NCBI GenBank assembly: GCA_034716895.1
Contig: JAYEKW010000006.1
Span: 1 to 53,637 of the forward strand
Source of the DNA: Candidatus Neomarinimicrobiota bacterium
Lineage (GTDB): Bacteria > Fidelibacterota > UBA8477 > JABMPR01
DNA: 53,637 nucleotides
Direction: 5' to 3'
Position numbers and translations under genes: made by a program. A model generated the notes under the pieces. The model was given only the letters and a program-made list of their open reading frames with translations. It did not search any database and had not been told where the DNA came from. The stretch's first letter is position 1. Each line of letters opens with the position of its first letter. Positions 1-53,637 of this stretch are shown here, one piece after another.

Positions 1-1
1 A

Positions 2-205
2 ATCTTGTCCAGAGCTAAGGGTGAGGATAACTCAAGAGTTGAAGCAGTCTCGAAACGGATGCTGGAGTTGAAGCTTTACCGGGTTAAAAACTTCAAGAAT
101 ATATTAAGCAACAAGACGTATAGCCAGGCCCTGGATGAACCTCTGGAGATGACCCCTCCTGACAGTCACCATGAGAATGTTCGTGGTCAGCAGTGCTACC
201 AGTGA
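2..205 (+). CDS. istA: IS21 transposase IstA, C-terminal end (cut by window edge)
   Basis: The reading frame is open from the window edge to a TGA at 203-205, and istB begins 10 bases later. The visible 67 or so residues are basic and helical (KRMLELKLYRVKNFKNIL), as expected for the C-terminal tail of an IS21 transposase, which lies outside the catalytic DDE core. The identification rests mainly on position directly before istB. IstA would cut and join the element ends with help from IstB. Confidence 0.6.
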   Translation: MLSRAKGEDNSRVEAVSKRMLELKLYRVKNFKNILSNKTYSQALDEPLEMTPPDSHHENVRGQQCYQ

Positions 206-215
206 GGAGGATGAT

Positions 216-977
216 ATGATAGACCATACACTTGATCAGATCTCGCAGTTAAAGCTCAACGGCTTGAAAGCAGCGCTTCTGGAACAGATGGAACAGCCAA
301 ACCAGTATGCTGACATGAGTTTTGAAGAACGGATTACTTATCTCATTGATAGAGAAGTTCTGGACAGAAACAACCGCAGGACCAAACGGATGCTACGCGC
401 TTCACGAATGAAGTTTAAGCCTGTCTTTCCAGAGGATATTGATTATAGAGAAGATCGTAATCTCAAGAGATCAGTGGTAAAAGGCCTGCTCCAGAACAAC
501 TGGATACAGCAGCATCAGAATGTCATTATCACGGGACCCACCGGAGCAGGTAAAACCTATCTGGCCTGTGTGTTTGGTAATCAGGCTGTCATGTCGGGAT
601 ACTCTGTTTATTACACCAGAATACCACCGCTCATTACTGATGTGGCCCTGGCCAGAGCTGAAGGGACTTATACTAGGTGGATAAAACGAATGGCTCGTTA
701 TGATCTGCTCATACTGGATGATTTTGGTCTCAGTTCACTCTCGACACCACAGGCTCAGGAACTATTAGAAATTATAGAAGAAAGATCAGGGACCGGCAGT
801 CACATTTTGACCAGCCAATTACCGGTGAAAGAATGGTACAGTATCTTTAAAAACCCGACCCTGGCGGATGCCATCATGGACAGGGTCATTCACAATGCAC
901 ATAGATTAGAACTGAAAGGAGTAGATTCTATGAGAAAACTCAAAAACAGGGTAGGTCTCTCGGACACCTCGCCTTAA
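216..977 (+). CDS. istB: IS21 helper ATPase IstB
   Basis: This is a 253-residue AAA+ ATPase of the IstB/DnaC type, which binds target DNA and stimulates the IstA transposase. Walker A GPTGAGKT lies at residues 107-114 and Walker B LLILDDF at 164-170, after the usual helical N-terminal domain. I chose the ATG at 216 because a strong gaggagg ribosome site (about 204-210) precedes it; a longer frame from 171 would overlap istA. The length is normal for the family and no stop or frameshift is seen, so the protein looks functional. Confidence 0.93.
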   Translation: MIDHTLDQISQLKLNGLKAALLEQMEQPNQYADMSFEERITYLIDREVLDRNNRRTKRMLRASRMKFKPVFPEDIDYREDRNLKRSVVKGLLQNNWIQQHQNVIITGPTGAGKTYLACVFGNQAVMSGYSVYYTRIPPLITDVALARAEGTYTRWIKRMARYDLLILDDFGLSSLSTPQAQELLEIIEERSGTGSHILTSQLPVKEWYSIFKNPTLADAIMDRVIHNAHRLELKGVDSMRKLKNRVGLSDTSP

Positions 978-1125
978 ACTAGCTCGACCTGAACAGGGGC
1001 GAATCCGGTGTCCGACAAAAACCGGAACAGGTGTCCGATACTTCCGGAATAACCACTTGGTCTTTTTGAGTCTTGAAATCAGCAACTTAGTGAAATACAT
1101 TTTATATCATAATAGGAGACATAAC

Positions 1126-3996
1126 ATGATAATTTTATTTGTGATGTTTTTTGTGCTTTGTCCCATAATTGAGGCAAATGATTATTCTAAGGATCGATTT
1201 GTAATTTCTTACGATCAGACTCCAACTAATATTTCCAGTTGGATAACAAAAGGTGATAGATTGATTACAGGAAATACAATTATCGATAGCCTAAATGTTG
1301 AATATCAAGTTAACGAATTTCAATTCTTATTTGCAGATACAACAGCACCCTTTGGTCGGCATTTTATTTTTTTTAAAATTGATACATCAAGATCAATGGA
1401 TACTCTAATTATGGAATATTCGACAATTAATGGGATTGCAGGTGTTCATGCAGACTTTATTTCGACCCCCTTAGTCGAGCCAAATGATCCTGCACAAAAT
1501 GTTAATTATTTTGACAAATTACATGGGTGTGGTATATATCGAGGATGGGACTTAACTGTTGGATATCATAATCCAATTGGAATTATTGATGATGGGTGTG
1601 ATTATACTAATGCACAGCTAGCAGCGTCTGCAGTTATTAACCCTGGGGAGGACATAAATAGTGATGGCCTTCTCACTCCCGCTGATTCTAATGGGATTGA
1701 TGATGATGGCAATGGTTTTGTTGATGATTTTTACGGTTGGAATTTTGTGGCTAATACAAATAATGTGCTAACAGGTGGTGGCCACGGTACCTTTGTTACT
1801 AGTGTCATCTGTGCAGCGACAAATGATAGCATTGATGTTGCTGGAATAGCTGGTGGGTGGAGCCCGAATTCTATACCGACACCTTTTATTCAATGTAAGA
1901 TATATAATGTTAGTGATGCAGTCGATGCTCTCCAATACCTTTGCTCAAGAGATGTTCGAATTGTTAATATCAGTCGACAATTTGGTTACCTCAACATGGA
2001 GCAACAGCAAGAATGGGTAGATGTTATAGAGTATTGCGTCATACCAAACGAAGTAGTTATCGTAGCAGGGGCTGGAAATTTTGGAGATGAGGATGTAGTT
2101 GCTCCTGCAAATTCTCCATATGTGATCGCCGTCGGTGCGACCGAATTAGATGAAAGAGAATGGCTAAGAGCAGATTTCTCAAATTATGGTGATTCAATTG
2201 CACTAGCTGCCCCAGGTGTTGATTGGTATTGTGCTTTTACAGATACAACTCACACTGTCGTCAGTGGAACCTCTATTTCTTCACCTGTGGTTGCTGCCAC
2301 CGCAGCATTAATCCTTTCCTTGGATTCAACTTTGTCCCGAGATGAAGTGGAATCACTTCTGACTGACAATGCGACACCAATTAATCCGAGTGAAGGGATG
2401 GGAGCTGGAGTTGTCAATGTGTATCAATCATTGTCCGCAGTCCTACCCCCCTTAGACCCCACAATCACAATATGTGATTATACGAATAATCATCCCGTGT
2501 TATGTATTTCAAATGCGGATCCTGATGTAGAAGAGATAATTGTCTTTAGAAAAATTGTGACAAATGATCGTTACCATACAATAATTCAAAACTGGACAAC
2601 GATTGCTACATCTGGGACAATAGATGAGTATACTGATGAATCCTTTGGGCACCAGCAAAACGGTCCATATTTGGCATATTACAAGGTAAAATTCAGAGAT
2701 CATGCTGATTTATTATCAGGATATTCGAATCAGGTTTCAACAGAAGGGTATTTAGGAATCGCAAAAGAAGTACAAATCTTTACGTGTTTAACCATTCCAT
2801 TTTCAGGTACAGAATCAGCAATATGCATATATGGTCAGTTCATATATATTTCTGATTGGGCGAACGGTCTATTTGCGGTTCAAATCAATGAGTCTGGACT
2901 GGAATTGAATGAGGTTCTCAACGGATATCAAGGTGTCCAATATCATTTACCAATCGATGGGAATTCAATTTATGCGTACTTCGGATCTGACTCTATAGCG
3001 GAGTATACCCTAACAAATCCATTTAATCCACAAAATTTATCTGCAGGCTACAAGCCAGAGGTATTACCATACAATTTCACCGTCAAGAACCATATCCTGA
3101 TTGCTTGTGGTATTCATCCTTTTGGTGGCGTAGGCTTAAACCATCCGGTTTTTGAGATTATCGATTATTCCAACCCAGATAATATTGCTCAACTGTACAT
3201 CCACTCGCAGACATCTGGATACTCAGACATTTTAGTGCAACCTTCTTATCCCAACTTAGTATTAGGAGCAGGAAGAATGGCATATGTGTGGGATTTGTCA
3301 ACCCCCTCAAACCCAATCATGTTAGATTCTCTCCCGGATTTCACTCTTGAGGAGATCGAAAATTGGGGTGATCACATTGTCTCCTTAAACAGAGATAACC
3401 AGCTGGAATTTTGGTCATTGGATTCAGTAGGGCATTTGCACCAGGCGAATGAATCTCAATTTGATGTATTTCAGACCGATGAATTTGAAGGAATAGCAGG
3501 GGGTGATACCCATTTGTTGGTATATGATACAGATAGTCTCTATTTCTTTCAAAGGGATGAATTTTGGACTATCCAAAAAGTATATTCTGCACAACATCTG
3601 GATATAAGGGGTATAAAACATAATGATCAATATGCAGTTGTTGTTACTCCTGACACAATGTTTGTTTACAATTTACATAATTTACTCCCCATCTATCCTC
3701 CTGGCAGGTTAACTCCAGATATTGCTCAAATGTTTCCTGCATATCCTAATCCTTTCAATCCAAGTACATCTATTCAGTACGAGCTTCCAAAGACTACGGA
3801 TGTGACCTTCACGATCTATGATATCCTTGGAAGAAATATTTGGACGTATCAAGAATCAGCTAAACCAGCTGGCTACTACTCACTGCAATGGAACGGGCTG
3901 AACCATCACGGGAAACAAGCGGCAAGTGGAGTCTATCTGATCTCCTTCTCGACACCCGAGTTTAGAGCTGTTCAGAAAGCTGTTTTGATTCGCTAG
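1126..3996 (+). CDS. Secreted subtilisin-like (S8) protease with C-terminal sorting domain
   Basis: This 956-residue protein starts with a signal peptide (MIILFVMFFVLCPIIEA). The S8 catalytic triad is intact: Asp in GIIDDG (about 155), His in GGGHGT (220) and Ser in SGTSISSP (383), with the oxyanion Asn in AGAGNFG (about 318). A Ca-binding-like stretch NGIDDDGNGFVDD lies between Asp and His. The middle (about 470-860) looks like beta repeats or a propeller. The last 85 residues begin YPNPFNPST and match the FlgD-like/type IX secretion sorting domain common in FCB-group bacteria, so the enzyme is probably exported and attached to or released from the surface. The ATG at 1126 has a taggag ribosome site. 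The gene starts about 70 bases past the IS21 end and its A+T-rich coding differs from the core genes further right. The substrate is unknown. Confidence 0.9.
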   Translation: MIILFVMFFVLCPIIEANDYSKDRFVISYDQTPTNISSWITKGDRLITGNTIIDSLNVEYQVNEFQFLFADTTAPFGRHFIFFKIDTSRSMDTLIMEYSTINGIAGVHADFISTPLVEPNDPAQNVNYFDKLHGCGIYRGWDLTVGYHNPIGIIDDGCDYTNAQLAASAVINPGEDINSDGLLTPADSNGIDDDGNGFVDDFYGWNFVANTNNVLTGGGHGTFVTSVICAATNDSIDVAGIAGGWSPNSIPTPFIQCKIYNVSDAVDALQYLCSRDVRIVNISRQFGYLNMEQQQEWVDVIEYCVIPNEVVIVAGAGNFGDEDVVAPANSPYVIAVGATELDEREWLRADFSNYGDSIALAAPGVDWYCAFTDTTHTVVSGTSISSPVVAATAALILSLDSTLSRDEVESLLTDNATPINPSEGMGAGVVNVYQSLSAVLPPLDPTITICDYTNNHPVLCISNADPDVEEIIVFRKIVTNDRYHTIIQNWTTIATSGTIDEYTDESFGHQQNGPYLAYYKVKFRDHADLLSGYSNQVSTEGYLGIAKEVQIFTCLTIPFSGTESAICIYGQFIYISDWANGLFAVQINESGLELNEVLNGYQGVQYHLPIDGNSIYAYFGSDSIAEYTLTNPFNPQNLSAGYKPEVLPYNFTVKNHILIACGIHPFGGVGLNHPVFEIIDYSNPDNIAQLYIHSQTSGYSDILVQPSYPNLVLGAGRMAYVWDLSTPSNPIMLDSLPDFTLEEIENWGDHIVSLNRDNQLEFWSLDSVGHLHQANESQFDVFQTDEFEGIAGGDTHLLVYDTDSLYFFQRDEFWTIQKVYSAQHLDIRGIKHNDQYAVVVTPDTMFVYNLHNLLPIYPPGRLTPDIAQMFPAYPNPFNPSTSIQYELPKTTDVTFTIYDILGRNIWTYQESAKPAGYYSLQWNGLNHHGKQAASGVYLISFSTPEFRAVQKAVLIR

Positions 3997-4165
3997 CCGA
4001 AGCTGAACCGAAACTACACAAGCCCCTGACTTCAACAGTTTGGGGTTTTCTTTTTACAAAAGTTTCCTATCCAACTCCCGCAAAACGCATCGCTCAAGAG
4101 GCTACCGGTATGTTACCAGTATGTTGTGCTTGTAAGTTCAATAGATTCAACGAAGGACAATTTAT
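3997..4165 (+). terminator. Probable terminator and non-coding gap after the protease
   Basis: About 25 bases after the protease stop, agcccc pairs imperfectly with ggggtttt across a short loop, and a run of T follows (about 4022-4058). This fits a factor-independent terminator for the protease gene. The rest of the stretch up to the exonuclease remnant shows no gene. Confidence 0.5.
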
Positions 4166-4168
4166 TAA

Positions 4169-4520
4169 GAGACATCAGGTTTCCAGAATCAAGGAGGACT
4201 TATTGTTGAAATAGGAATTGTTGGATTGAATTTAGAAACAGGAATTATTACTAATGAGTATGATGCAATTGTAAAAGAAAATGGTTTTGGGAAAAACCAT
4301 GCTAAAAAGCCCTATGGTTGGATATTTCAAAATTCTGATTTGAAATATGAAGATGTTTTATTGGCCAATGACTTATCAGTAATATTGCCAGAGGTTCAAA
4401 CAATTCTGGATAAATATTTATTGGGTGCAACAGCATTTAACAAGCAATTTGATTTTGGTTTTTTAAAATCAAGAGGACTAAATATAAGAGAATTACCTTG
4501 CATTATGCTCACAGGTGAAG
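4169..4520 (+). pseudogene. DEDD 3'-5' exonuclease domain, broken at both ends
   Basis: The frame reads ETSG shortly after a stop at 4166-4168, then GLIVEIGIVGLNLETG, which resembles the first exonuclease motif (DxETxG followed by IIEIG). Further on are HAKKPYGW and FNKQFDFGFLKSRGL, which fits the second motif of RNase T/DnaQ-like enzymes. The expected Asp before ETSG is not in frame; the base run ttattaaga suggests a one-base insertion. After LPCIMLTG the similarity ends and the intron-like sequence begins, so the last motif (HxxxxD) is missing. A TTG at 4226 could start a shorter protein, but it would lack the first motif. I read it as a dead gene, probably the oldest cassette of the array. 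No active enzyme is expected. Confidence 0.6.
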
Positions 4521-5180
4521 CGTACACAGGGAATTCTGTAGGCTGCAGGGGAGATCGCGCTCCCTGAAGAGCTGGTACAGCTTCGAGATTGCGTTTGTTG
4601 CGGATGCCGAGGGTTTTAACGTACACCGAAGGCAACACAAGACCATCCAGAATGGCTTGGATGTGAAGATCCGCCGGAGTCCTCAGGCCGTGGCATGCAG
4701 AAAGAGATATGTTGTAGAACTCGGGAAGCCCCAACGAGTTCCTGTAAAGGTGACAGCAAAAGAAAGGTATACAGTTATTTAGGCAATGAAGAGGAAACTC
4801 GGAAACAGAGCTAAACTGGAACCTGCCCATTTGTGGGAGCACCAAGGATCAGGTGGGAGAGAAGATTCATACTTGAATCCGAACTCTATAAGCTCCTGGG
4901 GTGTCTTATCAGGCATAGTACTCAGCGGTTGGGAAAGCCAGCCACACGGGGAAGGACCTGACAGAAGTACGCAGCTCGCAAAGGAAACTTATGCCGGACA
5001 AGTAGGATCGGATGAACATAAGCCAACCTCACTGCGGGGAATAGCAAACAAGCCATCTGTTGCTTAACAGAATTGGACTTGCGCGAAAGCGAGTACAACT
5101 GAGGAAACGGATGAGGGAAAACTTCACGTCCGGGACTGTGCGGGGGGCGCTGGGTAACCGGCGTTCCTACCGTGAGAGAC
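4521..5180 (+). ncRNA. Group II intron-like RNA without reverse transcriptase (boundaries approximate)
   Basis: The 3' part carries a domain V-like hairpin at about 5104-5136: CGGA (5108-5111) pairs with TCCG (5129-5132), the top loop is GAAAA, and the usual ACG bulge sits on the 3' strand. A domain VI-like hairpin follows at 5141-5172 (cggggggcgctgg with ccggcgttcctaccg). The upstream stretch has long conserved-looking blocks, such as aactcgggaagccccaac near 4711, of the kind found in bacterial group II intron RNAs. No reverse transcriptase frame lies between the 5' blocks and domain V, so the intron would depend on a protein supplied in trans. The 5' edge is set where exonuclease similarity stops; both edges are approximate. 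The base of domain V looks weakly paired, so it may be inactive. Confidence 0.6.
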
Positions 5181-5295
5181 TGCGTCCCGCCCCAATCCAG
5201 CTAAAGGCGGATGTGCAGCCAATTTATGGTCTGCTAATAAGAGAGTGGTGGGTTGGATCAAAAACAGAAAGGACTCATGGGAGTTTATTCTAGGG
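5181..5295. other. Short non-coding stretch after the intron-like RNA
   Basis: I see no convincing gene here. A downstream exon for the exonuclease would be expected if the intron were spliced, but neither the HxxxxD motif nor other family similarity is visible in any frame. Confidence 0.4.
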
Positions 5296-5319
5296 ATTTA
5301 ACATAAGAGGGCGTTAGAT
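5296..5319 (+). repeat. Collapsed attC-like junction before the toxin-antitoxin cassette
   Basis: ATTTAAC (5296-5302) fits RYYYAAC and GTTAGAT (5313-5319) fits GTTRRRY exactly, but only 10 bases separate them. A working attC has a longer folded middle. It may be a site that lost its hairpin, or only its right half is real. Confidence 0.45.
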
Positions 5320-5346
5320 GCATCAGAAAAACATCTTGCGCAAAGA

Positions 5347-5361
5347 GTAGGAATATCCTAC
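5347..5361 (+). promoter_or_regulatory. Candidate operator of the AbrB/PIN pair
   Basis: GTAGGA and TCCTAC form a perfect inverted repeat around ATA, ending 23 bases before the antitoxin ATG. AbrB-type antitoxins usually repress their own promoter through such palindromes. The position fits; binding itself is an inference. Confidence 0.5.
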
Positions 5362-5384
5362 CTTGTTAAAAAGGGAGGTTGAAA

Positions 5385-5660
5385 ATGAGTACAGTTGAAA
5401 TAACAAGTATGTCCACTAAAGGGCAAGTTGTAATTCCTGCAAGTATGCGGAAAAAGTTAAACATAAGAGGTGGATCAAAACTGATAGTTGTTCAAGATGG
5501 TGAGAGCATTCTTATGAAGCCAATCGAAAGACCAAAACGTGAGGAATTCGATCGGATTATTAAACTTGCTGATGAAATCATGAAAGATTCTGATCTGACT
5601 GAAGAAGATGTTGCAGAAGCAATAAAAGAGTCAAGAGCAGCTCGTGCGAATCGTAATTGA
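5385..5660 (+). CDS. AbrB/MazE-type antitoxin
   Basis: This 91-residue protein has an N-terminal swapped-hairpin DNA-binding domain with the signature STKGQVVIPASMRKKLNI (about residues 9-26) and a following GGSKLIVVQDGESILMKP strand. The C-terminal helices (about 50-91) are charged and would wrap the toxin. The ATG at 5385 has an excellent aagggagg ribosome site 6 bases upstream; the TTG at 5379 lies too close to it. The gene overlaps the PIN gene by 17 bases, which couples their translation. The palindrome upstream suggests autoregulation. The pair forms one cassette of the array, where toxin-antitoxin modules often stabilise neighbouring cassettes. Confidence 0.88.
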   Translation: MSTVEITSMSTKGQVVIPASMRKKLNIRGGSKLIVVQDGESILMKPIERPKREEFDRIIKLADEIMKDSDLTEEDVAEAIKESRAARANRN

Positions 5661-6054
5661 TACAAATGTAGTTATATCGGGTGTTCTCTTTGGGGGGAAT
5701 CCCAGAAAAGTGCTAGACTATTGGAAGATGAACTCGTATGAGCTTATTTGCAGTCCAGAAATCATTGATGAGTATGAAGATGTCTTATACAGAATGCTCA
5801 ATAAGGTGAAGAATTCAAATAGCGAGCTTGTTGAAGCGTTTTTAAGTCTACTAGTAAAAAGTGCCACTTTAATTCATCCCCATCACAATACAAAACTATC
5901 TAGAGATCCAGATGATGATGTGTTTGTTAATTGTGCCTTAAGTGGACGAGCACTGTACATAGTGAGTGGCGATCGTGATTTGTTGGACATTGAGGAAGTA
6001 GATGGGATAGATATTATCACTGTGCGAGAATTTATTGAAATACTGGAAAAATGA
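5644..6054 (+). CDS. PIN-domain ribonuclease toxin (COG1569-like)
   Basis: This is a 136-residue PIN nuclease, probably cutting RNA when not held by the antitoxin. Expected acidic residues are present: Asp6 in VIDTN, Glu43 in SPEIIDEYEDVL, Asp residues in SRDPDDDVFVNCAL (about 88-92) and Asp110/112 in SGDRDLL. The start is GTG at 5644, inside the end of the antitoxin gene, so it is probably translated after it. The stop is 2 bases before the attC box, the usual tight spacing of a cassette gene. It appears complete. The RNA target is unknown. Confidence 0.88.
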   Translation: MRIVIDTNVVISGVLFGGNPRKVLDYWKMNSYELICSPEIIDEYEDVLYRMLNKVKNSNSELVEAFLSLLVKSATLIHPHHNTKLSRDPDDDVFVNCALSGRALYIVSGDRDLLDIEEVDGIDIITVREFIEILEK

Positions 6055-6056
6055 GC

Positions 6057-6144
6057 ATCTAACAAATTAGGATAGACATGACCCCATATTACCCCAGCTC
6101 TCAGAAGAGCCAGCAGATGGGTCATTTCTATTCTGGTGTTCGAT
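6057..6144 (+). repeat. attC-like site of the toxin-antitoxin cassette
   Basis: R'' is ATCTAAC (6057-6063), a perfect RYYYAAC, and R' is GTTCGAT (6138-6144), one mismatch from its complement. Between them ATAGACATGACCC (6072-6084) pairs with GGGTCATTTCTAT (6119-6131) at 12 of 13 positions, and GCTCT/AGAGC forms a small inner hairpin near 6096-6110. Confidence 0.75.
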
Positions 6145-6432
6145 AAGGCGCGCTTGTTATATGGGGATTGATAAGAAGTCATTGTTTATCATGAAGTTAG
6201 TTTCAGTAATCATCACGACCAGTTCTCAATTATCGCTGGTAATATGATACTTTAATCACAAATAACAAGAATTACGGTGTGTCTTTGGTCATCATACGCT
6301 TCCTTTGATTTCATTTTTCTGCACCATGCGGGATATGGAAGCGTATATTAGCCTGTTACTCTTATCAGTCAAGACCGGAGAATTGCTTTTCCGCCGCGGA
6401 GCGGCTTACTTGAACAAAAGTTTAGAGCTGAC
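6138..6432 (+). repeat. Non-coding cassette body, copy 1 of a 295-base direct repeat
   Basis: This unit matches 8204-8498 without gaps at an offset of 2066 bases and differs at only a few positions. It starts exactly at GTTCGAT, the end box of the preceding attC. The only frames are short and lack ribosome sites, so I see no gene. ATACGCTTCC (6294-6303) and GGAAGCGTAT (6337-6346) can form a perfect 10-base stem, suggesting a structured RNA or a regulatory element. TATGAT near 6244 resembles a -10 box, but no good -35 box accompanies it. Confidence 0.85.
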
Positions 6433-6532
6433 TCACAACAGATTAGCGGTTATGGGTAAGGGATTACAGGGATACAGTGTTTATACAAAATGAAAATATT
6501 GTGCGAAGCAGCTCAGACTCAGGACGTTATAC
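6409..6532 (+). repeat. attC-like site of the first non-coding cassette
   Basis: The site runs from CTTGAAC (6409-6415) to GTTATAC (6526-6532). Arms around gagctg (left) and cagctc (right, about 6510) pair, with agt/act beyond a bulge. The right half (ggatacagtgttt...ggacgttat) closely resembles that of the site at 9376-9499, which supports it as a real family of sites. The R'' box deviates from the consensus. Confidence 0.6.
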
Positions 6533-6584
6533 AGTGCAAATCACACTTCTTACTAGCAGAAATTGAATACGAACGGAGACGTTT

Positions 6585-7469
6585 ATGCCAGGCCGACGAC
6601 TACTATCTGAAGACGACTACATCGACCCACGTTACAATCCAAAACATCCTGAAATGGTGCGGCGTAGGGATGTGCTCCAGGAAACACTAGATCGCTTTGC
6701 AAACGCGGATCTACCGAATAAGTATCACCTGCTCGCACAGACAAATCTTCAGCGTTGGTTCGACACTCGGGATTTGAGCACAGATTCTCAGCATGTCCAT
6801 GTAGTGAGCGGAGATTGGGGTGAAGTCACACATTCAATGACCAAAAAGTATGGCAAATGCTTCGCTGTATTAAACATGGCAAATGCTTTTGTTCCTGGAG
6901 GAGCATATGTAGAAGGTACTGTTGCCCAAGAAGAATATATGTTTCGTCGCACTGATTGCCATTTTCATGTCAACGCTGACGAGTACGATGCCAGCCTTGA
7001 CCGATATGTTCCAGAAATGACTTCACTCTTGTCAGCGGAAAAAGGCAAGGTCTATCTTGATTCAACGCATCCACGAGTGTGTATTCGAGGACCGGAAAAG
7101 CGTTCTCGTCCCGATTTGGGATATGTATGGTTAGCAGACGATGAGGTTTTTCCATTCTTTGAACTTAGGGCCTCAGCACAGGATTTACGTGATGGCTCAC
7201 AGTTCTCAGAATCAAGTATGCGACAACGTATCGCCGCCCAGTTAGATACTCTAATGGATCAAAATATAAATCATGTTATCTTTAAAGCTTTTGGTTGCGG
7301 AGCATTTATGAATCCTGCAGATCGCGTAGCGAAACTATATCGAGAAGAAATTCACAAAAGACAGCGTAATTTTGCCGTAATTGCGTTTGCTATCTACAAT
7401 GCTGGATATGGATCTGATAACTACACACCATTCCGGCAGGCGTTTCGTGATCAATTGAAATTGAGCTAA
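6585..7469 (+). CDS. Bacterial-type poly(ADP-ribose) glycohydrolase (TIGR02452-like macrodomain)
   Basis: This 294-residue protein has the macrodomain core FAVLNMANAFVPGG (about 93-106) followed by AYVEGTVAQEEY. The PGG loop and the catalytic pair QEE (115-117) match the bacterial PARG signature, in which the second Glu acts on the ribose-ribose bond. Later motifs VCIRGPEK and FKAFGCGAFMNP fit the same family. The expected role is removing ADP-ribose chains or ADP-ribose derivatives in the cytoplasm. The ATG at 6585 has a cggaga ribosome site. The gene is complete and sits alone in its cassette, with its own attC 46 bases after the stop. Without a visible ADP-ribosyl transferase partner, a defence or counter-defence role is only an inference. 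Confidence 0.88.
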   Translation: MPGRRLLSEDDYIDPRYNPKHPEMVRRRDVLQETLDRFANADLPNKYHLLAQTNLQRWFDTRDLSTDSQHVHVVSGDWGEVTHSMTKKYGKCFAVLNMANAFVPGGAYVEGTVAQEEYMFRRTDCHFHVNADEYDASLDRYVPEMTSLLSAEKGKVYLDSTHPRVCIRGPEKRSRPDLGYVWLADDEVFPFFELRASAQDLRDGSQFSESSMRQRIAAQLDTLMDQNINHVIFKAFGCGAFMNPADRVAKLYREEIHKRQRNFAVIAFAIYNAGYGSDNYTPFRQAFRDQLKLS

Positions 7470-7515
7470 ATTTTATGGAAACCAGAATCATGGTGTCGGA
7501 TCGATTTTCAAAACT

Positions 7516-7614
7516 GCATAACAATCACTTGCACTCGGACAGCAAAAAGCGGCGTGGCTTCCGCTGCGCTCCAGCCACACCGCTTTTTGCTGCCGGTGAT
7601 GTGAAGCGTTAGAA
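7516..7614 (+). repeat. attC-like site of the PARG cassette (best preserved)
   Basis: GCATAAC (7516-7522) and GTTAGAA (7608-7614) are the end boxes. The arms at 7536-7559 (cggacagcaaaaagcggcg and on) and 7573-7595 (agccacaccgctttttgctg and on) pair almost completely, with single unpaired bases and a TCCGCTGCGCTCC loop. This is the classic folded shape of an attC. Confidence 0.85.
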
Positions 7615-7623
7615 CGACCATAG

Positions 7624-8184
7624 ATGTTGAAACATAGAATAAATTATTTAAATTTCGTTTATTTCGTCTTTCAGTCATTTCGCCTAAGATCTACTCTTTG
7701 TGTAACATTAGCAAACACTGCAGTTAGTATGTATAAATCCGTTTTATCAGACGCTTGTTTGGAAGTAGAATTGCCGAGAAAAGCTTTAAAATATTCCAAA
7801 CTGGGAATGATTGAGTACGCTGATGATAACATAACTAAACCGCGTTATGGTAACCGGTTGCCCAAGTTTTTAAAAGAGCTTACAATAGTTGAAATGTCAG
7901 TGCTCGCATACATTCATGAAACAATATTGGAGCTGATCCGTCTGTCAGTCCTTAATAAAGTAGAAGAAACTCGCAGGTTAGGTCATGCCTCGCATAACTT
8001 GCAATTCATCTTGATGAAATCAGATGAACATAAAACGATAGATGAAGGACAACCATTATTTGTATTCATGGAATTCGTCCCTGTATTGTCTGATAAATAT
8101 GTAGAATTTGTTGCTAACATACGTGGAATGACAAAGCTCAAGTTGATATATGAGGTAAATGAGAATTTGGATATCATCGAATAA
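7624..8184 (+). CDS. Cassette-encoded protein of unknown function
   Basis: I do not recognise this gene. The longest frame gives 186 residues from the ATG at 7624, 10 bases after the attC. An alternative ATG at 7729 gives 151 residues and removes a hydrophobic, Phe-rich N-terminus. Neither start has a good ribosome site. From about residue 36 the protein is soluble-looking, with a helical middle (FLKELTIVEMSVLAYIHETILELIRLS) and a C-terminal alternating strand pattern (KLKLIYEVNENLDII). It reads in the array direction and is followed at once by a collapsed attC. Cassette position favours a real gene; function is unknown. Confidence 0.6.
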   Translation: MLKHRINYLNFVYFVFQSFRLRSTLCVTLANTAVSMYKSVLSDACLEVELPRKALKYSKLGMIEYADDNITKPRYGNRLPKFLKELTIVEMSVLAYIHETILELIRLSVLNKVEETRRLGHASHNLQFILMKSDEHKTIDEGQPLFVFMEFVPVLSDKYVEFVANIRGMTKLKLIYEVNENLDIIE

Positions 8185-8188
8185 AGCC

Positions 8189-8210
8189 TTCTAACAATAT
8201 TAGGTTCGAT
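8189..8210 (+). repeat. Collapsed attC-like junction between two cassettes
   Basis: TTCTAAC (8189-8195) is followed after 8 bases by GTTCGAT (8204-8210). Compared with the full site at 6057-6144, the first bases (ctaacaa.attagg) and the last bases (gttcgataagg) match, while the hairpin of about 65 bases between them is missing. Confidence 0.6.
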
Positions 8211-8498
8211 AAGGCGCGGTTGTTATAAGGGGATTGATAAGAAGTCATTGTTTATCATGAAGTTAGTTTCAGTAATCATCACGACCAGTTCTCAATTATC
8301 GCTGGTAATATGATACTTTAATCACAAATAACAAGAATTACGGTGTGTCTTTGGTCATCATACGCTTCCTTAGATTTCATTTTCCTGCACCATGCGGGAT
8401 ATGGAAACGTATATTAGCCTGTTACTCTTATCAGTCAAGACCGGAGAATTGCTTTTCCGACGCGGAGCGGCTTACTTGAACAAAGGCTTGTTGCTGAC
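8204..8498 (+). repeat. Non-coding cassette body, copy 2 of the 295-base direct repeat
   Basis: This is nearly identical to 6138-6432. The 10-base stem of copy 1 is kept with one change (ggaaacgtat instead of ggaagcgtat). No gene is seen. Two close copies in one array point to a recent duplication or two separate captures of the same cassette. Confidence 0.85.
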
Positions 8499-8599
8499 AT
8501 ACCAAGAGGAGCTGAGTTGACAACAAAGACTAGCAATAGAATCATAGGCTTACTTCGCGAGAGTGTATTTGCGTGCAGCAAAAGCCTGGGGCGTTATAC
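8475..8599 (+). repeat. attC-like site of the second non-coding cassette
   Basis: CTTGAAC (8475-8481) begins the site and GTTATAC (8593-8599) ends it. AGGCTTGTTGCTG near 8485 pairs with CAGCAAAAGCCT near 8575 with one extra G, giving a clear stem. The inner sequence differs from copy 1, so the two sites diverged or were joined to different partners. Confidence 0.65.
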
Positions 8600-8695
8600 G
8601 CAATGCGAGCATCTGCTTAGGCATCGATAAGGATAGCGGATTGTAGAAGTAGACTTACGACACAAGAAAAAAATACAATATTTGGGGAACAGATT

Positions 8696-9298
8696 GTGAC
8701 GGGAATAGGCGGTAGTGACGGTGATGGTGGTGGAAGTAGATATCAAAAAGATTTAGCGGCAGCCAAAATTGCTGAAGCGAAATGGCGGGATGGCAAACAG
8801 GGGTCTGGCAATGGACAGGGTGCCGCACCAGGAGGAGGTTGTCTCACTGGATTTGGTGGTTGCTGGCTAATATCAATAACCCTCACCACATTAGGTATAA
8901 TATTTCTTATGGTTATCAGGTTGGGAGTGATGACTTATGAGAATATCACAAGTTTTGACATTATTGGTGATTATAGCGCTGGTCAATATTTTCGAAATAT
9001 CGGCCACATGGACAGGTATGGTACCTATACCGTGAACACCAAATCACTTGAATGCTATATAGAGCCTGGAGACGCTCTGGATGAATCTATTAAACCTTTC
9101 AGGAAACTGAGACGTGGGAAGCACTTCCAATATCGGGGTTATCAAGTTGTAGGAGAGCAAACACTGGTAGCCATTAAGTTGGAAGGGGCTGACCCTAATC
9201 ACTGTTACCTGCTACTTCCTGAGGTGTGGACCGGAAAATCCTATTGGGACTTTGGCGAAAGTGAACTTCTTACCGAAGTGATGGCTGAGGAGGATTGA
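8696..9298 (+). CDS. Small membrane protein with Gly-rich N-terminus, unknown function
   Basis: I do not recognise this 200-residue protein. Residues 1-55 are rich in Gly and charged residues (GGSDGDGGGS, GAAPGGGC), followed by one hydrophobic segment (WLISITLTTLGIIFLMVIRLGVM, about 56-79). The remaining 120 residues are soluble-looking with YXXXGHMDRYGTYTV and strand-rich segments, perhaps an extracytoplasmic domain. Start GTG at 8696 has a ttgggga ribosome site 6 bases before it. It fills the last cassette of the array, followed by an attC 78 bases after the stop. Anchored single-pass proteins of this type are common in cassettes; the role is unknown. Confidence 0.7.
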   Translation: MTGIGGSDGDGGGSRYQKDLAAAKIAEAKWRDGKQGSGNGQGAAPGGGCLTGFGGCWLISITLTTLGIIFLMVIRLGVMTYENITSFDIIGDYSAGQYFRNIGHMDRYGTYTVNTKSLECYIEPGDALDESIKPFRKLRRGKHFQYRGYQVVGEQTLVAIKLEGADPNHCYLLLPEVWTGKSYWDFGESELLTEVMAEED

Positions 9299-9375
9299 TT
9301 GTTCAAGAGGCTCACCTACCAGAAGTGGTGTCTACGAAAACCACTACATATTTAATGTTGATTGGTCGAACATGC

Positions 9376-9499
9376 GTATAACAATGGCTTCAACCTGATT
9401 CACACAAAGGGATTGGTTAGCTGAAATGATGTCTCAGGATACAGTGTTTGTACAAAAGGATAAATCATACAGAAGCCGCTCAAGCGCGGGACGTTATTG
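9376..9499 (+). repeat. attC-like site at the right end of the array
   Basis: GTATAAC (9376-9382) and GTTATTG (9493-9499) end a 124-base site, a length similar to the long attC of vibrios. GGCTTCAAC on the left and CTCAAGC/GAAGCC on the right can pair in part. Its right half matches that of the site at 6409-6532. Confidence 0.6.
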
Positions 9500-9704
9500 A
9501 TTTTATGTAATCAGACATGGTGTAGCTTGGGATATTAACGCACCCTCAGTTCTTCTTACAAAAAAAAATATGATCGAATATTGTATATTATCATTTAGAT
9601 TGGTGTGGCCTTTCCTATTTTAACCCGCCAATATGAAGGTGATGAATTATTGAAGAATCTGTAGCTTTGGGCTGCAAATTCAATGTTTATAAAAGGGGCT
9701 TATT
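9500..9704. other. Non-coding boundary between cassette array and core genes
   Basis: I see no gene. The stretch is A+T-rich, with atattgtatattatc near 9580, and probably holds the promoter of the ferredoxin gene, but I cannot point to a convincing box pair. Confidence 0.4.
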
Positions 9705-9899
9705 ATGATCCTTATAAAAGAAAACCGATGTGATTTTTGCGGCACTTGTGTGGCGGTCTGCCCCGTAGATGCTATCGAATTGCGCGAAGCTGATATCTCA
9801 ATTATTCATGAGACCTGTATCGATTGTGATATCTGTATCTGGGTCTGCCCCATAGATGTTCTGAGTAGCGACAACAAGCCGGAGGATAAAAATGACTGA
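9705..9899 (+). CDS. Two-cluster [4Fe-4S] ferredoxin
   Basis: This 64-residue ferredoxin has two CxxCxxCxxxCP motifs: CDFCGTCVAVCP (about 9-20) and CIDCDICIWVCP (about 39-50). It would carry two [4Fe-4S] clusters and pass electrons in the cytoplasm. A good aaaagggg ribosome site precedes the ATG. Its last bases overlap the start of the flavoprotein gene by 8 bases, so it is very probably the electron donor of that enzyme. It is complete and of normal length. Confidence 0.93.
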   Translation: MILIKENRCDFCGTCVAVCPVDAIELREADISIIHETCIDCDICIWVCPIDVLSSDNKPEDKND

Positions 9900-11064
9900 T
9901 TATGATGTGATCGTCGTTGGTGGTGGACCTGCCGGTTCCATGGCAGCTCATGCCGCTGCATCCAAGGGACTCAAAACCATTATGCTGGAGAAAGATCGGG
10001 ATATTGGTTACCCGGTTAGATGTGGGGAGGCCGTCAGTGATGAGGGGTTGCGGCAGTTCATGGAGCCGCGGCCGGAATGGATCGCTGCCACGATTTCAAA
10101 AATCAGGATGCGTTCTCCGAATAATACCGAAATTGATTTCAGATCACCTGGCTCAGGCTATATCCTGCATCGGCGCATATTTGATTATGCTCTGGCCAAT
10201 CGAGCCAGTCAGGCTGGTGTTGAGATCCAGACCAGAGCCTATGTTGATGGCTTGATCATTGAAGATGATGTTGTCTGTGGTGTTCATTACCAGTACATGG
10301 GCGAACCACGCAGTTTGAGGGCTAAACTGGTAATAGCAGCTGATGGTGTTGAATCTCGAGTTGGTCGAATGGCCGGAATTCGGTCCGCTATTAAGCTGAG
10401 GGATATAGAATCCGGTTACCAGGTCACTGTTGGCAACATTGATATCGATCAGGAAATGATTGATTTTTATGTTGGCAGTAATTGGGCTCCAGGTGGCTAC
10501 CTCTGGGTATTTCCAAAAGGTGATCGCATGGCAAACATCGGGCTGGGAGTGAACGGAACTTTGTCAAAAGATTATAATTCCCACGATCTGATTCACAATT
10601 TCCTGAAAGAACAGTATCCCCAGGCCACCGTGTTGACCAGTGTTTGTGGAGGTGTACCCATTGCCCAGACCCTGAAGCGGATTACTGGAAATGGGATCAT
10701 GTTGACCGGAGATGCAGCCCGCATGGTGAATCCAGTTTCTGGAGGAGGCATTGTATCCGGCATGCACGCCGGTAAGATTGCCGGTGAGGTTTCAGCAGAA
10801 GCACTTGCAGCAGGAGATGTCAGCATAAAAGGCCTCGAAGAATACCCAAAAAGATGGCGCAAAGCAGGCGGCAAGAACCACGAGGCGCTCCATCGTATCT
10901 CCGAGACCATCTATGACATATCAGATGAACAACTTGACAGGATCGCATTAAGGCTTTCAAAAACAAAGGAACAGGACCGCACATTGCTCAAGATATTTAC
11001 TACCGTTGCCCGAGAAAAACCTAGAATCCTTTTAGATGTGACCCGGGCTTTTGCAGGGCTTTAG
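9892..11064 (+). CDS. Geranylgeranyl reductase-family flavoprotein
   Basis: This is a 390-residue FAD-dependent reductase. The dinucleotide motif VIVVGGGPAGSMAAHAA lies at about 5-21 and ends in EKD. CGEAVSD (about 44-50), GYLWVFPKGD (about 203-212) and GDAARMVNPVSGGGI (about 274-288) are hallmarks of the GGR family, which saturates double bonds of isoprenoid chains such as quinone tails or polyprenyl lipids. Coupling with the ferredoxin supports a ferredoxin-driven reduction. The exact lipid substrate cannot be told from sequence. Nothing looks damaged. Other FAD monooxygenases share the fold, but the motif set favours GGR. Confidence 0.88.
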   Translation: MTDYDVIVVGGGPAGSMAAHAAASKGLKTIMLEKDRDIGYPVRCGEAVSDEGLRQFMEPRPEWIAATISKIRMRSPNNTEIDFRSPGSGYILHRRIFDYALANRASQAGVEIQTRAYVDGLIIEDDVVCGVHYQYMGEPRSLRAKLVIAADGVESRVGRMAGIRSAIKLRDIESGYQVTVGNIDIDQEMIDFYVGSNWAPGGYLWVFPKGDRMANIGLGVNGTLSKDYNSHDLIHNFLKEQYPQATVLTSVCGGVPIAQTLKRITGNGIMLTGDAARMVNPVSGGGIVSGMHAGKIAGEVSAEALAAGDVSIKGLEEYPKRWRKAGGKNHEALHRISETIYDISDEQLDRIALRLSKTKEQDRTLLKIFTTVAREKPRILLDVTRAFAGL

Positions 11065-11141
11065 GCGGTTTTTGGATTTCTGGTTTATCAGGTGCCCACG
11101 ACTTAATCTATGGGTTGCTGAAGAAAGAGGATTAACGATTT

Positions 11142-11195
11142 ATGATTTTAGAAGTGAATGATTTAAAAGAATTGCAGGAATTAAACGATTTATGA
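11142..11195 (+). CDS. Possible 17-codon leader peptide before the DinG gene
   Basis: ATG at 11142 opens a frame of 17 codons (MILEVNDLKELQELNDL) whose TGA overlaps the ATG of the next gene in an ATGA. An aaagagg ribosome site lies 11 bases upstream. The sequence taacgatttatga occurs twice, at this start and at its end, so it may come from a small duplication. A coupling or regulatory role is plausible but unproven. Confidence 0.35.
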   Translation: MILEVNDLKELQELNDL

Positions 11196-14053
11196 GTTTT
11201 GCTGAATATTTACAGGGCATTGGCCTGGGAACCTTTGTTTCATTTGATCTTGAAACAACTGGACTGGATCCCAATAAAGATTATGTAATTGAATTTGGTG
11301 CCGTAAAAGTGGTCGATGGTGTTCCTGCGGAACGCTTTCAGCAGTTTATCAAACCACCTGTCAGGATCCCGAAATTTATTCAGAAGCTGACCGGTATCAC
11401 TGATGAGATGGTCCAGGATGCACCCACTTTTGAAGAGATTGTGGATGACCTTTATGATTTTCTGGGTGATCATCCCCTGGTAGCTCATAACATCTACTTT
11501 GATCATAACTTTCTTAATGTCAAACGGGAAGATATTGATGGTATCCCTTTAAATAATGATCTGATGGATACCTTGAGCCTGGTCAGGACCATGCGTTATG
11601 ATATGATCAATCATAAATTGGGCACAGTGGCAGAATTCTATGGATTGTCAAAAGAAGGTGCCCATCGAGCAGACTACGATGCAGATCTGGTCGCAGACAT
11701 TCTCTTGATCCTGCTCTCTGAAATGCATCGAATTCCCAATGAAGTTCTGGAAGTTCTGGTTAAAGTCATGGACGGAACCGATCTGCCGAATGAAACGCTA
11801 TATCGACGCATGCTGGATTGGACTGCCAGCGGGCGCAATTTGGGTGAGCTGGAAAAATATCCCCGGATTCCGTTGCCGAATAAACCTAACATCAGACACC
11901 ACACGACAGATGGATCGTATCCCGATCTTGAGCAAATATTTTCAGAGGATGGCCTGCTCTCGCAGCATCTGGAGTCTTATGAACCACGAGCAACCCAGGT
12001 TGCTTTGGCTCAGGATATCCAGACAGCCATGCGCAATGATGAATTCCTCGTGGCAGAAGCCGGGACCGGTGTGGGGAAGAGTCTGGCCTATGCTATCCCA
12101 GCTGTATTGACTCGCCACGAATTGAATGAAGATGAACCGGTCTTCATCAGTTGTAATACCAAGAATCTTCAGGATCAGCTCTTCCATAAAGAGATTCCGT
12201 TCATTCAAGAAAAACTGGGACTTCCACTTCGGGCTTTACTTTTGAAGGGTCGCAATAATTATCTATGTAAGACGAAGTGGCAACGCGGTTTGCGTGATAT
12301 TGCCTGGCGTTTTAATCGTCGCGAGAAAGAAGGACTGCAGACCCTGGTTGTGTGGGCACATGAAACACTCACCGGGGATATTGACGAACACAATGGTTTC
12401 CATACTATTGGGCACGCTTTGGTCTGGTCAAAACTGAATAGCGAACCGGGTTTTTGCACAACCCAGGTATGTGCACCAAATGACTTCTGTTATCTGGGCA
12501 AGCTACGGCAGGAGTCGGCTAAAGCAGACCTGGTGGTTGTCAATCATTCACTGCTATTGGCGGATGCTGCCTCTGATCATGGAATTTTACCGAGCTACCA
12601 ACGGTTGATAGTCGATGAAGCCCAGCTACTGGAAAAAACGGCTTACCAGTTCTTTGCCTCGGAATTTTCCTATAAAAGCCTGCGCATCCAAATGGATCAA
12701 CTCTATTACAAAGGTCGCAGTAAAAGTGGTCTGGACATCGAGCTTAAGCATTTGATGGTTCCTCTGGGTGATGGTCAGAAACAGGGCATTACCGGATATC
12801 TGGATCAACTGGAAGGCGATGTGGTTGAGATAAATAAACTACTCCTTGCATTTTTTACAGAATTCAAAGCCAGCCGTCAGCGTGATGTTGAGCGGGCTAC
12901 CTTTACCTACAAAGAACTTTACACTCAGGAAAAAGATGTTTTTGCACCAGTGCGAGGCGAATGGTACACGCTGACAACAGCATTGACAAAATTGCTTAAC
13001 CTGGTTCGTGATGTTGAGAAAGCACTGGATGAGCTGGACGACGACAAGCTGTCGGGTTTGGCTGAGATAAGCACTCGGATCAAATCCTGGCGGGAAATGA
13101 TGAACCAGACTCTGGCTGTCATGGATCGTCAGGCTGCTGCAGATGATTCAGATCTGATCTACTGGTTTGAGATCTTGCCTAAGAGTGATGTTGTTGCAGT
13201 TAAATTTGTTCAGGTCCCTCTGGAAATAGGAAAACAGATGCAGGACAGACTCTATGAAGAGATGTCCTCGATCATCTTCACTTCTGGCACCTTAAGCGTG
13301 GATGGCAGCTTCAATTACCTGTTAAACCGATTGGGTCTGCGTGGACACGATCGTTTGCAGGAAAAGACCTATCCTTCTCCTTTTTACTATGAAGAACAAG
13401 CCCGGATATTCGTGCCCACTTTTATGGGACCCCAATATGCCGAGAATTATACCACTGAAGTACTTTTTCTATTGGAAAAGATCTGGAAAACCCATCCAGT
13501 TGGCACGATGATTCTCTTTACCAGCTATACCATGCTTTTGAATTGGCAGGAAGAATTGGAGGATCGGATAAAGGGATCGGGTCGTCACTTGTTGGTCCAG
13601 TCAAGCCGAGTCTCTCGTCTGGATCTGATCAATCAATTCCGGAAATATCCCGGGAGTATTTTGTTGGCCACAGATAGTTTCTGGCAGGGGATTGATCTAC
13701 CAGGTGATGCTTTACAGTTATTGGTTATTGCAAAATTACCCTTTTCTGTACCCTCAGATCCCATCGTAAGAGCTAATAGTAATGCCTTGAAGGCTGCCGG
13801 TGAGAATGACTTTATGGGCTATAGCGTTCCGGAAGCCGCCATTAAATACAAACAGGGGGTTGGCAGACTCATTCGGAGTACAACTGATTTCGGAGCGATC
13901 ATTTCACTGGACGAGCGTATATTTACCAAACGATATGGGGAATATTTTCGGAATTCAACACCGATTCCACACGTACCAGCCCGATCTGAGAAGGAAATGG
14001 TGGAACTGGTTAGAGCTTGGTTCACATCACATGGAGTCAAAGCCCGGAGTTGA
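11192..14053 (+). CDS. dinG: DinG-type helicase fused to a DnaQ-like exonuclease
   Basis: This 953-residue protein joins an N-terminal DEDDh exonuclease (about 1-170; FDLETTG with Asp19/Glu21, HNIYFDHNF, HRADYDADL) to an XPD/DinG superfamily 2 helicase. The helicase has Walker A AGTGVGKS (about 291-298), four Cys for an iron-sulfur cluster (NYLC, GFC, QVC, DFC), a Walker B box LIVDEAQ in place of the usual DEAH, and late motifs DSFWQGIDLPG and QGVGRLIR. Fusions of this kind occur in Firmicutes and other bacteria. It likely unwinds and trims DNA or RNA-DNA hybrids during repair. It begins the lipoprotein, obgE, dprA group with short gaps. Confidence 0.93.
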   Translation: MSFAEYLQGIGLGTFVSFDLETTGLDPNKDYVIEFGAVKVVDGVPAERFQQFIKPPVRIPKFIQKLTGITDEMVQDAPTFEEIVDDLYDFLGDHPLVAHNIYFDHNFLNVKREDIDGIPLNNDLMDTLSLVRTMRYDMINHKLGTVAEFYGLSKEGAHRADYDADLVADILLILLSEMHRIPNEVLEVLVKVMDGTDLPNETLYRRMLDWTASGRNLGELEKYPRIPLPNKPNIRHHTTDGSYPDLEQIFSEDGLLSQHLESYEPRATQVALAQDIQTAMRNDEFLVAEAGTGVGKSLAYAIPAVLTRHELNEDEPVFISCNTKNLQDQLFHKEIPFIQEKLGLPLRALLLKGRNNYLCKTKWQRGLRDIAWRFNRREKEGLQTLVVWAHETLTGDIDEHNGFHTIGHALVWSKLNSEPGFCTTQVCAPNDFCYLGKLRQESAKADLVVVNHSLLLADAASDHGILPSYQRLIVDEAQLLEKTAYQFFASEFSYKSLRIQMDQLYYKGRSKSGLDIELKHLMVPLGDGQKQGITGYLDQLEGDVVEINKLLLAFFTEFKASRQRDVERATFTYKELYTQEKDVFAPVRGEWYTLTTALTKLLNLVRDVEKALDELDDDKLSGLAEISTRIKSWREMMNQTLAVMDRQAAADDSDLIYWFEILPKSDVVAVKFVQVPLEIGKQMQDRLYEEMSSIIFTSGTLSVDGSFNYLLNRLGLRGHDRLQEKTYPSPFYYEEQARIFVPTFMGPQYAENYTTEVLFLLEKIWKTHPVGTMILFTSYTMLLNWQEELEDRIKGSGRHLLVQSSRVSRLDLINQFRKYPGSILLATDSFWQGIDLPGDALQLLVIAKLPFSVPSDPIVRANSNALKAAGENDFMGYSVPEAAIKYKQGVGRLIRSTTDFGAIISLDERIFTKRYGEYFRNSTPIPHVPARSEKEMVELVRAWFTSHGVKARS

Positions 14054-14073
14054 AAAATAAAACAGGAAATAGA

Positions 14074-14604
14074 ATGAAAAATATTAAATGGCTGCTCATT
14101 AATTTAGTGGTACTGCTCTTCATTATGAGCTGTGCCTCGAAAGTTGTGCAGTACGACCTGCCCAGTGTTGAAGCAACAGCCACCCCTGAATGGGTCAAGA
14201 CACAAGCATCTATCAGAGATACTATCTTCATTGTGATCCATCTCCCAAAAGCTGGTCATGTTGACCTCAACCAATCAATTCAGTCAGCACAATCGGAGTT
14301 GCATACTGTTCTGGCCAATGAGATCGAGGTTATCCTGCGTGACTACTGGGATCAAAAAGAGGTCGATCATAATGAGGATGTCGCTTTTAAACTAATTTCT
14401 GAATTGCCATTAACGCTGGAACATATCATGCAATATGTGACCATTAGAGATGGCTGGGAGCAGTCAGGAAATATATCGATCCTGTGTGCTCTGGATTACG
14501 AACAGGCAACAGAGGTTTTGATGACAGATATGGAAATTAAGGATCGAGCCTTTCGATCCTACTTCAAGCGCCGGATGGATCACCTTGCACAGGATCACCG
14601 CTAG
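14074..14604 (+). CDS. Lipoprotein of unknown function
   Basis: The ATG at 14074, with an acaggaaat ribosome site, gives 176 residues starting with a lipoprotein signal: MKNIKWLLI, a hydrophobic run and the lipobox FIMSC (Cys near 21). The mature part has no motif I recognise; it contains helical stretches (NQSIQSAQSELHTVLANEI) and an acidic middle. It lies 21 bases after dinG and 9 bases before obgE, so they are probably cotranscribed. It would sit on the outer side of the inner membrane or on the outer membrane. A longer frame from 14017 would hide the signal and is rejected. Confidence 0.8.
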   Translation: MKNIKWLLINLVVLLFIMSCASKVVQYDLPSVEATATPEWVKTQASIRDTIFIVIHLPKAGHVDLNQSIQSAQSELHTVLANEIEVILRDYWDQKEVDHNEDVAFKLISELPLTLEHIMQYVTIRDGWEQSGNISILCALDYEQATEVLMTDMEIKDRAFRSYFKRRMDHLAQDHR

Positions 14605-14613
14605 GAAAGTTTA

Positions 14614-15585
14614 ATGAGATTTGTTGATTATGTAAAAATAAGAGTAGCAGCAGGAGCTGGCGGGAATGGCATCGTCGCTTTTCGTCGTGAAAAATTTGTG
14701 CCCAAGGGTGGTCCGGCTGGTGGCAATGGTGGCAATGGCGGTAGTGTGATCCTCAAGGTCAATATCCAGCTGCATACATTGCAGGATATTCGCTACCATC
14801 GCATTTACAAAGCTGAACGCGGGAAACATGGCGAAGGTAGTCTCAGGCATGGCAAAAAGGGTGAAGATATCATCATTGAAGTACCGGCAGGAACTATTGT
14901 AAAAGATGGAACAAGCGGTGAGGTGCTGGCAGACCTGCAAATGGACGGTGAGTCTTTAGTAGCGGCCAGAGGAGGCTGGGGTGGTCGTGGAAACGCGAAG
15001 TTTGCGACCTCAACTCATCAAACCCCCCGAGAATTCGAGCTGGGAAAAGCAGGGCAGGAGCGAGAGCTTGATCTTGAGCTAAAAGTACTGGCCGATGTTG
15101 GTCTGGTGGGCTTTCCAAATGCAGGAAAATCGACCCTGCTGGCTCGTGTTAGTCAAGCAAAACCAAAGATCGCCGACTATCCTTTCACAACTCTGACCCC
15201 AAATCTAGGCATTGTTAAATCAGGTGAATACAGCAGCTTTGTCATGGCTGACATTCCTGGTCTTATTGAAGGAGCCCATGAAGGCAAAGGTCTGGGAACT
15301 CAATTTTTAAAGCACGTGGAACGATGCAGTGTTTTGCTGTTTATGGTGGATGCCAATGATGAAGACCCTTCCAAGTCCTACCAGTTACTCTATGAAGAAG
15401 TCCAGAAATTCAGTCCTGAACTGTTGAAACGTCAGCGACTCCTGGCGATCACCAAAATGGATGCAACCGTCGGAGTGCCCAAGATTTCCACTTTTGAGCC
15501 AATCGATATCCTGCCCATCTCTTCAGTGAGTGGCGAGGGCGTTGAAGCCTTGATCAAAGCCCTGGTGAAGAACATCAGTGGATAA
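14614..15585 (+). CDS. obgE: GTPase Obg/CgtA
   Basis: This 323-residue GTPase acts in 50S ribosome maturation and stress control. The N-terminal Obg domain is rich in Gly (GGNGGNGGS, residues 37-44; RGGWGGRGNAKF, about 119-130). G1 is GFPNAGKS (166-173), G3 DIPG (213-216) and G5 SSVSGEG. G4 reads TKMD (280-283) in place of NKxD, keeping the Lys and Asp. The variable C-terminal OCT domain is absent, as in many family members. It overlaps dprA by 8 bases. Confidence 0.96.
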   Translation: MRFVDYVKIRVAAGAGGNGIVAFRREKFVPKGGPAGGNGGNGGSVILKVNIQLHTLQDIRYHRIYKAERGKHGEGSLRHGKKGEDIIIEVPAGTIVKDGTSGEVLADLQMDGESLVAARGGWGGRGNAKFATSTHQTPREFELGKAGQERELDLELKVLADVGLVGFPNAGKSTLLARVSQAKPKIADYPFTTLTPNLGIVKSGEYSSFVMADIPGLIEGAHEGKGLGTQFLKHVERCSVLLFMVDANDEDPSKSYQLLYEEVQKFSPELLKRQRLLAITKMDATVGVPKISTFEPIDILPISSVSGEGVEALIKALVKNISG

Positions 15586-16672
15586 CTATTTTTCTGATAT
15601 AATTCGTTTACTGGGGATTTCCGGAGTGGGTCCCAGGAAGACCATGGATCTACACCATAAATTTGGTTCCATCTCTGGTATTTTTTCTGCCTCTGCAAAA
15701 CAATTGATGGAAGTACCTGGGATTCATCAGAAAATAGCTCAGTCGATTCTTCAACCAGTCGATGAAAAGCTTGTGGCTGGTCAGATCAAGCTGATTGAAA
15801 AGTTTGAGGTAAAGCTGATCACTTATTGGGATGATCCATATCCGGATATGTTAAAACAGATCTATGATCCACCTGTTGTGCTCTTTTGCCGCGGAGATAT
15901 TGACCTGCTGAACACACGTGGTATTGGTATGGTCGGTACCCGTACTCCCACCTCATATGGAAAGGAAGTAGCTGCAGAATTCAGCTCACAACTGGTCAAT
16001 CGCGGATATACACTGGTTTCAGGTGTTGCTAAAGGAGTTGATGCAATTGTACACAGATCGGCTTTGCAGGCCAAAGGCAAGACTATTGCAGTGCTTGGGA
16101 ATGGTATCGACCGGATCTATCCAGCAGAAAATCGAGAACTGTACCAGGATATTGGATCCCAAGGGCTCTTGATCTCAGAATTCCTCATGGGCTCAAAGCC
16201 TGATGCACAAAACTTTCCCCGACGAAACAGGATCATATCAGGTCTTTCTGCTGGCACAGTAGTGGTTGAAGCGGCTGAGAAAAGTGGATCTTTGATCACG
16301 GCTTATTTTGCTCTGGATCAAAACCGGGAAGTCTTTGCAGTCCCTGGAAATATCAAGAGCCGTCAAAGTCACGGAACCCACCATTTGATTCGTCAGGGAG
16401 CCAAGTTGGTGGAGAGCGTTGATGACATTCTGGAGGAACTGGGTGAAAAGTATCGCCTGGGCAGCTCCCATGGCCAACAGGAGTTGATTATCAGTACCGA
16501 TCCACAGGAAGCGGCGATTCTGAAACATCTTTCTGGACCTGATGCAGTTCATATTGATGATCTCTCCAGCTTGTCAGGGCAGACGACCTTTGCGCTACTC
16601 GGCACGCTGCTGCAGATGGAAATGAAGGGTCTCGTCCAGCAATATCCTGGAAAATATTTTAAGCAGAAGTGA
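15578..16672 (+). CDS. dprA: DNA processing protein DprA
   Basis: This 364-residue protein loads RecA on incoming single-stranded DNA in natural transformation. An N-terminal helix-hairpin-helix region (about 1-60; ISGVGPRK, MEVPGIHQK) is followed by the Rossmann-like core with MVGTRTPTSYG, SGVAKGVDAIVH, AVLGNGIDRIYP and FPRRNRIISGLS. A winged-helix end (about 300-364) is present. The start is GTG at 15578 inside the end of obgE. Presence of DprA hints at competence, which would fit the foreign DNA on the left of the window. Confidence 0.95.
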   Translation: MDNYFSDIIRLLGISGVGPRKTMDLHHKFGSISGIFSASAKQLMEVPGIHQKIAQSILQPVDEKLVAGQIKLIEKFEVKLITYWDDPYPDMLKQIYDPPVVLFCRGDIDLLNTRGIGMVGTRTPTSYGKEVAAEFSSQLVNRGYTLVSGVAKGVDAIVHRSALQAKGKTIAVLGNGIDRIYPAENRELYQDIGSQGLLISEFLMGSKPDAQNFPRRNRIISGLSAGTVVVEAAEKSGSLITAYFALDQNREVFAVPGNIKSRQSHGTHHLIRQGAKLVESVDDILEELGEKYRLGSSHGQQELIISTDPQEAAILKHLSGPDAVHIDDLSSLSGQTTFALLGTLLQMEMKGLVQQYPGKYFKQK

Positions 16673-16813
16673 AACCTGTTTTAAATGAAGTCAAACAGAT
16701 TTCATAGTTCACTAAAAATAAATGATCCGAGTTAAGCAAATGAGAAGGTTATAAAGGGATGAAATGGCCACAAGAATGAATCTCTTAAACAAGAATACTA
16801 TAAAGGAGCACCC
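16673..16813. promoter_or_regulatory. Intergenic stretch before the aminopeptidase gene
   Basis: No gene is seen. An aaaggag ribosome site lies just before the ATG at 16814. A promoter is likely here because the gene stands apart from dprA, but no clear box pair is visible. Confidence 0.3.
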
Positions 16814-18121
16814 ATGCCGACACAAATCATCTCAGATCTGATAAAATATCTTGACCAGAGCGTAACGGCGTATCATGCTGTGATATCGGCTGAAAAAGAA
16901 TTGAAGGCAAAAGGTTTTATTCAGCTTTTCGAAAAAGATGCCTGGGATCTAAGCTCTTCGGGAAAATACTATGTGATCAGGGGCGAAAGTGCCCTGTTGG
17001 CCTGGCAAATGGGGAATGGTGATCAACCTGGTGTACGCTTGATTGGTGCCCACACGGATTCCCCGGGTCTGCACTTAAAGCCGCATGCCCAGTATAGTAA
17101 TTCGGGTTATCTGCAATTGGGAGTCGAGGTTTATGGTGGTCCACTATTGGCCAGTTGGACAGATCGTGATCTTTCACTGGCCGGGCGAGTTGTTATTAAA
17201 GATAACGGACAACTAAAGGTCACTCCCTTTCGATCTGACAGGGTCTTGTTACGCGTTCCTCAATTGGCCATACATCTGAATCGTGAAGTCAATGAAAAGG
17301 GATTATTACTAAACAAACAAGATCACATGCCACCTATTCTTGCACTTGAAAGTGTTTCAGGGACTCCAGCCGATGAAAATCTGATACACACCCTGCTCGC
17401 GGAAGAGCTTGGGATAAAGTCAGAGGCCATTGTCAACTGGCAGTTGGAGTGCTATGACACTCAAAAAGCCCAGTTAAGCGGACTGCATGAAGAATTGTTG
17501 GTAAGTGGACGAATAGATAACCTGACCATGTGCCATACGGCCATTCAGGCGCTTACCAAAAAAGAATTCATAAGTCCCCAGACCACTATGATCGCGTTAT
17601 TTGACAATGAAGAGATCGGAAGTGCGACGCAGAATGGGGCAGCATCTGCCTTTATCCGGGATATTATTCACCGGGTGGTGGATACAGATGATACACGGCA
17701 TGCCTTGCAAAGGGGATTGGCAAACAGTCTTTGTATCTCTGCTGATGGAGCCCACGCTGTACACCCGAACTATGCGAAATTCCATGATCCACAACATTCA
17801 GTGAAAATGAATCAGGGACCCGTGATCAAGGTCAATGCCAACCATCGCTATGCCACCAGTGCCATAACAGCAGCCGTATTTGAGCAATTGGCTGAAGATG
17901 TGAATGTCCCGGTTCAACATTACATCCATAAGACCGATCTGCCTTGCGGGTCAACTATTGGACCCATCACCGAGAGTGGGTTGGGAATTCCCGTAGTAGA
18001 TGCCGGAAATGCCATGTTGTCAATGCACTCAATTCGCGAAACTGCCGGTGCTGCGGATCATGAAATGATGTTCAAGATCATGCAGCAGTTTTTTACTAAA
18101 ACGGAACTTTATTCGGTTTAA
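16814..18121 (+). CDS. apeB: M18-family aspartyl aminopeptidase
   Basis: This is a 435-residue cytoplasmic metallopeptidase that removes N-terminal residues, usually acidic ones. Zinc-binding and catalytic motifs are present: GAHTDSPG (about 76-83), SGRIDNL (about 230-236), LFDNEEIGS (about 258-266), ISADGAHAVHP (about 308-318), and a late HSIRETAG containing the last His. The fold matches the M18 family over its full length. The start has a strong aaaggag ribosome site. The gene looks like a single unit, followed by a palindrome. Confidence 0.93.
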   Translation: MPTQIISDLIKYLDQSVTAYHAVISAEKELKAKGFIQLFEKDAWDLSSSGKYYVIRGESALLAWQMGNGDQPGVRLIGAHTDSPGLHLKPHAQYSNSGYLQLGVEVYGGPLLASWTDRDLSLAGRVVIKDNGQLKVTPFRSDRVLLRVPQLAIHLNREVNEKGLLLNKQDHMPPILALESVSGTPADENLIHTLLAEELGIKSEAIVNWQLECYDTQKAQLSGLHEELLVSGRIDNLTMCHTAIQALTKKEFISPQTTMIALFDNEEIGSATQNGAASAFIRDIIHRVVDTDDTRHALQRGLANSLCISADGAHAVHPNYAKFHDPQHSVKMNQGPVIKVNANHRYATSAITAAVFEQLAEDVNVPVQHYIHKTDLPCGSTIGPITESGLGIPVVDAGNAMLSMHSIRETAGAADHEMMFKIMQQFFTKTELYSV

Positions 18122-18150
18122 AGATGCTACATTTTAATTGATCGCATATC

Positions 18151-18178
18151 GTAGAGACGCAATGCATTGCGTCTCTAC
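18151..18178. repeat. Perfect 28-base palindrome
   Basis: gtagagacgcaatg is followed immediately by its exact inverse with no spacer. No T-run follows, so it is a weak candidate for a terminator. Similar gtagagacgc palindromes occur as dispersed repeats in several bacterial groups, so it may be a small repetitive element. Confidence 0.85.
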
Positions 18179-18244
18179 ATGATGTATTATGGACATACAC
18201 AGTTTGATAATAGCCATAAATCGGACTTCCATCACCACCAATAA

Positions 18245-18273
18245 TTGATACATTATTTCGCTTTTTTTAGAAT
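18245..18273 (+). promoter_or_regulatory. Sigma-70-type promoter of the SRP RNA gene
   Basis: TTGATA (18245-18250) and TAGAAT (18268-18273) are separated by exactly 17 bases, and transcription would begin near 18280, about 10 bases before the RNA's terminal stem. Confidence 0.7.
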
Positions 18274-18290
18274 AGAATAAAGACATTACT

Positions 18291-18423
18291 GATCTTGAAG
18301 ATGCGTTGTGCTTTCAGGCCCTGCAATGAACACGGGCCCAACCCCGTCAGATCCGGAAGGAAGCAGCGGTAAGCTTAGTGATTGTGTGCTGGATTTCCCT
18401 GAAGCACGCGCATCTTCAAGATC
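18291..18423 (+). ncRNA. ffs: Signal recognition particle RNA, small bacterial type
   Basis: The conserved apical domain ccgtcagatccggaaggaag with agcagcggtaag follows (about 18346-18376), with the GGAA tetraloop and the Ffh-binding internal loop. The two ends pair perfectly over 15 bases: 18291-18305 (gatcttgaagatgcg) with 18409-18423. The RNA of about 133 nt is a little longer than the E. coli one. It forms the SRP with Ffh and targets membrane proteins. Its place just upstream of dnaX is found in many bacteria. Confidence 0.96.
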
Positions 18424-18624
18424 AGAATTTAATAAATGGATTCCCGCAGGTATCCCACTAAGGTGGATCTCAATCCCGGGACCCATTCAAACACAGTCTT
18501 CGCTCTAAAGAGCTTGAGATGTCGCCTGTCAAGTATGCCCGCACGGGTCGATGTGACAGGGTTGACGACGAAGTCCCGACAAGCGTATCGGAACGAGAGC
18601 GAAAAAACCTGAAAGTCGCGTGCC
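18424..18624. other. Non-coding gap between SRP RNA and dnaX
   Basis: No gene is seen. TGGATTCCCG (18437-18446) pairs with CGGGACCCA (18477-18485) around an inner hairpin (tcccac/gtgga), and gctctaaagagc near 18500 forms a second. They may end the SRP transcript or act in the dnaX leader. Confidence 0.45.
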
Positions 18625-20418
18625 GTGCCTGATCAAGAATCAAAATATATTGTTTCTTCCCTGAAATACAGACCACAGACCTTTGAGGATGTTGTTGGTC
18701 AGGAACATGTTTCGCGCACACTGCGCAATGCCTTACAGCGTCAACGTTTGGCTAATGGGTACATCTTTACCGGACCCCGGGGAGTAGGTAAAACCACCTC
18801 AGCCAGAATCCTGGCCAAGGCCATAAATTGTGAGAACCCAAATGATGGAAATCCTTGTAATGAGTGTAACCATTGTATTGAAATCACTTCTGGTCGCAGT
18901 CTGGATGTGTTCGAAGTGGATGGTGCCTCTACCCGCGGGATCGATGCTATCAGGGAGTTGCGAGAAGTCGTTAAATATCCGCCTGCCAACTCAAATTATC
19001 GGGTTTATATCATCGATGAAGTGCACATGCTCACCAAGGAAGCCTTCAATGCCTTGTTGAAGACTCTGGAGGAGCCACCCCCGCAAGTGCTCTTTATTTT
19101 TGCCACTACAGAGCCTCAAAAAGTACCCCTGACCATTCTATCCAGATGCCAACGCTATGATTTTAGAATGATCTCGACTGAAACCATGGTTGCCAGACTG
19201 AAGATGATCAGCGAACGCGAAGGGATATCCATTTCAAACGATGGGTTAGCCCTCATCGCTCGTAAAGCAGCAGGCAGTCTACGTGATTCACTCAGCTTGC
19301 TTGATCAAGTATCAGCCTTTGCTGAGGATGAAGCTTCATTGGAATTGGTCAGACGCGTGCTGGGGGTTCTGGATGTTACGATCTACTTTGATATCATACA
19401 TCATATTGCCAGTCAGTCATCGGAAAATGTGATCACTCAGTCCAACCTGCTTTTTTCACGTGGCATTAGCATTACGGAGTTTTTGCAAGGGCTTAGTGAT
19501 CATATCAGGAACCTTTTAGTGGTAAAAGTGGCCGGGATCACATCATTTCTTGATGTTGCTGACTCTGATGTCGCAGCTTACGAGGAACAGGCTGGTTATT
19601 TTGAGGAGAGAGACCTGATCAGAATGCAGACCCTGGTTCTGGAAACGCTTCGAGACCAGCGATTTGTGAGTAATCAGATTGTTTCTGTTGAACTTATGCT
19701 GTTAAAACTCGCCCGAAGTACCCGGGCTCTGGATCTGGATGCTGTACTCAATGGGACAACACTGCCTCTATCCAGAGATATTCCAAAACCAAAGCCCGTT
19801 AAGCTGCCGGAACCTGAAAAGATCACTCAAACAGCCAAGCCCAAGATCAAACCCGTCCCATCAAAACCTGATACACAGGAACAAACACCTCAGATTAAAC
19901 CGGTCGAGGAAGCTGCTTCAACACCTCTACCTCAAGTCGAGGAAAAAACTGAAAAGAGCCAGGTCACTCCTGCGCTGGTAGTTCATTCTGAACCAGCCGA
20001 AAATATTTCTAAGCATACTGCACCGGCCAGTGATTCAACTGGGTTGGAGGGTACGAAGCCTGATGAAACGATCTCTCTGGAAACCATAGTTAAGGGATGG
20101 GATACCTTTGTTGAAAGACTGGGAAAAGCAGGACGCTCTACCAGTGCCTTCATGAGTGAGGGATCACCGACAGTATTTGAACAGGGTTGCCTGACTATCG
20201 CCTTTGCGCCTGAACAGAGATACCACATTCAAACCCTGAACAAAACCATCAATACAATTCAGGATATAGCCAGTGAGCTCTTCCGAACCAGAATGGTCAT
20301 CAAACTGGTCGAACAGAATGGTCACAAACCAAAAGAGCGTAAAGAAGATGAGTTACTGGCCCATCCTACATCGCAGCACCTTCTGGATATATTTGATGGT
20401 GAGATCATTGATGATTAA
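18625..20418 (+). CDS. dnaX: DNA polymerase III subunits gamma and tau
   Basis: This 597-residue clamp-loader ATPase has Walker A GPRGVGKT (50-57), a zinc module with Cys69, 78, 81 and 84, Walker B IIDEVHML (about 131-138) and sensor SRC in LTILSRCQR. A low-complexity linker rich in Pro, Lys and Glu (about 385-470) leads to a C-terminal domain for polymerase contact, so this is the long tau-type product. I see no clear A-rich slip site for a shorter gamma. The start is GTG at 18625 with a weak ribosome site. Confidence 0.96.
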   Translation: MPDQESKYIVSSLKYRPQTFEDVVGQEHVSRTLRNALQRQRLANGYIFTGPRGVGKTTSARILAKAINCENPNDGNPCNECNHCIEITSGRSLDVFEVDGASTRGIDAIRELREVVKYPPANSNYRVYIIDEVHMLTKEAFNALLKTLEEPPPQVLFIFATTEPQKVPLTILSRCQRYDFRMISTETMVARLKMISEREGISISNDGLALIARKAAGSLRDSLSLLDQVSAFAEDEASLELVRRVLGVLDVTIYFDIIHHIASQSSENVITQSNLLFSRGISITEFLQGLSDHIRNLLVVKVAGITSFLDVADSDVAAYEEQAGYFEERDLIRMQTLVLETLRDQRFVSNQIVSVELMLLKLARSTRALDLDAVLNGTTLPLSRDIPKPKPVKLPEPEKITQTAKPKIKPVPSKPDTQEQTPQIKPVEEAASTPLPQVEEKTEKSQVTPALVVHSEPAENISKHTAPASDSTGLEGTKPDETISLETIVKGWDTFVERLGKAGRSTSAFMSEGSPTVFEQGCLTIAFAPEQRYHIQTLNKTINTIQDIASELFRTRMVIKLVEQNGHKPKERKEDELLAHPTSQHLLDIFDGEIIDD

Positions 20419-20488
20419 TAACTGAAAATGATGCAGCATGCAATGTCATGAGAATAATAATTGTTTTTTTAAATAGGAGAAAACTCCA

Positions 20489-20827
20489 ATGATGCCAAAA
20501 GGCGGAATGGGCAATCTGTTAAAACAAGCTCAAAAGATGCAAAAAGATATGGAAAAGGCTCAGGAAGAACTGGCCTCCATCGAAGTTGACGGCTCAGCCG
20601 GAGGCGGTATGGTGAAGGTGAGAGCCAATGCAAAAATACAGATCCTATCGATCAAGATCGAACCGGATGTTCTGGAGGATGATGTAGATATGGTTGAAGA
20701 TCTGGTATTGGCAGCTGTTAATCAAGCCCTTACCAATGCCCAGGATGCGGCTAGCTCACGTATGGGTCAGGTTACCGGTGGTATGATGGGTGGCATGGGT
20801 GGTCTAAACATTCCCGGGCTTGGATGA
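20489..20827 (+). CDS. ebfC: Nucleoid-associated protein EbfC/YbaB
   Basis: This 112-residue small DNA-binding protein has a helical N-terminus ([19 protein letters not shown]), a central strand region ([14 protein letters not shown]-like) and a Met/Gly-rich tail (GGMMGGMGG). It forms a dimer that binds DNA and is usually encoded between dnaX and recR, as here. A taggaga ribosome site precedes the ATG. The stop overlaps the recR start by 4 bases. Confidence 0.95.
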
Positions 20828-21420
20828 AAATTATTCCAGACAGCCTGGATCGCATAACCCAGCAATTCTCGCGTTTTCCGGGAATTGGTAAAAAGACAGC
20901 GCAACGCATGGCTTTCCAACTGCTGGAATGGAATCGTGAAGATGTCCAACAACTGGGTGAAGTGATCATTCAAAGCAATGATAAACTTCAGCATTGTTCG
21001 ATCTGTAATCTGATCACAGAAGCTGATCCCTGTCCGGTTTGTCAGGATACTCGCCGTGATGGATCTATTCTTTGTGTGGTCGAAGACTCCAAAGATGTTA
21101 TGGCTATTGAGGAAACCAGCCGTTTTAATGGTAAATATCACATATTAGGTGGTGTTTTATCACCGCTGGATGGAGTTGGTCCCGATCAGTTGTTTATTAA
21201 AAGCCTTATGGATCGCGTGAATGCAGTAGCAGAGATTATCATTGCCATGAATCCCAGTGTGGAAGGTGAAACCACCTCCTTATACCTGACCAAGTTACTG
21301 CAGGATCGTGAGATAAAGATCACGCGACTGGCAAGAGGGATTCCCAGTGGTGGTGATCTGGAGTATATTGATGGCGTTACTTTAGGAAGAGCATTAGAAG
21401 ATAGGCATGAAATGAAATGA
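20824..21420 (+). CDS. recR: Recombination mediator RecR
   Basis: This 198-residue protein works with RecF/RecO to load RecA at gaps. The helix-hairpin-helix [14 protein letters not shown] (about 18-31), a Cys4 zinc site (C58, C61, C70, C73) and a Toprim domain with [12 protein letters not shown] (about 86-97) are all present. Start ATGA overlap with ebfC at 20824. Confidence 0.96.
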
Positions 21421-22010
21421 TACAAAATATACCAAATATCCTGACCATTTTTCGCATAGTCGTCACCCCATTAATTGTATGGTTTCTCATCGGATTTGAT
21501 GGGTTCACTATTCATCTGGTGGCCGTGTTCCTGTTCCTTATCGCCTCGCTTACAGATTATTTTGACGGTATGCTGGCTCGCAAACTACAAGTAGTGAGCG
21601 AATTCGGTAAGTTTATGGATCCCCTGGCTGATAAGATTCTGGTAAACAGCACTTTCATTGCATTGAATATTATTGGTATCATGCCGATCTGGATCACTGC
21701 CGTGGTAATCTTGCGAGATATGGCGGTCACTTTGTTGCGCTGGGGCATGTTAGCCAATGGTGCGTCCATGAACACCAGCCAATTGGCGAAAGTTAAAACT
21801 ACATTTCAGTATATTTCCATGTATGTGGGTCTGGTATTCATTCTCATGGGGCATTTTGAGGTGCTGGATAGTTTAGTGTCCTGGTTGGAAGAATGGTTTG
21901 TTACAGGGACTATCTTTATCATAACTGGACTGGTTACAGCCTATACTGGATTTGATTACCTTTGGATCAACAAGAAATTCCTCAGGTCCCTCTTCAAGGA
22001 AAATGGATGA
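21417..22010 (+). CDS. pgsA: CDP-diacylglycerol-glycerol-3-phosphate 3-phosphatidyltransferase
   Basis: This 197-residue inner-membrane enzyme makes phosphatidylglycerol phosphate from CDP-diacylglycerol and glycerol 3-phosphate. The CDP-alcohol motif is complete: Asp47, Asp50-Gly51, Ala54-Arg55, Gly64, Asp68 and Asp72. Several membrane segments surround it. It overlaps recR and pgpA by ATGA, and the next gene supplies the next step of the pathway. Confidence 0.94.
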   Translation: MIQNIPNILTIFRIVVTPLIVWFLIGFDGFTIHLVAVFLFLIASLTDYFDGMLARKLQVVSEFGKFMDPLADKILVNSTFIALNIIGIMPIWITAVVILRDMAVTLLRWGMLANGASMNTSQLAKVKTTFQYISMYVGLVFILMGHFEVLDSLVSWLEEWFVTGTIFIITGLVTAYTGFDYLWINKKFLRSLFKENG

Positions 22011-22462
22011 TCCCTTTACTGCGGGCTTTTACCTCAGTTGGTTATGTAGGTCGGATTCCAGGGGCGCCAGGTACCTATGGATCACTTGTCACACTCCCAC
22101 TGGCATATTTTTGGACCAGTACCGTAACTGATAATATTTTTCTTACTCTCTTGTTTATCGTCATCCTTGCAGGCCTGGGTATTGCAGCTTCCAATCTGGT
22201 TGCAGGAGCCATGGGAATTGAAGATCCTGGTGAGATTGTTATTGATGAGGTGGTTGGCCAGTGGATCGCTTTATTGGCGATCCCGAATCACTGGGGTTAT
22301 TGGCTTGCGGCTTTTATCCTTTTTAGAATATTTGACATCTGGAAGCCATGGCTCATCGATAAAGTGCAAAAATATCCTGGGGGATGGGGCATTATGTTGG
22401 ATGATGTGTGTGCTGGCATGCTGGCCTTTTTATTGATCCAGGGGACTGCAGCCGTTCTATGA
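22007..22462 (+). CDS. pgpA: Phosphatidylglycerophosphatase A
   Basis: This 151-residue membrane enzyme removes phosphate from phosphatidylglycerol phosphate. GRIPGAPGTYGSLV (about 15-28) and EDPGEIVIDEVVGQW (about 72-86) are the PgpA signature. I chose the ATG at 22007: an aagga ribosome site lies 6 bases upstream and it forms an ATGA overlap with pgsA, while the TTG frame from 21962 would overlap pgsA by 49 bases. Confidence 0.92.
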   Translation: MIPLLRAFTSVGYVGRIPGAPGTYGSLVTLPLAYFWTSTVTDNIFLTLLFIVILAGLGIAASNLVAGAMGIEDPGEIVIDEVVGQWIALLAIPNHWGYWLAAFILFRIFDIWKPWLIDKVQKYPGGWGIMLDDVCAGMLAFLLIQGTAAVL

Positions 22463-23709
22463 CCCAGCTCAACGCCATTACCATCTCCATTGGAGATGAA
22501 CTTCTATCTGGTAAAACCATTGATTCTAATAATGCCTTTATCTCTCAACAATTGAACCAGATCGGTATCCCGGTGAGTAAAAAGCTCATCATAGGTGATG
22601 TGAAAGAAGATATTATCGCTGCCTTGGACTGGGGATTCCAGGAAACTGATATTCTCACGCTGACAGGCGGTCTGGGTCCAACCCATGATGATATTACCAA
22701 GATGGTTCTCTGCGAATATTTTGATGTCAGCTTAAAAATGTATCCTGATCTGCTGGAAAAGATGAAGGAACGCTTTGCCAGACGAGGATTCAAATTCGCC
22801 CAGATCAACACCTCACAGGCCGAATACCCGGAAAATGCAGAATTATTGCACAATTCCAGAGGTACTGCTCAGGGAATGTATTTTAAGCACTTCGGGAAAC
22901 ACCTCTTTGTTATGCCTGGAGTTCCTGGTGAGATGAGAGTCATCACCACTGAGCATATCATTCCAATTTTGAGCAAAATGACCGGGGCTCAAACCGAACT
23001 TATGGATATTCACACCATCGGTATCCCAGAATCAACATTGTATGAGATCACCAAGCCTGTCTTCGATGAATATGCAGGAAGCAAGATCGCCTATTTACCA
23101 AAACAGGGCGAGGTCAGCATTCGGATCTCTTTTGATTCAAAACCCTCAACAAATAGCAGCTCGAAGCTGGATTCTATTTATGAAAAAATAAAAGCATTGC
23201 TTCCCCAGCAGATCTATGGTCGTGATGGAGATAATCTTGGTTCTGTGGTAGGAGGTCTTCTTTTAAAACAGAAGGCTACTGTGGCCACAGCAGAGTCCTG
23301 TACTGGCGGTCTGATCGCCAGTCAGATCACAGATATAGGTGGGAGCAGCGACTATTTTAAAACCGGATTTGTGACCTACGCCAATGAGACCAAGATGTCC
23401 ATGTTGGATGTCCAGGAACAGACCCTCATCGATCACGGCGCGGTGAGCGAAGCAACCGTCTCAGAAATGCTGGCAGGAACGCTTGTAAAAAGTGGATCTG
23501 ACTATGCCATTGCTGTATCAGGGGTGGCCGGGCCAACTGGTGGAAGCGATGAAAAGCCGGTTGGAACCGTTTACATTGGGGTTGCAGATGCAGATAACCA
23601 GTTTATCCGCAGGTTTCAATTCGGTAAGAATAGGATTATGAATAAAGAGATGAGTGCTAAAGCAGCACTAAACCTGTTGCGATTATTTATTCAAGGGCAG
23701 ATCACATGA
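22459..23709 (+). CDS. cinA: CinA: competence/damage-inducible nucleotide-processing protein
   Basis: This 416-residue protein joins an N-terminal molybdopterin-binding-like COG1058 domain (ISIGDELLSGKTIDSN, LTGGLGPTHDD) to a C-terminal NMN deamidase domain (AESCTGGLIASQITDIGGSS, AVSGVAGPTGGS). It recycles the NMN made by DNA ligase and pyrophosphatase action on ADP-ribose. The ATG at 22459 overlaps the pgpA stop; the longer frame from 22408 is rejected. Confidence 0.94.
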   Translation: MTQLNAITISIGDELLSGKTIDSNNAFISQQLNQIGIPVSKKLIIGDVKEDIIAALDWGFQETDILTLTGGLGPTHDDITKMVLCEYFDVSLKMYPDLLEKMKERFARRGFKFAQINTSQAEYPENAELLHNSRGTAQGMYFKHFGKHLFVMPGVPGEMRVITTEHIIPILSKMTGAQTELMDIHTIGIPESTLYEITKPVFDEYAGSKIAYLPKQGEVSIRISFDSKPSTNSSSKLDSIYEKIKALLPQQIYGRDGDNLGSVVGGLLLKQKATVATAESCTGGLIASQITDIGGSSDYFKTGFVTYANETKMSMLDVQEQTLIDHGAVSEATVSEMLAGTLVKSGSDYAIAVSGVAGPTGGSDEKPVGTVYIGVADADNQFIRRFQFGKNRIMNKEMSAKAALNLLRLFIQGQIT

Positions 23710-24284
23710 ACCCGATTCGCACATTTCTGGCTTTGCCGCTGCCCAGGGAATTACGAGGCTATTTATTTACACTTGCGGATCAGATCAAAGATCCCCAGGA
23801 TCAGATCAACTGGGTCAAGCGAGCCAATATTCACATTACCTTGAACTTCCTGGGTGATACGAATCCAGAGTTGATCGAGGAACAAGCTCGGGGACTTGAA
23901 GCATTGGTTGGCTCATTTTCAGCTATCGACATTGGAATAACAGATACCGGGATTTTCCCGCACGCCAATGACCCGCGGGTACTCTGGGTTGGTTCCGCGC
24001 CCTATGATGATACTCTGATATCCTTTAAAAACAGACTGAATGATCATTTGAAACAACTTGGATATCCTATTGATTATCGCAAGTTTCAACCCCATATTAC
24101 GCTCGGTCGCGTTAAAACAATCTCACGCAAAAGTACATTTATTCATGACTTCCTAGCAGAAGAAGTCCGTGAAATAGATTTCGAGATCCGGGAGTTGAAG
24201 TGGGTTAAGAGCACTTTGACTGCTGCAGGTGCGATCTATGAGGAAATACAAACTTTTAAATTTAACACGGGAGACCAGAGATGA
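23706..24284 (+). CDS. thpR: RNA 2',3'-cyclic phosphodiesterase (2H family)
   Basis: This 192-residue protein has the two HxT motifs of the 2H phosphoesterases: HITLNFLG (His43, Thr45) and HITLGRVK (about 127-134). Such enzymes open 2',3'-cyclic phosphates and may reseal some RNAs. It overlaps both cinA and recA by 4 bases, the classic cinA-thpR-recA row. Confidence 0.93.
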
Positions 24285-25318
24285 GTGCGGCTCAGAACAA
24301 ATCAACTGATAAAGACAAAGCCATCGAACTGGCAGTTTCACAAATTGAACGACAATTTGGAGCTGGTGCGGTCATGCGATTGGGTGAAGATCAGATCAAC
24401 AAGTATGTAGATGCCATCTCTACTGGGGCTTTGTCACTGGATGCTGCTTTGGGCGTTGGTGGTGTTCCACGGGGACGGATTATTGAGATCTACGGCCCGG
24501 AATCATCAGGGAAAACGACCCTGGCTTTGCATATCGTAGCCAATGCCCAAAAAAATGGTGGCTATGCTGCTTTTGTTGATGCAGAACATGCCCTGGATCC
24601 TAAATATGCCGGTCAATTAGGTGTGGATATTAAGAACTTACTCATTTCTCAACCAGATTCAGGTGAACAGGCTCTGGAGATCACTGAAACCCTTGTTCGC
24701 AGCAACGCGTTGGATGTAATTGTCATCGATTCTGTGGCTGCCCTTGTGCCCAGAGCCGAGCTGGAAGGCGAAATGGGTGACAGTCACATGGGTCTCCACG
24801 CCCGTCTTATGTCCCAGGCTCTGCGAAAACTGACTGGGGCAGTTTCTAAATCGAATACCTCAGTTATTTTCATCAATCAGATCCGCGAGAAGATAGGGGT
24901 CATGTTTGGGAGTCCTGAGACGACCACAGGTGGTAGAGCTCTCAAATTCTACGCAACGGTACGGATGGATATTCGTCGCATCGGTGCGCTAAAGGATGGA
25001 CAAGATAATATTGGTAATCGAGTACGGGTTAAGGTCGTTAAGAATAAAATGGCCCCACCATTCCGGGAGACTGAGCTGGATATCATGTTTGGTCAGGGGT
25101 TCTCATTCGAGGGTGATGTTCTCGATCTGGCATTAAAAGCAAATCTGGTCCAGAAAAGTGGTTCCTGGTTCAGTTATGGCGAGGATCGCCTGGGACAGGG
25201 TAAAGAGAATGTGAAAAAATTCTTTATTGATAACTCTGATCTGTTCCAGAAATTAACCGGTGAGGTCCGCCAGTTCCTGGGCATGGATGAACCTGAAAAT
25301 GACAACACGGAAGCATAA
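24281..25318 (+). CDS. recA: Recombinase RecA
   Basis: This 345-residue strand-exchange ATPase has Walker A GPESSGKT (72-79), [21 protein letters not shown] with Walker B, and loop residues [13 protein letters not shown]. The acidic C-terminal tail is present. No intein is seen. It ends the coupled operon; no LexA box could be pointed to because the start is inside thpR. Confidence 0.98.
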
Positions 25319-25345
25319 TTAATATCTTTACCTGATGATCAGAAG

Positions 25346-25365
25346 CCCACGACTCTAGTCGTGGG
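25346..25365. repeat. Hairpin between recA and recX
   Basis: CCCACGACT and AGTCGTGGG pair perfectly across a two-base centre. No T-run follows, so it may slow transcription or stabilise the recA message end, as recA-recX gaps often do. Confidence 0.6.
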
Positions 25366-25401
25366 TTACTGTTGAAGTTCGTTACCATTGCGACAACTTT
25401 T

Positions 25402-26034
25402 ATGTCTAGAATCACCGCAATCACCCAACAAAAAAAACTGCAACACCGTTTCAATCTGTTTGTCGATGGCAAATTCGAGATCGGTGTTGATGGTTCTCTG
25501 GTTATCAAATATGACCTGAAGACCGGTGACCCTTACACCGCTGAATTGCAGCATAATCTTGAGAATGATGACCGAGTGGAGCTGGCCTATACCGGGCTGT
25601 TGAATTTCATCGCATACCGGGAACGCTGTGAGTTTGAAGTTATGCAATGGTTATTCAAAAAAGGTTATTCAGATCTTGAAGATGACCTGGTCAAGCGCCT
25701 TAAGGATAAAAATTATCTCAACGATTCCAGGTTTGCCCGGCTCTTTATCCGTGATCGGGTAAAATTGAAAGGTTGGGGTCCAAACCGTTTGCGGAATGAA
25801 TTATTTTCCAAAAGAATTGGTAAAAATATCATTGAGGATGAGCTTGAGATCATTCGCCAGGACTATGATTTTGATCAAATGGCTGCCGAGCAGATCCAGC
25901 GAAAAGTGAAATATCTAACGCATCCAACATTCAAGGATAAAAAACGCCTATGGACTTTCCTGCAACGCAGGGGTTTCGAAAGTTCTTCCATCACTTTGGC
26001 TCTGTCTCAGATTGAATTTACTGACGACATTTAA
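25402..26034 (+). CDS. recX: RecA regulator RecX
   Basis: This 210-residue protein has the three-helix repeats of RecX (FIAYRERCEFEVMQWL, LKDKNYLNDSRFARLFIRDRV, WGPNRLRNELFSK). It binds the RecA filament and modulates it. I chose the ATG at 25402; the TTG at 25372 lies directly behind the hairpin. Neither start has a strong ribosome site. Its stop codon is the first part of the foldback element. Confidence 0.88.
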   Translation: MSRITAITQQKKLQHRFNLFVDGKFEIGVDGSLVIKYDLKTGDPYTAELQHNLENDDRVELAYTGLLNFIAYRERCEFEVMQWLFKKGYSDLEDDLVKRLKDKNYLNDSRFARLFIRDRVKLKGWGPNRLRNELFSKRIGKNIIEDELEIIRQDYDFDQMAAEQIQRKVKYLTHPTFKDKKRLWTFLQRRGFESSSITLALSQIEFTDDI

Positions 26035-26440
26035 AAATAATTATGGCTCATCGCCATAATGCGTACCTGGAGACGAGGATATTGGGGATATAAGGGTATA
26101 GAGGCTGTGTGAAAATAGGGACAACACTTACCCCATGCTTTAGCTTGGGGGTATGATAACCTACTATTTCCTAGGGCTTTAGCCCAGTATTGTTGGGCTA
26201 AAGCCCTCCTTTTTTAATGTTTTTATAACCCCCAGGCTGAAGCCTGGGGTAAGTGTCATTATTAACAGCACTATACGTAGATTGCTAAAGGTAATATTAG
26301 CAAGCAATTATTCCATTGCAATGAAGTTTCCACACAGCCTCTATAACCCTTATACCTTTATACCCCAGAATATGTTATTGACCCCCAATCTCAATGATTG
26401 TATCCAGGTACGCATTATTATAATGAACCATAATTATTTT
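26034..26440. repeat. Foldback (MITE-like) element between convergent genes
   Basis: The outer arms (about 26034-26115 and 26328-26440) are long imperfect inverted repeats: aaaataattatgg, ataatgcgtacctgga and ctatagaggctgtgtg-like blocks return in reverse order on the right. Inside, cttaccccatgctttagctt (near 26127) pairs with the inverse block near 26229-26255, and agggctttagcccag pairs with ttgggctaaagccct (about 26172-26206), followed by a T-run. No gene is seen. The two arm ends meet the stop codons of recX and of the transporter gene almost exactly. It could be a non-autonomous mobile element and could also end transcription from both sides. Confidence 0.75.
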
Positions 26441-28219
26441 CTACAACGGCCAGATAATGGGTATCAGGATCACACCTACGATCCCCAGAATGATGTGCAG
26501 TGGAATACCGGCCTTCATGAAATCCATATACCGATAGTTACCAGGAGTAAATACCATGGTGTTGGTCTGATAGCCATTTGGGGTCATAAAGGACAGGGAG
26601 GCGGCAAACATGATGGTCATGATGAAAGGCATGGTAGACAAGCCCAGTATTCCGGCGGATTCGATGGCTAATGGGGTCATGATGATGGCTGTGGCTGTGT
26701 GAGATAGGAAAGAGGTCATGATCATGGTCACAAAAAAGAGAATGGCAATCAGACCTATATCACCAAAATTGCCACTAGCTGAGGTTATCAACCCACCGAT
26801 TCGATCAGCCAATCCAATGGTTTGCATGGCAGCCCCCAGGGGGATTAAAGCGGCGATCAGGAAGATAACAGACCAGTTGATAGATTTGTAGGCTTCTTGA
26901 GCAGGGACGATCCCAGTGGCCATTACCACAATAGCACCCAACAGACTGGCCTCCATAATGGACATAATATTTAAAGCAGCTAGACCCACCACGATGGGAA
27001 TGATCGAAACAGCAAGCCACCAGTATTTGATTTTGTGCAGCGTGCAGTCAAGTTCGTCCAACATGATGAAATTTGGATCAGTATTCAAGGCAGACATGCG
27101 GGTCCGGGATCCGAAAATCAGCAGGGTATCGAATTGTCTTAATTTGATGTGACCGATCTTTTTTCTGACGATCTCACGGTAATGGCGAACTGCCAGTACG
27201 AACAGGCCATAACGACGACGAAAATCAATTTCCATGAGGGATGCACCAGCCAGACGTGAATTAGGTGATACCATGGCCTCTACCAGGATGTTCTCATTGT
27301 TAGCCAGTTCGCTATCGTTCATTTTGACATCGGTTAGCAGCAGTACTTTTTGTTCAGATCGAAACTGCTGAAGTTTATCAACGGAGCATTGAACCAGCAT
27401 GATGTCATCAGGTTTGAGTATGATATTTCGCAAATTGGTAGTGATATGCTTAACACCTCGAATTATTTCCAACACGGTGAGTTCATAGGTTGCCCCGAGA
27501 TTCAACTCCAAGAATTTTTTGTCAACCAGAGGAGATTCTTCGGTGAGTTTGACTTCAGTAAGGTAGGTTCCCATGTGATACTTCTGCGTTAGACCGGAAA
27601 CCGGTACTCGGGATGGCAGGATCCAGCGCTGGGCAAGGAGAATATAAGCCGTCGTAACTGCCACCAGGATCACTCCCAGTTTACTCAATTCAAAAACACC
27701 AATATAGAAGCCGGCATCTGTAGCGATATCATTTACAATCAGGTTCGTGGAAGTTCCAATAACAGTACAAGTGCCACCTACAATGGCAGCGTATGATAGG
27801 GGAATCATGATCTTGGATACACTGACCTTCAAGCGATGCGAAAGTTCAGTTGCGACTGGTATCAGGATAGCCACGGTAGCTGTATTGTTGATAAATGCCG
27901 AGAAAATGCTGACTGCCAGTAAAAAGAGGGAGGTCACCGCCCAGTTACGACCCCGTCCATTCTCTTCGAGCCAGACAGTAAACACTCGAATAAAGCCGGT
28001 TTTGGTGAAAGCATGGCTGAGAACGAACATTGCCCCAATGGTAATCACGGCTTTATTTGAGAAACCGGCGATGGCTTCATTCTTATCAACCAACCCGCTA
28101 AGCAGCAGGGCGGCCAAGACCAGCAAAGAAGTGACTTCAATAGGAAACCACTCCCTGATGAAAGCGATCAAAGAAATAAAGAGGATCATGAAGAACAATA
28201 GCGTCTGGGTCTCTGGCAT
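26441..28219 (-). CDS. SLC13/DASS-type transporter with TrkA-C domains
   Basis: This is a 592-residue membrane transporter with about 11 hydrophobic segments. AGFSNKAVITIGAMFVLSHA (about 45-64) and, in the C-terminal half, LSHTATAIIMTPLA are typical of the divalent anion:sodium symporter family. Two RCK_C (TrkA-C) domains sit in the middle (about 190-370; YLTEVKLTEESPLVDKKFLEL, and LVEAMVSPNSRLAGASL), a layout known from the COG0471-like family with sulfate or dicarboxylate substrates. I chose the Met at 28219 because the family starts just before the first membrane segment; upstream Mets at 28246 and 28285 are possible. The substrate is unknown. It converges on recX. Confidence 0.9.
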   Translation of the reverse strand: MPETQTLLFFMILFISLIAFIREWFPIEVTSLLVLAALLLSGLVDKNEAIAGFSNKAVITIGAMFVLSHAFTKTGFIRVFTVWLEENGRGRNWAVTSLFLLAVSIFSAFINNTATVAILIPVATELSHRLKVSVSKIMIPLSYAAIVGGTCTVIGTSTNLIVNDIATDAGFYIGVFELSKLGVILVAVTTAYILLAQRWILPSRVPVSGLTQKYHMGTYLTEVKLTEESPLVDKKFLELNLGATYELTVLEIIRGVKHITTNLRNIILKPDDIMLVQCSVDKLQQFRSEQKVLLLTDVKMNDSELANNENILVEAMVSPNSRLAGASLMEIDFRRRYGLFVLAVRHYREIVRKKIGHIKLRQFDTLLIFGSRTRMSALNTDPNFIMLDELDCTLHKIKYWWLAVSIIPIVVGLAALNIMSIMEASLLGAIVVMATGIVPAQEAYKSINWSVIFLIAALIPLGAAMQTIGLADRIGGLITSASGNFGDIGLIAILFFVTMIMTSFLSHTATAIIMTPLAIESAGILGLSTMPFIMTIMFAASLSFMTPNGYQTNTMVFTPGNYRYMDFMKAGIPLHIILGIVGVILIPIIWPL

Positions 28220-28285
28220 AGGCACTATTTTAGAATTCAATACCATAAATGCAAATGGAAGGTTGACTAAAATCCTAGCCTGCAT

Positions 28286-28537
28286 TATTCATGAATTATT
28301 GCCACGAAGACACTAAGTCACGAAAATTATTAAAGTTATGAACAAGGTTATTTTAAACAGTATTATTTGCATCTGTGAGTGATAATTTTTGATAAGCATA
28401 TATTTTATTTAACTTTGTGTCTTGGTGACTTAGTGGCTATGAATTATTTAGGCTAGTTGTGCAGGCCATTTATATTTATTGGATTGGGGACCTCTTCTTT
28501 ATTGATTCTCTGTCATATCTGAATATTTTACGTCAAT
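28286..28537. repeat. Intergenic stretch with an imperfect inverted repeat
   Basis: No gene is seen. attattgccacgaagacact with aagtcacgaaaa (about 28298-28327) returns in inverse form as ttgtgtcttggtgacttagt with ggc (about 28413-28437) and cattatga-like flanks. The block resembles dispersed ccactaagtcaccaagacac repeats seen in many genomes. It probably also carries the divergent promoters of the transporter and uvrB. Confidence 0.55.
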
Positions 28538-30529
28538 ATGGCAGAATTTAAACTAAAAACTGATTATTCTCCCTTGGGAGACCAACCTGAAGCGATCAAT
28601 GAGCTGGTGAAGGGGATTCAGGATGGAACTCCCTTCCAAACACTGCTGGGCGTCACCGGTAGCGGTAAAACCTATACGGTAGCCAATGTGATCCAGCAGG
28701 TCAGCAAACCAACCCTCATCGTTTCCCATAATAAAACCCTTGCAGCTCAGCTCTATGGTGAGTTCAAAGGCTTTTTTCCTGAGAATGCTGTAGAATATTT
28801 TATTTCCTACTATGACTATTATCAACCGGAAGCGTATTTGCCGGTTACCGACACATTTATTGAAAAAGATATGTCCATGAATGAGGAGATCGATAAGCTG
28901 CGACTGAAAGCCACCAGTGCTTTGCTTTCCCGCAGGGACGTGGTCGTTGTGGCTTCTGTTTCCTGTATCTATGGCTTGGGAGACCCGGCTGAATACAAAA
29001 AATCACTGGTTATCATCAACAAGGGATCCAGCTACAATCAGCGTGACATCATGCGTAAGCTGGTTGATATCTATTACGAACGCAATGATGTGAATTTCAT
29101 GCGGGGTAAATTTCGAGTGAGGGGGGATGTATTGGAGATCTTTCCAGCCTATCACGAATATGCCATTCGAATCGAATTCTGGGGCAACGATGTCACCGAT
29201 ATCATGACCATTGATCCGCTCACCGGTGAAGTGATGTCTGAGGATGATGTCTGCGTCATCTATCCCGCCCGGCACTTTGTCACAACAGATACCCACATTC
29301 ACAAGGCCCTGGACAGCATCGAAGCTGAACTTCAGGAGCAGGTAGCCATCTTTAGGAAAAGCGGACAACTCCTTGAGGCTCAACGGATTGAGCAACGCAC
29401 TAAGTTTGATATTGAGATGCTGCGAGAGGTGGGACACTGTTCGGGTATTGAGAATTACAGTCGGCATCTGACCGGGCGAAAACCAGGCGATCGTCCCTTT
29501 ACTCTCCTGGATTTCTTTCCAGATGATTTTCTACTGATCATCGATGAATCCCATGTAACCCTGCCACAGTTTAGAGGCATGTACAATGGGGATCAGTCTC
29601 GCAAACGAACTCTGGTGGAGTATGGCTTCAGGCTGCCTTCGGCCATGGATAACCGGCCTCTGAAACTGCCTGAATTCGAATCTCTCATGCATCAGGTTAT
29701 CTTTACTACCGCCACTCCCTCTGACTATGAACTGGAGAAATCTGAAGGTGTTGTTGTTGATCAGGTCATTCGACCCACTGGTTTGTTGGATCCAGAGATC
29801 GACGTGCGTTCCAGCGAAGGCCAGATAGATGATCTCATGGAAGAAATCAATCAGCGGGTTGACCGGCAGGAGCGGGTATTGATCGTGACCCTCACCAAGC
29901 GCATGTCGGAAGATCTGACAGACTATCTCACGAATTACCACTTACGGGTGCGCTATCTGCATTCAGAGATCGATAGTATCAAGCGGATCTCCATTCTCCG
30001 TGATCTGCGACTTGGTGAATTTGATGTCTTGGTGGGTATAAACCTGCTTAGAGAAGGACTGGATTTACCGGAGGTCTCACTGGTCGCCATCATCGATGCT
30101 GATAAGGAAGGCTTTCTCAGAAGCAAAACATCCTTGATGCAGATCGCTGGTCGTGCTGCCCGACATGCCCGGGGGAAAGTTATCCTCTATGCCGATAAAA
30201 TGACAGCCAGCATGCAGTATCTCATTGAGACCACTAATGATAGACGCGAACGACAAGTCGCCTACAATGAAGCCCATGGCATTGTCCCCGAAACTATTTA
30301 TAAGACCAGAGAAGAGATCATGGGGATCACCAGTGTGGCGGATGCCATGCAGGGGAAAGAGGATGCAATTCGCGAAAGTCTGAAGAAATATGACACTGAT
30401 TATGAATCCGGTGAGCTGCTGGATCTCATGCGTCAGGATATGCTTCGAGCAGCAGAGAGCCTGGACTTTGAAAAGGCTGCCATGATCAGAGATGAGATCA
30501 AAAAACTTAAGCTTGAGATGAAACGCTAA
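28538..30529 (+). CDS. uvrB: Excinuclease ABC subunit B
   Basis: This 663-residue helicase-like damage verifier has Walker A GVTGSGKT (38-45), the beta-hairpin YYDYYQPEAYLP, DESH box LLIIDESHVTLPQ, late motifs GINLLREGLDLPE and QIAGRAARH, and a C-terminal UVR domain (about 625-660; MLRAAESLDFEKAAMIRDEI) that binds UvrC. All parts are present. The ribosome site is weak. Confidence 0.97.
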   Translation: MAEFKLKTDYSPLGDQPEAINELVKGIQDGTPFQTLLGVTGSGKTYTVANVIQQVSKPTLIVSHNKTLAAQLYGEFKGFFPENAVEYFISYYDYYQPEAYLPVTDTFIEKDMSMNEEIDKLRLKATSALLSRRDVVVVASVSCIYGLGDPAEYKKSLVIINKGSSYNQRDIMRKLVDIYYERNDVNFMRGKFRVRGDVLEIFPAYHEYAIRIEFWGNDVTDIMTIDPLTGEVMSEDDVCVIYPARHFVTTDTHIHKALDSIEAELQEQVAIFRKSGQLLEAQRIEQRTKFDIEMLREVGHCSGIENYSRHLTGRKPGDRPFTLLDFFPDDFLLIIDESHVTLPQFRGMYNGDQSRKRTLVEYGFRLPSAMDNRPLKLPEFESLMHQVIFTTATPSDYELEKSEGVVVDQVIRPTGLLDPEIDVRSSEGQIDDLMEEINQRVDRQERVLIVTLTKRMSEDLTDYLTNYHLRVRYLHSEIDSIKRISILRDLRLGEFDVLVGINLLREGLDLPEVSLVAIIDADKEGFLRSKTSLMQIAGRAARHARGKVILYADKMTASMQYLIETTNDRRERQVAYNEAHGIVPETIYKTREEIMGITSVADAMQGKEDAIRESLKKYDTDYESGELLDLMRQDMLRAAESLDFEKAAMIRDEIKKLKLEMKR

Positions 30530-30530
30530 A

Positions 30531-31757
30531 ATGAATATGTATTTTGAGGAACATCAAGACAACAACCTGCAGAAACGCTTTGGTATTCTGGGGAAATCAG
30601 CCGGTGTACGGAGTATGCTGGCAACCATTGAGCAGGTTGCACCAACTGAGATATCGGTTTTGATAGCTGGTGACAGTGGTTCTGGTAAAGAACTGGTGGC
30701 CATGGCTTTACATAAGCATAGCAGACGTGCTCACAAACCTTTCATTATCGTGAATTGCGGTGCCATACCAGCCGGCATTATCGAAAGTGAGCTATTTGGC
30801 CATAAAAAAGGTTCTTTCACTGGTGCAGCGAGTGATCGCAAGGGCTATTTCCAATCAGCAAATGGTGGTACCATATTTTTAGATGAGATCGGTGAAACCC
30901 CCCTGGAAACCCAGGTAAAATTACTGAGAGTACTGGAGCAGGGTGAATTTTTACCGGTTGGATCATCGACCAGTATGAAGGTGGATGTTCGGATAGTAGC
31001 AGCCTCAAATCGAAACCTGGAAAAGGAGGTTGAAGCAGGTACTTTTCGAAAGGATCTTTATTATCGCTTGAAAGCCATTACGATCAACGTGCCTTCGCTT
31101 AACGAACGTAAGGAGGATATTCCAATTTTGGCCGATAAGTTTGCCCATGATTGTGCCATTCGGAATCAGATATTGTTCAAAGGCTTTTCTGAAGGTGCTT
31201 ATCGGGCGATGATTCAACATCGCTGGCCTGGCAATATCAGAGAATTAAAGAATTTTATCGAGAGCCTGGTCATTCTTGAAAAGGGTGGTGTGATCAAGAC
31301 CGATGTGATCTACCGCTACTTGAATGCCGACTCTAGTCCCGCTGAACTAAATCCGCTATTACCGGTAAAACTTGATCGCAGCGTGAACCAGGCAGAGCGC
31401 GAGCTGATCCTGCAGCAATTATTCATGCTCAGACGTGAGATCGCAGAAATGAAGGAGGTCATTGCCCATAGCCTGCAACGGAGACCGTCTGGTGAAAGTT
31501 CAAAGGATGAGTACCAGCCGGCGCTTGAAGTATTACAGGGTGAGCACTCTCAGGAAATAGGTGATTCTGAGAATCAGCTTATTTTAAATCCTCAAATGCT
31601 GGGTAACTTGACCGCTGCTCAGGTAGAAAAAGAATTGATCCTGAAGAGTTTGCAGAGATTCAATTTTAACAAGCGTAAAACCGCCCAGGCTCTGGAAATG
31701 GCTGAACGGACACTGTATAGAAAGATCAAGGAATATGGTATTGCTAAAGAGAGTTAG
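30531..31757 (+). CDS. Sigma-54-dependent transcriptional activator without receiver domain
   Basis: This 408-residue activator has an AAA+ domain with GDSGSGKE (47-54), the sigma-54 loop GSFTGA (94-99; usually GAFTGA, the F-T-G core is kept), Walker B FLDEIGE (116-122) and the [11 protein letters not shown] motif. A Fis-type helix-turn-helix closes it (about 370-405; [19 protein letters not shown]). There is no N-terminal receiver or sensor domain, only about 17 residues. Control is thus likely through a partner protein or level, as for PspF. It follows uvrB by one base and overlaps the LptE-like gene, so the three may be one transcript. The target genes are unknown; no sigma-54 promoter was recognised here. 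Confidence 0.9.
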
Positions 31758-32256
31758 TTGGTTTCTATCGGTTCTGTTTCTGCTGGCCAATTGTGGTATA
31801 TATTCATTCAAAGGGAGTATCCCTGATCATCTCCATGATCTGGAGTTGGTCACATTCAAGAATTTGACCACCGAATTTGCTGTGGAAACAGATATCGAAG
31901 AGGCCCTTACTGAACGATTATTGAATGAACAGCTATTGCCGTTTTCTGCAAAAGAGTCCCCCGATTCAAGAATTGAAGGGAAGATTAATAGTATCGCAGA
32001 TAAGCCAAATAGTTTTGATGAGAACGAAAATATTTTAGACTACCGACTTGAGTTTCGGGGCGAGGTTATCTGGTATGATCTCGTAAGGGATTCACAGCTA
32101 TTTAAAAAGAATTATACAGTTTTTGGAACTTACTTCAGTGAGGATGAAAATGCCAACCGAAGTGATGCTGAAAAACTTGAAAGAGAAGATGCGTATGATG
32201 AGGCGATCGAGAAATTGATCGATCTTATTGTTGAATCAATGACAGAAGAATGGTAA
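31735..32256 (+). CDS. lptE: LptE-like outer-membrane lipoprotein
   Basis: This 173-residue protein has a signal with a lipobox-like end LLANC (Asn before Cys is unusual) followed by [23 protein letters not shown] and [19 protein letters not shown], which match the LptE family that plugs LptD and helps place lipopolysaccharide. The strand-rich core and acidic C-terminus fit. It starts 23 bases inside the activator gene, with an aagga site in that gene. Confidence 0.8.
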
Positions 32257-32260
32257 GATC

Positions 32261-33553
32261 ATGAAGCAATATTCAATTCAAAATGCGAAAGATTATGTCG
32301 GTAAATCGGTAACCCTGAAAGGCTGGGCCTATAGTTTCCGAAAAGGAGGCAAGATCTGGTTCCTGCAGCTACGTGATGGAACCGGTATCATGCAGTGTGT
32401 GGTAACCAAGTTTGATGCTGATGAAGCATCATTTGAATTAAAAAATGAGATCACTCAGGAAAGTTCTATTATGGTCACCGGGGAGATCAAAGTAGAACCC
32501 CGTTCTCCTGGTGGTTACGAGATGCTGGTCTCCAAGGTTGAGCTGGTCGCTCTGGCTGAAGAATATCCCATATCCAAAAAGGAACATGGAACTGACTTTT
32601 TAATGGATAACCGTCATCTCTGGCTACGCTCCAAACGCCAACATGCCATTATCCGTGTCCGGCACACCATCATAAAAGCGATTCGGGACTTTTTTGATGA
32701 CCGCGATTTTACGCTGATGGATGCACCTATTTTTCAGCAGGCAGCCACAGAGGGTACCGCTACGCTTTTCTCCACGGACTATTTCGGAGAAAAAGCCTAT
32801 CTCACTCAAAGCGGCCAGTTATATGGAGAAGCCGGAGCAGCAGCTTTTGGCAAGATATATGTTTTTGGGCCAACTTTTCGAGCTGAAAAATCCAAAACCC
32901 GCCGCCATTTGACTGAATTCTGGATGGTTGAACCTGAAATGGCTTTCTGTGACCTGGATATGGATATGGATGTAGCTGAAGATCTGGTCTTTTACATCAT
33001 TTCCCAGGTGTTGGAGCATAGACGCCCTGAACTGGAGACCCTGGAACGGGATATCAGCAAATTGGAGGGGATCCAGAATCCCTTCCCCCGTATTTCCTAT
33101 ACGGATGCGGTTAAGCTTTTGAACGAAAATGGCGTAGAATTTAAATGGGGCGATGATTTTGGTGGAACAGATGAGACCATTATCGGGAACCAATTTGATA
33201 GCCCGGTCATGGTTCATCGTTACCCATCTGCCATTAAAGCATTTTACATGAAACGTGACCCTGAGAATGATAAACAGGCTATGGCGTTGGATATGCTGGC
33301 TCCTGAAGGATATGGTGAGATCATTGGTGGTTCTCAACGTGAGGATGACATCGACGCTCTGATCGCCCGTATCAAAGAAGATGGCGCCACTGAGGAAGAT
33401 TACGGCTGGTATCTGGATCTAAGGCGCTATGGCTCGTTTCCTCACTCCGGATTTGGTCTTGGGCTTGAACGAGTTGTGTCGTGGATTTGCGGTTTAAAGC
33501 ATATTCGTGAGACCATTCCGTTTCCCCGGACGATTTCTCGGTTAAATCCATGA
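32261..33553 (+). CDS. asnS: Asparaginyl-tRNA synthetase
   Basis: This 430-residue class II enzyme has an N-terminal OB-fold for the anticodon ([24 protein letters not shown]) and the class II catalytic motifs [19 protein letters not shown] (motif 2, about 206-224) and [15 protein letters not shown] (motif 3, about 396-410). Asn versus Asp type: the motif 2 and length favour AsnRS. It charges tRNA-Asn for translation. The stop overlaps the next start by ATGA. Confidence 0.95.
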
Positions 33554-34023
33554 TCATATCAAAAGATGCCCCTCGGGTTGCCATAATCGGTGCCCGGAAT
33601 GCCAGTCCGGAGGGCTTGGAATTCGCCTACGAGATTGGTAGGCTACTGGGCAAGCTTGGTGCACTGGTTTACACCGGTGGCTCCGGTGGGATCATGGAAG
33701 CTGCCAGCAGAGGTGTGCATGAAGGCGGGGGATTAGCCATTGGAATTCTCAAGGAAAGTGACCTGAGTGGTGCCAATGAATTTATTCATGTTCCCGTCAT
33801 GACCGGAATGGGGGATCTGCGCAATGGCATCATCATTCGCTCGGTACAGGGAGCCATTGCAGTTGAGGGTGCTTACGGTACTTTATCGGAAATTGCCTAT
33901 ACATTAAGTGATAAAAAGCCGGTTCTGGGTTTTAGATCCTGGGATATACCTGGTCTTCAGGCAATTCACACGCCGCAAGAAGCTGTGGATACCCTGCTGG
34001 AATTGATCAAAGGACAAATTTAA
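33550..34023 (+). CDS. LOG/TIGR00725-type Rossmann protein
   Basis: This 157-residue protein has the SLOG fold: [28 protein letters not shown] (about 41-55) and a GAYGTLSE loop (about 107-114), related to the PGGxGTxxE motif of nucleotide-monophosphate ribosyl hydrolases. It may cleave or bind a nucleotide, but in this subfamily the reaction is not settled. It is coupled to asnS and nadE. Confidence 0.85.
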
Positions 34024-35666
34024 TGTCAACCAGTCTCAACGTAGCAGTTGCCCAGCTCAATCCTACTGTAGGTGCTTTGCAGGACAATACTGCCAGGGCG
34101 CTGCACGTTATGAATGAGATGGATGCTGCTGGTGCGGATCTGGTGGTCTTCCCGGAGATGTTCATTCCCGGTTACCCGCCTCAGGATCTCATATTGGAAG
34201 ATCATTTCGTCACAAAGAATATGGAAATGGTTGAGCAGTTGGCACTTGCCAGTGGGGAAATGCTCACTCTCATCGGCGCAATTCACTATGATGGGGTAGA
34301 TACCTATAACGCGGTGGCTGTTCTACAGCATGGCAAATTGCTTAAATGGGTCCACAAATCACTGCTGCCTACCTATGATGTCTTTGATGAGTGGCGCTAT
34401 TTTAAACCTGGACGAGATAATGAACCTGTTAACGCAACGTTTAGAAATGGTGCCAGTCTCAAATTGGGTGTGCATATATGTGAGGATCTCTGGGACGAGG
34501 ATATTGACTATAAGATCTGTGATATTTTGGGTGATTCGGGAGTTGACCTATTCGTAAATTTATCTGCATCGCCTTTTGTAAGTAATAAATATAAAGAACG
34601 TAGTCGCCTGATACACAGTAAGATAAAGAAATATAATAAACCATTTATTTATGTGAATCTGATTGGGGGGCAGGATCAGTTGGTCTTCGATGGAATGTCA
34701 ATGGTGGCGGATCAAAATGCAGGATGGGTCCATATCTGCCCCCAGTTCGAAGAAGATGTCTGCCGACTAGAACTGCCACTGTCAGGGTCTGCTCAGGCAA
34801 TCAAAAAACTTCCTGAGATTTCTAAAGAGAATCAGGTATTTAATGGTTTGGTGCTGGGTGTTCATGATTATTTCAGGAAAACAGGTCATTCAAAGGCAGT
34901 ATTAGGTTTATCAGGTGGAATTGATTCAGCAGTAACAGCTGCTATTGCAGTGGAGGCTCTTGGTCCTGAAAATGTTATGGGAATTGCCATGCCTTCAAAA
35001 TATTCATCAGATCATAGTGTCACGGATGCCGAGGTTTTGGCAGAGAATCTTGGGATGAAATATCTGAGTGCTCCCATTGGTACTGTGTTTGAGGGATTCC
35101 AGGAGACCTTTGGTAAAGTTCTTGGAGTGCCCCTGGATGGCTTACCGGAAGAAAACCTGCAGGCACGTATCAGGGGAAATATTCTCATGAGTTTGTCAAA
35201 CAGGGATGGCAGTCTGTTACTGACTACTGGTAACAAAACCGAGATAGCTCTGGGTTACTGCACCTTGTATGGGGATATGTCCGGCGGTTTGGCCGTGATT
35301 AGCGATATTGGAAAACGCATGGTCTATGCGGTGGCCAACTACTACAATAAGATCAAAGGGCAGGATCAGATCCCACAAAACACCATTACTAAAGTGCCTA
35401 GTGCAGAGCTGAGAGAGAACCAGGTTGATCCATTCGATTATGAGGTGGTAGCACCCCTGGTGGATTCAATTATCGAGCAGCAATCAGATATTGAAAGGCT
35501 GGTTGCCAAAGGCTGGGATCGTGAGTTGATTGAAGAGCTGCTCAAAAAGGTTCGTTTAAATGAGTACAAGCGTCAGCAACTGGCACCTGGCATTCGCGTT
35601 ACCTCAAAAGCTTTTGGGATCGGCCGACGTATGCCAATTGTGAATCATTACCGTCAAAATAGTTAA
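34023..35666 (+). CDS. nadE: Glutamine-dependent NAD+ synthase
   Basis: This 547-residue enzyme joins a nitrilase-type glutaminase (Glu45, Lys112 and Cys153 in HICEDLWDE) to an ATP-dependent NAD synthase domain (GLSGGIDSAV, about 291-300; TTGNKTEIALGY). Ammonia from glutamine converts nicotinate adenine dinucleotide to NAD+. It overlaps the LOG-like gene by one base. Confidence 0.96.
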   Translation: MSTSLNVAVAQLNPTVGALQDNTARALHVMNEMDAAGADLVVFPEMFIPGYPPQDLILEDHFVTKNMEMVEQLALASGEMLTLIGAIHYDGVDTYNAVAVLQHGKLLKWVHKSLLPTYDVFDEWRYFKPGRDNEPVNATFRNGASLKLGVHICEDLWDEDIDYKICDILGDSGVDLFVNLSASPFVSNKYKERSRLIHSKIKKYNKPFIYVNLIGGQDQLVFDGMSMVADQNAGWVHICPQFEEDVCRLELPLSGSAQAIKKLPEISKENQVFNGLVLGVHDYFRKTGHSKAVLGLSGGIDSAVTAAIAVEALGPENVMGIAMPSKYSSDHSVTDAEVLAENLGMKYLSAPIGTVFEGFQETFGKVLGVPLDGLPEENLQARIRGNILMSLSNRDGSLLLTTGNKTEIALGYCTLYGDMSGGLAVISDIGKRMVYAVANYYNKIKGQDQIPQNTITKVPSAELRENQVDPFDYEVVAPLVDSIIEQQSDIERLVAKGWDRELIEELLKKVRLNEYKRQQLAPGIRVTSKAFGIGRRMPIVNHYRQNS

Positions 35667-35821
35667 ATACCACTAAACAATAGATTGAGAACGTCATAAC
35701 GGCGCATAGCTATTCCTATGTCGGCCATATAGGCGTACTTTTATTATTGGCATAACAGTTGTTCAAAAGAGCGCCGTGAGAAAATTATTGTTGAATATTA
35801 AAAAGATAAATGAGGTAAAAA
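35667..35821. promoter_or_regulatory. Upstream region of dnaK
   Basis: No gene is seen. The heat-shock CIRCE repeat (ttagcactc and its inverse) is not present, and no sigma-32-like boxes were recognised. cggcgc near 35720 and gcgccg near 35771 form a distant inverted pair. A gaggt ribosome site precedes the ATG. Confidence 0.35.
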
Positions 35822-37741
35822 ATGGGTAAAGTCATAGGTATCGATCTCGGTACAACAAATTCCTGCGTATCCGTGATCGAGGGTAAAGAATCAGTTGTGA
35901 TCACAAATGCAGAAGGTGGAAGAACCACACCATCAGTTGTGGCATTCACTAAAGACGGAAATCGTCTCGTTGGTCAGCCGGCCAAACGTCAGGCAATAAC
36001 CAACCCCACGAACACGATCTATTCCATTAAACGATTTGTGGGTCGGAAGTTCAATGAAGTTGGTCGTGAGATCGAAGAAGTCCCCTATAAGATCGAAAGT
36101 GGCCCTGGTGGTCGTTGCCAAGTAAAGATTGGTGATGATTCTTATTCACCACCAGAGCTTTCTGCCATGATCCTCCAGAAGATGAAACAGACTGCTGAAG
36201 AATATCTGGGAGAAAAGGTTGAGGACGCAGTGGTAACCGTACCAGCCTATTTTAACGATACTCAGCGCCAGGCAACCAAGGATGCCGGTAAAATTGCCGG
36301 CTTGAATGTAAAACGTATCATAAATGAGCCAACTGCAGCTGCATTAGCCTATGGTCTTGACAAGAAGGATGATGAAACCATTGCCGTTTTTGATCTGGGT
36401 GGTGGTACCTTTGACATTTCAGTGCTTGAGTTGGGTGATGGTGTTTTTGAAGTAAAATCCACCAATGGTGATACACACCTGGGTGGAGATGACTGGGATC
36501 AAGCCATCATGGAATGGATGGTCAGCGAATTCAAGAAAGCTGAAGGAATTGATCTATCCAAAGACGCCATGGGCATGCAAAGGCTCAAAGAAGCAGCCGA
36601 AAAAGCCAAGGTTGAACTCTCCAGTACTAGTTCGACTGAGATCAATCTACCGTATATCACCGCTGACCAGACGGGTCCAAAGCACCTCGTGCTATCATTG
36701 TCACGTGCAAAATTCGAAAGTTTAACTGAAGATCTTTTCAACCGTATCAAACAACCCTGTTTGACTGCCATCAAAGATGCCGGCCTTTCCACCAGTGATA
36801 TCAACGAAGTTATTCTGGTTGGTGGATCCACTCGTATTCCCAGAGTTCAAGAATTGGTGAAAGAACTAATTGGAAAAGAACCAAATCGAGGAGTGAATCC
36901 AGATGAAGTTGTAGCCATGGGTGCTGCTATCCAGGGTGGCGTGCTTTCCGGATCAGTTACTGATGTATTGCTGCTTGATGTAACCCCATTATCCATGGGT
37001 ATTGAAACCCTGGGTGGCGTGTGTACTCGACTGATCGAACGCAACACAACCATTCCCACCAAGAAAAGTGAAACTTTCTCAACTGCGGCTGACAATCAAA
37101 CCCAGGTGGAGATTCACGTCCTTCAAGGTGAGCGTCAGATGGCAGCCGATAACAAGACCCTGGGAAGATTTGTGTTGGACGGAATTCCGCCGGCTCCCCG
37201 TGGGATGCCCCAGGTTGAGGTCACCTTTGATATTGATGCCAATGGTATCATGCATGTGTCCGCCAAGGATAAAGCTTCCGGAAAAGAACAATCCATCAGG
37301 ATCGAGGCATCCAGTGGCTTAACTGATGCCGAAAAAGAAGAAATGATCCGTGATGCCGAAAAGCATGCTGAGGATGACACAAAGACCCGTGAACTCATCG
37401 ATATTAGAAATCAGGCCGATGCTCTGGTATACCAGACTGAGAAGAATCTTAAGGAATATGGTGAAAAAGTTCCCGCTGATCTGAAGGCTAAGATTGAAGA
37501 AAAAGTTGAAGGCCTTAAATCGGCTCAGGCTGGATCTGATAAGGGTGCTATTGAAGCCGCTCTTGCCGAATTGAATGAAGCCTGGAATAAGGCTTCTGGT
37601 TCAATGTATGAGGCAGCCAAAGAGGACGAAGCCCAGGAATCGCCGAAAGCCGAAACAGATGATTCTAAAACTGATTCTGCCGAGGAAGAAGTGGAAGAAG
37701 CTGACTTCGAAGTGGTTGATGAAGAAAATCCCAAGAAATAA
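35822..37741 (+). CDS. dnaK: Chaperone DnaK (Hsp70)
   Basis: This 639-residue ATP-dependent chaperone has the phosphate-binding motifs [22 protein letters not shown] and [12 protein letters not shown], the substrate-binding domain with [13 protein letters not shown], and an acidic tail ending [15 protein letters not shown]. It is full length and stands alone: no grpE or dnaJ lies next to it in the window. Confidence 0.98.
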
Positions 37742-37797
37742 ATAACCAGGATCAAGGGCGCTATTGGAATAAGCCCCGAGATCTGTTCACATAGTGG

Positions 37798-37843
37798 CAA
37801 TGATCAGGAAGTCTTCGGATAACCTGATCATTGTCTTTTTTTT
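37798..37843 (+). terminator. Factor-independent terminator of dnaK
   Basis: CAATGATCAGG (37798-37808) pairs perfectly with CCTGATCATTG (37823-37833), and a run of eight T follows. Confidence 0.92.
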
Positions 37844-37960
37844 GATACTTTTACCAAACCAGAACAGAGCGATAAAGGTGCGAACACTTTAGGTTCTAAG
37901 AGGTAGAAATATTAAAATACATCTGTACATTAAAAGCTAATTACAGGAGCAGATTGATAA
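37844..37960. other. Non-coding stretch before the TamB-like gene
   Basis: No gene is seen. It must carry the promoter of the following envelope operon; a caggag ribosome site lies 11 bases before the GTG start. Confidence 0.35.
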
Positions 37961-40900
37961 GTGAAAAAGAGGGTAGCACAATGGATCGGAGGAGTGGCGC
38001 TGGCTGTCGCTATTATCCTGCTGTACCTGATTTTCTTCCAAACTCATCTGTTTTCCTCATCCTTATTGAAAAATCTTAACAAACATGTGTTAGCATCATA
38101 TAATGTTTCAATTCAGGGACAACTAGGGGGGGGACTGTTAGCGGGAAAATTTAGTATTCATGATCTAAAACTACTTCTGAATCAGAATTCTGATACACTA
38201 TTCGCAGCGGATGACATCTCCCTGTCTGGTATTGACTATAACTGGAGCAGTCATGAACTGCTGATAGAAAATGTCATTATTAGTGAATATGCTTTCATTT
38301 CACAAAATCTTGGTAGTCTAACCGGTTCCGATTCGCAAAGCTCATTCGACCTGTCTCTTATCATTCAGCAGCTGCAATCAAAAAATGGCTCGATCCAACT
38401 CACATTTATGGATTCGTTGCAAACAATTGAATTCCCCGAGCTAAACGCCGATCTATGGCACATTGATGGCTTAACCGGTGTCAGCATCGCCTCATGTGTT
38501 CTATTTGCTCCCTCAATTACCGAGGATACTCTGCAACTAACCGGTTTGCTCGGCGTAAACAGCAATGGCAATATCAACATTGAAGCGCTTGAATTAGAAT
38601 CCACCGCATTAAATCTGAATATTAACTCAAGAATCACTCCTGACTCAGTTTCTGTTAACTTTGATGGTTGCCGTGTTTCACCCTCTGGTTTTAGAGAGCT
38701 TATTTTACCAGAATTATACTCTGATCTGGAGATCTATTTTGATGCTGATCTATTGATCACTGACGATATGGTAAAAGTAAGTGGACCGGGCTTTGCCTAT
38801 CTGAAGAACACCACAATTCCATTTGATTTGACATCATTTACGCGACGTAAAGATGGGGAATCGATCAGCTTTACGCTGGGAACAGAACTACGGAATATGA
38901 GTCTTTCCGCTCATCATAATTCAAAAGGGGTCACAAGCGGAAAAGCAGAGATATTTCGCCTCGATGTCAATCCCTTCCTCCCAATAAACCAGCTGGAAGT
39001 GGCTGAACCTATAGGAACGTTTATGTTTAGTGGTGCTAACGGCAATTACTCGATCAATTCAAAACTAGAATCAATTATGATCAATAATTTGCCGTTTGAT
39101 TCCCTGAATGCAGATATACAATATCTTTCCTCTGGCGAATTGCTTATTACTAATGGAGTGGCTATCCAGGCGGACAACCATTTCAAGATCGAAGGGAAAT
39201 TATCCAAGAAGGTGCTCGACCTGAAGGGTGTGTTGGATCTGTCAGAATATTCATTTCTAGAGCTCTTCAAGATCAAGAACCAGTATCAGGGTCAGATCGA
39301 GACACAATTTAATATCACCGGAACTTTGCAGCATCCCAGATTATCAGGTGAGATAAGGCCACGGGACTTGAGCTATTTGGACAAACTGAAATTGACGGGT
39401 CTGGGCAAAATTGAAGTTCAAGTATCAGCAGATGGTCTTCAGGGAAATTTTGCCCTCCAAGGCAATCAAGGGTTATTGGTGGGGGATAGTCTTCAAACCT
39501 ACACCATCTTGATGAATCTTTCAGACAATGTTTATAAAATTGAAGATATTCATTTTCAAGGTCTGAAAAACCTGATCTCATTTAAAGGTCAATATGATAG
39601 CCAGGGCTTTACTGTCAATAAGCTTAAGGTGATCATGGATCAGCATCAATTAACCCTGGTGGATACTGTTACGATCCAAAGAACTGCTGATGATCACTAT
39701 CAGATCCCAGCTAGTGTTGTAGTAATAAATAAAGGCGGCATAGCGTTCCAGGGCAGCTATGATGAAGCTTCCGGTTTGAAGATACAAACCGATTTCGAAT
39801 TGATCGATCTAGGGGAAATTTCTGAATTTATAAATATCAAAACACCATTTGAGGGTCTTGCTTCTGGAAAAGCTCAGATCACCGGAATGCTTAACAATCC
39901 CGTAATCCAGGCCAATCTATTACTCAAAAACGGGTTGACTTTGGGCTATCCCAGTGACTCTGCCAGCATTGATCTGACCCTCAAATCCAATACAATCATC
40001 AGTAATAGTATTGAGGCGTTTCAGGCAGATGGTACACTTAAGCTGATCGGCCAGTTGCCCTGGGGTTACAAGATGCGAGGTTTGGAATATCAGACAGCTC
40101 CACAAAACTTTTCTATGGTTCTCAATAATTATAGACTGAAAGATCTAAAATTCTCTAAAGTCGCAGGTATCCCCATATCTGGACGTGGATCAGGTTCTCT
40201 GTCAATTCGCGGAACTCCAATAGCGACCAAGCTGGATGGAGAGATAGAGGTAGTTAACGCCAAATTTGACACTCTGAGCTTTTCGAAAGCATACACAGAA
40301 TTCATTTATGAAGGAAATCTGCTTACATTTGATTCTCTTTCAATGGTAAGTACCTGGGGGTATGGTCGTGGGACGGGATATATGCCCATCTCATTGGATA
40401 TGGTAGCAGCTGACAGAATGGCCGTAGCAGACCGGGAAATGGGATTGAATTTTGAGTTTAACCTGGATGAAATGCCCTTTTTGACATCCTATATCTCGAT
40501 CATTGATGCTATTAAAGGTGATATTATTGGAAACCTAACGTTTACCGGCCCACTGTCCGCACCTCTAAGAAATGGGAAAGTGAGGGGTCACAATGCCTCG
40601 CTTGAGGTTTCGGTACTTGGTAATCCTATCACCGACATCCATTCTGAAATCACTTTGAAGGATAACACTCTTATCATAGATCATTTTTCAGGCAAAATGC
40701 AGGCATCTGAAGCTTCGAATTTGACAACACAGGGAGGGATCGGTTGGGCGACAGCCATCATCGGAGATATCATTGGGGTTGATGTCAGTACAAATTACGC
40801 AGGGGAGGTGATCGCTCAAGGTGGTTTGGATATTACATCCTTTTTTCATCCAATATTTGATGTGAGGCTAAAAGCTGAAGAGGTTTACTATCGGAGTACA

Positions 40901-41788
40901 GATGGGCAAATTGAAGCTATTGCGGACGCAGAACTGCACTTTACCGGACAAGATACTTTGGATGTTACAGCCGTTATCCCGGTAAAGCGAGCGGTCTATT
41001 ACAGCAATTTCGAATCGGAAGAGACCTATTACGAATCCATCGGAAAGCTTGACAGTACTCTTTTCAGATATAGTCTTGATACACAATTTCCCAGCGATCT
41101 GCTTATTTCAAATGATCAGATGGAAGCTGAATTCGAAGGAGAATTATGGTTGCTGGACTATGGTGATGGTATCATGCGTTTCTCTGGTACCCTGAGAGCT
41201 CAGGCAGGGGGAAAATTCTTTTATGTTGGCAATGAGTTAACGATCATATCTGGAGAGATTCTTTTCAACTCCATCGATTTTAATCCCCAACTAAACATGG
41301 AAGCTGAAATCGAGATCAATGGGGAACGGGTTGAGTTGACTCTCAGTGGTGATCTCAATGAACCGGAATTGATCATCAATGCAGAAAATACTCAGTTGAC
41401 CCAAAGTGATGTGATTACCTATCTCACACTCAATCAAAAAATGGTGGAAATAAGCTTTGACAGGCAGTCCGCTCTTAATCCTGTACAAAGCTATTCTGTG
41501 ATGTTAGCCGAAAAGCAGCTATCTAAAATTGGGCGGAAGTACATTGGGTTGGATGAGGTTGGTATCGATTTGGCATCTGATTCAACCGGGGGCACCAGGT
41601 TTCAACTTGGGCAACGCCTCTCAAAAAATTTAAAAGCCACTTACGAAGGGGGTCTTCAACCCACAGATGGTCAATCCGATTATGACTTTGGCCTGGAGTA
41701 TCAGATTAACAGGAATGTTTCTGTTACTGGCAAAGTGAATCAGCATGGTGAGGTCGAATTGAACGGGAGGCTGAAATTTACCTATTGA
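37961..41788 (+). CDS. tamB: TamB-like inner-membrane-anchored translocation protein
   Basis: This 1275-residue protein begins with one membrane anchor (WIGGVALAVAIILLYLIFF, about 8-26) followed by very long repeating beta-strand blocks and a C-terminal TamB (DUF490) domain with LKAEEVYYRSTDG-like and QLTQSDVITYLTLNQ segments. Such proteins span the periplasm as a hydrophobic groove and may move phospholipid or help outer-membrane proteins. It ends in a TTGA overlap with the TamA-like gene. The start is GTG at 37961. Confidence 0.88.
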   Translation: MKKRVAQWIGGVALAVAIILLYLIFFQTHLFSSSLLKNLNKHVLASYNVSIQGQLGGGLLAGKFSIHDLKLLLNQNSDTLFAADDISLSGIDYNWSSHELLIENVIISEYAFISQNLGSLTGSDSQSSFDLSLIIQQLQSKNGSIQLTFMDSLQTIEFPELNADLWHIDGLTGVSIASCVLFAPSITEDTLQLTGLLGVNSNGNINIEALELESTALNLNINSRITPDSVSVNFDGCRVSPSGFRELILPELYSDLEIYFDADLLITDDMVKVSGPGFAYLKNTTIPFDLTSFTRRKDGESISFTLGTELRNMSLSAHHNSKGVTSGKAEIFRLDVNPFLPINQLEVAEPIGTFMFSGANGNYSINSKLESIMINNLPFDSLNADIQYLSSGELLITNGVAIQADNHFKIEGKLSKKVLDLKGVLDLSEYSFLELFKIKNQYQGQIETQFNITGTLQHPRLSGEIRPRDLSYLDKLKLTGLGKIEVQVSADGLQGNFALQGNQGLLVGDSLQTYTILMNLSDNVYKIEDIHFQGLKNLISFKGQYDSQGFTVNKLKVIMDQHQLTLVDTVTIQRTADDHYQIPASVVVINKGGIAFQGSYDEASGLKIQTDFELIDLGEISEFINIKTPFEGLASGKAQITGMLNNPVIQANLLLKNGLTLGYPSDSASIDLTLKSNTIISNSIEAFQADGTLKLIGQLPWGYKMRGLEYQTAPQNFSMVLNNYRLKDLKFSKVAGIPISGRGSGSLSIRGTPIATKLDGEIEVVNAKFDTLSFSKAYTEFIYEGNLLTFDSLSMVSTWGYGRGTGYMPISLDMVAADRMAVADREMGLNFEFNLDEMPFLTSYISIIDAIKGDIIGNLTFTGPLSAPLRNGKVRGHNASLEVSVLGNPITDIHSEITLKDNTLIIDHFSGKMQASEASNLTTQGGIGWATAIIGDIIGVDVSTNYAGEVIAQGGLDITSFFHPIFDVRLKAEEVYYRSTDGQIEAIADAELHFTGQDTLDVTAVIPVKRAVYYSNFESEETYYESIGKLDSTLFRYSLDTQFPSDLLISNDQMEAEFEGELWLLDYGDGIMRFSGTLRAQAGGKFFYVGNELTIISGEILFNSIDFNPQLNMEAEIEINGERVELTLSGDLNEPELIINAENTQLTQSDVITYLTLNQKMVEISFDRQSALNPVQSYSVMLAEKQLSKIGRKYIGLDEVGIDLASDSTGGTRFQLGQRLSKNLKATYEGGLQPTDGQSDYDFGLEYQINRNVSVTGKVNQHGEVELNGRLKFTY

Positions 41789-43617
41789 AAATACTTGTGT
41801 CAGGTATGCTATTGGCCAGTCTGATGGCAGTGGGGGGGTATTCGCAGAGTGCTCTTGAGGCACCTGAAATTGTAGATATTCAGTTTGAAGGGAACAATAA
41901 CCTGACCAGTAAACAACTATTAGATCAGATTCGCTTAAAAGAGAAAAGATGGGTTAGCAAGGGTAGCTATTATAACAGGCATCACCTTGCTCGTGAGATC
42001 GAGAGACTCGAGGATTATTATAAGCTCCATGGTTTTTTAGATGCAAATATCACAGATTCGCTAGCCATCAGTGAAAATAATGTTATCAGTATATTTCTGC
42101 AGGTGGATGAAGGAAAGCAGTATTACCTCCGGGATGTGAATTTGTCCGGGAATACCGTTTTTTCAGAAGAACAGTATCTGGAGATCATAGAATTTCAGGC
42201 TGGTTCCATCTTTAATACATTTAAGATCCGTGAAAACTTAATGGAAATGATCTTGCTCTACCAGAATAATGGCTATCCACTGATCAATATACAGGATAGT
42301 GAGATCATTGATGATTCTGTAAGTTTGTACATCAGGGTCGAAGAGGGTCCCAAATTAAATATTGGCAGCATCAATATCAGCGAGATGGAACAAGTTTCGA
42401 CTAATACTATCGAGCGTGAGATCATTGTTAAACCAGGTGATCTATACAAGCTGACAAATATTGAAGAATCCAAACGTAGACTTTATGAAACAAGCCTTTT
42501 TAATAGTGTTAACATCAGATTGGGGAAAGTGGACACTATTTCAGCTATCATCGATCTGGATGTTGAGCTTATCCCTGCGAAGTTTAGAGGTTTTGACATG
42601 AACATGGGGGTAAAACAGGGATTTATAGAGGAAGCTATCCATGCTGATCCCGTGTTGAGTATTGGAGTATCTGGAAGCTGGTATAACAACAATCTTTTTG
42701 ATCAAAGTCGTCGAATTAGCGTAAAAACAAAGCTTAGCTCGATCTACCCAGCCATCTTTATTCCCCAGCAATTCAAATTGGATTTCTTCTATGTTGAACC
42801 CTGGCTATCAAAATATCGTATCCCTTTGACCATTAATCCCTTCTATTGGTACATTGATAATTCCAGAACAGGCTTTGAGAATGTGGCTTATGGTCTGCGA
42901 GGAATTATGACCTATCGCTGGTTTCGAAAGATCAAAATTCAATCCCTGGCAGAATGGAGTCAATCTAACACAAACAGGAAGCCCATTGGAAGTGATGAAG
43001 CTTATAGTGAAGCTCGTAAGGTTGGTTTGAAGTTTACCTGGGATGAACGGGATAATTTTTTCTATCCCCATCATGGTTTCAAATGGGTGATAGAACCTGG
43101 CATAGTAGGCTACTTCCTGGGTGGCGAGAATAATTATATGCAGTTCCAGACTCAGTTTAGCTCATACTGGAACCTTTTCGCAGACTTGGTTTTTGCCCAT
43201 AATATAAATTTCGGTATTGCTGTGCAGCGAGATGCGGATATTCCAATACCGTATGAAAAACGATTTTTTCTGGGAGGCAATTCCAGTATTAGAGGCTATG
43301 AACAACAGATGGTGGGACCCATGAGGCTGGAAGATGGTGAATGGTTTCCAACTGGAGGAAATTTTAGATTATATATGAATATGGAGTTTCGTTTTCCACT
43401 GTATGGAATTCTGGGAGGAGAAGTATTCATGGATGTTGGAAATCTTTGGGCTGAGATTCAGGATGCCAGAATTTCAGACATCAAGACAGCCATCGGGTTG
43501 GGTATTACCATCGAGACCCCCATAGGTCCTGCACGTATTGATCATGGTTTTGTTGTGGAGCCCGGCGCTATTATTAAAGCTGGACAAACACATATTGCTA
43601 TAGCATACGTGTTTTAG
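41785..43617 (+). CDS. TamA/BamA-like outer-membrane protein
   Basis: This 610-residue protein has a signal peptide (MKILVSGMLLASLMAVGGYSQS), three POTRA-type repeats (about 26-260) and a C-terminal D15/surface-antigen barrel ending in IAIAYVF with a terminal Phe, the normal targeting signal. GGNSSIRGYEQ (about 494-504) is the lid-loop RGY motif of the Omp85 family. Three POTRAs and a TamB neighbour favour TamA over BamA, but five-POTRA BamA relatives exist elsewhere in genomes. The TTG at 41785 overlaps the previous stop; ATG at 41806 is an alternative. Confidence 0.88.
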   Translation: MKILVSGMLLASLMAVGGYSQSALEAPEIVDIQFEGNNNLTSKQLLDQIRLKEKRWVSKGSYYNRHHLAREIERLEDYYKLHGFLDANITDSLAISENNVISIFLQVDEGKQYYLRDVNLSGNTVFSEEQYLEIIEFQAGSIFNTFKIRENLMEMILLYQNNGYPLINIQDSEIIDDSVSLYIRVEEGPKLNIGSINISEMEQVSTNTIEREIIVKPGDLYKLTNIEESKRRLYETSLFNSVNIRLGKVDTISAIIDLDVELIPAKFRGFDMNMGVKQGFIEEAIHADPVLSIGVSGSWYNNNLFDQSRRISVKTKLSSIYPAIFIPQQFKLDFFYVEPWLSKYRIPLTINPFYWYIDNSRTGFENVAYGLRGIMTYRWFRKIKIQSLAEWSQSNTNRKPIGSDEAYSEARKVGLKFTWDERDNFFYPHHGFKWVIEPGIVGYFLGGENNYMQFQTQFSSYWNLFADLVFAHNINFGIAVQRDADIPIPYEKRFFLGGNSSIRGYEQQMVGPMRLEDGEWFPTGGNFRLYMNMEFRFPLYGILGGEVFMDVGNLWAEIQDARISDIKTAIGLGITIETPIGPARIDHGFVVEPGAIIKAGQTHIAIAYVF

Positions 43618-43748
43618 AAAAATTATAATGCGGGGAACATGAAATCAGGCCGGGTGTAGAACAATCCGTGAGAGATATTTTAGTGATAATAATTAGGGTT
43701 GGACAACATAGTTAATATCCAGCACATGAAACCAAAGGAAAGCAAATA

Positions 43749-44459
43749 ATGCAAAAAGTGTCACTTCTTGGAGTTGTGATCATTGGACTCCTGTTAAGCT
43801 CATGCAGCAAGAATTATGATGAGTATCTAAGTCAAGCAGCAGAACTACAAAATACCGATAATTATACACAGGCGCTTGAGTCTCTTGATAATGCAGTCAA
43901 AAAAGCCGAAACTGCTGATCAGCGTGTTTCTGCAAACATAAAAGCTGGAAATCTGGCGGCTAATTATTTGAAGGATATCGATCTGGCTGATAAATATTAT
44001 CAGGCAACTCTGGACGATGTTACCAACTATTCTGCTGGAGACCTGAGAGATCTTGCCAAGCAGGCATTGGCTGCACAGGCCAATAAAGCTGCCGTGAAAA
44101 TGTACCAACTCTGGTTTGAAAAATACCCTGATCACTCAGATATAATTGGTGTAAAATATGAATTTGCAGAGGTCTACCATAAGAATATCCGTGACCTCAA
44201 AAATGCGATCATAAGCTATGAGGAAGTTGTATCAAGCTATCCGGATTCTGAACAGGCTCCCAAAGCGTTGTTCTCAATCGGTTATATCTTTGCCAATGAG
44301 TTGGGTGATAATGATTCTGCAAAAAAATATTATTCTGACTTTCTTGAAAAATATCCAGATCATGAAATGGCGCCATCAGTGGAATTTGAATTAAAGTATC
44401 TGGGGAAAACGCTTGAGGAGATTCCTGAGCTTCAGCATTTACTTTCCAAGACATCTTAA
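43749..44459 (+). CDS. TPR-containing lipoprotein
   Basis: This 236-residue lipoprotein (signal ending LLLSSC, Cys near 19) has several tetratricopeptide-like helical repeats (AAELQNTDNYTQALESLDNA; FAEVYHKNIRDLKNAIISYEEVV; ALFSIGYIFANELGDNDSAKKYY). It resembles BamD/YbgF-type envelope helpers and may work with the barrel protein encoded before it. The ribosome site aaggaaa lies before the ATG. The role is inferred from repeats and place. Confidence 0.82.
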   Translation: MQKVSLLGVVIIGLLLSSCSKNYDEYLSQAAELQNTDNYTQALESLDNAVKKAETADQRVSANIKAGNLAANYLKDIDLADKYYQATLDDVTNYSAGDLRDLAKQALAAQANKAAVKMYQLWFEKYPDHSDIIGVKYEFAEVYHKNIRDLKNAIISYEEVVSSYPDSEQAPKALFSIGYIFANELGDNDSAKKYYSDFLEKYPDHEMAPSVEFELKYLGKTLEEIPELQHLLSKTS

Positions 44460-44477
44460 TTCACAGGATCTAATTCT

Positions 44478-45470
44478 ATGACATTCGATCTTTCCAAACT
44501 TAATGAGAAAATTAAGGAAAAAAGCCTATTCCTGACAGCTTTGGAGGCTGAAGCAGCCAAAGTTATCGTTGGACAGAGGGGCATGATACGTCGAATTCTC
44601 ATCGGACTATTGTCCAACGGACATATTCTGCTGGAGGGCGTTCCCGGGCTGGCAAAGACCCTTACTATAAATACCCTGGCTCGTTTGATCGATACCAGCT
44701 TTAGCCGGATCCAGTTCACACCTGATCTGCTACCGGCTGATCTATTGGGCACTTTGATATACAATCAAAAGAATGGCGAATTCAATGTAAAAAAGGGACC
44801 ACTATTCAGTAATATCATTCTGGCTGATGAGATCAATCGTTCGCCAGCAAAGGTTCAGGCTGCCTTACTTGAGGCCATGCAGGAGAAGCAGATCACAATT
44901 GGAGATACCAGCTATAAACTGGAGGAACCCTTCCTGGTTCTGGCTACCCAGAATCCCATCGAACAGGAGGGGACCTATCCCTTACCTGAGGCACAGGTAG
45001 ACCGGTTCATGCTTAAGTTGAAGGTGGATTATCCCAGTGAAGAGGAAGAGTTTGAGATCATCAAACGGATGGCTCATCCCTATCCAAAATTCGAGATCAA
45101 ACCCGTGATCAGCAAAAAGGATGTCCTGGAAGCGCGCGATGTGGTAGACGAGATCTACATTGATGATAAGATCTTCAAGTACATTGTTGCACTTGTTATG
45201 GCCACTCGTGATCCCGCCAAGGCCGGCCTGACCGATTTGGATCCGCTTATCGAATATGGAGCTTCACCCCGGGCAAGTATTAACCTGGCTCTGGCAGCCA
45301 AGGCCAATGCCTTTATACATCATCGAGGTTATGTAACACCAGACGATATTCGTGCAATCGGTATGGATGTTTTGCGCCACCGAGTGTTGGTTTCTTACGA
45401 AGCCGAGGCAGAGGAGGTCACTAGCGAAGATATCGTTCAGCGGATCTTTGAAGCCACAGAAGTTCCCTGA
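44478..45470 (+). CDS. MoxR-family AAA+ ATPase
   Basis: This 330-residue ATPase has Walker A GVPGLAKT (54-61), Walker B IILADEINR (113-121), and the MoxR motif TQNPIEQEGTYPLPEAQVDRFM. MoxR proteins act as chaperones for von Willebrand factor A proteins, one of which (DUF58) follows. An aggat site precedes the ATG. The family always pairs with DUF58, as here. Confidence 0.94.
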   Translation: MTFDLSKLNEKIKEKSLFLTALEAEAAKVIVGQRGMIRRILIGLLSNGHILLEGVPGLAKTLTINTLARLIDTSFSRIQFTPDLLPADLLGTLIYNQKNGEFNVKKGPLFSNIILADEINRSPAKVQAALLEAMQEKQITIGDTSYKLEEPFLVLATQNPIEQEGTYPLPEAQVDRFMLKLKVDYPSEEEEFEIIKRMAHPYPKFEIKPVISKKDVLEARDVVDEIYIDDKIFKYIVALVMATRDPAKAGLTDLDPLIEYGASPRASINLALAAKANAFIHHRGYVTPDDIRAIGMDVLRHRVLVSYEAEAEEVTSEDIVQRIFEATEVP

Positions 45471-45712
45471 TCAAATACCAGGTTGAACCAATCCAACATG
45501 CTCACATTCGAGATTATGCTGGCTTCGATAGTCGTATGAGAAAGTGACCGTCATGCCGAGCGGAATCAAGGTATATGGAGTTTTACCCAATACTCATAAC
45601 ATGAACCGGTTTAATAGCTTGTCACTGCGGGATGATCGAAGCGGTTCTACTTCGGTTATTTGCTCTAATTAAACTCAATCTATAAAGGTTATTTTTAGTA
45701 ATTCTTTAAAGT
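45471..45712. other. Non-coding gap between MoxR and DUF58 genes
   Basis: No gene is seen. The block gtcatgccgagcggaatcaa (about 45552-45571) resembles dispersed repeats found in many bacteria. The gap interrupts an otherwise tight cluster, so a repeat may have been inserted. Confidence 0.45.
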
Positions 45713-46591
45713 ATGCTTAATCGTGATCTGATAAAAAAGGTGAAAAAGATTGAACTCAGTACCAGACACCTGGTTAATGAAGTGTTTGGCGGCGAGTATC
45801 ACTCGGTATTCAAAGGGCGTGGAATGGAGTTCGCTGAAGTTCGCGAGTATATGCCTGGTGATGAGATCCGCACCATCGATTGGAATGTCTCAGCCCGAAC
45901 CGGCGTGCCCCACGTTAAACTATTTGAAGAAGAACGTGAACTCACTGTGATGATCATGGTTGATGCGTCAGCTTCTGGGGCTTTTGGAACCCAGGGACAG
46001 ATGAAAAGAAATTTGGCTGCCGAGCTTTCAGCAGTACTCGCTTTCTCAGCTGTAAAAAATAATGATAAGGTGGGCTTGATCATATTCACAGATCAAGTTG
46101 AGAAATTTATTCCACCGCGTAAAGGACGTTCACATGTCCTGCGGGTTATCCGCGAAGTTCTCAACCATGAAGCACAGCATTCGGGTACGAGTATCAATAC
46201 AGCTTTGGAATATATGAGTCGTGTATTAAGGAAAAGATCTGTGATATTCATGATCTCAGATTTTCTGGATAAGAACTATGAACGGAGTGTCAAACAAGCT
46301 GCAAGACGCCATGACATGCTTTCCTTTCACCTTCAGGATCCATGGGAGCTTGAACTTCCCAATTTGGGGTTAATTCAAATGCATGATGGCGAAACCGGCG
46401 AAACCGCCCTGGTGAACACCGGAAACGCAGCATTCAGAAAAAGCTATAGCGAAGAATCTCTCAGACGCTTTGAAACATTGAAGAATTTCTTTAAAACCAA
46501 TAGGCTGGATTATTTGCCCATCCGTACGGATATACCCTATGTTGACTCATTGATTAGCTTTTTTCGTCGAAGAGCGTTGAGAGTACGATGA
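45713..46591 (+). CDS. DUF58 protein with von Willebrand-type domain
   Basis: This 292-residue protein has the DUF58 signature RGMEFAEVREYMPGDEIRTIDWNVSAR (about 36-62; split here as RGMEFAEVREY and PGDEIRTIDWN) and a VWA-like core with a metal site MVDASASGAFG. It is the usual partner of MoxR ATPases and may assemble or gate a membrane complex. It overlaps the next gene by 4 bases. Confidence 0.9.
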   Translation: MLNRDLIKKVKKIELSTRHLVNEVFGGEYHSVFKGRGMEFAEVREYMPGDEIRTIDWNVSARTGVPHVKLFEEERELTVMIMVDASASGAFGTQGQMKRNLAAELSAVLAFSAVKNNDKVGLIIFTDQVEKFIPPRKGRSHVLRVIREVLNHEAQHSGTSINTALEYMSRVLRKRSVIFMISDFLDKNYERSVKQAARRHDMLSFHLQDPWELELPNLGLIQMHDGETGETALVNTGNAAFRKSYSEESLRRFETLKNFFKTNRLDYLPIRTDIPYVDSLISFFRRRALRVR

Positions 46592-47502
46592 TCAGAACAA
46601 CCATTCTGTTGGCACTCCTGGCGATCACCAATCCGATCTGGTGCTTTGAAGCCCAGTTTAAAGCGGATAGTCTCCATGGTTCGCTTGGTGATATCATCAG
46701 TTTTGCATGGGATATCAAACATGATCCAACCGTACAATTAAGTATTCGTGATATCGATACAGAAGGAGCCGGCATTGAGATCCTTGAGCAACAGGTAACT
46801 TCTCAAACAAACGGATCTGAATTACGTTTTGAGACTGCTGTGTATGATTCAGTTGGAGTTTATCGTTTTCCTTCGCTAATGGTTTATGCCGAAGGCGCGG
46901 CTGGATTAGATAGTTTTTTCCTGCAAGGACCGGATCTACAGATCTATTCCATTCTGACGGTCAGCGATACCAGTTTTCGCGACATTAAAGGTCTGCACAA
47001 GATCAGAACGCCCTTCAATCTGATGATCTTACTCTGGATCCTGGTTGCTGGAGTTTTCAGTTATGCTATTTATCGTATGATCAAATGGCGAAAAACTAGA
47101 AAAGAGAGTGTTGAGCAGCATAAGATCATTATTCCTCCAGAACAAGCGCATGTGATCGCTTTGAGAGATCTGGAAAAGCTGAAACGCTCGAAATATCTCC
47201 ATTTGGAACAGTTCAAACTCTATTATTCTGAATTGACACATATCATCAAACAATATTATGAAAACCGCTATCTGCTTGATGCTCTGGAACTTACTACGTC
47301 AGAGCTCATGGAGAAGATGGAGTCTATGCCTGGATGTGATGAACAGATCGTTTCCTTTACACGTCGACTGCTGGAAATGGCAGACCTGATCAAATTTGCC
47401 AAAGGAACCAGTACTGAGCTGGATTCAGGAAATGCATTGACGCAGGCAGTGGAGATAATTAATTATACCAAAATACAAAATGAACAGGGAGTAAATCCGT
47501 GA
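46588..47502 (+). CDS. BatD/DUF4381-like membrane protein
   Basis: This 304-residue protein has a signal peptide (MIRTTILLALLAITNPIWC), an extracytoplasmic beta domain (about 20-140), one membrane segment (FNLMILLWILVAGVFSYAIY) and a cytoplasmic helical tail (about 185-300). The layout matches DUF4381/BatD-type proteins that sit beside MoxR-DUF58. The function is unknown. It is coupled to both neighbours. Confidence 0.75.
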   Translation: MIRTTILLALLAITNPIWCFEAQFKADSLHGSLGDIISFAWDIKHDPTVQLSIRDIDTEGAGIEILEQQVTSQTNGSELRFETAVYDSVGVYRFPSLMVYAEGAAGLDSFFLQGPDLQIYSILTVSDTSFRDIKGLHKIRTPFNLMILLWILVAGVFSYAIYRMIKWRKTRKESVEQHKIIIPPEQAHVIALRDLEKLKRSKYLHLEQFKLYYSELTHIIKQYYENRYLLDALELTTSELMEKMESMPGCDEQIVSFTRRLLEMADLIKFAKGTSTELDSGNALTQAVEIINYTKIQNEQGVNP

Positions 47503-48428
47503 TAGATGTTAGAGGTGTTACCAAATCATACGGGGCATTTGATGCAGTTAAAGATGTATCATTTTCTGTAGAACAGGGCGAAATCCTCGGTTTTTTGGGA
47601 CCTAATGGCGCCGGCAAGACAACGACCATGAAAATGATCACCTGCTATATGCCGCCTACCCATGGAACCATTACCGTCGATGGTCTGGATGTAAGAAATG
47701 AATCAATGGGCGTTCGGCAGAAGATAGGCTACTTGCCGGAATCAACCCCCTTATATGAAGAAATGGGTGTGCGGGATTATCTGAATTTTATCGCCGATGT
47801 CCGTAAGATCAAGGGTCAAGCCAGAACCAGTGCCATGGATCGGGTAATTCAGATCTGTGGTCTTAACACAGTTGTCCACAAAGATATTCATGAACTATCA
47901 AAAGGTTTTCGTCAACGCTTGGGATTGGCTCAAGCGATTATCCATGATCCTGAGATCTTGGTGCTTGATGAACCCACAACCGGATTGGATCCCAACCAGA
48001 TCATTGAGATCCGCAACCTGATCAGGGAATTGGGCGAAAGCAAGACTGTGATATTTTCGACTCACATCATGCAGGAAGTCCAGGCTACCAGCGATCGGGT
48101 GTTGATCATCGATCAGGGTAAGATCGCAGCACACGGAACGACAGAAGAGCTAAAAGCAGGCATGGCGGGTCAGACTCATTTGGAACTTGTATTGAGACAT
48201 GTAGAAAAAGCTGCATTTATTGAATCACTCAAGACATTCGAGACTGTCAAACTGGAAGATGTTATCATCCAAAAGAACGGCGATCTGGAAGCTTCACTCA
48301 ACGTGGATTCTGGAATTGATATCCGCGAACAATTGTTTGATCTGGCAGTTTCCAATAATTGGAAAGTGCTTGAATCCTCACCATCTTCCTTTACGCTTGA
48401 AGATGTTTTTAGAAAATTGACCAAATAA
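47499..48428 (+). CDS. ABC transporter ATP-binding protein, GldA-like
   Basis: This 309-residue ATPase has Walker A GPNGAGKT (34-41), signature LSKGFRQRLGLAQ (about 134-146) and Walker B ILVLDEPTTGLDP (about 154-166). The GTG start overlaps the previous stop (GTGA). With the following permease and GldG-like protein it forms a GldA/F/G-type exporter. Confidence 0.92.
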   Translation: MIDVRGVTKSYGAFDAVKDVSFSVEQGEILGFLGPNGAGKTTTMKMITCYMPPTHGTITVDGLDVRNESMGVRQKIGYLPESTPLYEEMGVRDYLNFIADVRKIKGQARTSAMDRVIQICGLNTVVHKDIHELSKGFRQRLGLAQAIIHDPEILVLDEPTTGLDPNQIIEIRNLIRELGESKTVIFSTHIMQEVQATSDRVLIIDQGKIAAHGTTEELKAGMAGQTHLELVLRHVEKAAFIESLKTFETVKLEDVIIQKNGDLEASLNVDSGIDIREQLFDLAVSNNWKVLESSPSSFTLEDVFRKLTK

Positions 48429-48438
48429 GGAATCAGTC

Positions 48439-49158
48439 ATGACTGAAATTCTCGCTATTTATAAAAAAGAGATGAAGACCTATTTCAACTCACCAATTGC
48501 CTTCATCGTTGTTTCCTCATTTCTCGTAATTACCAACTGGTTGTTCTTTGACTACGGTGATTATCCATTTTTCGCAATTAATATTGCTGATATCCGAGGT
48601 GTCTTTGATTACGGTGCCATCGTTCTGCTTTTTATCGCTCCCGCTGTATCCATGCGATTGATAGCAGAAGAAAAGCATAAGGACACTCTGGAATTATTGG
48701 TGACGATGCCTATTACTGATATGCAGATCATTCTTGGAAAGTATTTATCAACACTGGCGATCTTTGCCCTCATTTTAGCTGGCACTCTAGTAGCTCCCAT
48801 TTCCATCTCTTTTGTGGGGGATCTGGATATCGGCATAGTTATCTCCAGTTACGTCGGCTTTTTCTTTCTGGGTGCCACCTACCTGGCCATAGGACTGGCC
48901 GCCAGTAGTTTCACCCGAAATCAGATCATTGCCTATATCATGGGCATCCTCATTATTGCCGTATTCTTTCTCATGAATGGTATGGCCAGTGGGTCTGGTC
49001 TGTTAGCAACGCTTCTGGAGCATCTTAGCGTTCGCTTTCATTATCAGAATTTTTTCCGGGGTGTTCTGGATACTCGAGATATCTTGTATTTTGGATCGAT
49101 GATCTTTGTCTCACTGTTGATCAGCAGCACGGCTCTGGCCAGTCGCAAGCACATATAG
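48439..49158 (+). CDS. ABC-2 type permease, GldF-like
   Basis: This 239-residue permease has about six hydrophobic segments and the stretch MRLIAEEKHKDTLELLVTMPITD typical of ABC-2 permeases. It pairs with the ATPase before it and the GldG-like protein after it. The substrate is unknown; in Bacteroidota such sets are linked to gliding, here probably to another envelope task. Confidence 0.9.
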   Translation: MTEILAIYKKEMKTYFNSPIAFIVVSSFLVITNWLFFDYGDYPFFAINIADIRGVFDYGAIVLLFIAPAVSMRLIAEEKHKDTLELLVTMPITDMQIILGKYLSTLAIFALILAGTLVAPISISFVGDLDIGIVISSYVGFFFLGATYLAIGLAASSFTRNQIIAYIMGILIIAVFFLMNGMASGSGLLATLLEHLSVRFHYQNFFRGVLDTRDILYFGSMIFVSLLISSTALASRKHI

Positions 49159-49169
49159 TGGAGATGACG

Positions 49170-50750
49170 ATGAATTCAAAAAATACCTTGACCTTTGCAT
49201 TAATTGTGATCGGTGTTGTTTTTGTGCTCAACCTTTTTGCTCAAAACTTCTTTTTTCGCTTCGACCTGACAGAGAACCAACGCTATTCTATCAGCGATGT
49301 CACCCGTGATATCCTGGCGGATATTGATGAACCGATCACTGTTAAAGTGTTTTACTCCGAAAACTTCCCCCGCCAGCTGATCTCTGTAAAACAATATGTA
49401 CTTGATATGCTGAATGAATACCGGGCTTACGCCGGATCAGGCTTGGAGTATGAATTTATTTCTATCTCAGGTGAAGATCAGGAGATGGAACAGGAAGCCA
49501 TGAGCTATGGCATTCAACCCGTTCAGGCAAATATCACAGAAAGTGATGAGATCAAGGTACAGCGGATATACCTGGGAATTGTCTTTCTCTATGGTGATCA
49601 AAAAGAGGTCATCCCTTTTGCTCAGCAGATCGAACAACTTGAATACGATATGACAGGTGCCATTAAAAAGCTCAGTCAGGGAAGCTTACCCAAAGTGGGC
49701 TGGTTAACCGGTCACGGTGAACAGGGGCTGGGTGAAGAAGGCGTTGCCCGTGCTGTGGGTGAGATTCAGAAGAACTATGAACTCGTTGAGATCGGTCTTC
49801 ATTCCGAAGATCAGATTCCTCAGGACATTAATACCGTTATTCTGGCAGGCACCAACACTGTTTTTGAAGATCAGGATCTCTACAAATTAGATCAGTATCT
49901 GTTACGGGGTGGTCGGATTGGTGTTTTTCTGAACACCAAGATCATTGATATGCAAAATCAATACCTCCCGGTTCAGGAAAATGGCAGTAACATATTTGCC
50001 TTCTTGGAACACTTCGGCGTTCAATATGGTCGGCAGCTTCTCCAGGATAAAGCCTGTTACCAGGTGCAGGCCATGCAAAATCTTGGATTCATGCAAATTC
50101 CTGTAGCAGTGGATTATCCCTTTGCACCCCGCATTTCAAATCTTGCTGATGAAAGTCCCATCGTAAATCGCCTCAATGAACTGGGTTTCTTTTTTGTAAA
50201 TGAGCTATTACCATCTGGCGATACTACCAGAATAAACTTTTCTGAACTGATGTTGACCTCAGAAATGACAGGGTATGCCATGCCGGATCAACGAACCCGG
50301 TCAATCAACATCTCCGCAGCTCAAAAAGTACCAGACTATATCTATCGAGAAGGTGCCAAGGTTATTTCAGCAGTTGTGGAAGGTGAGTATGATTCATGGT
50401 TTGGAGCTACTCGCCCTGATACATTAAGCTATCCTGAAGCACATCTTGCTAGTTCGGTAACTCCTACTGCAATGGTAGCTGTAGGCAATGCGACCTTTAC
50501 AACTCAACAGTTCATGGTTCCCACCAGTTTAACCTTCTTCCTGAATGCAGTTGACTGGTTGTATGATCAAAATGGTTTGATCTCGATCCGTTCCAAAAAT
50601 GTCAAGCCAACTCAACTGGATGAGATGACCAGTGGTACACGGCAAACTTTGAAATGGATCAACATCCTTTTGGCACCAATTCTCATCACGATTTTAGGTT
50701 TGATTCGCTGGTTTATCCGGAATAAGTCAAAAATGTTGGCGGGAGGTTGA
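49170..50750 (+). CDS. GldG-like ABC transporter auxiliary protein
   Basis: This 526-residue protein has an N-terminal membrane anchor (about 8-27), a large periplasmic domain with FDLTENQRYSISDVTRDIL (the GldG/COG3225 signature) and a C-terminal membrane segment (about 497-516). The ATG at 49170 has a ggaga site 6 bases upstream; a GTG at 49158 is less likely. It forms one transport unit with the two genes before it. Confidence 0.9.
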   Translation: MNSKNTLTFALIVIGVVFVLNLFAQNFFFRFDLTENQRYSISDVTRDILADIDEPITVKVFYSENFPRQLISVKQYVLDMLNEYRAYAGSGLEYEFISISGEDQEMEQEAMSYGIQPVQANITESDEIKVQRIYLGIVFLYGDQKEVIPFAQQIEQLEYDMTGAIKKLSQGSLPKVGWLTGHGEQGLGEEGVARAVGEIQKNYELVEIGLHSEDQIPQDINTVILAGTNTVFEDQDLYKLDQYLLRGGRIGVFLNTKIIDMQNQYLPVQENGSNIFAFLEHFGVQYGRQLLQDKACYQVQAMQNLGFMQIPVAVDYPFAPRISNLADESPIVNRLNELGFFFVNELLPSGDTTRINFSELMLTSEMTGYAMPDQRTRSINISAAQKVPDYIYREGAKVISAVVEGEYDSWFGATRPDTLSYPEAHLASSVTPTAMVAVGNATFTTQQFMVPTSLTFFLNAVDWLYDQNGLISIRSKNVKPTQLDEMTSGTRQTLKWINILLAPILITILGLIRWFIRNKSKMLAGG

Positions 50751-50751
50751 T

Positions 50752-51654
50752 ATGAAAAATAATCAAACCATAATAGGAGCAGGAATACTACTGGTTTTAG
50801 CCCTGATCTACTATGTGACCCAAACAGGAGCAATTGACACGAAGACAGTTGATCAAAATAAATTTGCGGTCAACCGAGAGAGTGTGAAAGCCATCGAAGT
50901 CGTGACAACTGACAATAAATTGGAATTCGCAGAAGGATCAACAGGCTGGATGCTGGATGATTATCCGGTGGATACATCGCGAATGAATTCCCTGTTGGAA
51001 CAAGTCACAGCTTTGAAAGTTGATCGGATGATCACGAGTAACCCGGAAAAACATGCGAAGTATGAACTCATATCCACAAGTCCCAGAATATCACTTAGAT
51101 CAGATAATGGAACAATGCTTCTGGATCTGTTGGTTGGCAAACAGGGAGCTAATTATCTCGAGACTTTTGTCCGGGAGGTAGGTGTGGACAAGGTTTATGC
51201 CGTGAAATCCAATTTGGGTTCTTACAGGAATATGGAACCAGGCAAGTACTGGGATCGAGCCATCACGGACCTTGATGTAAACCAGATCATTCGAGTCAGT
51301 TTTGCCGGTGATCTAAACTATGAACTCAAGCGTGAAGGTCCAGTCTGGACCTATAATGGTGAGCTGACAGACTTTGAAAAGGTTACCAATATGTTGAAAC
51401 CGCTGCAAAATTTGAAGGCCAGCAACTTTGCAGAAGCGATCACTGAACAAAATATCTTCTACCAATCCATCCAGATCGTTCTGGAATCTGCAGAAATAAT
51501 TGATCTCGAATTTTATGTTGATGCAGAACGGGAAACCACTTTACTGGTTAAGGTAACTGGTGGCAGTAAGACCTTTGAATATACCAAGTCTGGCTTGAAT
51601 CGTTTCCGCAAAGAATATTCTGAATTGATCGCTGATCCAATACCAGTTGGCTAG
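50752..51654 (+). CDS. DUF4340-type protein
   Basis: This 300-residue protein has one N-terminal membrane segment (IIGAGILLVLALIYYV, about 7-22) and repeated strand motifs (GWMLDDYPVDTSRMNSLLEQV; LDLLVGKQGANYLETFVR) as in DUF4340, which usually follows GldG-like genes. It starts one base after the GldG-like stop. It is presumably a periplasmic partner of the transporter. The function is unknown. Confidence 0.85.
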   Translation: MKNNQTIIGAGILLVLALIYYVTQTGAIDTKTVDQNKFAVNRESVKAIEVVTTDNKLEFAEGSTGWMLDDYPVDTSRMNSLLEQVTALKVDRMITSNPEKHAKYELISTSPRISLRSDNGTMLLDLLVGKQGANYLETFVREVGVDKVYAVKSNLGSYRNMEPGKYWDRAITDLDVNQIIRVSFAGDLNYELKREGPVWTYNGELTDFEKVTNMLKPLQNLKASNFAEAITEQNIFYQSIQIVLESAEIIDLEFYVDAERETTLLVKVTGGSKTFEYTKSGLNRFRKEYSELIADPIPVG

Positions 51655-51677
51655 TAACGTTGGAATTATTACGCCCA

Positions 51678-53036
51678 TCAATCAAAGATATACTGAATCT
51701 GGAATCCCATACGAGCTCCCAGTTTTAGTTCCGCAGTATTGATCTTTGTAACCGGATGAGTTTCTATTTCAAGTTTCAGAGGTATGAGATAACCACCAGT
51801 AACAGATATCAATATCTTTGGGGCAATACCCATCTGAAACCATGCTTCAACCTCGTTCAGGATCATCCTTTTGATATCATATTCCTGTATAGAAAGATCA
51901 GTTAACGGGTTGAATAGTTGAAATACATGATGACGAGAGTAGAGCTTCCCTCTACCCTGTAATAGCGAGTTCTTAATCCTTAATTCAAACAGCTTACCAA
52001 TGCTGCTATGTGCATCAAAAAATAGCTTCAGAACCTCCATTTCGGCTTGAAGCTGTTGAAAGTATCGCGCTCCACTAAGCTGAGTTAAAAGCCCACCAAA
52101 ATGACCAGCCAATACTTGACCTCTCAGCTCACCCCTGTAACGGTGAAAGCTCAGTCCTGGATCAATGATTCCTATGTTTAGCTCGAATCCAACCTGTTCT
52201 TCACGGTTATCGAAAGCGTAGATTTTCCCGATAATGGTCGATTCATCCATAATCTTACTGTTACAGGTATCTATCCTGTTTGAATAAAACATGCTTAAAT
52301 CACCCAGTTGACCCAATGGCAGTGTATACTGGATATCGATGCCTGATCGATACGGATCTAATAGCATCCATAACGTATTTGAGTGTTCCAGGGAAAGCGA
52401 ATGTGGGACATTATGACTGACATCGATCAGCAGCTTTCCCCAGGCTGGATAAATACTTACGCCCAGACCAACTTGTGTGAGTATCTGATCAACTCTAACG
52501 GGAATGTGCTCCATTCCTTCAGCGACCTTAAATTGCCAGGAATGACGTTCTGATGTGAGCCCAATTCGCAGAGAATATTTATTCCAATCATGAGAATAGT
52601 TCAGTTTTAGATAGTCCAGACCAATGCCATCTGCGAAACCGCAACCTGCTTCAAAGTGATGGTTCAAAAAAGAATGCGCCATCGATAGCCTTAGCATCCG
52701 TTTTGCATAGCTGGAGAATAAAGTAGAGATGCTGCTGTCTGATACTGCAAATCGTTCTTTCTGCTGAAGTAGAAGAATTTTCATAGATCTGCCATGGGAA
52801 AAAATATGATCATAACTAATTTCGCTGGCATAACCATGGCTAGCCACTGAAGATTGCCCATCTTCTACCCACTTGAATGGTATTTGATCACTATGTCGCA
52901 AGGTCAGTACATTGACACTTGTGCTATCAGGTATGAGGGTTTTTTCGTATGCCGATAACTCCAACGCGTGTGTCTGTCTGTTCATACCAAACAACAGCAG
53001 ACATAAGATTAGAATTTGATTTGATGGAGTAAACAT
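51678..53036 (-). CDS. Probable outer-membrane beta-barrel protein
   Basis: I do not recognise a named family in this 452-residue protein. It has a signal peptide (LILCLLLFGMNRQTHA, cut near residue 24) and long alternating strand patterns (FEAGCGFADGIGLDYLKLNYSHDWNKYSLRIGL; split as GLDYLKLNYSHDW and KYSLRIGL), ending MGFQIQYIFD, which fits an outer-membrane barrel with a near-terminal aromatic. It converges on the DUF4340 gene. A role cannot be given. Confidence 0.7.
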   Translation of the reverse strand: MFTPSNQILILCLLLFGMNRQTHALELSAYEKTLIPDSTSVNVLTLRHSDQIPFKWVEDGQSSVASHGYASEISYDHIFSHGRSMKILLLQQKERFAVSDSSISTLFSSYAKRMLRLSMAHSFLNHHFEAGCGFADGIGLDYLKLNYSHDWNKYSLRIGLTSERHSWQFKVAEGMEHIPVRVDQILTQVGLGVSIYPAWGKLLIDVSHNVPHSLSLEHSNTLWMLLDPYRSGIDIQYTLPLGQLGDLSMFYSNRIDTCNSKIMDESTIIGKIYAFDNREEQVGFELNIGIIDPGLSFHRYRGELRGQVLAGHFGGLLTQLSGARYFQQLQAEMEVLKLFFDAHSSIGKLFELRIKNSLLQGRGKLYSRHHVFQLFNPLTDLSIQEYDIKRMILNEVEAWFQMGIAPKILISVTGGYLIPLKLEIETHPVTKINTAELKLGARMGFQIQYIFD

Positions 53037-53052
53037 AACAGTGACTTAAAAT

Positions 53053-53086
53053 AAAAAAGGCGGCCATTAATGACCGCCTTTTTTTC
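53053..53086 (-). terminator. Terminator after the edge gene (works on both strands)
   Basis: GGCGG (53059-53063) and CCGCC (53074-53078) with tcattaatgg-like inner pairing form a stem flanked by an A-run on one side and a T-run on the other. It lies 12 bases after the stop of the minus-strand gene at 53099 and before the start of the outer-membrane gene. Confidence 0.85.
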
Positions 53087-53098
53087 AATAAATGAGGA

Positions 53099-53637
53099 TT
53101 AGTTGCTGAAATCTTCCCAATTATCCTCATTAAAGCCTAAGAACTCTGCCAAACCAGTGGCATCCATGTCAGGAAATATACCGTGCATGGTAGGATCCGG
53201 CCAGGCTGTTAACCACTCTGCATAAGTGGTAGCATCCCATTGGGGATCTGGTTCAACGTAAGCAGTGCCACGCTCCTCATAGTAGATATTCACATTACCA
53301 TCGATAATCAGGCTTGTGCCAGTGGTTATGCTTCCGTCCCAATAGAAAGAGATCGAAGGATATCTGTATAGCTCACCTGAGTATTCTGCAACGAGATCCT
53401 CAAACTCTGCATAAAGCTCCCAAACAGAAGGCGGTAATTGATCCTGGCTTGCAGTGACCAGATTAATATAGAATCCGGCGAGACTGACCCAGGCTACCGT
53501 AGGTTCTGTCGAATACTCATCATAGCTAAAATTAATCGTGATATTACTATTGTCCAATCCGGCAATCGCTATTTGACTGTCCTCAGCATGAAAGTGATCA
53601 ATAATACCTACGCTGATGTACTCGTAATCAATTGTGG
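53099..53637 (-). CDS. Unknown protein, start outside the window
   Basis: The minus-strand frame is open from the window edge to a stop at 53099-53101, so at least 179 residues are read and the start lies beyond the window. The TTG at 53557 is not needed as a start. The sequence is acidic and aromatic, with strand-rich NSNITINFSYDEY, ISFYWDGSITTGTSLIIDG and a Trp/Asp-rich end. It looks like an extracytoplasmic domain, but no family is recognised. Confidence 0.6.
   Translation of the reverse strand, partial: TIDYEYISVGIIDHFHAEDSQIAIAGLDNSNITINFSYDEYSTEPTVAWVSLAGFYINLVTASQDQLPPSVWELYAEFEDLVAEYSGELYRYPSISFYWDGSITTGTSLIIDGNVNIYYEERGTAYVEPDPQWDATTYAEWLTAWPDPTMHGIFPDMDATGLAEFLGFNEDNWEDFSN

Follow-up and report, generated by a model that had tools for sequence, protein, structure and literature searches.

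The foldback between convergent recX and transporter genes is very probably an IS1182-type MITE nested within an ISL3-type MITE

We are highly confident that the foldback between the recX and transporter genes in the 53,637-nucleotide stretch of DNA analysed here (the window) is a composite non-autonomous transposon, in which an IS1182-type MITE sits inside an ISL3-type MITE; the nest probably formed first and then spread, with one copy entering the recX/transporter gap. The 385-bp composite contains no transposase gene. The first-pass annotation had noticed the foldback from the letters and suggested a MITE or a two-way terminator, and it missed that the structure consists of two nested MITEs from different transposon families.

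An inverted-repeat search of the window found four pairs of repeats nested one within another: an outermost pair (26034-26074/26400-26440, 41 nt, 85%), a second (26094-26115/26327-26348, 22 nt, 91%), a third formed by the 29-nt arms of the long stem in Table 1 (90%), and an innermost pair (26173-26186/26194-26207, 14 nt, 100%). The + strand RNA folds at -196.5 kcal/mol (z = -12.2) and the - strand RNA is similarly stable (z = -13.0), each compared with 100 shuffles; as none of the 100 shuffles matched the fold stability on either strand, the foldback is far beyond chance. The foldback is therefore real, and RNA folding, which had been proposed as a check, gave very stable structures on both strands; the two inner palindromes are nested, however, as a hairpin within a long stem, and not adjacent. 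What sets the boundaries of the element? The last base of recX is 26034 and, on the - strand, the stop codon of the transporter gene occupies 26441-26443, the two genes being convergent. The reported filling of the gap from 26034 to 26440 is a visible fit, but the element itself is shorter (26045-26429), with an exact 8-bp duplication on either side, and the outermost 8 bp are target-site duplication. Because the ATAATTAT duplication is its own reverse complement, it was mistaken for part of the arms. Once the insert is subtracted, the stop-to-stop gap is 13 bp (AA + ATAATTAT + TTT), and the apparently exact fit arises because the insertion went into the approximately 13 bp between two stop codons.

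Table 1. Features of the composite element and its flanks (positions in the window)
Feature	Positions	Strand	Detail
Left target-site duplication, outer element	26037-26044		ATAATTAT, identical to 26430-26437
Left arm, outer ISL3-ended MITE	26045-26100	+	terminal repeat 26045-26068, GGCTCATCGCCATAATGCGTACCT
Left core duplication	26097-26100		TATA, matches 26342-26345
Core MITE, 241 bp	26101-26341	+	IS1182-type ends GAGGCTGTGTGAAAA (26101-26115) and TTTCCACACAGCCTC (26327-26341)
Long REP-like stem	26124-26256		arms 26124-26152 and 26228-26256
Perfect hairpin, 14-bp arms, then CCTTTTTT	26173-26207	+	intrinsic-terminator-like for recX transcription
Right core duplication	26342-26345		TATA, pairs with 26097-26100
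Right arm, outer ISL3-ended MITE	26342-26429	+	starts with one TATA copy; terminal repeat 26406-26429
Right target-site duplication, outer element	26430-26437		ATAATTAT

The element is far from unique. With positions 26030-26445 as query, 107 matching pieces were found in the genome, a draft assembly of 3.45 Mb in 258 contigs where many such repeats extend to the edge of a contig and some may have been lost. The absence of any other copy, named in the first-pass annotation as grounds for refutation, is therefore not what was seen. Two classes can be told apart among the matches: full-length composites, and copies of the middle 241 bp alone. Ten composite copies, that of the window included, have both ends, and their 8-bp duplications are exact (8/8) in eight, 7/8 in one and unclear in one. 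The duplicated bases vary by copy: ATAATTAT in the window and GTAAAAAT, CATTTTAA, ATAAATAT, CGGATTAT, TTAAATAA, ATATTTAA and AAAATTAT elsewhere. The MITE reading is thus upheld by many copies in the genome, by 8-bp target duplications here and in other composite copies, and by the paralogous empty sites described below. Since nine of the ten composites have matching duplications (7-8/8), all of them different, the nest is likely to have moved as one piece. Across the ten composites, arm distances correlate with core distances (Mantel r 0.39, p 0.01), a correlation that is only moderate and whose direction is as would be expected if arms and core moved together. Within the outer element the core is found in either orientation at one and the same TATA, so that some independent or repeated insertion at a hot spot, inversion between the terminal repeats of the core, or recombination between copies must also have occurred. 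Three core copies (L007, L012 and L013) have flanks from two target types and are either recombinants or draft-assembly joins, and another composite copy (L076, approximately 626-774, contig C117) is broken near its right side by an insert of approximately 150 bp.

The very stable fold could also be taken to mean that the foldback is a gene for a structured non-coding or regulatory RNA, but its copies are mobile and lie in unrelated contexts, and Rfam gave no match even up to E 1; we consider that reading very improbable and rejected it. A plasmid or phage origin was likewise rejected, blastn giving no match for the 385-bp element. The composite element was absent from all of the related genomes searched, where interior pieces alone match, the best of them in the sister species G016 at 75%.

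The outer layer is defined by its ends, which in the aligned edges of the composite copies read GGYTCWTC-N5-AATGCGTACC on both sides; this pattern has 71 sites in the genome, against none for a reversed-pattern control. Its target duplications are 8 bp and A/T-rich. The same end pattern is widespread in named genomes whose records are labelled Bacteroidetes, KSB1, Chlamydiae, Acidobacteria and Planctomycetota, where most of the elements that carry it are 215-450 bp long and many are flanked by A/T-rich duplications of 8 bp. The ISL3-type end GGYTCWTC-N5-AATGCGTACCT can serve as a marker of small elements in genomes so labelled. One of these records, from a KSB1 bacterium (L289), contains a 1316-bp element in which the same ends (GGCTCTTC...AATGCGTAC and GTACGCATT...GATGAACC) enclose an ISL3-family transposase (NF033550, 236 bits, cut-off 180); this identifies the outer element as an ISL3-type MITE. 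Like other ISL3-derived MITEs it shares the terminal inverted repeats, has the 8-bp duplication, and is multicopy, short and free of a transposase gene. A paralogous empty site is available for this end family: a 542-bp member with a different interior in contig C212 corresponds to an uninterrupted sequence in C53, with 119 of 122 bases identical and a single AAAATTAT in C53. The draft assembly holds no autonomous ISL3 partner (PF01610 is absent), such a partner being a usual feature of MITEs. A partner in the same genome is not strictly defining, and orphan MITEs exist. The ISL3 elements of the sister species G009 and G011 were considered as partner and rejected; that of G011 has the ends GGCTCTTCAGCAGAATTTGTGG, whose start is alike and whose remainder is different.

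No outer element lacking the core or another insert was found in the genome. A third insert of approximately 280 bp, with inverted ends (start CGGTATATGGAT, end ATACCATATACCG), occupies the TATA centre of the outer element at L077 (4537-4820, C44) and is also seen at contig edges in C48, C21, C194 and C29, and at L003 the TATA centre holds just a short CGGTATA, possibly an excision footprint. Five members of the ISL3-end family (L174-L178, in contigs C255, C212, C134, C139 and C92) are approximately 310-560 bp long with a different interior that carries REP-like hairpins (ACGGGTTGCACCCGT, ACGGGTTACACCCGT); some of them, L177 for example, include a stretch resembling the 3' end of the Y1/RAYT-like gene of L074.

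The core layer has ends of its own, GAGGCTGTGTGARAA, and its 17-base end TAGAGGCTGTGTGAAAA occurs at 62 genome sites (with at most 2 mismatches; control 0). Approximately 27 nearly full core copies were aligned, some of which lie outside the outer element. Its duplications are 4 bp long, TATA within the outer element and TTAA, TTTA, TTCA, TGGA, TAAA or TATA elsewhere, and the core often sits at the centre of a palindrome. At 13 sites that lie outside the outer element, the duplication shows an identity of 3.2/4 against 2.5 when permuted (p 0.0002), and arm symmetry around the duplication is 4.5/8 against 3.4 for permuted flanks (p 0.006), in a sample in which three sites have hybrid or damaged flanks and some single sites are non-palindromic. 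A filled and empty pair illustrates the event directly: at L022 the core lies within CCCCACGCTTTAGCGTGGGG, and near 7.9 kb of contig C147 an uninterrupted paralogue has a single TTTA in the palindrome. In a sister species, a 1.77-kb element (G013:C164, 2-1775) encodes an IS1182-family transposase (NF033551, 328 bits, cut-off 270) and has GAGGCTGTGTGAGAA on both sides, as in the core; an IS1182 transposase between the same ends makes the core an IS1182-type MITE, with the shared terminal inverted repeats and the 4-bp duplications at palindromic targets of an IS1182-derived element. No IS1182 transposase was found in the draft assembly of the present genome, and DDE_Tnp_1_6 (PF13751) gave no match in it. 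As the assembly has neither an ISL3 nor an IS1182 transposase, the mobilising enzymes are inferred from other species, and ISL3-type and IS1182-type transposases like those of the other genomes would have moved these copies. In the sister species G016, an element of approximately 190 bp at L191 and L192 has the same IS1182-type ends in palindrome-like surroundings (e.g. GCCCCATGCTTTA ... TTTTGTATGGGG). A fourth repeat (CATAGCCACTAAGTCACCAAGACACAAAG ... GTGACTTAGTGTCTTCGTGGC) breaks a core copy at L067 (approximately 1236-1411, C53) and is itself broken by an ISL3-ended element in C212 (L175).

Within the core, the inner palindromes of the first-pass annotation (the 29-nt stem and the hairpin of 14 nt) are REP-like, and similar hairpins that lack a surrounding core recur at other places in the genome and in related genomes of the genus. 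Might the whole be a RAYT-driven cluster of REP or BIME type (a REPIN), with its inner hairpins moved by the Y1 transposases of the genome, which has two Y1_Tnp matches, instead of DDE-type MITEs? Movement of REPs by Y1 enzymes would be expected to generate neither terminal inverted repeats nor target duplications, but both layers have both. We regard this explanation as very unlikely; the two sets of duplications rule it out for the whole element, and it could account at most for the origin of the interior of the core.

Is the position of the nested MITEs between two convergent genes a product of selection, as a bidirectional terminator whose hairpin would form in the RNA from either gene and keep recX and the transporter gene apart? 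The neighbours are convergent, folding is strong on both strands, and on the + strand a good hairpin (26173-26207) precedes the T-run CCTTTTTT, which is terminator-like at the level of sequence. However, the terminator-like sites of the - strand are weak (7-8 pairs, 3 G-C), the anatomy of a mobile element already explains the structure, and 20 other copies lie in 6 convergent, 8 tandem and 6 divergent contexts by crude ORF-based calls. With no preference for, or excess of, convergent gaps among these copies, a selected two-way terminator is unsupported and, in our judgement, unlikely; as a general role it lacks support, copies being found in all gap types and the strong hairpin with its T-run on the + strand only. 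A literature search found no publications on MITEs acting as terminators between convergent genes. Any effect of the element on transcription is plausibly a by-product, the likeliest being that recX transcripts may terminate at the hairpin and T-run at 26173-26215.

A composite of two MITEs suggests the following sequence of events. The 241-bp core, with its REP-like hairpins, would have inserted at a TATA in the middle of the palindrome formed by an ISL3-type MITE of approximately 140 bp without the core. An ISL3-type transposase working on the outer ends would then have spread copies of the nest, approximately 385 bp long, through the genome; the order, core into outer MITE and then spread of the nest, is the probable one. 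One copy would have landed in the interval between the stop codons of recX and the transporter gene, with duplication of ATAATTAT, and an exact empty site at this locus would read as an uninterrupted TAAAAATAATTATTTTCTA junction. In G016 the recX and transporter genes are convergent and lack the element; the orthologous gap is longer and diverged, and so is not an exact empty site. We tentatively suggest, as a possibility that we would put at well below even, that in this genus the IS1182-type transposase selects as targets the tips of hairpins or cruciforms, with a preference for palindromes of REP-like type, and that it duplicates the four bases of the tip and leaves both half-stems in place, so that REPs and both MITE types self-nest. 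If this were true, then, since the core bears the same kind of hairpin as its targets, successive nesting of REPs, IS1182-type MITEs and ISL3-type MITEs would build foldbacks of growing length, and these would spread as units. A striking symmetric structure is here explained by nested mobile elements, which urges caution against reading symmetry in a convergent gap as regulation, and the insertions at palindrome centres with kept stems offer a clear natural data set on the choice of structured targets by IS1182-type elements.

How do the two layers compare with known systems? The ISMac21-related MITE of Methanosarcina acetivorans, of ISL3 type, is 179 bp long with 6 copies (PMC3852290). The outer element resembles such ISL3-derived MITEs in being short and geneless, with ends of approximately 22-24 bp shared with ISL3 and duplications of 7-8 bp, and is unlike them in that it holds a second insert wherever both arms can be read and that the assembly lacks its partner IS. 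The ISMac2-related MITEs of the same species, of IS1182 type, are 160-169 bp (PMC3852290, whose method separates nested elements). The core is similarly short and geneless, with IS1182-shared terminal repeats and the 4-bp duplications found in one of the two listed ISMac2 MITEs; unlike them, it has internal REP-like hairpins and is often at palindrome centres. This targeting is reminiscent of the 'inverted-repeat-replacing' transposition of IS1272, a member of the IS1182 family, in which a target stem-loop is reported to be replaced with no duplication (PMC5678879). Palindromes are the targets in both cases, but here the two half-stems persist and the 4 bases at the centre are duplicated, an outcome similar to that of the loop-duplication branch (6c) of the model in PMC5678879. 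REP and BIME elements, associated with RAYT transposases (PMC2817692), share with our hairpins the clusters of short G+C-rich palindromes and the presence of Y1 transposases in the genome, whereas here DDE-type MITEs carry the hairpins as passengers and also use them as targets. MITEs of both families and the targeting of palindromes by members of the IS1182 family are already on record, and it is their nested form that is unusual here.
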